Virus record (IMG/VR): IMGVR_UViG_3300032116_000734
Span: 1-34,357 of that record
Reading direction: 5' to 3' (one strand)
Origin: a virus
Length of the DNA: 34,357 bases
In this document: positions 1 to 34,357 of the stretch, piece after piece
Position numbering within the stretch: the first letter of the stretch is position 1
Layout: each line of letters begins with the position of its first letter
The notes under the pieces: model-generated
Database searches by the model: none
What the model was told of the DNA's origin: nothing
The model's input: only the letters and a program-made list of their open reading frames with translations
Position numbers and translations under genes: made by a program

Positions 1-2
1 GG

Positions 3-485
3 TATGTCGCGGCGATCGGAACGGCTGGCAATGCCATTACGTTTGCTGAAGCATGGCGTATTAGCAATAGCGGCCACCTCCTCGCCGGTACCGACGCCAC
101 CTACGACATCGGGGCCAGCGGGGCGAATCGTCCGCGTGATGTGTATAACAGCCGCAACACAACAACCGGCGGCCTCACGACGGCAGCGCGGTTTATTACG
201 AGCAGCGGAACACAAGCATCACCTGTCGTCAATACATGGTACAACACGGGAATCGACAGAACGAGTGATGCCCCGGCCATGTATATGATTTGGGCAACCC
301 AGCCATCTGGCGCATCATGGGCCTTTTACCAGTTCATTTTGGAAAACGGCAACGGCACCGCGCAAACCGTTACGACGACTCCAACGTCAAGTTTGGAGTT
401 TCAATGGAGCGGCAATCTATTGCAGGTTCGAGCAACAACTTATAACAGCACCATAACGTGGCAGTGGGTCAAGTTTAAGGCATAA
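3..485 (+). CDS. Fibre protein, C-terminal part (5' end missing)
   Basis: This open frame enters the window from its left edge at base 3 and ends at TAA 483-485, giving about 160 residues. Near its start it reads SGHLLAGTDATYDIGASGA, which closely matches SGHFLAATDASFDIGASGA encoded near 33.51 kb in the fibre gene that leaves the right edge. The simplest reading is that both are pieces of one fibre gene interrupted by the point where the sequence was opened. The right-hand piece ends on a complete codon and this piece has two bases before its first codon, so a direct join is out of frame and 3k+1 bases must be missing. The C-terminal 110 residues are rich in Thr, Ser, Trp and Asn, as in receptor-binding tips, and no S74 chaperone domain is visible. 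GC is low here (28 of 60 in 421-480) against 41 of 60 in 541-600 just after the gene. Confidence 0.8.
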   Translation, partial: YVAAIGTAGNAITFAEAWRISNSGHLLAGTDATYDIGASGANRPRDVYNSRNTTTGGLTTAARFITSSGTQASPVVNTWYNTGIDRTSDAPAMYMIWATQPSGASWAFYQFILENGNGTAQTVTTTPTSSLEFQWSGNLLQVRATTYNSTITWQWVKFKA

Positions 486-512
486 TCATTCACCTATACT
501 CGGAGATTTACC

Positions 513-812
513 ATGTCCACCCCTGTCGTCATCAATACCGCCGCGATTCAATACCCGGCCGGCACCACCGAATGCCACTGCGCCATCACGGCGCAGACGG
601 TCGTGGGGCCGTCCACGGTCACGCAGGTCGTCGTGCTCGATTCGACCACGCTGGCCGATGATTGGACAGATGCGCAGCTTTGTGCGGCCGTCGCGGCGGC
701 ACTGAACGTCCCGGCAGCCGACGTGAGCGTGGCGGTCCCGCCCGCGCCACCGGCTCCGGTCGAGGATCCGGCACCGGTCGATCCGGCACCGGCGGATCCG
801 GTTGTCCCGTAG
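513..812 (+). CDS. Small unknown protein with Pro/Ala-rich tail
   Basis: This encodes 99 residues from an ATG preceded by a GGAG-type ribosome site (cggagattt). The first 70 residues alternate beta-prone and helical stretches (CHCAITAQTVVGPSTV, then DDWTDAQLCAAVAAAL). The last 25 are a low-complexity Pro/Ala/Asp/Val tail built on repeats of PAP and VDP. I do not recognise a family. It sits directly after the fibre gene and before three other small genes, so a fibre-associated or tail-neck role is the only contextual hint. The return to high GC begins at this gene. Confidence 0.6.
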   Translation: MSTPVVINTAAIQYPAGTTECHCAITAQTVVGPSTVTQVVVLDSTTLADDWTDAQLCAAVAAALNVPAADVSVAVPPAPPAPVEDPAPVDPAPADPVVP

Positions 813-854
813 TCCCCTCTCACCATTCCACGGACCTGATCCACGGAGATCAAC

Positions 855-1064
855 ATGACAGACCTTGAGATGACCCCGACGACGGAACCCGTGACCAAGC
901 CCGCCAGCAAGGCGGTGGCGGTCCTGTGCGTCCAGTACCAGCAGCGCATGGCGCAGGAAGCGGAGGCGCTGGCGGCGATCGCGCTGGAGTCGGACGGGCT
1001 GGACCCGAAGGACGGCTGGCGGCTGGATATTGGCAAGGCCACGTTCGTGCAGGTCACGCCCTAA
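855..1064 (+). CDS. Small unknown protein
   Basis: This encodes 69 residues starting at ATG 855, with GGAG (cacggagatcaac) at suitable spacing. The N-terminus is Thr/Pro-rich, followed by a predicted helix (QQRMAQEAEALAAIALES) and a short C-terminal strand (KATFVQVTP). No domain is recognised. It lies in the same transcription unit as the fibre and tail genes, and its short size and position suggest an accessory structural or chaperone-like role, which is inference only. Confidence 0.55.
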   Translation: MTDLEMTPTTEPVTKPASKAVAVLCVQYQQRMAQEAEALAAIALESDGLDPKDGWRLDIGKATFVQVTP

Positions 1065-1079
1065 CCGGAGCGACCGGCC

Positions 1080-1400
1080 ATGATGCTCGGCACCTACCCG
1101 ATCAGCGCGGTCCCGATCTCCGGGATCGGCCAGTATGCGCAGCTCCTCGCGGACGCGGGCGCGTATACCGTGACCGGCCAGACGGCCCGGTTTACGGTCG
1201 GGCTGACGGGTAGTGCCGGGTCCTATAGCCTGACGGGGCAGGACGCCCGGTTGGCGGTCGTGATGCGGGCGGGCGCGGGGGCCTATGTGCTCACGGGCTA
1301 TCCGGTCACGATGCGCTATATTGACAACATCCGGCTTAGGGCGCGGGACTTCTCCGATTTCCAGTACCTCATCCGAGACGAGAGCGAGGGCTATTGGTGA
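1080..1400 (+). CDS. Repeat protein with three Gly-Ala-Tyr/Thr-Gly-Gln units
   Basis: This encodes 106 residues. The body has three imperfect repeats of about 20 residues with the pattern AGAYTVTGQTARFTV, AGSYSLTGQDARLAV and AGAYVLTGYPVTM, followed by a non-repeated C-terminus rich in Arg, Asp and Tyr. The alternating pattern suggests short beta-strand repeats like those of small phage fibre or baseplate proteins. The gene overlaps the next one at TGATG (stop 1398-1400, next ATG from 1400), consistent with translational coupling. A structural role is inferred from composition and position; the family is not identified. Confidence 0.6.
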   Translation: MMLGTYPISAVPISGIGQYAQLLADAGAYTVTGQTARFTVGLTGSAGSYSLTGQDARLAVVMRAGAGAYVLTGYPVTMRYIDNIRLRARDFSDFQYLIRDESEGYW

Positions 1401-1768
1401 TGGCGGTGGCTCCGGTGACCTTTAAGACGATCAACCCCGCGAACGCCTATCTGGCGCGGGCGGCGATCGAGCGGTACAACGCCGCGACGGATGCGTACAT
1501 CCCGTGGACGGGCGGCGAGCCGAACGTCACGGTGGGCTTCTATACGAGCGCGGCCGGGACGGGCGGCATCACGGGCCTGACCGACATTCCGCTAGAAGAG
1601 GTGGCGGGCGCTCCGGGCACCTATGCGCTGGCGATCCCGTCCAGCCTGCTCGCGGCGATCGTGCCCTATACCGGCCAGACGATTTACCAGATTGTGAAGG
1701 CGGGGCAGAATCAGAACCTGCAAGTCGTGACGCCGCTCAAGGTGCAGGTCCCGAGGTACGCGCAGTGA
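1400..1768 (+). CDS. Small beta-rich structural protein (fibre/neck accessory)
   Basis: This encodes 122 residues from ATG 1400, chosen because it overlaps the previous stop as TGATG; TTG and GTG codons just upstream are alternatives. The sequence is hydrophobic and beta-prone, with segments such as NVTVGFYTSAAGTGGITGL and GTYALAIPSSLLAAIVPYTG that look like one Ig-like or fibre-attachment domain. No catalytic motif is visible. It is the last of the small genes between the fibre and the gp10-like gene and overlaps that gene by four bases (GTGA). A virion-accessory role is likely but is based on context. Confidence 0.6.
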   Translation: MAVAPVTFKTINPANAYLARAAIERYNAATDAYIPWTGGEPNVTVGFYTSAAGTGGITGLTDIPLEEVAGAPGTYALAIPSSLLAAIVPYTGQTIYQIVKAGQNQNLQVVTPLKVQVPRYAQ

Positions 1769-2154
1769 GCGTGAGCTTGATTGACCGATCAGCGGAGGCG
1801 CTTGGCCGCTATAACGATGCCTCGCGGCGCGGTCTTGCCGCGGCGGCGCAGTTGTTGCACCGCGAGGTCAAGAAGGCGCACGGCAGTTGGTATTATAAGG
1901 GTGGCGCGTTCCGCGATACGCTCAAAGTGAAGGCGTCGATTCGCTACCGTTCACCATATAAGACCGTGCTAGGCTGGGAGTCGCAGGTCGGGACGAAAAT
2001 TCTACAGGCGCTTTACTGGGAACTCGGACACAACAATAAGTGGACCGGCAACAAGGAACGCGTCCGTATTTGGGAACCGACAGGAATCGCTAATACGCAA
2101 CGGATGCGGGCAGAGTTTGCGGCGGTGGTATCCAAGCTGATGGGGGGCCGGTAA
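1765..2154 (+). CDS. HK97 gp10-like tail completion/neck protein
   Basis: This encodes 129 residues from GTG 1765, which overlaps the preceding TGA (GTGA), so the long upstream extension of the open frame is not used. A helical N-terminus (ALGRYNDASRRGLAAAAQ) is followed by a basic stretch with HGSWYYKGGAFRDTLKV and a segment ending in LQALYWELGHNN. This 'loaded with helix, then Y/W-E-x-G-H' pattern is typical of HK97 gp10-type proteins that complete the tail or the head-tail interface. The next gene is a tail-terminator-like protein and the major tail protein follows, which is the usual order for this family. Confidence 0.7.
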   Translation: MSVSLIDRSAEALGRYNDASRRGLAAAAQLLHREVKKAHGSWYYKGGAFRDTLKVKASIRYRSPYKTVLGWESQVGTKILQALYWELGHNNKWTGNKERVRIWEPTGIANTQRMRAEFAAVVSKLMGGR

Positions 2155-2661
2155 ATGGCACAGGAGAAACCGCGGTATGTCGTGCCGGGTTCCCTGAACC
2201 TGCGCCAGCCGACCCACTCCACGGTCCAAATCTACGCCACGCTCCGGCAGGCGCTGCTGGAGTACGTCTCCCCGCAGGGCGAGATGTTGCGCGAGATCGT
2301 CGGGCAGCCGGAGCGCCTCTACGTCCGCTCCGCGCCGGACGGAGTGGTGTTTCCGTACCTGACGCTGCTCTTGTCGCGCACCTCGCTGGCGGCGTTTAAC
2401 GGCTACCGCGAGACGGCGAGTCTGGAAGTGCAGGCGATGGGCAAGCCAGAATCCCAACTGCCGCTCGTCGAGACGGCGATGGATCTAGTGGACCAGTGTT
2501 TGACGGCGTATACCAACCCGACGGGCGGGCTGATGGTCGGACGGTCGCGGACGCGGCAGACGGTGCCGTTGTTCTCGGACCCGGCGGAATCAGCGATCGT
2601 CGGCGTGGTAGCTACCTATGAACTCTTTTTGTGGCCCGCGGTCTTGACCTCGCGGGCGTAA
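2155..2661 (+). CDS. Tail terminator-like protein
   Basis: This encodes 168 residues and begins directly at the stop of the preceding gene (TAAATG). The core reads like the gp11/DUF3168-type tail terminators: a start helix (ATLRQALLEYV), then GVVFPYLTLLL, then a conserved-looking GYRETASLEVQAMG strand, and a helix with VETAMDLVDQCL. In these phages the protein caps the tail tube and joins it to the connector. Its position between a gp10-like gene and the major tail protein supports this. The N-terminal 25 residues look like a phage-specific extension. Confidence 0.7.
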   Translation: MAQEKPRYVVPGSLNLRQPTHSTVQIYATLRQALLEYVSPQGEMLREIVGQPERLYVRSAPDGVVFPYLTLLLSRTSLAAFNGYRETASLEVQAMGKPESQLPLVETAMDLVDQCLTAYTNPTGGLMVGRSRTRQTVPLFSDPAESAIVGVVATYELFLWPAVLTSRA

Positions 2662-2706
2662 CGGATGCAGGACGCAGGACTTCACTAACCAAGAGGAACC
2701 CAAGCG

Positions 2707-3270
2707 ATGACGGCACCACTGACTGGCTATACCTCCAATCTCCCGACGGACGTGGTGCTCGATTCGGGCGTCCTCTATGTCGGGGCGACGGTATTCGGCG
2801 CGTTTAACGGCGGGCTGAAGTTCGATCCCGCCATCGAATACATCTCGACGCAGTTCGACGGTCGGCGCTCGCCGATTAAAGGGCTCGACCGCAAGAACGC
2901 GATGATGCCGAAGCTGTCCGGCACGGTCATTCAGCTCTCGACCACGAACGTCGGGCAGATCGAACCCGGCGCGACGGTCTCGGCCTCGGGCGCGTGGACG
3001 GGCTCGACCTCCTACCTGCCGAAGCGGGCGGCGACCTATCTCGCGTCGGGCGACTATCTCACGGACGTGCGGGCCATCTGGCTGCGCGGCGGCGGCAACT
3101 ATGTGCAGGTGCGGTTCCCGGCGGCGCTCTGCACGAAGTACGACATCACGTCTCAGGACGGCGCGGAGATCGCCATCGCCATCGAGATCGAGGCGCGACT
3201 CGACATGACCGTCTCGGGCGCGAACGTCGGGGATGCGCCGTACCGCATCGAGTACATCGCCAGCGTCTAA
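2707..3270 (+). CDS. Major tail (tube) protein
   Basis: This encodes 187 residues from ATG 2707 with an AGAGGAA ribosome site. The sequence is beta-rich with a typical tube-protein start (LDSGVLYVGATVFGAFNGGLKFD), a motif about the genomic repeat KGLDRKNAMMPKLSGTVIQL, and a C-terminal strand set (GAEIAIAIEIEARLDM). It is the main building block of a non-contractile tail tube in siphoviruses. It is followed by the tail chaperone genes and the tape measure, the standard order. No sheath gene is seen between it and the chaperones, which argues against a contractile tail. Confidence 0.8.
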   Translation: MTAPLTGYTSNLPTDVVLDSGVLYVGATVFGAFNGGLKFDPAIEYISTQFDGRRSPIKGLDRKNAMMPKLSGTVIQLSTTNVGQIEPGATVSASGAWTGSTSYLPKRAATYLASGDYLTDVRAIWLRGGGNYVQVRFPAALCTKYDITSQDGAEIAIAIEIEARLDMTVSGANVGDAPYRIEYIASV

Positions 3271-3302
3271 CCCCACCACCCCAACCGGAGACCTGATCTC
3301 TT

Positions 3303-3632
3303 ATGGGTACGATTGACCTCGACGCGTTGGTGTCAGCCGACCGGCTGCCGCGCGTGAAGCTGTACGGCAAGGAACTGACGGTCCGTCCCATGACGGGCGC
3401 AACCGCGCATCAAATCGCGTCAGCACAAACGGAGGACGCGAATGGAACGGCGATGTTCTCGGCGTTACTGGACGTGGTGGCACGGTCGCTACCGGAGCTC
3501 ACCCGCGAGGAGGTCGAAGGGCTGTCGGTGGAACAGGTCATGGCGCTGGTGCAACTGACGCGCGGGCAGGTAGCGGACGTTGAGGCGATGATCTCGGCCG
3601 CGACGGCAGAGGAAGCGGCGGGAAACGACTAG
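3303..3632 (+). CDS. Tail assembly chaperone, short form (gpG-like)
   Basis: This encodes 109 residues. By position, between the major tail protein and the tape measure, and by size it is the lambda G-type tail assembly chaperone, which helps the tape measure fold while the tube polymerises. It shows a basic beta start (RLPRVKLYGKELTVRPMTG) followed by helices including FSALLDVVARSLPELT and VEQVMALVQLTRGQVA. Four codons before its TAG lies the heptamer G GGA AAC, in the right frame for -1 slippage into the next frame. The short form is therefore probably made together with a longer GT-like fusion. Confidence 0.8.
   Translation: MGTIDLDALVSADRLPRVKLYGKELTVRPMTGATAHQIASAQTEDANGTAMFSALLDVVARSLPELTREEVEGLSVEQVMALVQLTRGQVADVEAMISAATAEEAAGND
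3620..3626 (+). other. Programmed -1 frameshift slippery site GGGAAAC
   Basis: The heptamer GGGAAAC fits the X XXY YYZ rule in the frame of the upstream gene (codons GGA AAC, then GAC TAG). A one-base backward slip continues CGA CTA GAG GCG GGG and stays open to TGA 4016-4018, so translation enters the downstream open frame. This is the arrangement of lambda G-T and many other long-tailed phages, where the G-T fusion is needed in a fixed ratio. A GC-rich inverted stretch about 40 bases downstream (around 3663-3678, gcgtgggatcccgcgc) could act as a stimulator. Confidence 0.85.
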
Positions 3633-3652
3633 AGGCGGGGTCTGGCGCGGCC

Positions 3653-4018
3653 GTGTCGGTCGCGTGGGATCCCGCGCAGTATGTCCGGCGGGTCGTCGTC
3701 GAAGTGGCAACGGCGACGGGTCGGTCGGTGCGCGAGGTGGCGGCGGAGTCGTTTGCGCTGACGTTGTGGACGTGGGCGGAGTTGGCGGCGATGCGCCGGG
3801 AACGGCAGGTCGAACGGATGGGGGAGCGGACGGACCTCGCGGGGTTGGTCGCGGTCGCATTTCATCAGCCGCAGGACTTGCAGAAGGCGGAGTTCCGGTA
3901 CCTCAAAGCGGCGGGCACGCTGTCGCAGATGATGGAACGGACGCGGGGCCGGATGTTAGAGCAGGTGGCACGGATCGAGGCGGCACGACAGGCGGCGGCA
4001 ACTACTGACGCGGGGTGA
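3653..4018 (+). CDS. Tail assembly chaperone, downstream (T-like) part
   Basis: The open frame downstream of the slippery site has a GTG at 3653 with no good ribosome site and would give 121 residues alone. Expressed through -1 slippage at 3620-3626 it joins the first 108 residues of the upstream protein to 130 residues, about 238 in total. The region is helical and contains SFALTLWTWAELAAMRRER and a C-terminal helix rich in Gln, Glu and Arg, like other T-domains that hold the tape measure. It ends three bases before the tape measure ATG. I consider the fusion the likely product; independent initiation at 3653 cannot be excluded. Confidence 0.75.
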   Translation: MSVAWDPAQYVRRVVVEVATATGRSVREVAAESFALTLWTWAELAAMRRERQVERMGERTDLAGLVAVAFHQPQDLQKAEFRYLKAAGTLSQMMERTRGRMLEQVARIEAARQAAATTDAG

Positions 4019-4021
4019 CGG

Positions 4022-6157
4022 ATGGACGTTTTTGCTTTGACCATGCGGCTCCGCGAAGAAGGCGCGGGGCAGGTCCGCGCGGCAGTAGACAGGATGCGGC
4101 AGACGTTTAAGCAGACGACGACGGACGCCAAGACCTTAAACAAGGCAACCGCTGATCTCACCGGCCAGTTCAAGAATCTGGCCGGTAGTCTCGCCGCTGT
4201 CGCAGGCGCTGGCGCGACGATGCGCGCGATCGACGCGTACGCACAGATGACGAACCAGCTCAAGCTGGCGACAACGAGCACGGCAGAGTTTGACGCCGCG
4301 CAACGAGCGGTGATTGGTATCGCGCAGCGCACGAATCAACCGCTGGAATCCGTCGCGGAACTGTATGGGAAGGTCAGCCGCAGCGCGGCCGCGCTTGGTC
4401 TGTCGCAAGACGAGGTACGCCGTCTCACGGAGAACGTGAACAAGGCGCTGCTGATTAATAAGACCGACGCGGGCGCGGCGGCTGGTGGCATGATCCAACT
4501 CTCGCAGGCGCTGTCGAATGGGGTCGTGCGGGCCGAAGAGTTTAACTCCATTATGGAGTCAATGCCGCCCCTAATCCAAGCCATAGAAAAGGAAGCGGGA
4601 CTCGTACCGGGCACGCTGCGGAAGATGGCGCTCGAAGGGAACCTGACGTCGGCGGAGTTTGCAAAGGCGATGGTCAGTAATCAGCGCATCACACAACAGT
4701 TTGCGGATTATGTGCCAACGGTGAGTCAACAACTGGTCGGTCTCCGCAATCAGTTTGTGTTGTTGGCGGGTCGGGTGGGCGAAGCCACTGGATTCACGGA
4801 GACGTTGAGTCGGTCGATCGGATGGCTTAAGGACAATCTGCCAACCGTGACGGCACTGGTTGGTGGACTGGCGGCAATGTGGGTGACGTATCGGACTGGG
4901 GTGCTTGCGGCGGCGGCGGCGACGGCGCTCGTAGCTGGCGCGGAGACGTTAGCATCGCTTTTTGCGTTAGCAAAAGCGGTGAAAAGTGTCGGAGATGCGG
5001 TGGCGTTTGTCTCGCTGGCGACCGGCGGGTGGGCGCGGTTACTTGGTGTGGTCGTCGCGTTGGGCGCTGGATACACCGCGTTCAGCTACATCATGGACCG
5101 TCTTGACGGCGTGATGGGAGACCTGAACACCAAAATCACCGAACAGGCAGCAGGCCTTCGGTATCTCGCGAATGCAAACGTCTCGCTGCACGGCGTCCTG
5201 CAACAGACGGCAACGTTTACGAATACGGTGACCGCCAAAGGCAAATCGTATATCGAGATGCTGTCAGAGCTGACTGGACTGGTGCCGATCACAACGACCC
5301 AACAGAAACAACTGGTTGCCGAGGAGCAGCGTCTGTCCACGGAACTTGCCAAGACCAACCTGTCGATGGCAAACCGTCTGAAACTGGCACAACAGTTGAA
5401 CGGCGTGCAGGAGGCGTTGAGCAAAGCGACCGTCAAATACACGTTGGACGAGGCCGCGGCACGGTTCAAGGCGCAGGCGGGCACGTTTGGCGCAGCACCA
5501 CTGCGGCGCGGCTTTGAGGTGACGGCACTTGATCCGGAGCGCGTGCGGGCCGCAGCGGGCGGGATCAAACCGGTATTTGATGAAGTGCGGGCGCGGACGA
5601 CGGAAGAGGTCAATAAGACGGCCACCGAACTGCGGGATTCGCTGTATAACGTCCTCGGAGATGCGTTGCTCACCGGCATTGAGGCGGCGTTCCAAAAAGG
5701 CGCGAACTTTGGCAGCGCAATGAAGGCGTTCGGGGCGGCGTTGTTGGCGGGGCTCGGCAGCGTGATGGTCGCGTTCGGCCAGCGGCTGGTGCAACTCGGG
5801 GTGGCGCTCAAAACGGCAATGGACTCGTTCCGCTCGGGCAATGGGTTTGCCATGATTGCGGCGGGTCTTGCAATCATTGCGATCGGTTCGGCGTTGCGTG
5901 GCGCGGCGGGTCGGGCGATGGATTCCAGCGGGTTCGGTGGCGGTGGCGGTGGTTATACGGCTCCGGCGGTTGGCGGGATAGCGGGCGGGTCGATGGGAAT
6001 GGCGACCCAGTTTTATGGGCCAACGGCGGCGGGGTCCGCCTCGACCATTGAGCGGGTGAACCCGGTCAACGTCACGATCATCGGGCCGAACGATCCGGCG
6101 GCGCAGCGGCAGATGCAGGAACTGGTCCGGAACGCGCAGCGGCGGGGGAGCGTCTAA
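4022..6157 (+). CDS. Tape measure protein
   Basis: This encodes 711 residues. The N-terminal 300 residues match the common tape-measure domain: a coiled-coil start, then IDAYAQMTNQLKLAT, a segment on RTNQPLESVAELYGKVSRSA, and GGMIQLSQALSNGVVRAEEFNSI. Hydrophobic segments lie near residues 275-320, 338-360, 560-590 and 607-630, which may insert in the host membrane during DNA entry. The C-terminus is Gly-rich. The tape measure sets tail length; at about 1.5 angstrom per residue 711 residues imply a tail of roughly 105 nm, which is inference. The stop overlaps the next gene's start (TAATG at 6155-6159). Confidence 0.9.
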   Translation: MDVFALTMRLREEGAGQVRAAVDRMRQTFKQTTTDAKTLNKATADLTGQFKNLAGSLAAVAGAGATMRAIDAYAQMTNQLKLATTSTAEFDAAQRAVIGIAQRTNQPLESVAELYGKVSRSAAALGLSQDEVRRLTENVNKALLINKTDAGAAAGGMIQLSQALSNGVVRAEEFNSIMESMPPLIQAIEKEAGLVPGTLRKMALEGNLTSAEFAKAMVSNQRITQQFADYVPTVSQQLVGLRNQFVLLAGRVGEATGFTETLSRSIGWLKDNLPTVTALVGGLAAMWVTYRTGVLAAAAATALVAGAETLASLFALAKAVKSVGDAVAFVSLATGGWARLLGVVVALGAGYTAFSYIMDRLDGVMGDLNTKITEQAAGLRYLANANVSLHGVLQQTATFTNTVTAKGKSYIEMLSELTGLVPITTTQQKQLVAEEQRLSTELAKTNLSMANRLKLAQQLNGVQEALSKATVKYTLDEAAARFKAQAGTFGAAPLRRGFEVTALDPERVRAAAGGIKPVFDEVRARTTEEVNKTATELRDSLYNVLGDALLTGIEAAFQKGANFGSAMKAFGAALLAGLGSVMVAFGQRLVQLGVALKTAMDSFRSGNGFAMIAAGLAIIAIGSALRGAAGRAMDSSGFGGGGGGYTAPAVGGIAGGSMGMATQFYGPTAAGSASTIERVNPVNVTIIGPNDPAAQRQMQELVRNAQRRGSV

Positions 6158-6591
6158 TGGCCTCGATCACGTTCAACGATGGGACGTCGGCCACGCTCGA
6201 TAACGGCACGACGGGCGTAGCGGGCGGGGTCGGATCGCGGTTCGCGTCATGGACGCCGTTTACGCGCCGGGTCGGAGAGCGGGCGGTGACGCTGGCGACG
6301 GGGGCGTCCTTCGACTTTACGTTCCGCATCGACTACGGGGCCACGTTCCAGATGCGGGACCTGCCCAATACCACGCAGTCGGTCGCGCTGCGGCTGATCC
6401 GGCATCTGCAAGGCGGCGGGACCTGCACGGTGACGACGGGGGACGCGGCGAGCCGGGTGTATACGACCTGCTCGATGGACCCCAACGGGGACGTGACGCT
6501 AGAGTTTCAGGACGCCACGTTCCTGACGTATAGCATGAGCTTTTCGCTGATTAATCTTGGCGGGGCGGATATGCTCTGCCAGTACGACTAA
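6157..6591 (+). CDS. Distal tail / tail-tip-like protein
   Basis: This encodes 144 residues beginning in TAATG at the tape measure stop. It is beta-rich (MASITFNDGTSATLDNGTTG; SFDFTFRIDYGATFQMRDL) and ends with strands SMSFSLINLGG. Between the tape measure and the large tail-tip gene one expects the distal tail protein that forms the ring at the tip of the tube. The length is shorter than two-domain Dit proteins, so it may represent only the ring-forming part or a tail-tip adaptor. The family assignment rests mainly on position. Confidence 0.55.
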   Translation: MASITFNDGTSATLDNGTTGVAGGVGSRFASWTPFTRRVGERAVTLATGASFDFTFRIDYGATFQMRDLPNTTQSVALRLIRHLQGGGTCTVTTGDAASRVYTTCSMDPNGDVTLEFQDATFLTYSMSFSLINLGGADMLCQYD

Positions 6592-6603
6592 CGGGGGCAC
6601 CTG

Positions 6604-9600
6604 ATGCCGCAGACCGTGACGTACCAGTTGAGGATACGCAATGCCTCAACGCTTGCCGCACCTGATGGTCCCGACCCGGACTTTCTCGTCATCACGTCCG
6701 ATCCGGTCGGGACCAACCCGTATATCGCGGCTCCGCCGTCGGGCGATGGCGCGGAGGTGGACCCGCTGACTGGCGCGGTGCGGACGGGCGCGTATGTCGT
6801 CGAGGTGGTGGACGCGGACACGGGGACGGACGCGACCGGCACGCTTCGGGTCGTCACGAACAAGCTAGAGGACGCCACGTTCCGGCAGCAGTTGCTGTCA
6901 CGGCGGGCGTATGTGGACGTGATCCGCGCGGGCGTCTCGTCGCGGCTGGTGGCGGGTTATATCTCGTCCGTCCGGTTGATCTCCCCGATGCGGTACGCGA
7001 TCACGGTGGGCGATACGCGCCGGGTCGAGCGGACGCAGACCATCTTTCAAGGCGCGGCGTTAGGCGGCTACACCACGCGCGGGTGTATCACCGGTGGTCC
7101 GATTACGCCGGTGGACTTCGGGACGGTCAAGGCGCGGGGCGGCTGGCGCTATCTCGTCAGCAAGTCGGGCGACGATGTGACACTCACGTTCGTGGATGGC
7201 TACGAACCGGGCGCAGGCTCCCCTATTGTTAAGGACTGGCGGCAGGTGAACCGGTCCGAGATCGCGGACGTCATCGAGGGATACCGTCAGCCCAACCCGT
7301 ACGCGATCGGCGGCGGGTCCTCGTTCGTGACAAGCTACACCACGCCAGTCTTTGACTTTACGTCCGGCAGTTGGGTGGTGGCGGGCGGGGTGCAGGCGGT
7401 GGTCGGCTCGACGGCGACGAACGGCGCGGCGGTGCGCGCGTTGGTCTGCGGGTATTCGGAGGTGCCAGCGAACGAGGCGTTGGGCGTCTCCAATGTCTAC
7501 CTCTACTGGCCGTCCTGCCCGTACAGCAACGGCCAGACGGTTTTTGTCTCGCTCACGACGGTGGACGTCAACGAGACCTGCCCGCTGTACCTTGATGCCC
7601 ACCCGGTCGATCTTGTTACGGCGATCTGGACGAATGCGCGGGTCAAGTACAGCGCCTCCGCGGCCGCGACGGTCAAGACGTTGATCGGGGACACGGTGCG
7701 GCTGGCCTGTCGGTTTCCGCAGGCCCCGCTGATGGACGAGTTTCTCCAGCAGGCGATCTACGGACCGTTCGGGATTTCGGAGCGGACGAATAGCAACGGC
7801 GAGCAGGAACTGTTCCCGACGCGGATCAAGACGGACGTTCTCCCGACGCTCACGGTCAACGCGGCGGCGATGCGGGGCGCGGACGAGGTAGTGTTCGATC
7901 TGGACGAACAGACGGCGGTGTCCGGCATCCGGTTGACGCAGCAGGTGTTGAGTCCAAAGGGGTACGCGCCGGGCACGCAGACGCAGAATGGCACGAATAC
8001 CGGGACGCAGACAAGCGGGCCGCTCGACGGCATCGTGGTCTCTGAAGTCACGCAAACGGCGCAGTATCTGGACCCGAACCTTGCGGTGTTCGCGGGGCGC
8101 GTGGTGGAGTACAAAATCCCCGGCATGATCCATACCGCGGCGGACTTTGTGCCTGCCACGTCGGATCAGTTGGACGCGATCGCCATCGGCACGTTTGACC
8201 GGTTCGGGCGCGGCTGTCAAGCGGCGGAGGTGTCGGTGCTCGCAACCGCGGGCGCGGCGGCGGCGCAGATCGGGGACGAGGTGTATTTCGAGGCCCCGCA
8301 CTTCCCAAATAAGGGCTACCGGATCGGGGAGTCCACGGTCGGGGCGCGGATCATGCAGGTCGTCCGGCGGACGGAGACGCCCGCGGGGCCGGTGTTCCGG
8401 CTGTTGGATTCGGGGCTGGCGGCGCAGCCGGTATCGCCTGCGGCCACGATCACGATCGCGCAAAACCCGAACGCGCCAAGCAATACGGCGCGATTTACGA
8501 TCACGAACGCGGCGACGATAAACGCCACGAACATTTTGCAGGTGCGGGTCGAGTGGGCGGTCGGGACGACGACCCCGACGGGCAACGGGGCGGACTTCGC
8601 GTTCTACCCGGCGGGCGCGGTCCCGACGGGCGCGGTGGACTTGCCGCCGGTCACGACACCGGGCCAGACGGTCTATGTGCGGGCGCGGACGGAGCAGGCG
8701 GGGCGGAGGCCGTCGGCGTGGACCGCGTGGGCGTCCGTGGCGTTGGCAAATATCCCGACCGTTTCCAGCCTGACGAGCTCCAACCTGCGGCAGACGGCGG
8801 TCACGCTAACGTGGACGAACGGATCCTCGACGCTCCCGCTGGCGGTCTATGCGTTTCAGGGCGGATCCGCTCCGGCCAACTGGGCTCCGTATCGCGTCGG
8901 GACGCTCCCGGCGGGGACGACCTCGACGGTGGTGCGGAACCTGACGGGGCCGACGGTGCAGTGGACGCTCGGGGTGGCGTACGAGACGGCGCAGGCGGTC
9001 GGGGCGGTGACGTCCACGACGGTGACGACCAACTCGACGCTCGACACGCCGACGCGTCCGGCTGGGTTGGCGATCATACCGGGCGTCGATGACGCCACGT
9101 TGACGCAGGGGATCGCGCTGGCGTTGTGGGGATCGGACCAGACGCTCGACCTCCAGATTCAGCGGTCCACGGTGAGCGGGTCCGGGTTCGCCACCATTGC
9201 GACGGTGAGCGGGGCGACCACGGTGTATGTGGACCAGTTGCCGCGCAACGGGGTGACGTATTACTACCGGATCGCGCACGTTCTCGGCGGGTTCACGACC
9301 TCCAGCTACACGCCGGAAGTGTCGGGGACGGCGCGGGGGGTGCCGGTCAATGTGACGCGGCCCGGTGCGGTCACGCCGGTCGTGCAGGTGCAGACGTCGG
9401 AGACGGCGACGACGGGCACGGTCACGTTGACGATTACGGACCCGCAGAACCGGGTGGTGCAGGTCAGGTTCCGCGAACGGACGAACGGCGGGGCGTGGGG
9501 CGCGTGGGTCGTCGATAGCACGGTGCCGTACAGTTACACCGGCACGCTGCCCGCGACGGGGTTCCTTGACATCGAGTACGAGGTCACGGGCTTTGACGCG

Positions 9601-11463
9601 GCGGGGACGGCGGCGCAGGTATTGGCGGGCGGGATTGAGTCATTCGACACGAACACCACGCCGGACATGGTGTCCGTGGTCGGGACGTTCAACAGCGCGG
9701 GCGCGTTCACGCTGGCGATCTCGGCCGACTCCGACACGGCCTCGGTTAAGTACGCGATCAGCACGGTCAGTCAGCCCACTCTAGCGACCGTGCAGGCGCA
9801 GGCGGCGATTAACGGGCGGAACCTGACGGCGACCTTCGCGGGCCCCTATGCGAGCGGCACGACCGTCTTTGTCTCGGTCCTCGGCTACACGGGGACGAGC
9901 GGGACCGGCTCCGAATCGGCGCTCTTTGAGTACCGCTTTGTGCGCGACGGCGGGCTGGTATATTCCGAGTGCTTTGCGGCGATTACGGCGGCGACCGCCA
10001 CGCAAATCTTAGTGACGGTCACGGCGACGGCGGCGACGGGCACGCCAACGGTGCAACTGGTGGCGGTCAACGGCTCGGCAACGGTTGTGAGTGGATATCC
10101 AGCGCCCGGTATCCCGCAGCCATCAGGTACCCAATGGCTCTTTAATCGCGGTCCGGCACTCGGCGGCTCCGGGCAGGCGCAGTTTCGGGCCGTGCTGTCG
10201 GGGACGCAGAGCGACGATGATTTTATCGAGATACCGGAGCAGGGGCGGGACACGACCTATCTGACCACGCGCGCGCGCGTTAGGAATACCACCGCCACAC
10301 AGGTTTTCGTTCGCGTGGCCGTGTTGGACAAGTATTCCAATCTAACGGCTTCCATCACACAGCTTCCGTATGGTGTCCCCGGCATTACGCCAAATACCAC
10401 GCAGACGGTCACGACGGTGCAAGGTGACACGTTCCCTGCGGAGGTCGTGGGATATTACGTCGATTATACGATTGATCGACCGGCCTTTGGGGCTGGCACG
10501 GGGCGCGTTGTCTTTACGGCAACCAATGCGCAACGGGTTGCCGATTCGGACTCGGTTGATATTCCTGCCATTGAGCGTGACACCATCGCCTTAACCTCGC
10601 GCGCGCGGATCTTTTCGCAGACGGCGACGCAGATGGTGATTCGGTACGCGGTCGCCACGCCGGTTGCGCTGTCGCCCAATACGGCCAACATTACCTATGT
10701 CACCGAAGGGCTTGGGACAGTTTCCCCCGGTTCACCGGGCGTCCCACAGGCTATCACGCCTGAAACCAACACGCAAATCACGGAACCATTACTCAGCTAT
10801 ATCGACTTCACCGTGCCGCGTCCGGCGGTCGGAGCCAATCCGGGACGTATCACGTTTCAAGCCACCGCGACGAACCGCACGGCGAGCAGTGATGCGGTCG
10901 ATGTGCCGCCGCAGGAGCGGGTCGGGCCAAGCCTCAAGGTCGTGACCACGCCGGGCACGTCGAGCTATTCGCTTGAGATTACGTGGGATGGCACGATTGC
11001 TTACGCGCTGGACGGCGTGACGCAATCGGTGAGCGGCTGGACCTCGCCGCGGACGGAGACGATCACCCGCGGCGACATTGGGTCCAACACGAAGGTGGCG
11101 GCGTTTGCGGTCACGAAGGACAGCGTCACCGTCTCCGAGTCGATCAACATTCCGCCGAAGGATATTACCTCCGCCTCGCTGTCGATCGGCACGCAGACGG
11201 CGGACGATACCACGAACACGTACGAGTTCGACTGGACGGCCTCCAACTTTCCGACCGGTACAACCTACGACCTGAATTATCGAACCGTTACAACAACCGG
11301 TGACGTGGAGGAGGGCTATTATTCGGGCCTGACTACGACCGATCAGGACGTCTTGAGCGGCTATACGATCGGCCTCAACCCGACCTACCAGATGACCGTC
11401 TCGGCCGTGCTCTCGGGCGCGGTCCTGATGTCGCGCAGTCGAACCGGCACCTTCCTGACCTAA
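6604..11463 (+). CDS. Large tail-tip/host-specificity protein with repeated beta domains
   Basis: This encodes 1619 residues, the largest gene here. About the first 600 residues look like a tail hub (for example RLVAGYISSVRLISPMRYAI and a long Gly/Thr-rich middle). From about residue 620 to 1200 there is a series of fibronectin-III-like domains, recognisable by patterns such as TVYVRARTEQAGRRPSAW and VTYYYRIAHVLGG. Residues about 1215-1520 contain further tandem units ending in IP-x-x-x-RD motifs. It resembles the gpJ-type central fibre proteins that bind the host surface and follow the Dit-like gene. It ends 24 bases before a glycosyltransferase gene. Which part binds the receptor is not visible from sequence. 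Confidence 0.8.
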   Translation: MPQTVTYQLRIRNASTLAAPDGPDPDFLVITSDPVGTNPYIAAPPSGDGAEVDPLTGAVRTGAYVVEVVDADTGTDATGTLRVVTNKLEDATFRQQLLSRRAYVDVIRAGVSSRLVAGYISSVRLISPMRYAITVGDTRRVERTQTIFQGAALGGYTTRGCITGGPITPVDFGTVKARGGWRYLVSKSGDDVTLTFVDGYEPGAGSPIVKDWRQVNRSEIADVIEGYRQPNPYAIGGGSSFVTSYTTPVFDFTSGSWVVAGGVQAVVGSTATNGAAVRALVCGYSEVPANEALGVSNVYLYWPSCPYSNGQTVFVSLTTVDVNETCPLYLDAHPVDLVTAIWTNARVKYSASAAATVKTLIGDTVRLACRFPQAPLMDEFLQQAIYGPFGISERTNSNGEQELFPTRIKTDVLPTLTVNAAAMRGADEVVFDLDEQTAVSGIRLTQQVLSPKGYAPGTQTQNGTNTGTQTSGPLDGIVVSEVTQTAQYLDPNLAVFAGRVVEYKIPGMIHTAADFVPATSDQLDAIAIGTFDRFGRGCQAAEVSVLATAGAAAAQIGDEVYFEAPHFPNKGYRIGESTVGARIMQVVRRTETPAGPVFRLLDSGLAAQPVSPAATITIAQNPNAPSNTARFTITNAATINATNILQVRVEWAVGTTTPTGNGADFAFYPAGAVPTGAVDLPPVTTPGQTVYVRARTEQAGRRPSAWTAWASVALANIPTVSSLTSSNLRQTAVTLTWTNGSSTLPLAVYAFQGGSAPANWAPYRVGTLPAGTTSTVVRNLTGPTVQWTLGVAYETAQAVGAVTSTTVTTNSTLDTPTRPAGLAIIPGVDDATLTQGIALALWGSDQTLDLQIQRSTVSGSGFATIATVSGATTVYVDQLPRNGVTYYYRIAHVLGGFTTSSYTPEVSGTARGVPVNVTRPGAVTPVVQVQTSETATTGTVTLTITDPQNRVVQVRFRERTNGGAWGAWVVDSTVPYSYTGTLPATGFLDIEYEVTGFDAAGTAAQVLAGGIESFDTNTTPDMVSVVGTFNSAGAFTLAISADSDTASVKYAISTVSQPTLATVQAQAAINGRNLTATFAGPYASGTTVFVSVLGYTGTSGTGSESALFEYRFVRDGGLVYSECFAAITAATATQILVTVTATAATGTPTVQLVAVNGSATVVSGYPAPGIPQPSGTQWLFNRGPALGGSGQAQFRAVLSGTQSDDDFIEIPEQGRDTTYLTTRARVRNTTATQVFVRVAVLDKYSNLTASITQLPYGVPGITPNTTQTVTTVQGDTFPAEVVGYYVDYTIDRPAFGAGTGRVVFTATNAQRVADSDSVDIPAIERDTIALTSRARIFSQTATQMVIRYAVATPVALSPNTANITYVTEGLGTVSPGSPGVPQAITPETNTQITEPLLSYIDFTVPRPAVGANPGRITFQATATNRTASSDAVDVPPQERVGPSLKVVTTPGTSSYSLEITWDGTIAYALDGVTQSVSGWTSPRTETITRGDIGSNTKVAAFAVTKDSVTVSESINIPPKDITSASLSIGTQTADDTTNTYEFDWTASNFPTGTTYDLNYRTVTTTGDVEEGYYSGLTTTDQDVLSGYTIGLNPTYQMTVSAVLSGAVLMSRSRTGTFLT
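10250..11160 (+). repeat. Tandem beta-domain repeats inside the tail-tip gene
   Basis: Successive units of about 80-115 codons end with related sequences: FIEIPEQGRDT (near 10250), VDIPAIERDT (near 10580), VDVPPQERVG (near 10925) and INIPPKDI (near 11160). Each of the first two is followed by a similar strand start (TTRARV, TSRARI). The block suggests domain duplication within the distal part of the tail-tip protein. It also contains a short (CG)n tract at about 10268-10278. Confidence 0.65.
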
Positions 11464-11487
11464 CTTTTACTGCGGAGGGCGCACCTG

Positions 11488-12606
11488 ATGCGCTTGCATC
11501 TGCTCGGCATTCCCCACACGGTCACGCATCCGGCGTGGACGCATTGTGCCTTTACGCAAAAGGTCGTCAAGTTCGCCCGCATGATGCGGCCGTTCGGCTA
11601 CCACGTCACGCATTACGGCGTCGAGGGGTCAATCACGGGCGCGGACGAGGACGTCCAGTTGATGACGCAGGACGAGCATCAGGACCTGCTCGGGCACCCG
11701 TACCGGCACGATACGCGGCAGTACGGCGAGGACGCGGTAGACCAGTCGGCGGTGTATCGGCAGTGGAACCTGTACGCGCGGGAGGCGCTGCGGGACCGGC
11801 TGCAACCGGGCGACCTGATCCTCTGCCCGTTCGGGCACGCGCACGCGGCGGCGATTCGCGGGCTGGAGGCGTTGACGTCGGGCGCGGTCGGGGCGATCGA
11901 GTCGGGGATCGGGTACTACGACACGATGCTGCCGTGGCGGATCTACGAGTCCTACGCGGCGCGGCACGCGGCAATGGGGAAGGAGGGGCGGCACGGGGTG
12001 TCGCTGGAGTCCTCCCGGCTGGAGTTCGTGGTGCCGAACTACTACGACCTCGCGGACTGGCCGTTCCAGCCCAACCCGACGCCGGACGGGCCGGTGGTGT
12101 TCCTCGGGCGGTGGACGAAGGGGAAGGGCCTCGACATTGTGCGGCAGATGGCCGAGGCGCGGCCGGACGTGCCGTTCTGGTTGGCGGGGCAGGGCGACCG
12201 GGCGGCGTTGGAGGGGTGGCCGTCCAACGTGGTGGACCTCGGGGTGCTCGGCGCGGAGCGGGCGGCGGTGCTCGGGCAGGCGCGGGCGATCGTGGCCCCG
12301 AGCCGGTACGTGGAGCCGTTCGCGGGGGCGGTCGTCGAGGCGCAGTTGGTGGGGACGCCGGCGATCACGTCCGACTTCGGGGCGTTCGCGGAGACGGTGG
12401 CGCACGGGATTAGCGGGTTCCGGTGCAACACGTTGTCGCAGTTCGTGGCGGCGATCGACCGGGTGGCGGGGCTAGACCGGCGGCATATCCGGCGTCGGGC
12501 GGAGAAGTTATGGGCGCTCCCGCGGGTCGGGCGGCTGTACCATGAGGCGTTCCAAGTGGTCGGCGAACGGATCGCGGCAAAAGCGTTCCCGGCGTCCGGC
12601 TGGTAA
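11488..12606 (+). CDS. GT-B glycosyltransferase (GT4-like)
   Basis: This encodes 372 residues from ATG 11488 with GGAGG upstream. The C-terminal half has the GT-B nucleotide-sugar-binding pattern: VVFLGRWTKGKGLDIV (about 203-218), FWLAGQGDR (230-238), VDLGVLGAERAAVL and an E-x7-E motif EPFAGAVVE (E276 and E284). This is how retaining GT4-type enzymes bind the sugar donor. The N-terminal acceptor half is less conserved. The gene lies between the tail-tip gene and the lysis cassette in the late operon, so a virion tail protein or host cell-wall glycan are the obvious targets; neither is proven by sequence. Confidence 0.85.
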   Translation: MRLHLLGIPHTVTHPAWTHCAFTQKVVKFARMMRPFGYHVTHYGVEGSITGADEDVQLMTQDEHQDLLGHPYRHDTRQYGEDAVDQSAVYRQWNLYAREALRDRLQPGDLILCPFGHAHAAAIRGLEALTSGAVGAIESGIGYYDTMLPWRIYESYAARHAAMGKEGRHGVSLESSRLEFVVPNYYDLADWPFQPNPTPDGPVVFLGRWTKGKGLDIVRQMAEARPDVPFWLAGQGDRAALEGWPSNVVDLGVLGAERAAVLGQARAIVAPSRYVEPFAGAVVEAQLVGTPAITSDFGAFAETVAHGISGFRCNTLSQFVAAIDRVAGLDRRHIRRRAEKLWALPRVGRLYHEAFQVVGERIAAKAFPASGW

Positions 12607-12696
12607 TGTCTAGGCCCGTATTGCCATAGACTCATCAGTTATCGACATTCCCACACTAGTAAATTTCGACTTCACCCTGTCGCGTCTGAGGACGGT

Positions 12697-12927
12697 ATGA
12701 TCGCTGGTGATCCGACGATAACGCTCTCGCCGTTCGCGCTGACAGCGGCCACGATTGTGGCGTCGGTGGCGGCGTCGTGGGGCGTGATGCAGACGACCCT
12801 GAAGCAGCTCACGAAAGAGATCGAGCGAGTGCGGCACGACCTCAAGAACATGCAGCAGGCGCAACAGGGCGCGATCATGGAGACGCTGGAACGGGTGGCG
12901 CGGATCGAAGGCAAACTGGGCGTCTGA
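12697..12927 (+). CDS. Holin-like small membrane protein with coiled coil
   Basis: This encodes 76 residues. One membrane segment lies at about residues 8-30 (LSPFALTAATIVASVAASWG) and is followed by a charged coiled coil (LKQLTKEIERVRHDL; LERVARIEGKLGV). That layout resembles XhlA-type lysis proteins, which act with a holin. It sits just before the endolysin gene. GAGG lies 5 bases before the ATG. The preceding 90 bases (12607-12696) carry no gene or clear promoter. Confidence 0.65.
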   Translation: MIAGDPTITLSPFALTAATIVASVAASWGVMQTTLKQLTKEIERVRHDLKNMQQAQQGAIMETLERVARIEGKLGV

Positions 12928-12928
12928 G

Positions 12929-13447
12929 GTGCCGGTGTTCGGGACGGTTCCGGCGGAGGTCAAAGCGGTCCGCGATCTGTCCGTGCTCGCGCCGAAGTTC
13001 CGCAAGGCGCTGGAAGCGGGGATGGCCCGCCTGATGGCGTTGGGGTTTGACCCGGTGGTGGTCGAGACGCTGCGGACGCATGACCGGCAGCGGTTCCTAC
13101 ACGGGTTTGGGCGGGACTACGACGACGGGCGGGGAATCGTGACCTATTCCTCAGACGCGGACGAGACGTGGCACGGCTACGGGCTGGCGGCGGACGTGAT
13201 CCCGCGGCGGGAGGGGTACGCGGCCCCGTCGTGGGTCTGGGCGGCGTACGGGCGAGCGTGGCGGGCGGAGGGGCTGCGGTGGGGGGCGGACTGGGACCAC
13301 GACGGGGAGACGCGGGACGAGACGTTCCTCGACTACCCGCACGTCCAGTGGGGTCCGCCAATGCGCCGGAGTCCGAGCCCGCGGGCCGCGCGGTTGGTGC
13401 AGTCGGGGGGACCGCCCGCCGTCTGGCGGGAGGTCGGGGCCATCTAG
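12929..13447 (+). CDS. Endolysin, M15-type L,D/D,D-peptidase
   Basis: This encodes 172 residues from GTG 12929, two bases after the previous stop. It has the zinc-peptidase pattern of the M15 family (VanY/endolysin type): TWHGYGLAAD, matching S-x-H-x-x-G-x-A-x-D with H82 and D89 and Thr in place of the usual Ser, and a final DYPHVQW with H138 as the third ligand. Such enzymes cut the peptide part of peptidoglycan at lysis. No signal peptide or separate cell-wall-binding domain is visible, so export should rely on the neighbouring holin-like proteins. The last 30 residues are a disordered Arg/Pro/Gly tail. Confidence 0.85.
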   Translation: MPVFGTVPAEVKAVRDLSVLAPKFRKALEAGMARLMALGFDPVVVETLRTHDRQRFLHGFGRDYDDGRGIVTYSSDADETWHGYGLAADVIPRREGYAAPSWVWAAYGRAWRAEGLRWGADWDHDGETRDETFLDYPHVQWGPPMRRSPSPRAARLVQSGGPPAVWREVGAI

Positions 13448-13461
13448 CCGGGAGGTGATCC

Positions 13462-13776
13462 GTGGAGTGGGCGAAGCTGAAGCTGATCGAGTACGGGTTC
13501 GCGCTGATCGTCGGGCCGTTGGCGGCGCTGACGGTACAGGCGCTCAAGTCCTACCTGATTTGGGTGGACGGACTGGCGGTCTGGCAAAAGCGGGCGTTCG
13601 TGCTGGTCACGGTCACGGTCTTTACGCTGCTGGGCGCGGTCACGGGCGTGGATTTTGGGGTCAAGGACGGCGACCTCTCCAACCTCGCGCTGGTGGACGT
13701 CGAGACGGTCAAGGTGGCGATCGGGGCGATGTTCGCGATGGGGCTTCACGCGGTCAAGAAGGCGATGGGCAAGTAG
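13462..13776 (+). CDS. Putative holin
   Basis: This encodes 104 residues. The GTG start at 13462 follows an almost perfect anti-16S match GGAGGTGATC, the strongest ribosome site in the window. Membrane segments are visible at about residues 11-31 (FALIVGPLAALTVQALKSYL) and 44-62 (AFVLVTVTVFTLLGAVTG), with an amphipathic C-terminal helix (VKVAIGAMFAMGLHAVKKAMG). Size, topology and position directly after the endolysin fit a holin that forms the membrane lesion. It is the last gene of the late block; promoter and terminator signals follow. Confidence 0.7.
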   Translation: MEWAKLKLIEYGFALIVGPLAALTVQALKSYLIWVDGLAVWQKRAFVLVTVTVFTLLGAVTGVDFGVKDGDLSNLALVDVETVKVAIGAMFAMGLHAVKKAMGK

Positions 13777-13786
13777 CCCAAAGCTG

Positions 13787-13815
13787 TTGACATGTAAAGA
13801 GCAACCCGGCATATT
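13787..13815 (+). promoter_or_regulatory. Sigma70-like promoter after the lysis cassette
   Basis: A perfect -35 TTGACA (13787-13792) is followed after 17 bases by CATATT (13810-13815), five of six matches to TATAAT being replaced only partly. It points right, 11 bases after the holin stop, and no gene of normal size lies between it and the terminator at 13954-13986. Expected transcription start is near 13822. It differs from the three 16-bp-spaced early promoters farther right. Confidence 0.7.
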
Positions 13816-13849
13816 GGAGGCACGGTCCGGGGACAGCTTCGCGTGATGC

Positions 13850-13885
13850 GCCGAGCGCACCCGATCGGGGCCGAGCGCACCCGAT
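13850..13885 (+). repeat. Two 16-base direct repeats, 20-base period
   Basis: GCCGAGCGCACCCGAT occurs at 13850-13865 and again at 13870-13885, separated by CGGG. The spacing of 20 bases, two helical turns, would suit two protein molecules binding on one face of the DNA. It lies inside the possible small RNA, so it could equally be an RNA element. Function is unknown. Confidence 0.7.
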
Positions 13886-13953
13886 GCCGGATCGTATGAC
13901 CGCATCATGGCTAGAGGACCCGCGTCTCTCCCGTCGTGGACAGCCTCGCAAGG

Positions 13954-13986
13954 AGCTCCGGTGAAAGCCGGGGCTTTCTTGTTTTT
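13954..13986 (+). terminator. Rho-independent terminator with GAAA loop
   Basis: AGCTCCGGT (13954-13962) pairs with GCCGGGGCT (13967-13975), allowing G-U pairs, across a GAAA tetraloop, and is followed by TTCTTGTTTTT (13976-13986). This is a textbook intrinsic terminator on the + strand. It can end both the late operon coming from the lysis genes and any transcript from the promoter at 13787. Confidence 0.85.
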
Positions 13987-13992
13987 GGGATC

Positions 13993-14020
13993 TTGACCGG
14001 CGGGGCGGGTGGGGTATGTT
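13993..14020 (+). promoter_or_regulatory. Promoter P1 (16-bp spaced)
   Basis: TTGACC (13993-13998) and TATGTT (14015-14020) are 16 bases apart, the same spacing as in the two early promoters at 14405 and 16597. Thirteen bases after the -10 it reads gTCGGGC, matching the TCGGGC found at nearly the same place in the other two. It starts seven bases after the terminator tail. The product would be the structured, gene-poor stretch to 14404 and possibly the early operon beyond. Confidence 0.55.
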
Positions 14021-14109
14021 TGACGCGTCGGGCCTTCCTTGCGTCTCCCGATCGGTCGTGACTGTCCCACGATCAACCAATCCTGACGCTACCGGACAGG
14101 GTGCAGCAC

Positions 14110-14142
14110 AAAAAACCGGGCAACGTCAGCCAACGACCCGGT
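14110..14142 (-). terminator. Intrinsic terminator facing left
   Basis: On the - strand ACCGGG (14142-14137) pairs with CCCGGT (14120-14115) and is followed by a T run (complement of the A run 14110-14115). An inner CGT/ACG pair can extend the stem. It would stop transcription coming leftward from the early region, which implies an antisense or divergent transcript. No clear - strand promoter was identified upstream. Confidence 0.6.
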
Positions 14143-14169
14143 CGGTCATCAAACCTTAAGCCGCGCTCC

Positions 14170-14190
14170 ACGGTCGGACTATCGGACCGT
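14170..14190. repeat. Inverted repeat ACGGTC/GACCGT
   Basis: ACGGTC (14170-14175) and GACCGT (14185-14190) form a perfect 6-base inverted repeat around nine bases. It is the first of several stem-forming elements in the gene-poor control region. It could be an operator or part of an RNA fold. Confidence 0.5.
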
Positions 14191-14210
14191 TAGGTAACTC
14201 CCGAGGGGGA

Positions 14211-14230
14211 CCACCGCGAGACGGCGGTGG
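14211..14230. repeat. Inverted repeat CCACCGC/GCGGTGG
   Basis: CCACCGC (14211-14217) and GCGGTGG (14224-14230) are perfectly complementary around GAGACG, giving a stable 7-bp GC-rich hairpin with a six-base loop. No T run follows, so it is not a terminator on the + strand. It probably belongs to the same structured region as the neighbouring repeats. Confidence 0.55.
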
Positions 14231-14371
14231 ATCTGGAAGGGACGCCACAGATAGGTCGGACGATCTAGGACGGGATAAAAGACCATCCCGAGAGCCCTCA
14301 CTGATCGATGGCGCTTCGCGCTTATCTGATGACCGGGAATGGCCCCGTCGTGTCCGACCAAAGAACATGAA

Positions 14372-14395
14372 GAAAGATTAACGAAAGAATCTTTC
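14372..14395. repeat. Perfect 8-base inverted repeat beside early promoter P2
   Basis: GAAAGATT (14372-14379) and AATCTTTC (14388-14395) are perfect inverted copies around an 8-base centre; centre-to-centre spacing is 16 bases. The right arm ends 9 bases before the -35 of P2 at 14405. AT-rich in a GC-rich region and without a following T run, it looks more like a protein-binding operator or activator site for the early promoter than a terminator. Confidence 0.6.
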
Positions 14396-14404
14396 GGTCC
14401 CCTC

Positions 14405-14432
14405 TTGATATTAGGCCGGGACTCTATACATT
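14405..14432 (+). promoter_or_regulatory. Early promoter P2
   Basis: TTGATA (14405-14410), 16 bases, TACATT (14427-14432). The same elements and spacing recur at 16597-16624, and the 55 bases that follow are also alike, which supports both as real promoters. It drives the first early unit: two unknown genes, a third unknown gene and the ERF annealase. Confidence 0.8.
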
Positions 14433-14487
14433 CTATCGTGTCGGGCAGCACAACGCGGCCCGCGACACCTGAACGGGAGACAGGACA
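14433..14487 (+). promoter_or_regulatory. Conserved 55-base leader of early unit 1
   Basis: The leader has exactly the same length as the one at 16625-16679 and shares GTGTCGGGC, GCACAA, GCCCGCG and AACGGGAGA. CGGGC and GCCCG can pair around an 11-base loop with GCACAA in it. Just before the gene, CCTG and CAGG can pair and place the ribosome site GGGAGA (14475-14480) in the loop. Conservation in two copies suggests an RNA or translation-control function. Confidence 0.65.
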
Positions 14488-14823
14488 ATGACGCAGACCA
14501 CGACCTCCGAGATGACCTACGCGAACCTGATCGGCTGGAGCGACATCACGCCGTACGAGATCGTTCGCCGGGTGAGCGCCAAGACGGTCGAGGTGCGGAA
14601 GATGAACGCGGAGATCGCGCCGAACTGGACGCCGGACGTGATCGAGGGCGGGTTCGCGGGCCATACCCGGAACAACCACACGCAGGCGTGGGTGATTACG
14701 CCGGATGAGGCGGGTTCGGTGCGGACGATCCGCCTCCACAAGGACGGGACGTGGCGCGACAAGTACGGCAGCCGGTTCCGCCTCGCGGCCGAGCCGGTCC
14801 GGTTCTACGACTTCAACTTCTAA
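14488..14823 (+). CDS. First early gene, unknown conserved phage protein
   Basis: This encodes 111 residues and is the first gene after promoter P2. It reads as a compact soluble protein with a basic-aromatic pattern: NLIGWSDITPYEIVRRV, then GGFAGHTRNNHTQAWVI, and a C-terminal IRLHKDGTWRDKYGSRF ending FYDFNF. I recognise this style from unannotated early proteins of many phages but know of no function. Strong promoter, strong ribosome site and first position suggest high early expression, as for host-takeover proteins; that is inference. Confidence 0.75.
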   Translation: MTQTTTSEMTYANLIGWSDITPYEIVRRVSAKTVEVRKMNAEIAPNWTPDVIEGGFAGHTRNNHTQAWVITPDEAGSVRTIRLHKDGTWRDKYGSRFRLAAEPVRFYDFNF

Positions 14824-14882
14824 GCGACGATCGGGGGTCGGGACGGTCCCGGCCCCCACCATTCCAACGGGAGAACACGACA

Positions 14883-15455
14883 ATGGCACGGACGATCAAG
14901 TACGAGTGGCAAGGCGAGGTGATCGCGATCGACGAGGACGGGGACGAGGAGGTGCTGGAAACGGTCACCGTGGCGTCCTACGCCGAAGCGCAGGCGGCGC
15001 TCAAAGAGATCACCCCGCAGGTGCAACTGGTGACCCTCGAAATCGCGCTGGTGCGGTGTTTGTGCGAAGGCGAAGAGGAAATCGACTGGGAGTACGCCTA
15101 CGTGCAGGACGACAATCGGCTTCCCCATACGTTCCGCAACGGCACGGCGGTGCCGCTCAAGTACCGGCAGGAGGTGGACACCTACCACAAGCGCGTCGAA
15201 TGGGCGCGGTACGAGGCCACCACCTCGATCGCGGACCTGCTGACGGAATACGATCAGGCGCGGGAGCAGGCGGACCGGGCGCAGAAACACGCCAACTGGT
15301 GCGTTGAGCAGCGGTCGGGACCGGCGGAGGACCGCGAATACTTCTACGAGATGTCGCAGGCGTCCCGCGCGGAGGCGCAGCGGTGGACGGATCGCATGGC
15401 CGCGATCGGGCTCCGGCTTGACGTCCTGCTGCCCAACCGACCGGCGGAGGTCTGA
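14883..15455 (+). CDS. Unknown early protein, acidic and helical
   Basis: This encodes 190 residues. ATG 14883 was chosen because AACGGGAGA (14866-14874) precedes it at the same distance as in neighbouring genes; the longer open frame upstream is not supported. The N-terminus is very acidic (IDEDGDEEVLETVTV), the middle has a Cys-containing segment (ALVRCLCEGEEEIDWEYAY) and the last 90 residues are charged helices (LLTEYDQAREQADRAQKH). No domain is recognised. It belongs to early unit 1, upstream of the ERF annealase. Confidence 0.7.
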   Translation: MARTIKYEWQGEVIAIDEDGDEEVLETVTVASYAEAQAALKEITPQVQLVTLEIALVRCLCEGEEEIDWEYAYVQDDNRLPHTFRNGTAVPLKYRQEVDTYHKRVEWARYEATTSIADLLTEYDQAREQADRAQKHANWCVEQRSGPAEDREYFYEMSQASRAEAQRWTDRMAAIGLRLDVLLPNRPAEV

Positions 15456-15458
15456 TAA

Positions 15459-15785
15459 ATGACGACCTATGCCGAGTGGCTGGAGAGGACCGAGGCGGCA
15501 ATCCGCGCGGACTGTCAGGAAGCGCAGGCGTTGCTCGAAGGGGTCCGGCGGCTCAAGACAGGCTGGCCGGGACCGGTTGAGCTAGAGGCGGAAGAGATGG
15601 CGCTCGATCGGGTGGCGGCACGGGCGGACGCGGTACACCGGGCATGGCAGGCGCTGGTTGCGGCGGAGCTCGATGCGGCCGCGCTCTGCCGGTCGTACCG
15701 GGCCATCCTGTCGCGGCTCGATCGGGGCGAACGACCCTTTACATTGCCGGATGCTGAGGATACTGTTCCAGTCGGCCTGACCTGA
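15459..15785 (+). CDS. Unknown small helical early protein
   Basis: This encodes 108 residues from ATG 15459, three bases after the previous stop; the ribosome site GGAGG lies in the end of the upstream gene, so the two are probably coupled. The protein is mostly helical and Ala/Glu/Arg-rich (WLERTEAAIRADCQEAQALL; ELEAEEMALDRVAARADAVH), with a short non-helical tail. No family is recognised. It lies directly before the ERF annealase. Confidence 0.65.
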   Translation: MTTYAEWLERTEAAIRADCQEAQALLEGVRRLKTGWPGPVELEAEEMALDRVAARADAVHRAWQALVAAELDAAALCRSYRAILSRLDRGERPFTLPDAEDTVPVGLT

Positions 15786-15800
15786 TCGGGCCACCACTTC

Positions 15801-15817
15801 AACGGGAGAACGGGAGA
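15801..15817 (+). promoter_or_regulatory. Duplicated ribosome-binding block before the ERF gene
   Basis: AACGGGAGA occurs twice in tandem with one shared base (15801-15809 and 15809-15817), ending one base before ATG 15819. The upstream copy has the normal spacing; the second is too close to act alone. The same block precedes the genes at 14488, 14883, 16680 and 16893, and the doubling here looks like local slippage. Confidence 0.6.
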
Positions 15818-15818
15818 A

Positions 15819-16556
15819 ATGAAAACCAGCAACAGCATCGGGGCCATTGCGCCCGCACTCGTCGCCGCGGCGGCGGAGCTTCAGCCGGTGTCGAAGGACG
15901 CCACGAACCCGGCGTTCCGGAACCGCTACGCCACGCTCGACGCGATCATGGAGCAGGTCCGGCCGGTGCTCGCGCGGCACGGGCTGGCGGTCCTCCAGAC
16001 CGGCACGGCACCCGAGACGATCGACGGGCGACTGGTGGCGGTCGGGATCGAGACGATGCTCCTCCACAAGTCGGGGGAATGGATCGCCAGCAGCGTGACG
16101 TTGCCGGTCGAAAAGCTGACGGCGCAGGGGGCGGGGTCCGCGATCAGCTATGGGCGGCGGTACGGGCTATCGGCCATCCTCGGGCTGACGGCGGAGGACG
16201 ACGACGGGCAGGCGGCATCGGCTCGACCGGCGGCACTGGCGCGGCCGGAACCCCGCGCGGAGGCGGCACCGGAAGCGGGCCAGCGGCTGTATCCGGCGGT
16301 CCCCGATACGCCGCGGGCGAAGCCGTTCAGCGGGGACGTCGGGGAGGCGATGGCGTGGAAGCTGCCGTTCAAGAAGTCCAAGTTCTACAACGTGGCGTTG
16401 CAGGACATTCCCGAGAACGAGCTCGAAAAGCTGCTGGAGTTCGTGCGCCGGGACCCGGACAAGTTCCGCGACATTATTGCGCGGGTCGAGACGGTGCTGG
16501 AAGCCTTTACCGGCATGGCCGCAAACGCGGACGCGGAGGACGAGCCGCCGTTTTAA
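15819..16556 (+). CDS. ERF-family single-strand annealing protein
   Basis: This encodes 245 residues. The ERF core is clear: DATNPAFRNRYATLDAIMEQ (about 27-46) with VRPVLARHGLAVLQT, then GSAISYGRRYGLSAILG and the acidic AEDDDG (about 106-130). ERF proteins such as P22 Erf anneal complementary single strands for phage recombination and circularisation. After a disordered Pro/Ala linker (131-165) comes a helical C-terminal segment (NELEKLLEFVRRDPDKFRDI). The extreme C-terminus DAEDEPPF resembles the SSB tail that recruits host repair enzymes. No phage SSB or exonuclease of the RecE/lambda-Exo type is adjacent; a VRR-NUC nuclease lies farther down. Confidence 0.88.
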   Translation: MKTSNSIGAIAPALVAAAAELQPVSKDATNPAFRNRYATLDAIMEQVRPVLARHGLAVLQTGTAPETIDGRLVAVGIETMLLHKSGEWIASSVTLPVEKLTAQGAGSAISYGRRYGLSAILGLTAEDDDGQAASARPAALARPEPRAEAAPEAGQRLYPAVPDTPRAKPFSGDVGEAMAWKLPFKKSKFYNVALQDIPENELEKLLEFVRRDPDKFRDIIARVETVLEAFTGMAANADAEDEPPF

Positions 16557-16596
16557 GGTGACCAAGATTTCACGCGAGAAATGTTTTGGGGGGCTC

Positions 16597-16624
16597 TTGA
16601 CATTCTAGGGCTCCCCTTTACATT
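16597..16624 (+). promoter_or_regulatory. Early promoter P3
   Basis: A perfect -35 TTGACA (16597-16602), a 16-base spacer and TACATT (16619-16624) repeat the layout of P2. It follows the ERF stop by about 40 bases, with no terminator seen between, so the genes after 16680 can be read from both P2 and P3. It opens the second early unit, which has no later clear promoter before the late promoter at 23629. Confidence 0.82.
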
Positions 16625-16679
16625 ATCTTGTGTCGGGCGGCACAAGGCAGCCCGCGGAACCTAAACGGGAGATACGACA
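16625..16679 (+). promoter_or_regulatory. Conserved 55-base leader of early unit 2
   Basis: This leader equals that at 14433-14487 in length and shares its main blocks, including CGGGC/GCCCG pairing around a loop with GCACAA, and AACGGGAGA (16664-16672). The CCTG/CAGG pair around the ribosome site is not kept here (CCTA/TACG). The genes that follow the two leaders are unrelated, so the promoter-leader block alone has been copied. Confidence 0.65.
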
Positions 16680-16865
16680 ATGCCGAAGTTCCAGCACCTG
16701 CCGCACCCGACCGATACGCGCCGCACCGTTGGGCAGTACTACAAGACGGCCTGCAACCGGTGGGCGGGATGGTCCGCCTTCAGCAGTTTCCTTACTTCGA
16801 CGCCGTGCCCGAAGTGCGCAGCCGAGATGCTGATCGTGGAAAGCGCGACCACTGAGACCAAGTAA
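16680..16865 (+). CDS. Small unknown protein with CPKC zinc-type motif
   Basis: This encodes 61 residues, first gene of early unit 2. It contains C25 and a C43-P-K-C46 pair (TPCPKCAAEML), so a small zinc site or a disulphide is possible, and an aromatic stretch RWAGWSAFSSF. Nothing else identifies it. First position behind a strong promoter and conserved leader suggests high early expression. It may be one of the small host-directed proteins typical of such operons, which is inference. Confidence 0.65.
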   Translation: MPKFQHLPHPTDTRRTVGQYYKTACNRWAGWSAFSSFLTSTPCPKCAAEMLIVESATTETK

Positions 16866-16892
16866 ACCACCAACCTGAACGGGAGACAGGTT

Positions 16893-17099
16893 ATGACGAT
16901 GTTCACGATGGACGCGCTGTATGCGGTCGAGATGGAGGCCAACGCCCTCCTCCGGTACTTTGACGCGGAACCGGCCGCGCGGTCGATCAACATGGCCGAC
17001 GGCCGGACGCTAACGCCGGAGGACGTGGCGCGGACCCTCCGGTCGGTGCAGGAGGAAATCCGGTTCCGCAACGCGCAGGCGTGGGAGGTCAACGCATGA
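16893..17099 (+). CDS. Small unknown protein
   Basis: This encodes 68 residues from ATG 16893 behind AACGGGAGA (16878-16886), again with CCTG and CAGG flanking the ribosome site. The protein is acidic and helical (ALYAVEMEANALLRYF; EDVARTLRSVQEEIRF). The stop overlaps the next start as ATGA (17096-17099). No family is recognised. Confidence 0.65.
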   Translation: MTMFTMDALYAVEMEANALLRYFDAEPAARSINMADGRTLTPEDVARTLRSVQEEIRFRNAQAWEVNA

Positions 17100-17293
17100 C
17101 CCGCCACCTGCTCGACCCGGCGCTCGACCTTGTTCCGCTGCGGCGGCACGGGGTGGTCGGGCGGATCCGCCGCTACGATACCCTCTGCGGCCTATCGGTC
17201 GGCCTGCTCGACGTGGCCCGCGGGTTGCCGAACCAGCAGATTTGCCCCGCCTGCGAGGCGCTGTTGATCGCGGCAGGCGAGGAGGTGGCATGA
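17096..17293 (+). CDS. Small unknown protein with CPAC motif
   Basis: This encodes 65 residues from ATG 17096, chosen over upstream starts because it overlaps the previous stop (ATGA) and has GGGAGG seven bases before it. It is basic in the first half (LRRHGVVGRIRRYDTLCG) and has C31 and a C50-P-A-C53 pair, so it may bind zinc. It overlaps the next gene by four bases. No function can be assigned. Confidence 0.65.
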   Translation: MTRHLLDPALDLVPLRRHGVVGRIRRYDTLCGLSVGLLDVARGLPNQQICPACEALLIAAGEEVA

Positions 17294-17817
17294 CGCCGGA
17301 CCTGTTTACGATGCTGGAGACGGCGCGGTCCGAGCGGGACGCGGGGATCGCGCAGGCGGACCAGACGGTCACGGACGATCCGTTCCAGTCGGCGGTCGTG
17401 GAGCAGATCACCGAGATGCTGATCCACCGGCTGAAGGACACCGGGCGGCTGGAGTTTACGGCGGACCTTGTGGGGGTCCTGCTCGACGAGATGCAGATCG
17501 TGGACGATCTTTCGACGCGGCGGCGGCTGGCCTCGACGATTATCAACCGCGGGAAGGGCAAACACTGGCGGCGGATCGGGTCCGCGCAGTCCGCGCGGCG
17601 GCATTGTGCCGAGATCGCGCTCTGGCAACTGACCGAGGGGGACGGAACGGTGAGCGGGGACCTGATTGCAATGGCACGGGCGGGGATCACCCTGCTACCG
17701 GGCGAGGCGAAGAAGGTGGCGAACGCCTACGACAAGCTCCAGCAGCGGCTGCATGAGGTCGAGGCGGAACGGGACGCGGCCCGCGAGGCGCTGGCGAAGT
17801 GTCGGGGGGAGGCGTGA
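17290..17817 (+). CDS. Unknown helical protein
   Basis: This encodes 175 residues from ATG 17290 with GGAGG five bases upstream. The N-terminal part is helical and contains EQITEMLIHRLKDTGRLEFT and an acidic VGVLLDEMQIVDD; the middle is basic (RRRLASTIINRGKGKHWRRI), suitable for nucleic-acid contact; the C-terminus is a coiled coil (KLQQRLHEVEAERDAAREAL). No family is recognised. Four-base overlaps with both neighbours indicate translational coupling in early unit 2. Confidence 0.65.
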   Translation: MTPDLFTMLETARSERDAGIAQADQTVTDDPFQSAVVEQITEMLIHRLKDTGRLEFTADLVGVLLDEMQIVDDLSTRRRLASTIINRGKGKHWRRIGSAQSARRHCAEIALWQLTEGDGTVSGDLIAMARAGITLLPGEAKKVANAYDKLQQRLHEVEAERDAAREALAKCRGEA

Positions 17818-18185
17818 GCGCGGCCCCGACGGATTGCCGGGTACCCGATCCGACCGACGCGAAGGCGGACGGCGGGTTCGGGAATCACCGGGCTGGATAT
17901 AGCCCCGACCGGCTGGCGCAGGCGGAACATTGGGCGCGGAAGGGCGGGACGCTGGCCGCGGGCGAAGGGCTGGTGCTGTGCGCGGAGATCGACCGGCTGC
18001 GGGACGAGATGAACCACGCGCGGGCGCTCTTGATCGACCTGAAGCGGTTTCGGGACGAGGCGGAGGCGGCGCGACCGATCATTCAGGCGGCGCAGGCGTA
18101 CCTCGATTCGGGCGGCAACTATACCAGTTGGCTCGCCCTCCGGCAGTTGCTGCCCCTTTCCCCGAGTTCGCCCTATGCCACTTGA
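17814..18185 (+). CDS. Unknown small helical protein
   Basis: This encodes 123 residues from GTG 17814, which overlaps the previous TGA and follows GGGGGGAGG; a GTG 15 bases upstream is less well placed. The N-terminal 30 residues are Asp/Gly/Pro-rich and probably flexible, then come helices around AAGEGLVLCAEIDRLRDEM and ARALLIDLKRFRDEAEAARP. Ten of its last bases also encode the start of the next small gene. Function is unknown. Confidence 0.6.
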   Translation: MSAAPTDCRVPDPTDAKADGGFGNHRAGYSPDRLAQAEHWARKGGTLAAGEGLVLCAEIDRLRDEMNHARALLIDLKRFRDEAEAARPIIQAAQAYLDSGGNYTSWLALRQLLPLSPSSPYAT

Positions 18186-18336
18186 ACTTGAACAGGCGCT
18201 CCGTGGCGACCGACCGCCCGTCATGACCCGGCAGGCATGGCAACGGATGCACGACCGGAGCCGGGAGTTGATGGTCGAGGCGCTGCGGCGGACGGTTGAG
18301 GCGGACAACGCGCGGGAGGCGGATCGTGACCGCTAA
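18175..18336 (+). CDS. Very small basic/helical protein, overlapped on both sides
   Basis: This gene of 53 codons starts at ATG 18175, overlaps the stop of the previous gene by 11 bases and is itself overlapped by the next GTG at 18326. It reads MPLELEQALRGDRPPVMT, followed by one long Arg/Glu-rich helix (RELMVEALRRTVEADNARE). It fills what would otherwise be a 140-base gap in an operon where every other junction overlaps, which is the main support. The ribosome site is weak. Function is unknown. Confidence 0.55.
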   Translation: MPLELEQALRGDRPPVMTRQAWQRMHDRSRELMVEALRRTVEADNAREADRDR

Positions 18337-18697
18337 ATCCTACCGGCAGCCGTCACAGATCCGGGCCGACTTTCACCTTGCGGACAAGCTGCCGTGGGTG
18401 ATTCTGGACCCGCGGATCGAACGGCTGGCCCAATATTGCGCGGACCTTGAGGTGGCGTTGGACCTGTCCCGGCGGTCGGCCAACCGGCTGCGCGACACGC
18501 TGGCGGAGTCCGAACAGGCGACCGTCGAGGCGAACAAGGCGCTGGAATCGGGGCGGCTGACCAACGCGGTCGCGTTCAACCTGATTCAGACCCTGCTGGA
18601 ATGGGACGGGGTACGGGGCACGGCGGCGGAGGCGCAGGCGATGGCGGACCTCCGCGAGGCAATCACCATGTTTGACCGGGAGCGGCTGAAGGCATGA
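18326..18697 (+). CDS. Unknown helical protein
   Basis: This encodes 123 residues from GTG 18326, chosen because GGAGG precedes it by five bases; an in-frame TTG 30 bases upstream has no such site. It contains a short N-terminal basic stretch (SYRQPSQIRADFHLADK), then long helices (CADLEVALDLSRRSANRLRD; NAVAFNLIQTLLEWDG) of coiled-coil character. The stop overlaps the next ATG (ATGA at 18694). No family is recognised. Confidence 0.65.
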   Translation: MTAKSYRQPSQIRADFHLADKLPWVILDPRIERLAQYCADLEVALDLSRRSANRLRDTLAESEQATVEANKALESGRLTNAVAFNLIQTLLEWDGVRGTAAEAQAMADLREAITMFDRERLKA

Positions 18698-19062
18698 CGG
18701 CGGCGGCGTTGGCGGAGCAGTGCGGGGATACGTTGTGGGGGTCGTCGAAGATTTGCACCAACCCGCGGCACCGGGTGGTCCTATCCACCGGACGGGTGCG
18801 CGAGTACGCCCAATGCCTCCGCTGTATGGCGCACGATCAGGGGCGGTGCTGGTCGTGCGGCAAGCCGCGCGAGGACGTCCGGCATCGGGTCTGGTTCTGC
18901 GAGACCTGCGCGGAGGCGCGGCTCAAGGACTCCAACCGGATCGCGCGGGAGAAGGCGGACGCGCGGGCGCGAAAGAACGAAATGGACCGGAAGCGGCGGG
19001 CGGAACGGAAGGCGGCGGGCCTCTGTCCGAAAACCGGACAGTCGAAGGCGGGGGCGGCGTGA
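18694..19062 (+). CDS. Zinc-ribbon-like protein with three CxxC pairs
   Basis: This encodes 122 residues. Cys pairs lie at C41/C44, C52/C55 and C69/C72 (CLRC, CWSC, CETC), with His residues nearby, and C10 and C21 upstream. This suggests one or two zinc ribbons. The C-terminal 45 residues are a strongly basic helix (NRIAREKADARARKNEMDRK), suited to DNA or RNA binding. The gene overlaps both neighbours. A nucleic-acid-binding role is plausible, and the next gene is a nuclease, but the partner is not known. Confidence 0.68.
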   Translation: MTAAALAEQCGDTLWGSSKICTNPRHRVVLSTGRVREYAQCLRCMAHDQGRCWSCGKPREDVRHRVWFCETCAEARLKDSNRIAREKADARARKNEMDRKRRAERKAAGLCPKTGQSKAGAA

Positions 19063-19526
19063 CGGGCAAGCGGCCGGTCTGGCCGATGAATAAGCCCCTC
19101 CCCGAGTGGATGACGCATGGTCGCAAGACGGCGGCGGAGCGAAAGGAGCCCCGCGCCAAGCCGCGGCATCTGGAGTCCATCGAGCAGCGGCTGTTCGTGC
19201 AGCGGGTCCGGCTCGATCCGGCGACCCGTGACCTGCCGTCGTGCGCCATCCCGAACGGGGGGCGGCGGTCCGCGCGGGAGGCGGCGTTGATGAAGGCGGA
19301 GGGCGTCACGGCGGGCGCACCGGACTGGATGCTATTCGCCCCGCGGCACGGCGCGGCCGGGTTGGCGATCGAGTTCAAGAGTCCGACCGGCACGGGTCGC
19401 CTATCGGAAGCGCAGAAAGCCTTTCACGATCGGTTGCGCGGGGAAGGCTGGCGGGTTCATATTGTCAAGACCGCGGAGGAGGGGTGGACCCTGCTCACGG
19501 CCTACCTAACGGGAGCTCCAGCATGA
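19059..19526 (+). CDS. VRR-NUC domain nuclease
   Basis: This encodes 155 residues from GTG 19059, which overlaps the previous stop as GTGA; ATG 19086 is an alternative. It carries the VRR-NUC core of the restriction-enzyme-like nuclease fold: E42 in SIEQRLFVQRV, NGGRRSAREAALMKAEG, the APDW motif with D89, E105-F-K107 in LAIEFKSPTG, and Q119 in LSEAQKAFHDRL, ending with VHIVKTAEEGW. Stand-alone VRR-NUC proteins in phages are thought to cut branched or flap DNA. Here it could resolve structures made by the ERF annealase before packaging. Confidence 0.88.
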   Translation: MTGKRPVWPMNKPLPEWMTHGRKTAAERKEPRAKPRHLESIEQRLFVQRVRLDPATRDLPSCAIPNGGRRSAREAALMKAEGVTAGAPDWMLFAPRHGAAGLAIEFKSPTGTGRLSEAQKAFHDRLRGEGWRVHIVKTAEEGWTLLTAYLTGAPA

Positions 19527-19867
19527 CCACACGACCAGCCGCTGACCTGTCGGTCACGGAAGCGGCGGCGTATATCGGCGTGACCCGCGCACGGGTCTAT
19601 CAACGCCTCACCGGGTACGCAGGCAGTTGGGACGCGGGACGGCCCCTCTCCTCGATCGTGCGCGAGACGGGCCGACCCGGTACGCGGAACGGACGGCAAA
19701 AGCGGATCGCCATCGAGGACGCGCTGGCATGGCGGACCGAGCGCGAACAGGCGGGGCTGCCGGTCGGACCCGTCACGCCCACCATCCTCGCCGCGCTCGG
19801 CGCGGCCCTCAACGACCCGGCCGATACGGCCCCGACGGTCGGTCTCCCGGCCATCACGCCGTTCTAA
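19523..19867 (+). CDS. Helix-turn-helix DNA-binding protein
   Basis: This encodes 114 residues from ATG 19523 (ATGA overlap with the nuclease stop) behind ACGGGAG. Residues about 10-32 read LSVTEAAAYIGVTRARVYQRL, the pattern of excisionase/MerR-like winged helix-turn-helix proteins. A basic stretch follows (RPGTRNGRQKRIAI), and the C-terminus is Pro/Ala-rich. With no integrase present, excision is unlikely, so it may be a transcription regulator or a terminase-like DNA-recognition protein. It is a candidate for binding the inverted or direct repeats near the promoters, which is a guess. Confidence 0.72.
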   Translation: MTTRPAADLSVTEAAAYIGVTRARVYQRLTGYAGSWDAGRPLSSIVRETGRPGTRNGRQKRIAIEDALAWRTEREQAGLPVGPVTPTILAALGAALNDPADTAPTVGLPAITPF

Positions 19868-19870
19868 CCA

Positions 19871-19880
19871 TTCTATAGAA
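19871..19880. repeat. 10-base palindrome TTCTATAGAA
   Basis: TTCTATAGAA is a perfect AT-rich palindrome four bases after the stop of the helix-turn-helix gene, in a 52-base gap. It might be an operator; there is no good -35 in front of it. The rest of the gap has only the GGAGG ribosome site for the next gene. Confidence 0.4.
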
Positions 19881-19919
19881 GGACCCGCAGGACGCTCGCT
19901 CACCCTCACCGGAGGCCCG

Positions 19920-20111
19920 ATGCTCTCGTTCCTGACGCTCCCTGACGTGCCGCCCGTCCAGTCCAAACCGCTGCCCGTGGTCCAGACCTTCCGGGCGCAA
20001 TCGCATGGCCGGACGATCGAGTCCCGGCTCCATTTGTCCCACCTTGCCGCCGTCGTGGTGGCCCGTCTGATGGTGCAGACCTACGGGCCGACGGACGCGG
20101 CGACGGCCTAG
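19920..20111 (+). CDS. Small unknown protein
   Basis: This encodes 63 residues from ATG 19920 behind CCGGAGG. The first 25 residues are hydrophobic and Pro-rich (MLSFLTLPDVPPVQSKPL), the rest is a helical His/Arg/Val region (LHLSHLAAVVVARLM). No family is recognised. It ends seven bases before the ParB-like gene. Confidence 0.55.
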   Translation: MLSFLTLPDVPPVQSKPLPVVQTFRAQSHGRTIESRLHLSHLAAVVVARLMVQTYGPTDAATA

Positions 20112-20118
20112 CTCTCTG

Positions 20119-20697
20119 ATGACCCTGCAACGCGTTCCGGTCTCCAAGCTCCGCGCAAACCCCAAAAACCCGCGGATCATCAAGGACGAGAAGTTCCAGA
20201 AACTGGTGCAGTCCATTAAGGATTTCCCCGAAATGCTGGAGCTTCGGCCTATCGTCGTGGACGGCGACGGCGTGGTGCTGGGCGGCAATATGCGCCTCAA
20301 AGCGGCCAAGGACGCGGGGCTCAAGGACGTCCCAGTCATCCGCGCCGAGCATCTCACACCCGATCAGCAGCGCGAGTTCATCGTCAAGGACAACGTGGGG
20401 TTTGGCGAGTGGGACTGGGACGCCTTGGCGAACGATTGGCCGGCGGATGATTTGTCAGCATGGGGGCTGGACGTGCCGTTTTTGGCCGAGGGGACAACGA
20501 TGCCGGTCCTACCGGTGGCGATGGAAAAAACCATCGAACAAATGACATTCACCGTAACCGGCGAACAAGCTGACACGATTCGCGAAGCAATCACGGCGGC
20601 AATAATGGCCGGACCATTTGTCGATACGGGCAACGAAAACAACAACGGAAACGCATTGGCGCGGATCGCAGAGGTGGCTCTTGGGCAATTCCGCTAA
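20119..20697 (+). CDS. ParB/sulfiredoxin-fold protein
   Basis: This encodes 192 residues. The N-terminal 110 residues follow the ParB-N pattern: VPVSKLRANPKNPRIIKDEK, RPIVVDGDGVVLGGNMRLKA (GGN at about 55-57) and GLKDVPVIRAEHLTPDQQR. This fold binds nucleotides or DNA ends and is found in plasmid partition proteins and in phage modification systems. It is followed by WDWDALANDWPADDLSAWG, common in such phage proteins, and a C-terminal part that is AT-richer (26 of 60 G+C in 20521-20580). The adjacent gene is Mom-like; ParB-like and Mom-like genes are often paired, so a shared role in DNA modification is likely. Confidence 0.85.
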   Translation: MTLQRVPVSKLRANPKNPRIIKDEKFQKLVQSIKDFPEMLELRPIVVDGDGVVLGGNMRLKAAKDAGLKDVPVIRAEHLTPDQQREFIVKDNVGFGEWDWDALANDWPADDLSAWGLDVPFLAEGTTMPVLPVAMEKTIEQMTFTVTGEQADTIREAITAAIMAGPFVDTGNENNNGNALARIAEVALGQFR

Positions 20698-20704
20698 GGA
20701 CATT

Positions 20705-21448
20705 GTGGTGCAGCCGATTACCAGCACAGCCGCACGACAAATTGTCGCGCGGTTTCATTATTCGGGCAAGTCTACGCAAAACAGCCAACTGCACTTCGGC
20801 GTTTTCCTAAACGGCAAATGCCTCGGCGCTATGCAATTCGGCCCACCTATGGATCGGCGCAAATTACTGCCGTTAGTTACGGGAACCGGCTGGAATGGGA
20901 TGATAGAACTTAATCGCATGGCGTTTTCTGATGCGTTGCCGCGCAATAGTGAAAGCCGGGCGCTCGGTGTGGCTTTCCGGATGATGCGAAAGGCTTACCC
21001 GCATATTGAATGGGTCGTATCGTTTGCCGATGGGACGCAATGCGGCGACGGGACTATCTATCGTGCGGCAGGGTTTGTGTTGACCAGTATCAAGCCGAAC
21101 GCGCAGATGCTGCAAATGCCTGACGGTTCAATCGTGGCCCGCAAAACACTCGACAACCCCAACCATACCGGCCTCAATGGACGGTTTGGCAGCGCGATTG
21201 CCAAAGAAAACGGGGCGGTGCCATTGCCGGGTTTTCAGTTGCGATACATATATTTTTTAAATCCTGCGGCGCGGGCACGGTTGGCCTGTCCTATTTTGCC
21301 GTTTTCCGCCATAGAACATGCGGGCGCTCGGATGTATCGAGGCCAACGCGCACGAAGTACTGACAGCGGTACGTCCGGCGACCAGCCGGAAGGGGGCGGT
21401 GCGATTCCGACCCGTGCGCTTAACACCGCAACATCACCGGAGGCGTAA
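20705..21448 (+). CDS. mom-like: Mom-like DNA-modification protein (acetyltransferase-related)
   Basis: This encodes 247 residues from GTG 20705 (or 20708), chosen because AAGGA lies just before; the in-frame TTG 20681 is possible. The family pattern is evident: FHYSGK (F17-K22), a strand set with NGKCLGAMQFGPP, ELNRMAFSDALPRNSESRAL (from about 68) and SFADGTQCGDGTIYRAAGF (about 106-124), with a C-terminal GGGAIPTRAL. Mu Mom belongs to this GNAT-related group and changes adenine to a carbamoylmethyl form that resists restriction. The gene is clearly lower in GC (32 of 60 in 20701-20760) than the genes around it (42 of 60 in 21541-21600), which suggests recent transfer. Confidence 0.8.
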   Translation: MVQPITSTAARQIVARFHYSGKSTQNSQLHFGVFLNGKCLGAMQFGPPMDRRKLLPLVTGTGWNGMIELNRMAFSDALPRNSESRALGVAFRMMRKAYPHIEWVVSFADGTQCGDGTIYRAAGFVLTSIKPNAQMLQMPDGSIVARKTLDNPNHTGLNGRFGSAIAKENGAVPLPGFQLRYIYFLNPAARARLACPILPFSAIEHAGARMYRGQRARSTDSGTSGDQPEGGGAIPTRALNTATSPEA

Positions 21449-21450
21449 AG

Positions 21451-21771
21451 ATGCCACCGAATCCACAGAATTTGAAACCAGCATGGAAAAAGGGCCAGAC
21501 GGGCAACCCGAAAGGCCGACCGCCAAAGCTCCCGAAGCTGGACGAGCTGCTGGCGTCCGTCATGAGCGAAGAACGGAACGGGCTGACGGCGGCGGAGGCG
21601 GTGCTACGGGCGCTGCTCGTCAAGGCGACGAAGGGGGACGTCCGGGCGGCGGAGGTGCTGCTCGATCGGTCGTTCGGGAAGGTCCGGCAGGTCACGGACA
21701 TCACGTCCGGCGGGGAGCCGATCAAGGTCGCGCCGCCGATCGTCTGGACCGACGCGAAGGGGGACGAATGA
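21451..21771 (+). CDS. DUF5681-like protein, probable small terminase component
   Basis: This encodes 106 residues from ATG 21451 (GGAGG five bases ahead). It starts with the DUF5681 signature LKPAWKKGQTGNPKGRPPK, a flexible basic arm, then helices (LDELLASVMSEER; AAEAVLRALLVKATKGDVRA), and ends acidic. Such proteins often occur directly ahead of the large terminase and are proposed to recognise the packaging site. One gene (a methyltransferase) separates it here from terL, and no other TerS candidate is nearby. It overlaps the next gene as ATGA. Confidence 0.65.
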   Translation: MPPNPQNLKPAWKKGQTGNPKGRPPKLPKLDELLASVMSEERNGLTAAEAVLRALLVKATKGDVRAAEVLLDRSFGKVRQVTDITSGGEPIKVAPPIVWTDAKGDE

Positions 21772-22367
21772 CCCTCCGCCCGCATGAAACATATTGGGAA
21801 ACCACGGCGGACCCGGCAGGGACCTTTCGCGACTGGCTGACACAATCGGACCCGTGGTCGCGGGCGGAGGTGGTCCGGATCGCGCAGGAAGTCGAGGCGC
21901 GGTCGGTCCTCGAAGCGGGACCGGGCCTGTTCGTGGACTACCAGACGCATTGGGCCTATCTGCCGGAGGTGGCCTACGAGGCGGTCGAACTGACGCCCAA
22001 ACTGGCCGCGGCCGGTCGGGCGATCGGGGCGGCGGTGCTCGATGGGTCCATCCTCGCCATCCCAAAGCCGGACAAATCCGTAGACATGGCCTATTGCCGT
22101 CATGTGCTGGAACACCTCGCGCCGGAGGACGTACCGCGGGCGCTGGCGGAGATGGTCCGGGTGGCCGAGAAGGCGGTCGTGGTGGTGTTCTTCCAGATGG
22201 CGGAGCACGGGGTGCAGGTGGTCCGAGACGAGACGGTCGCGGTCGGGACGTTCTGCAACTATTACGGGCAGCGGTACATCGAAGGACTGCTGGCCGACCT
22301 CGGGGTCGGCTGGACGGAATGGACGACGGGGGGTCGGGATTGGGTGCTCACGGCCTACCTGACGTAG
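21768..22367 (+). CDS. Class I SAM-dependent methyltransferase
   Basis: This encodes 199 residues from ATG 21768. Motif I appears as LEAGPGLFVDY (E49-A-G-P-G), followed by AYEAVELTPKL and the acidic-aromatic KSVDMAYCRHVLEHL (about residues 105-119), the layout of small-molecule or sugar methyltransferases (Methyltransf_11 type). The target is not identifiable. It overlaps both neighbours, and its C-terminal 28 bases are shared with the large terminase gene. Finding it between TerS-like and TerL genes, next to the Mom-like gene, makes a DNA- or virion-modification role worth testing. Confidence 0.75.
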   Translation: MTLRPHETYWETTADPAGTFRDWLTQSDPWSRAEVVRIAQEVEARSVLEAGPGLFVDYQTHWAYLPEVAYEAVELTPKLAAAGRAIGAAVLDGSILAIPKPDKSVDMAYCRHVLEHLAPEDVPRALAEMVRVAEKAVVVVFFQMAEHGVQVVRDETVAVGTFCNYYGQRYIEGLLADLGVGWTEWTTGGRDWVLTAYLT

Positions 22368-23602
22368 CCGCGCCGGACCCGATCCGGCTGCTCGGGGTCT
22401 ATCGGCCGTTATTCGTCGGGCGTCCCGAGTGGCGGTATGCGTTCCTGACGGGCGGGCGCGGGTCGGGGAAGTCCTTCCACTCGGCACTGTTCCTGCTCAA
22501 CCTGACGTACGAACCGGGCCACGTCATTCTGTTTACCCGGTACACAATGGTGGCGGCCGACGTGTCGATCATTCCCGAGTTTCGGGACAAGATCGAACGG
22601 CTGGGGCGGGAGGACGATTTTGAGGTCACCAAACGGGAGATCGTGAACAAACGGACCGGCTCCCGTATACTTTTTCGCGGCATCCAGACAAGTAGTGGCA
22701 ACCAAACCGCCCGCCTCAAGTCCATTCAGGGCGTGACCACTTGGGTGCTGGACGAGGCGGAGGAGTTGGTCGATGAGCGGACGTTCGACACGATCGACCT
22801 GTCGATCCGCCACAAGGCGCTGCCGAACCGGGTGATCCTCGTCCTCAACCCGACGACGACGGACCATTTCTTGCATACCCGGTTCGTGGCGACCCCGCGG
22901 CCGGATACGCTCTACATCCATACGACCTTTCGGGACAACCTGCCCAACTTGTCGCCGTCGTGGCTGGAAGCGGCGGCGAAGGTCGAGGCGACCAACCCGG
23001 AACGGTACCGGCGGATCTTCCTCGGGGAATGGGGACGGGACGCGGCGGGGCTGTTGTGGACGGGCACGGACCTCGCGCGGGTGCGGGTGGCGAACGGGCC
23101 GGAGGAGCTGTCGCGGGTGGTGGTGGCGATCGACCCGGCGGTCACGTCCCGCGCGGATTCGGACGAGACGGGCATCGTCGTGATTGGGACGGACCGGACG
23201 AAGCGGGCCTATGTGCTGGAGGATCTGTCGGGGCGGTACACGCCCGCGCAGTGGGCGACGATCGCGGTCGAGGCGGCGCGGCGGTGGAAGGGGTCTATCG
23301 TGGCGGAGGTCAATCAGGGCGGCGATCTCGTCGCGGCCACGCTCCGGTCGATCGGGCCAAAGGCGGAGGGGATCCGCATCCAAGACGTCCGGGCCAGTCG
23401 GGGGAAATACGCCCGCGCGGAGCCGGTGTACGCGCTCTATCAGGAAGGGCGGGTGTACCACGTCGGACAGTTGCCGCTACTAGAGGCGCAGATGGTCGGG
23501 TTTAACCCGGACGAGACGGACGGCTCACCCGATCGGGTGGACGCGCTAGTCTGGGGGCTGACGGCGCTGCTCTTGAATCCCGTCAACGCGTTCGTGGTCT
23601 AA
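22340..23602 (+). CDS. terL: Terminase large subunit
   Basis: This encodes about 420 residues. The start is taken as TTG 22340, preceded by GGGGGG; no ATG/GTG fits before the ATPase motif, so the N-terminus is uncertain. The ATPase half shows Walker A GGRGSGKS (38-45), an adenine-proximal TRYTMVAADVSI and Walker B WVLDEAEEL (D138, E139). The nuclease half has AIDPAVTSRADSDETG (D265 and others) and AEVNQGGD, then DRVDALVWGLTALL. It is the motor that cuts and pumps DNA into proheads, of the Terminase_3/PBSX-like type. It overlaps the methyltransferase by 28 bases and is followed by the late promoter. Confidence 0.92.
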   Translation: MGAHGLPDVAAPDPIRLLGVYRPLFVGRPEWRYAFLTGGRGSGKSFHSALFLLNLTYEPGHVILFTRYTMVAADVSIIPEFRDKIERLGREDDFEVTKREIVNKRTGSRILFRGIQTSSGNQTARLKSIQGVTTWVLDEAEELVDERTFDTIDLSIRHKALPNRVILVLNPTTTDHFLHTRFVATPRPDTLYIHTTFRDNLPNLSPSWLEAAAKVEATNPERYRRIFLGEWGRDAAGLLWTGTDLARVRVANGPEELSRVVVAIDPAVTSRADSDETGIVVIGTDRTKRAYVLEDLSGRYTPAQWATIAVEAARRWKGSIVAEVNQGGDLVAATLRSIGPKAEGIRIQDVRASRGKYARAEPVYALYQEGRVYHVGQLPLLEAQMVGFNPDETDGSPDRVDALVWGLTALLLNPVNAFVV

Positions 23603-23604
23603 CT

Positions 23605-23620
23605 GTCAAGAGGTCAAGAG
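23605..23620 (+). repeat. Tandem direct repeat GTCAAGAG x2
   Basis: GTCAAGAG is repeated without a gap (23605-23612, 23613-23620), ending 8 bases before the -35 at 23629. This position fits an activator site just upstream of the late promoter, so it could be the target of an early phage regulator such as the helix-turn-helix protein. It begins two bases after the terL stop. Confidence 0.6.
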
Positions 23621-23628
23621 CCGCGCGG

Positions 23629-23657
23629 TTGACGACTTGCTTCCTATCACATAGGCT
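23629..23657 (+). promoter_or_regulatory. Late promoter ahead of the portal gene
   Basis: TTGACG (23629-23634) and TAGGCT (23652-23657) are 17 bases apart. It lies in the 109-base gap between terL and the portal gene, the only sizeable non-coding gap in the head/tail region, and can drive the whole structural and lysis block around to the terminator at 13954. The leader carries a perfect palindrome GCGCGGCCGCGC (23674-23685), which could fold in the mRNA. Confidence 0.65.
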
Positions 23658-23711
23658 TGTACCCGACGGCGTGGCGCGGCCGCGCGTGGTGCCCATTTAC
23701 GCGGGGGCGAA

Positions 23712-26700
23712 GTGTCCGAAAGGGCCAGTCAGTCCGTAGTGCAGCGGCTCGCCCGCGCGTGGCAGATCGTCCGGGGACGCGACGAAGGCCGCGCGATTAT
23801 CGGGACGACCTATCCCAACTTTCCCGGCGTGGCCGGTGGCGGGTCCCTTTCCTTAGTGCGGACCGCCAATCCGCAGGAGTTCAAGCCGGAAGGCGCGACG
23901 GTCCGCGCCGAAGGGTTCTCCCGGCATCCGGTCGTTCACGCCTGCATTCGGGTCGTGGCGGACATTGTGGCGTCGGTGCCGTTGGTCGTGCTGCGCGAGC
24001 GCGGCAACTCGGAATCAAAGGTCGGTGAGGACCACCCGCTCCAGCGGTTGCTCGACTATCCCGGCCCGCGCTTCACGGCGCGGCAGTTCCGCGCAAAGTT
24101 CGCGGTCGATTTCCTCGGGTACGGCAACTCGTTCACGCAGATTGAACGGCAGGGTGGGCAGGGTCGGCCCGTCGGCCTGCGGGCGATCAACGCCGAGAGC
24201 ATCCAATCCGTTTGGGTGGACGCGGAAGGCGACCCGCGGCGGTACGATTACGGCAACTGGTCGGGGATCATCGTGCAGGTGCCGGTCGAGGACATTCTGC
24301 ATTTCCGTGACCTCGATATGTCGCGGCCGTTTCAGCCGGAGTGCTTTGGCTTTCCGCGCGGGGCGACGGCGATCGCCAGCATTGCGGCGGACAACGAGGC
24401 GACGAAGTACGTCCGGCAGGTCGTGACGAACGACGGCACGCCGACTTTCGCCGTGCTGCTGGCGGACGAGGCCACGCAGGACGACGCGCAGGCGATGCAG
24501 TCGCGGTATGTGGCGCGGACGGTGGACCGTGGCAAGCGGGGGACGCCCGCGTTCTTTGGCGCGGTGCGCGACATCAAACCGCTCGGGTTCACGCTGTCCG
24601 ACCTAGAGTTCCCTGACCTCCGGCGGGTGTCGCGTGAGGACATTTGCGCGGCGTTTGGGGTGGATCCGCGCATGATCGGGATCGCGTCGGCCACGTCGGA
24701 CGCGGGGTTGTCCGGTGCCCAATACGCGGAGGCGCGGGCGCGACTGGTCCAGCATACCATCGAGCCGATGTTTTCGGCATTCGAGGACGAGCTGAACCAC
24801 TGGCTCGCGCCCGAGTTCGGCGACGTCTGGATCACCTACGACCACGATATGCTCCGCGATCTCGTCGAGAATGACGCGGAGACGTCGGAGCGGGTACGGG
24901 CGGAGTTCAAGGATTCGCTGCGGACGTGGGAAGAGGCGCGGCGGGCGCTCAAGCTGCCGCCGGTCCCGATCCCGACTGATACGTTGGCGATGACGACGGG
25001 CACGCAGTTGGTCCCGGCGGCGGTCGCGGTGATCGACCCAACGGCGGTCATGGACGAACCGCCCGCGACGGACAACGAGACGCCCGCCGTGGGTCCGGGT
25101 CCGCAGGAAACGGAAGCGGACGCGGAGACGATCGACGTCGAGGAGAATGAGGACGGGCTGGCGGACGAGCAGGGCCGCGCGGCGTCCGACGTGACCAACT
25201 TCCCGGCACGGGGCGACAATAAGACGGTCAGTCTCCGGAACTCGGGGTTCAAGGTGTTCCCGGTCGCGGAGGCGGAGGCGCTGAAGGCAAACTACCCGTC
25301 TGTCTGGCGCAAAGGCGGCAACATTCGCGGCAATAAGCAGTTCACGCTGCTCCGACCGGTCGCCAAGCGCGGCGGGAAGGTGGACGGGCTGTCGGAGGAG
25401 AACGCGGTCCGTCGGCGCGAGGCGTGGGCGGCGCGGCACCGGAAGGATTTCCAGTTGGCGGGCGTGGTCGCGCAGGTCAAGTGGCTGGTGGTCGGGGACC
25501 GCGGCCTTGACCATATGCGGGCGGTGCTGGCGGACGCGAAGGCCAAAGCGGACAACCGCAAGCGGTCGCTCGGGTCGCATGTGCGGACGTTCGCGGAGGA
25601 CGCGCTGTCCGGCGATCAGATCGAGGCGCTGATGGAACTGCTGGAGGCGGTCGTCGAGGGGGAACTCCCGATTGCGACGGTCGAGGGCATCATCCTTGCG
25701 GCGTTCCCGAAGCTCGACGCGGACGCGGTGTCAGCGATGCTCGACGGGCTAGAAGGGTTCGCGCCGGAGGACGAGGACGAGCCGGAGGAGCCTGAAGCGC
25801 CAGAGATGCCGAAGGACGAGGAGCCGGAGAACGGCGAAGCGCCCGAGCCGATGGGCGAGATGGCTGCGATGGACGAGCAGCGGCCGTGGTGGGTGCATGT
25901 GCCGCCAGAGGACCGGCCGTGGTGGGTGGAGATGGCCGAGGCGGGGACGCTGCAAGACGAGCCGCGGTTCCAGTACTGGCAGCGGGCAATGGACGAGCTC
26001 GACCGGGAAGAGGGCGAATACTACACCACGGCGCGGGGGCAGTTTGCGGCGGACGCGCAGAGCATTGCGTTGCTGTTCGCGCAGTATGCCAAAGAAGCGG
26101 CGACGGCGACGGACGCGCGGAAGGCGCAACTGCTGCAAACCATTGACCGGTTGATTCGGACCAACTACCAGAAAAACGGCGAGTATTACCGCGCGTGGAA
26201 AGCGGCGTTTGAGGCGTTGATAGGCCAGACGTATATGGTCGGGGCTCGACAGGTGGCGGGTCTGAACCTATCGTTTACGCTCCAGTCGCCGGAAGTCTTG
26301 ATGGCGATTGACGAACGGACGGCGCAACTGGCCGAGTGGATCGGCGAGGACACCGCCAAGCAGGTCACGGCGGCGATTCGCGCGGCGGAGAAAGCCGGAT
26401 TCTCGGTCGAGGAGACGGCACGGCTCGTCCAGTCGTCGGTGTACGGTGAAAACCTCACGGATGTGCGAGCGACCCGCATCGCGCGGACGGAAGCGGCGCA
26501 CGCGATGTCGCGCGGCAGTTGGGATCAGGCGATCGAGCTCGGCATCTATCAGTCGAAGGAATGGCTCTCGTTTGAGGATTCCAAGACGCGAACCACGCAT
26601 CGCCAGTACGGCGGCTCGCCGGTTGTGCCAATGGACTACCGGTACGGCAAGATGCTGTATCCCCTCGACCCGTCCGGGGGTCCGGCGGAGACGATCAACT

Positions 26701-26753
26701 GCCGCTGTACATTGGTGTTCTATACTGAACCAGCATCCGAGGCCACTCCATGA
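23712..26753 (+). CDS. Portal protein fused to an insert domain and a MuF-like head protein
   Basis: This encodes 1013 residues from GTG 23712 (GGGGGCG ahead). Residues about 1-430 are an HK97-type portal (HPVVHACIRVVADIVASVPL; DRGKRGTPAFFGAV; CAAFGVDPRMIGIAS). An acidic linker (to about 500) leads to a domain at about 510-620 with SGFKVFPVAEAEALKANYPS, WRKGGNIRGNKQFTLLRPV and a charged helical half. A second acidic Pro-rich linker lies at about 686-714. The C-terminal 200 residues are MuF-like: RATRIARTEAAHAMSRGSWD (about 919), TTHRQYGG and the final NCRC (996-999). Portal and MuF are normally separate genes. The frame is open throughout, so this is a true fusion and not a reading error that is visible. 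Confidence 0.88.
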   Translation: MSERASQSVVQRLARAWQIVRGRDEGRAIIGTTYPNFPGVAGGGSLSLVRTANPQEFKPEGATVRAEGFSRHPVVHACIRVVADIVASVPLVVLRERGNSESKVGEDHPLQRLLDYPGPRFTARQFRAKFAVDFLGYGNSFTQIERQGGQGRPVGLRAINAESIQSVWVDAEGDPRRYDYGNWSGIIVQVPVEDILHFRDLDMSRPFQPECFGFPRGATAIASIAADNEATKYVRQVVTNDGTPTFAVLLADEATQDDAQAMQSRYVARTVDRGKRGTPAFFGAVRDIKPLGFTLSDLEFPDLRRVSREDICAAFGVDPRMIGIASATSDAGLSGAQYAEARARLVQHTIEPMFSAFEDELNHWLAPEFGDVWITYDHDMLRDLVENDAETSERVRAEFKDSLRTWEEARRALKLPPVPIPTDTLAMTTGTQLVPAAVAVIDPTAVMDEPPATDNETPAVGPGPQETEADAETIDVEENEDGLADEQGRAASDVTNFPARGDNKTVSLRNSGFKVFPVAEAEALKANYPSVWRKGGNIRGNKQFTLLRPVAKRGGKVDGLSEENAVRRREAWAARHRKDFQLAGVVAQVKWLVVGDRGLDHMRAVLADAKAKADNRKRSLGSHVRTFAEDALSGDQIEALMELLEAVVEGELPIATVEGIILAAFPKLDADAVSAMLDGLEGFAPEDEDEPEEPEAPEMPKDEEPENGEAPEPMGEMAAMDEQRPWWVHVPPEDRPWWVEMAEAGTLQDEPRFQYWQRAMDELDREEGEYYTTARGQFAADAQSIALLFAQYAKEAATATDARKAQLLQTIDRLIRTNYQKNGEYYRAWKAAFEALIGQTYMVGARQVAGLNLSFTLQSPEVLMAIDERTAQLAEWIGEDTAKQVTAAIRAAEKAGFSVEETARLVQSSVYGENLTDVRATRIARTEAAHAMSRGSWDQAIELGIYQSKEWLSFEDSKTRTTHRQYGGSPVVPMDYRYGKMLYPLDPSGGPAETINCRCTLVFYTEPASEATP

Positions 26754-27571
26754 GCACCGCCACGATCCGGCCTCCCCTTCGGCCGGTCCAATATATCACG
26801 TCCGAGGTCTCGCTTTCGATCCGCGCGGAAGGCGACCTGCCGCCGGGGATCGCGGGGCGGGTGTCGGGCGTGGCGCTAACGTACGAGGTGGTCGATAGCT
26901 ACCAGACCATCTTTGCTCGCGGCTGCGCGAAGCGGTCCATCGACAACAAGGTCAAGGCGCGGAAGGTCCCGCTGCTGATGGACCATAGCCGGACGGTCGG
27001 GGCGCATGTCGGCGTGGTCGCGTCGATGGTCGATTCGGGCGACCAGTTGATTATGACGGCCGACCTGTTCGACACGCCGGAGGGTCGGGCGGCGCTGGAG
27101 TATGTCAAGACGGTGATCGCGGCGGGGGCCTCGACGGGGTTCTCGATCGGGTTTGTGCCGCGCCGGTCTGATATGGTCATGATGGACGCGAAGCCGGTCG
27201 AGAAGTTCCTCGAAATCGAGCTGCGCGAGGTCTCGCTTACCCCGATGCCTGCGGTGCCCGGTGCTGATGTGACGGGCGCACGGGCGGAGGAGGCCGAGCC
27301 ACAGGAATCCGCTCCCGTCCGGCCGGACGTGGAGCTGTTGGAGACGGCGGCGATCGTCGCGCTGGAGGCGATGGACGCCTCCACTCGCGCGGCCGTGCTC
27401 TCCCGCTACCAACAGCCTGCCTCGACGGCGACCACGACCGCGGCGCGATGCTGCGCTCCCGTGATCCGTGAGCCGGTAGACGCGGTAGCTACGATGGACG
27501 CCCGCGTACAGGCGGTGCGGTCCACGTTCGCAGTCCCAGCAACGACTACCCATTCTTTGAGGAATCCATGA
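26750..27571 (+). CDS. HK97-family prohead protease
   Basis: This encodes 273 residues, overlapping the portal-MuF stop as ATGA. It has the herpesvirus-protease-like fold pattern: GVALTYEVVDSYQTIFARG, the catalytic His in LLMDHSRTVG (H79), DLFDTPEGRAALEYV and the catalytic Ser in GASTGFSIGF (S128), then ELREVSLTPMPAVPGA. It processes the capsid scaffold region during head maturation. The C-terminal 100 residues are acidic then Ala/Thr-rich and probably flexible, as in self-digesting proteases. The capsid gene follows with an ATGA overlap. Confidence 0.92.
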   Translation: MSTATIRPPLRPVQYITSEVSLSIRAEGDLPPGIAGRVSGVALTYEVVDSYQTIFARGCAKRSIDNKVKARKVPLLMDHSRTVGAHVGVVASMVDSGDQLIMTADLFDTPEGRAALEYVKTVIAAGASTGFSIGFVPRRSDMVMMDAKPVEKFLEIELREVSLTPMPAVPGADVTGARAEEAEPQESAPVRPDVELLETAAIVALEAMDASTRAAVLSRYQQPASTATTTAARCCAPVIREPVDAVATMDARVQAVRSTFAVPATTTHSLRNP

Positions 27572-28929
27572 AAACCCCACTGGTAAGCAAGAACCGGCAG
27601 GCGAACGAGCTGCGAGAGCAGGCGCACAAGCTCCGCCATGACCTGATGGACCCGGCCAACAGCTACACGGCCGAGCAGGTCGAGAAGCTGACGAACGACA
27701 TCCGGGCGCTGGAGATGCGGGCGCAGGCGGCGGCGGAGTTCACGCCGGACGCGGAAGTCGATCGGCAGGGCGGCGATGCGGGCTTCACCCGCATGGATGT
27801 GGGAGCGAAGAAGGACGTCGAGTCCTTCCGCACGATGCAGGACGTGTCGCAGGAGGTGCGGACCACGCTGGTCAAGGCGTTCCCGTCGATGGGGGCCTAT
27901 ATCCGCGCGGCGACCCGCGGTCCGGCCACGCCGGTTGAGGCGGACGCGCTCCGCATGGTGGACCAGTACACCCGGACGATCACCGGCTCGACGAACGGCG
28001 GCGAGTTCCTGCTCCCGCTCACGCAGGTGCCTGAAATCTTCTCGGTGAGCAACCAGCAGCCGGGTCTGTTCCAGTATGCCCGCCGGTACAATGTGCCGGG
28101 CCGGTCGCTCCGCATCCCGTACCTCGTACAGGATGAGGGCACCTCGACCCTCAACCGTCCGATGGCCGGTAAGATTGCCAACGTGACGATCGTTGGCGAA
28201 GGCTCGACCAAGCCGGAGCGCGAGCCGACGTTCGGTCAGCGGCTGCTGACGATGTACAAGTATGCGGCCGTGACGCAGTTCGGTGACGAACTGCTCGGCG
28301 ACGACTTCACGGGCGAACTGCCGGGTGAGGTGACGACGGCGGTCGGCGGGCAGATCGTGAACAAGATGAATGAGGACATCACGATCGACGGCAACGGGTC
28401 CTCGCAGCCGCTCGGGGCGCTGAACAACAGCAACTCGGCGCTGATCGCGGTCAACCGGGCGACGGCCAGCACGTTCTCGGCGGCGGACGCGTTCAACATG
28501 TACGAGCGCCACACGCACGGCCCGAACTCGGTCTGGATGATCTCCCGCCGGGTGCTTTCCAAGCTGTTCGCACTCCAGACCACCAACAACACGATGGTGA
28601 CGTGGATTGCGAACCTGCGCGACAAGCCGCAGATGCTGCTCCTCGGGCTGCCGGTCATCGTGACCGACCTGCTCCCGACGCTCGGCACGAAGGGCGATGT
28701 CGCGCTGGTGAACGGCGACTTCTACGCGATGGGCCTCCGGCAGGCGCTGACGGTGGAGTCGTCCATCCACTTCGCCTTCACGGCGGACGTGACGACCTAC
28801 CGGTTCGTGGCGCGTGGCGGCGGTATCCCCCTCCCGACCTCGACCTACGCCTACAAGGTGGACGGCTCGGGGAACAAGGTGGACCCGCACAGCCCGTTCG
28901 TGGTCCTCGATGTCCCGGCCTCGTCGTAA
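27568..28929 (+). CDS. Major capsid protein (HK97 fold)
   Basis: This encodes 453 residues. The first 85 or so form a charged coiled coil (ANELREQAHKLRHDLMDPAN; AEQVEKLTNDIRALEMR), the scaffold-like delta domain expected to be removed by the protease. The mature part follows the HK97 pattern with GSTNGGEFLLPLTQVPEIFS, a beta-rich E-loop region, DELLGDDFTGELPGEVT, GSSQPLGALNNSNSAL, PNSVWMISRRVLSKLFAL and VIVTDLLPTLGTKGDVALVN. It is somewhat longer than HK97 gp5. Codon choice here is the most regular in the window, in line with high expression. A glycosyltransferase gene follows immediately. Confidence 0.93.
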   Translation: MKTPLVSKNRQANELREQAHKLRHDLMDPANSYTAEQVEKLTNDIRALEMRAQAAAEFTPDAEVDRQGGDAGFTRMDVGAKKDVESFRTMQDVSQEVRTTLVKAFPSMGAYIRAATRGPATPVEADALRMVDQYTRTITGSTNGGEFLLPLTQVPEIFSVSNQQPGLFQYARRYNVPGRSLRIPYLVQDEGTSTLNRPMAGKIANVTIVGEGSTKPEREPTFGQRLLTMYKYAAVTQFGDELLGDDFTGELPGEVTTAVGGQIVNKMNEDITIDGNGSSQPLGALNNSNSALIAVNRATASTFSAADAFNMYERHTHGPNSVWMISRRVLSKLFALQTTNNTMVTWIANLRDKPQMLLLGLPVIVTDLLPTLGTKGDVALVNGDFYAMGLRQALTVESSIHFAFTADVTTYRFVARGGGIPLPTSTYAYKVDGSGNKVDPHSPFVVLDVPASS

Positions 28930-28939
28930 GACGACGGAC

Positions 28940-30310
28940 GTGCAGGAACCCGTCGGGGTGGCTTCGGCTGCCCCGACGGTTGCGCCGTTCCGTCTAGTGT
29001 CCGAGTCGTGGCCCTATACGGAACGGTCCTATGCGCTGCGCGAGGTGCAGGTCATGACCTTATCGGAGTGCATTATCGCAGGCGTCCGGCGGTTTCCGGG
29101 CGAGCAGTTCTATATGACGCCGGACCGGGCGCGGGCGTTGTCGATCGTCGGGCACGTCATCGAGGACGCGGTGCTCGATCGGATGCCGCCCGCGATGGCG
29201 GCGAAGTGGCGGGCGCAGGGGCGGGTCGCGTTGGCGGACCATGCGCTGGTGTGCGACGGGGCGACGGCGGACCTGTTGTGGTCGGCACCGGGCCGGATCC
29301 TGACGCCGGACGGGGTACCGTCCAGCTACGAGGCGCGGGAGGCGGGGCCGTTCGACCTGCGGGTGCTCCAGCTCACGCAGTACGATCCGGGGTGCGCGGT
29401 GTACCGATACCATTCCGCGGCCAATACGGTGCGTGGGGTCGTGTCGGCGTTCGCGCGGTTCGGGTGGTCGAATCCGGCCTGTCATTTGCGACAGTGGGAC
29501 GGGGACGCGGACCGGCGGACGGTGGAACTGCTGGCGCTCACGGCGGACGTGATCCACGTCCATATGGACTACCGGGCGCTGCACCATGACCTGAAGTATG
29601 CGTTGCACGCCAACCAGCGGGCGGCGATCACCTACCACGGGTCGGTCCTACCGGGCGACGAGCGGCGGACGTTCGTGGACCATGAGGCGGACCGCCGGAT
29701 GGGGGCGCTCCAGTTCGGGGCGCGGCCGTACCACGGGCGGCACGGGGTGACGAACTACCTGCCGATCCCGGTTCCGGTGCGGGATTATCGGGCGCTGGCG
29801 CAGGCGGTTGGGCAGCCGGATCCGGCGACCATGCTCCGGGTGGCGCATAGCCCGACCAAGCGGGAAATCAAAGGCACGGCGGAGTTCCTGTCGGCAGTGG
29901 ACCGGCTGCGGGCGCGGGGGCACGCGATCGAGGCGGTGCTGATCGAGCATATGGACCACGGCGAGGCGCTGCGGATCAAGGCGGGCTGCCACGCCACGTT
30001 TGACAGTTTCTGGCTCGGGATGCAGGGCAGCGGGTTGGAAGCGGCGGCGATGGGGCAGGTGGTGCTGGCGGGCGACGAGCTGGCGGCGAAGGAAGCGGCG
30101 GACCTCAACGGTGGGGTCATCCCGTGGACGTTCGCGGCGGACGGCGAGACGTTGATCGCGGCGCTGGAGCGACTGGTGCAGGATGCGGCGTGGCGGCGGG
30201 CGGAAGCGGCCCGCGTGGCGGATTATGTCGGCCGGTTGCATGATTATCCGGCTGTTGGCGCACGGTATGTCAACACTCTGACGCAGGAGCTCGGCCGTGG
30301 CGCTGCCTAG
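28940..30310 (+). CDS. Glycosyltransferase (GT-B-like) with N-terminal extension, next to capsid
   Basis: This encodes 456 residues from GTG 28940, ten bases after the capsid stop; ATG 29055 is an alternative. Residues 1 to about 135 form a separate domain of unknown role (LVSESWPYTERSYALREVQV; FYMTPDRARALSIVGHVIED). The rest follows GT-B proteins: VLQLTQYDPGCAVYRYHSAA, DVIHVHMDYRALH, AITYHGSVLPG, LRVAHSPTKREIKGTAEFL, VLIEHMDHGEALR and GSGLEAAAMGQVVLAGDE. Phage glycosyltransferases next to structural genes are known, in some mycobacteriophages, to decorate the capsid and tail. Here the capsid protein is the natural target by position. It overlaps the connector gene by 14 bases. Confidence 0.78.
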   Translation: MQEPVGVASAAPTVAPFRLVSESWPYTERSYALREVQVMTLSECIIAGVRRFPGEQFYMTPDRARALSIVGHVIEDAVLDRMPPAMAAKWRAQGRVALADHALVCDGATADLLWSAPGRILTPDGVPSSYEAREAGPFDLRVLQLTQYDPGCAVYRYHSAANTVRGVVSAFARFGWSNPACHLRQWDGDADRRTVELLALTADVIHVHMDYRALHHDLKYALHANQRAAITYHGSVLPGDERRTFVDHEADRRMGALQFGARPYHGRHGVTNYLPIPVPVRDYRALAQAVGQPDPATMLRVAHSPTKREIKGTAEFLSAVDRLRARGHAIEAVLIEHMDHGEALRIKAGCHATFDSFWLGMQGSGLEAAAMGQVVLAGDELAAKEAADLNGGVIPWTFAADGETLIAALERLVQDAAWRRAEAARVADYVGRLHDYPAVGARYVNTLTQELGRGAA

Positions 30311-30854
30311 TGTAGCGGACCTCAAGTCCTACCTTCGCATTGAATCGACGGCGGAGGATACGCTGCTCGCGGCGCTGATGGCCCGCGCAAAGGCGATGCT
30401 GGAAGGGTGGATCGACGTCCCGATCACGGCGGAGACGCAGACGGCGATCGACCGGGCCGACGCGCTCGACGTGCCCGTCACCTCGTTGGTGTTTCCGCGC
30501 CGACCCTGCACGATCACGTCGGTGGTCGATACGGACGGGGTGACGGTGGCGGCGGCGGATTATTGGGTCGATGGGACGAGCGGCGTGATATACGGCAAGG
30601 ACGTGTCGTTCCCGTACGGCCCCTATACGATCACGGCCTCGGTCGGGCTCTCGCTGCGGGCGGACTACGCGCGGATTGAGCCGCTGATCTCGGAGGCGAT
30701 TATCGACCTCGCGGCGGACCTGTACCAGCGGCGGACGCCCGGTGCGGCGTCGGAGACGGCGGCGGGGACGACGATTTCGTGGGATGTGAGCCGGGAAACG
30801 GTGGCGCGGATCATGAAAACCCTGCGGACCCTCCGTCTCGGGGTGGCGCTGTGA
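30297..30854 (+). CDS. Head-tail connector (HK97 gp6-like)
   Basis: This encodes 185 residues from GTG 30297, overlapping the glycosyltransferase stop. The first 60 residues have the helical DNA-packaging/connector pattern (SVADLKSYLRIESTAEDTLL; ALMARAKAMLEGWIDVPI), followed by a beta region (ITSVVDTDGVTVAAADYWVD) and C-terminal helices (ISEAIIDLAADLYQRRTP). It forms the ring below the portal in HK97-type phages. It overlaps the next gene as GTGA. Confidence 0.8.
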   Translation: MALPSVADLKSYLRIESTAEDTLLAALMARAKAMLEGWIDVPITAETQTAIDRADALDVPVTSLVFPRRPCTITSVVDTDGVTVAAADYWVDGTSGVIYGKDVSFPYGPYTITASVGLSLRADYARIEPLISEAIIDLAADLYQRRTPGAASETAAGTTISWDVSRETVARIMKTLRTLRLGVAL

Positions 30855-31255
30855 GCGTGATGCCCGGTCTGCTTGATCGGCGCATCGCGATCTACGAGCG
30901 CACGGACGGCGGCGCGAACGGGTTCCAGCGGCCGGTGTACGTCCTGACGGGCACTTATTGGGGCCGGATCGACGACACGGCGGACCAGCAGACGGTGCCG
31001 CTCTCCCCGCAGGCGCATATCGAATCGCGGACGACGGCGGCGGCGACGGTAGCGGATTACGTCCCGGTCCCGAAGTTCGGCGTGGTGCGGATCGGGACGG
31101 GCCCGCTGTACTACATTCGGGGCGTGTTCCAGCAGCGGGCGCTCCGGTGCCAACGAATCGCGCTGGAAGCGATTGACCCGACGGACCTTGCCACGTTCGA
31201 CGTCTTTGAGGAGGTCGAAGTGCAGGACGGCACCCATCTCGTCAACCCGGCTTAA
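30851..31255 (+). CDS. Head-closure / head-tail adaptor protein
   Basis: This encodes 134 residues from GTG 30851 (GTGA overlap), or ATG 30860. The opening MPGLLDRRIAIYERTDGGAN is the usual start of head-completion proteins of the SPP1 gp16/HK97 gp7 type, which begin with a D-R-R-I/V strand. Strands with YVLTGTYWGRIDD and PKFGVVRIGTGPLYYIRGV follow, and the tail is acidic. It follows the gp6-like connector, as expected; the next expected gene (gp10) lies at 1765 across the window join. Confidence 0.75.
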   Translation: MSVMPGLLDRRIAIYERTDGGANGFQRPVYVLTGTYWGRIDDTADQQTVPLSPQAHIESRTTAAATVADYVPVPKFGVVRIGTGPLYYIRGVFQQRALRCQRIALEAIDPTDLATFDVFEEVEVQDGTHLVNPA

Positions 31256-31257
31256 GC

Positions 31258-31521
31258 ATGGACGACACGTTTCGACACCTGTTTGTCGGCGCGGACCCGC
31301 GCCGGATGACGCTCGACCCGACGGACCGGGCGCGGGCGGAAGCGTTGGTCGCGCAGTATGGGGGCGTGATCGAGATTCGGACGCCGCAGCCGGGAAAGAT
31401 GGTGTTCCAATGGCTCGACCAGCACGGGCAGTCGGTGCTGGTGGCGGGCGAGTCGGCGGCGGAGTGCCTGACGATGATGCATGAGGCCATCACGGCCGAC
31501 GAAATCGACTACCTGCACTGA
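31258..31521 (+). CDS. Small unknown protein of the head-neck region
   Basis: This encodes 87 residues, ATG 31258, two bases after the previous stop. It has a compact alpha/beta look: LDPTDRARAEALVAQYGGVI, then MVFQWLDQHGQSVLVAGESA and an acidic helix ending ADEIDYLH. No family is recognised. It lies between head-closure and fibre-associated genes, and a small virion or chaperone role is possible. Confidence 0.65.
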   Translation: MDDTFRHLFVGADPRRMTLDPTDRARAEALVAQYGGVIEIRTPQPGKMVFQWLDQHGQSVLVAGESAAECLTMMHEAITADEIDYLH

Positions 31522-31531
31522 GGGATGACCC

Positions 31532-31957
31532 GTGGCGAGCTATAACAAGTTTGACGCCTTTGTTGAGGCGCTGGCGGAAGGGAAGCACAACCTCGGGGCG
31601 GACACGCTCAAGGTCTATCTTAGCAACGCGACCCCGAGCGCCTCGGCGGACGCGGTGAAGGCGGACCTTGCCGAGATCACACCGGGCAACGGCTACACGG
31701 CGGGCGGCAATACCGCGGCGGTGTCCAGCTCCTCGCAGACGGGCGGGCTGTACAAGCTGGTCCTCGGGGACCCGGCCACATGGACGGCGACCACGGGGCC
31801 GATCGGGCCGTTCCGGTACATTGTCCTATACAACGACACGTCCGCCAATGACGACCTGATCGCGTGGTGGGACTTCGGGTCCACGCTGACGGTCGGCGCG
31901 GGCGATACGTTTACGGTGGACTTCGACCCGACCACGGGCGTCCTCACCATTAAGTAA
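31532..31957 (+). CDS. Probable structural (decoration/fibre-associated) protein
   Basis: This encodes 141 residues from GTG 31532. The sequence reads ASYNKFDAFVEALAEGKHNL, DTLKVYLSNATPSASADAVK, GNGYTAGGNTAAVSSSSQTG and GPFRYIVLYNDTSANDDLIA, ending DTFTVDFDPTTGVLTIK. I recognise this as a common small beta-rich protein in phage structural modules, usually of unknown function; it is often next to fibre genes. It lies 10 bases before the fibre gene. A role as a virion decoration or fibre-attachment protein is plausible. Confidence 0.7.
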   Translation: MASYNKFDAFVEALAEGKHNLGADTLKVYLSNATPSASADAVKADLAEITPGNGYTAGGNTAAVSSSSQTGGLYKLVLGDPATWTATTGPIGPFRYIVLYNDTSANDDLIAWWDFGSTLTVGAGDTFTVDFDPTTGVLTIK

Positions 31958-31966
31958 GGGCCAACC

Positions 31967-34357
31967 ATGCCACTCCTCCGCGATCGCGTCCGGGAAACGA
32001 CCACGACCGTCGGCACGGGGACGATCACCCTCGGCGGGGCCGTCACCGGCTACCAGTCTTTTAACACGGCGTTCACGAACGGCGACACGACCTACTACGT
32101 CATACAGGGCGGGACGGAGTGGGAGATCGGCATCGGCACGATCGGGGCGGGGACGCTGGCCCGCACTGCGGTCCTCCAGTCCTCCAACGCGGACGCGCTG
32201 GTCCCGTTCGCAGCGGGGACCAAAGACGTCTTTTGTTCCTATGTGGCGGACCGGGCGGTCACGACCTCCGACGCGGCCACGCTGACCAACAAGACGCTGG
32301 ACGACTACACGAACAACGTCGGGGCGAACAGCACGCACTTCCGCATCAAGGCCACGGGCACGATCAGCAAAGGGCAGGTGGTCAAGGCGACCGGCTTCAC
32401 GCCGGGCGAGAACGCCATCGAGGTCGCGGTCGTGACGAGCGCGACGGATCTGGCGCTCGGCATCGCGGAGAGTGCGCTGACCACGGGGCAGTTCGGGCTG
32501 GCGGTCGTGATTGGCGAGCTGTTCGACGTGAACACGAACGGGCTCTCGGTCGGGGCGATCATCTACAGCAACGGCACGGGTGGCTACACCACGACCAAGC
32601 CGTCCAGCGGGACCTACCAGCCGCTCGGCTGGGTGGTGCGAGCGAACACCAACAACGGCGTCATCGCCGTGAATATCGTCGCCCCGCTCTACGTCGAAAC
32701 CAGCACGAACACGGCCAACACGGCGGTGCTGCGCGACGGGTCGGGCAACTTCGCGGCGGCCACGATCACGGCCACGCTGAACGGCGCGGCACCGGCGGGG
32801 TCGCTGACCGGCACCACGCTGGCGAGCAACGTGGTGTCGTCCAGCCTGACCAGCGTCGGGACGCTCTCCTCGCTGACGGTGAGCGGCAACCTGACGGTGG
32901 ACACAAACACGCTGTTTGTGGACAGCGCCAACAATCGCGTTGGCATCGGGACGACAAACCCGACCGAAGAGCTAACCGTTGTCGGGACTGATAACACGAC
33001 TGTCAGCCCTACGACATTTTGGACGACCGGTTTTGTCGGTGCTGAAATCAGTAATGCAAGCACGACACTCAACACGGTCAGCGGGATTATGCTGTCAAGT
33101 GGAGAGCGCAATGCTGTTGCGGGTATCGGCGGCATACGCATTAGCAGCACCGCACAAGCCATTGGGTTCTTTACTGGCGGTTCTGGGTCGGTACCAGAAC
33201 GGATGCGGATTACCGAGACTGGCAACGTTGGCATCGGCACGACGAGTCCGGCGGCAGGGTATTTACTGACGGTTGGCTCCGGTAGCGCGGCAGCAAATGC
33301 AGCGGTAGCTCTTAATGGTGGCACTGATGCCAACTTTGGATCTGGCATTGCGTTCCGTCGTGGCGGTGTCTCAAAGGGATTCATTGGGACAGAATCGTGG
33401 GTGACAAGCGGAACCAGCGATGACGTAACGTTGTATGCATCGGCGGCCAGTGCCTTGCGATTCTACAGCAATGGGGCGTATCGCTGGAGTATTAATACGT
33501 CCGGCCACTTCCTCGCCGCGACCGACGCCTCGTTCGACATCGGCGCGTCTGGCGCGAACCGGCCGCGCAATGTATTCGTCAGCGGCAACGGCACGTTTGG
33601 TGGGACACTGGCCGTTAATGCGACATCTAACACGGTGTCATTTAGCACTAGCGCAGACGGAACCGCGCAAGCTATTAGCCGCTTGGACTCCACTAGCACG
33701 ACGCGAGACACGCTGAATCCGGCGTTGCTGTTGTTCAATGGTGGAACGGTTACACAAAACCAACTGGTACGGCTTGCGTTTTCGTCTGGATCCGGCGCTC
33801 GTACCAGCATCATCGGCGCTGATATTTCTGCCATCTTTACTGGAGACGGCACGGGAAATGGACGATCCACGGCGCTTGCATTTAGCACTGCTGATCAGAC
33901 CGTCGCACAAACGCCAACCGAACGGATGCGGATTACCAGCACCGGCAATGTCGGCATCGGCACGACGAGTCCAGCGTATTACATGGACATTGGATCGTCC
34001 AGCGGAACGGTGGATCTTGCCAATGCTGCGTTGCGGATTCGCCGGTCTGGTGTTGCAACCAACTGGTCGCGTTTTGATAACGTCAATGGCGTTCTCAATA
34101 TCAATCAGTATGACGCGACAACGCCGATCATTCGGTTCCAAACAAGCACCGACGGATCAACGTTCACCGAACGGATGCGCCTTGACGCCTCCGGTAACCT
34201 CGGCCTCGGGGTGACGCCGAGCGCGTGGGGTGCATCGTTTAAGGCGCTACAGGTAAGCACCGCATCGTTGTGGAGTTCTGGCGGGTCCAACGCGCTGATC
34301 GGCGCAAACTATTATCACGACGGAACCAACCGGCGATATATCTCGACAGCGGCGGCG
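31967..34357 (+). CDS. Large fibre protein, N-terminal 797 residues (3' end outside window)
   Basis: The frame opens at ATG 31967 (ribosome site weak: gggccaacc) and stays open to the last base. The first 100 residues (LLRDRVRETTTTVGTGTITL; TEWEIGIGTIGAGTLARTAV) look like a virion-attachment domain. The middle carries the DGSGNFAAATITATLNGAA pattern of trimeric fibres. From about residue 325 come repeated modules with ERMRIT-TGNVGIGTTSP (near 33197 and 33920), NRVGIGTTNP (near 32934) and a divergent ERMRLDASGNLGLGV (near 34169). A SGHFLAATDASFDIGASGAN module recurs in the fragment at 3..485. GC falls from 44 of 60 (32401-32460) to 29 of 60 (33001-33060) at the start of the repeated part, so the distal half looks imported. 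Confidence 0.88.
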   Translation, partial: MPLLRDRVRETTTTVGTGTITLGGAVTGYQSFNTAFTNGDTTYYVIQGGTEWEIGIGTIGAGTLARTAVLQSSNADALVPFAAGTKDVFCSYVADRAVTTSDAATLTNKTLDDYTNNVGANSTHFRIKATGTISKGQVVKATGFTPGENAIEVAVVTSATDLALGIAESALTTGQFGLAVVIGELFDVNTNGLSVGAIIYSNGTGGYTTTKPSSGTYQPLGWVVRANTNNGVIAVNIVAPLYVETSTNTANTAVLRDGSGNFAAATITATLNGAAPAGSLTGTTLASNVVSSSLTSVGTLSSLTVSGNLTVDTNTLFVDSANNRVGIGTTNPTEELTVVGTDNTTVSPTTFWTTGFVGAEISNASTTLNTVSGIMLSSGERNAVAGIGGIRISSTAQAIGFFTGGSGSVPERMRITETGNVGIGTTSPAAGYLLTVGSGSAAANAAVALNGGTDANFGSGIAFRRGGVSKGFIGTESWVTSGTSDDVTLYASAASALRFYSNGAYRWSINTSGHFLAATDASFDIGASGANRPRNVFVSGNGTFGGTLAVNATSNTVSFSTSADGTAQAISRLDSTSTTRDTLNPALLLFNGGTVTQNQLVRLAFSSGSGARTSIIGADISAIFTGDGTGNGRSTALAFSTADQTVAQTPTERMRITSTGNVGIGTTSPAYYMDIGSSSGTVDLANAALRIRRSGVATNWSRFDNVNGVLNINQYDATTPIIRFQTSTDGSTFTERMRLDASGNLGLGVTPSAWGASFKALQVSTASLWSSGGSNALIGANYYHDGTNRRYISTAAA
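33197..33972 (+). repeat. Near-identical DNA segments in the fibre gene
   Basis: GAACGGATGCGGATTACC occurs at 33197-33214 and 33920-33937, and GGCATCGGCACGACGAGTCC at 33230-33249 and 33953-33972. Both pairs lie 723 bases apart, exactly 241 codons, so recombination between them would add or remove whole modules in frame. A divergent third copy follows near 34169. Confidence 0.8.

Follow-up and report, generated by a model that had tools for sequence, protein, structure and literature searches.

A six-helix domain in a portal–MuF fusion protein and other head proteins of phages, an exchanged module that may be packaged into the head

The window analyzed here, meaning the whole stretch of 34,357 nucleotides of the IMG/VR virus record IMGVR_UViG_3300032116_000734, carries on its plus strand a gene (23,712–26,753; GTG start, no internal stop) that encodes portal, insert, and MuF domains in a single protein of 1013 residues. 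This fusion gene is placed between the gene for the terminase large subunit (21,794–23,602; phrog_979, E 6e-38; start codon uncertain) and the genes for an S78 prohead protease (26,750–27,571; PF04586, E 7e-11), which starts at an ATG overlapping the fusion stop codon, and the major capsid protein (27,568–28,929; TIGR01554, E 1.7e-35), all on the plus strand. Both the single open frame, at exactly these coordinates, and the protease encoded next to it had been recognized in the original prediction. Upstream of the terminase gene, the window encodes an ERF-type recombinase (15,819–16,556), a VRR-NUC nuclease (18,720–19,526), and a ParB-like protein (20,119–20,697). A frame of 1619 residues after the tape measure gene (6,604–11,463) has no Pfam match and is probably a tail protein, and a glycosyltransferase (11,488–12,606; PF13692, E 1e-14) follows the tail genes.

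The portal domain spans residues 65–412 (23,904–24,947, plus strand, as for all parts of the gene). It is matched by PF04860 at residues 73–411 (E 2e-49, 168.9 bits against a cut-off of 39.1) and by TIGR01537, portal_HK97 (116.2 bits, cut-off 112.05); phmmer retrieves the HK97 portal 8cez (E 1.6e-16), and Foldseek the portal chains of GTA and HK97 (E about 1e-13, TM normalized to the target about 0.60, from a part of the model with moderate confidence). The MuF domain at residues 737–1008 (25,920–26,735) is supported by PF04233 at residues 884–1001 (E 1.6e-9, 38.9 bits against a cut-off of 29.6) and phrog_2468 (E 9e-31), with TIGR01641 (30.9 bits) below its cut-off of 39.65. Two acidic linkers separate these domains, as the original prediction had it. 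Linker 1 (residues 413–494; 24,948–25,193) has 17 Asp or Glu against one Lys or Arg over residues 441–494 and a pLDDT below 50 over residues 412–493; linker 2 (residues 684–736; 25,761–25,919) has 16 against three over residues 691–740 and is disordered in the model at residues 685–721.

Between the linkers lie a six-helix domain, referred to here as the insert (residues 495–617; 25,194–25,562), delimited by the structure model and by its lack at this point in relatives, and an acidic helical hairpin (residues 634–683; 25,611–25,760), whose order relative to the insert differs among relatives. An additional domain without an assigned role had been proposed at about residues 510–620; a folded domain is indeed predicted there, its limits shifting to nearer 495–617. 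AlphaFold models the full protein as beads on a string, consisting of portal, disorder, insert (about residues 500–612, with helices starting at residue 518), hairpin, disorder, and MuF (from residue 737), and given the low overall pTM the model makes no prediction of how these domains are placed relative to each other.

An assembly error joining two genes was considered and ruled out. Contigs from other samples contain the fusion frame with 100% identity to the window, in full length (L002 and L003) or from residue 397 on (L004), and in diverged relatives (portal 82–86%, MuF 54–73% identical) an uninterrupted frame likewise runs from portal to MuF; together these exclude a chance event or misassembly, and neither of the findings that had been named as fatal to the original prediction, such an error or a stop between the parts in relatives, was encountered.

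The joining of portal and MuF had been regarded as unusual, which does not hold. MuF is fused to the portal in the Microbacterium phage subclusters EA3, EA5, and EA8 and in cluster EB, and joined to the protease in cluster EG (PMC7302621); both families also match the portal genes of Streptomyces phage OnionKnight (gp3, 768 aa), Bacillus phage Silence (700 aa), and Geobacillus phage GBK2 (685 aa). These phages share with the window an HK97-type portal followed by MuF, encoded between terminase and capsid genes, so that the fusion itself is an ordinary feature already on record, and the new part is the insert: the known fusions that were checked are shorter (685–768 aa against 1013) and have a linker without the six-helix domain. 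In phage SPP1, the MuF protein gp7 is drawn into the procapsid by the portal protein gp6, assembly proceeds without gp7, but efficient infection requires it, the infectious share of gp7-less virions being only about 25% (PMC6316719); one to two MuF copies are present per capsid (PMC5576092), against the twelve that the uncut fusion protein would give on a dodecameric portal. The window shares with this system the link of MuF to the portal, which in SPP1 places few copies of MuF inside the procapsid (PMC6316719), but in the window this link is covalent, so that every portal subunit would bring one MuF with it if the protein is not cut.

The insert belongs to an uncharacterized, unnamed domain family. 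AF2, run from 31 sequences, predicts six helices that fold on their own (mean pLDDT 90.6). No family in Pfam, PHROGs, or NCBIfam and no PDB sequence matched it, and no PDB fold stood out (best Foldseek E 1.4); the best VIA-align hit, a viral sulfhydryl oxidase (Z 8.0, rmsd 4.2), is within the range expected by chance for helical models. Foldseek does match two viral predicted structures, A0A516KXP4 and A0A516KVY3, by homology. Kinship with the prohead protease of HSTV-2 was dismissed, as the Foldseek hit is weak (E 7.6) and has no sequence support. Eighteen positions are invariant among 32 sequences; they are mostly polar and clustered in the sequence as GGNxxGN, REAWxARH, and AQxKW. The insert of the window has a pI of 11.2, but net charge spans −20 to +15 across the family, for which reason a basic DNA-binding domain was dropped as a general explanation. 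Composition gives no sign of recently acquired foreign DNA, with a GC3 of 0.886 for the insert resembling that of the portal (0.856).

The family proved to be common in viral sequences from the environment. A first viral scan gave 52 loci with an insert, and each of three further scans of IMG/VR gave more than 500 confirmed stretches, these being lower bounds. Among cultured phages, the insert was found only in those of Salinibacter, in 183 Salinibacter ruber M8 records. One member, in gene 27 of Salinibacter phage 12_10 (L014:3518-6124), is strongly acidic, as expected of a halophile, and stands together with DUF5824 and a part that by eye is protease-like in an 852-aa protein annotated as hypothetical. 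Plasmids gave no match, nor did a first scan of cellular genome contigs; in a second cellular scan, which covered 84,980 species genomes, two MAG contigs matched, which by reading encode one insert–protease and one portal–insert protein and are thus probably viral. On a Verrucomicrobiales MAG contig (L263:3345-5105), a portal frame is followed by an extra module and then by an insert whose frame is broken early in the domain. All 21 contigs with a match that were inspected over their entire length (8–93 kb) carry a single copy of the insert.

With carriers labeled by profiles built in this analysis, and by Pfam on examples, 100 of 129 distinct inserts are in one frame with a portal, MuF, or protease domain and 23 more adjoin such a gene. 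The arrangements include solo inserts, DUF5824–insert (at times with another N-terminal domain), insert–protease, protease–insert, insert–MuF, portal–insert–MuF, and portal–DUF5824–insert. The insert precedes the protease in L066, L060, and L214 and follows it in L244 and L260; a protease fusion is also found in L256, and fusions ahead of MuF in L118, L133, and L213. Within the portal–MuF linker it can lie on either side of the helical hairpin (L016 compared with L020 and L028). In L066 and L060, the portal–MuF fusion has no insert and the neighboring protease has one. A stand-alone form, sought as suggested in the original prediction, does occur: a separate gene of about 130 aa, having a start codon to itself, lies between those for portal and protease (L178:3821-4222, 132 aa; L184; L153). 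DUF5824 (PF19141), a small uncharacterized domain for which a literature search found no paper mentioning it, is found in the same head proteins, often directly beside the insert; a relationship between the two was rejected by profile comparison (hhalign probability 0.2%). In Roseobacter phage CRP-831, DUF5824 is encoded inside a gene annotated as major capsid protein (PV211014.1, 25860-26147), so that in a cultured phage, too, this domain accompanies a head protein.

Phylogenetic analysis of the insert (126 columns) requires at least 15 changes of partner; many forks of this tree are not resolved, and the starred branches alone force several. The strongest sign of exchange is that closely similar inserts can be accompanied by portals that are almost unrelated, with 75% identity between inserts and 21% between portals for L060 and L082, and 75% and 22% for L131 and L169; for L066 and L068, the values are 78% and 46%. 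Similarity of the insert was the criterion by which loci entered this comparison, and this cuts off low insert identities; only pairs of high insert identity with unrelated portals were therefore used as evidence, and not medians. The contrast is hard to attribute to slow evolution alone, since in close relatives of the window insert identity (65–73%) is lower than portal identity (79–84%). Four lineages whose portals are 82–86% identical to that of the window (L005, L010, L011, and L012) have no insert at the same point, about 145 aa being missing there in an 82%-identical relative, and no copy was found along the full 40.9 kb of the L006 contig or the full 37.2 kb of that of L012, indicating that the insert is dispensable, although IMG/VR contigs may be fragments and an absence outside the head module is to be read accordingly. 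Taken together, the near-unrelated portals with 75% identical inserts and the four lineages without one identify the insert, on sequence comparison, as an accessory module, present once per contig, that is exchanged horizontally.

Portal, MuF, and prohead protease are all located inside the procapsid in SPP1 and HK97-type phages. All carriers would thus be expected there, at the portal vertex or close to it, and joining the insert to one of them is probably a way to bring it into the head, whichever carrier is used. Published surveys infer that other domains joined to MuF, portal, or prohead protease are packaged and injected (PMC5512222, PMC9503650); domains of the NudE type, thought to be packaged and injected, use MuF, portal, and the capsid-processing peptidase as carriers (PMC9503650). 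The insert family shares with these MuF-linked effectors and polyvalent proteins (PMC5576092, PMC5512222, PMC9503650) an accessory domain attached to MuF, to the portal, or to the capsid-processing peptidase, and the presumed packaging into the head. The window protein differs in that its extra domain is N-terminal to MuF and matches no known effector or toxin domain; C-terminally no toxin family was found, with MuF reaching residue 1001 (Pfam) or 1008 (model) of 1013.

Since it is indifferent to its carrier, can be missing from close relatives, and passes between unrelated phages, the insert behaves as an accessory passenger of the head, and this behavior together with the published surveys leads us to rank a packaged factor first among the possible roles, an adaptor within the head second, and an enzyme or ligand-binding module third. 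Judged from sequence and models, the packaged factor, which the protease may release and which may leave the head with the DNA, has a probability of roughly 0.45. The insert would be packaged as a minor internal factor, in 12 copies if the portal ring is dodecameric; the prohead protease would then cut the exposed linkers and free the insert from its carrier, and the freed insert would leave with the DNA and act early in infection. Twelve copies, a cut in the acidic linkers, and ejection had each been suggested as possibilities in the original prediction. That ejection is the purpose of the packaging falls somewhat short of an even chance, and only tentatively would we extend this to a widespread phage factor that enters heads on whichever internal head protein is at hand, is released there by the maturation protease, and is delivered with the DNA to a target common to many hosts. 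Effectors attached to MuF are usually C-terminal to it and diversifying. The insert is N-terminal to MuF and highly conserved, which speaks against a packaged factor of this kind, and as long as the insert remains on the portal, ejection is impossible; linker 1 of L005, moreover, lacks the acidic character, and a conserved site for the protease is thus not apparent.

The insert could instead do its work inside the head and never be ejected, as an adaptor of the procapsid by which portal, MuF, and protease (or scaffold) are brought together at the portal vertex during assembly, or as an organizer of DNA at that site. We consider this possible, though not probable. Every carrier is an assembly partner, and the use of the portal–MuF protein in some phages and of the protease in others (L066, L060, L214, L256) suggests a functional link between them; a single copy with strongly conserved residues would fit such a role, as would an insert placed between a protease-like part and a scaffold-looking coiled coil, seen by eye in L100 and L119. 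A coevolved contact with the portal, however, sits poorly with near-alike inserts beside unrelated portals, its absence from close relatives, where it is dispensable, speaks against an assembly role, and a general binding of DNA through basic charge is not conserved in the family. The polar, clustered invariant residues would also suit an enzyme or ligand-binding module located in the head and acting on packaged DNA or nucleotides; this is unlikely, as no enzyme was matched, by fold or by sequence, more closely than chance allows. An intein, or a different self-splicing or homing element that would be gone from the mature portal–MuF protein, might be suspected because relatives without the insert at the same point resemble an empty intein site. 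Such an element is highly improbable and was rejected, since the model is all-helical and not a beta HINT fold, the N terminus reads TNFP without a splicing Cys or Ser, and the insert is also encoded by genes of its own and forms the N-terminal part of some proteases.

The free exchange of the insert between solo genes and those for portal, MuF, and protease points to the proteins that phages may use as carriers into the head, and the phages of S. ruber M8 offer a cultured system in which to decide between ejection and assembly. The linker domain defines an unnamed family that abounds in phages from the environment but is almost missing from those in culture. For annotation, the insert accounts for the length of portal proteins near 1000 aa and provides a profile for a domain missed by the libraries used here. 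Further modules accompany it at some loci. The proteins in which the insert lies between the protease-like N-terminal part and the long coiled coil (L100:3173-4960 and L119:2942-4960) gave no Pfam or PHROG family match, and two solo inserts (L091:3932-4624 and L129:3923-4495) end in a short C-terminal cysteine motif, NPCWDGYxxxGLKPNGDPxCxPxK, which constitutes another small uncharacterized module.
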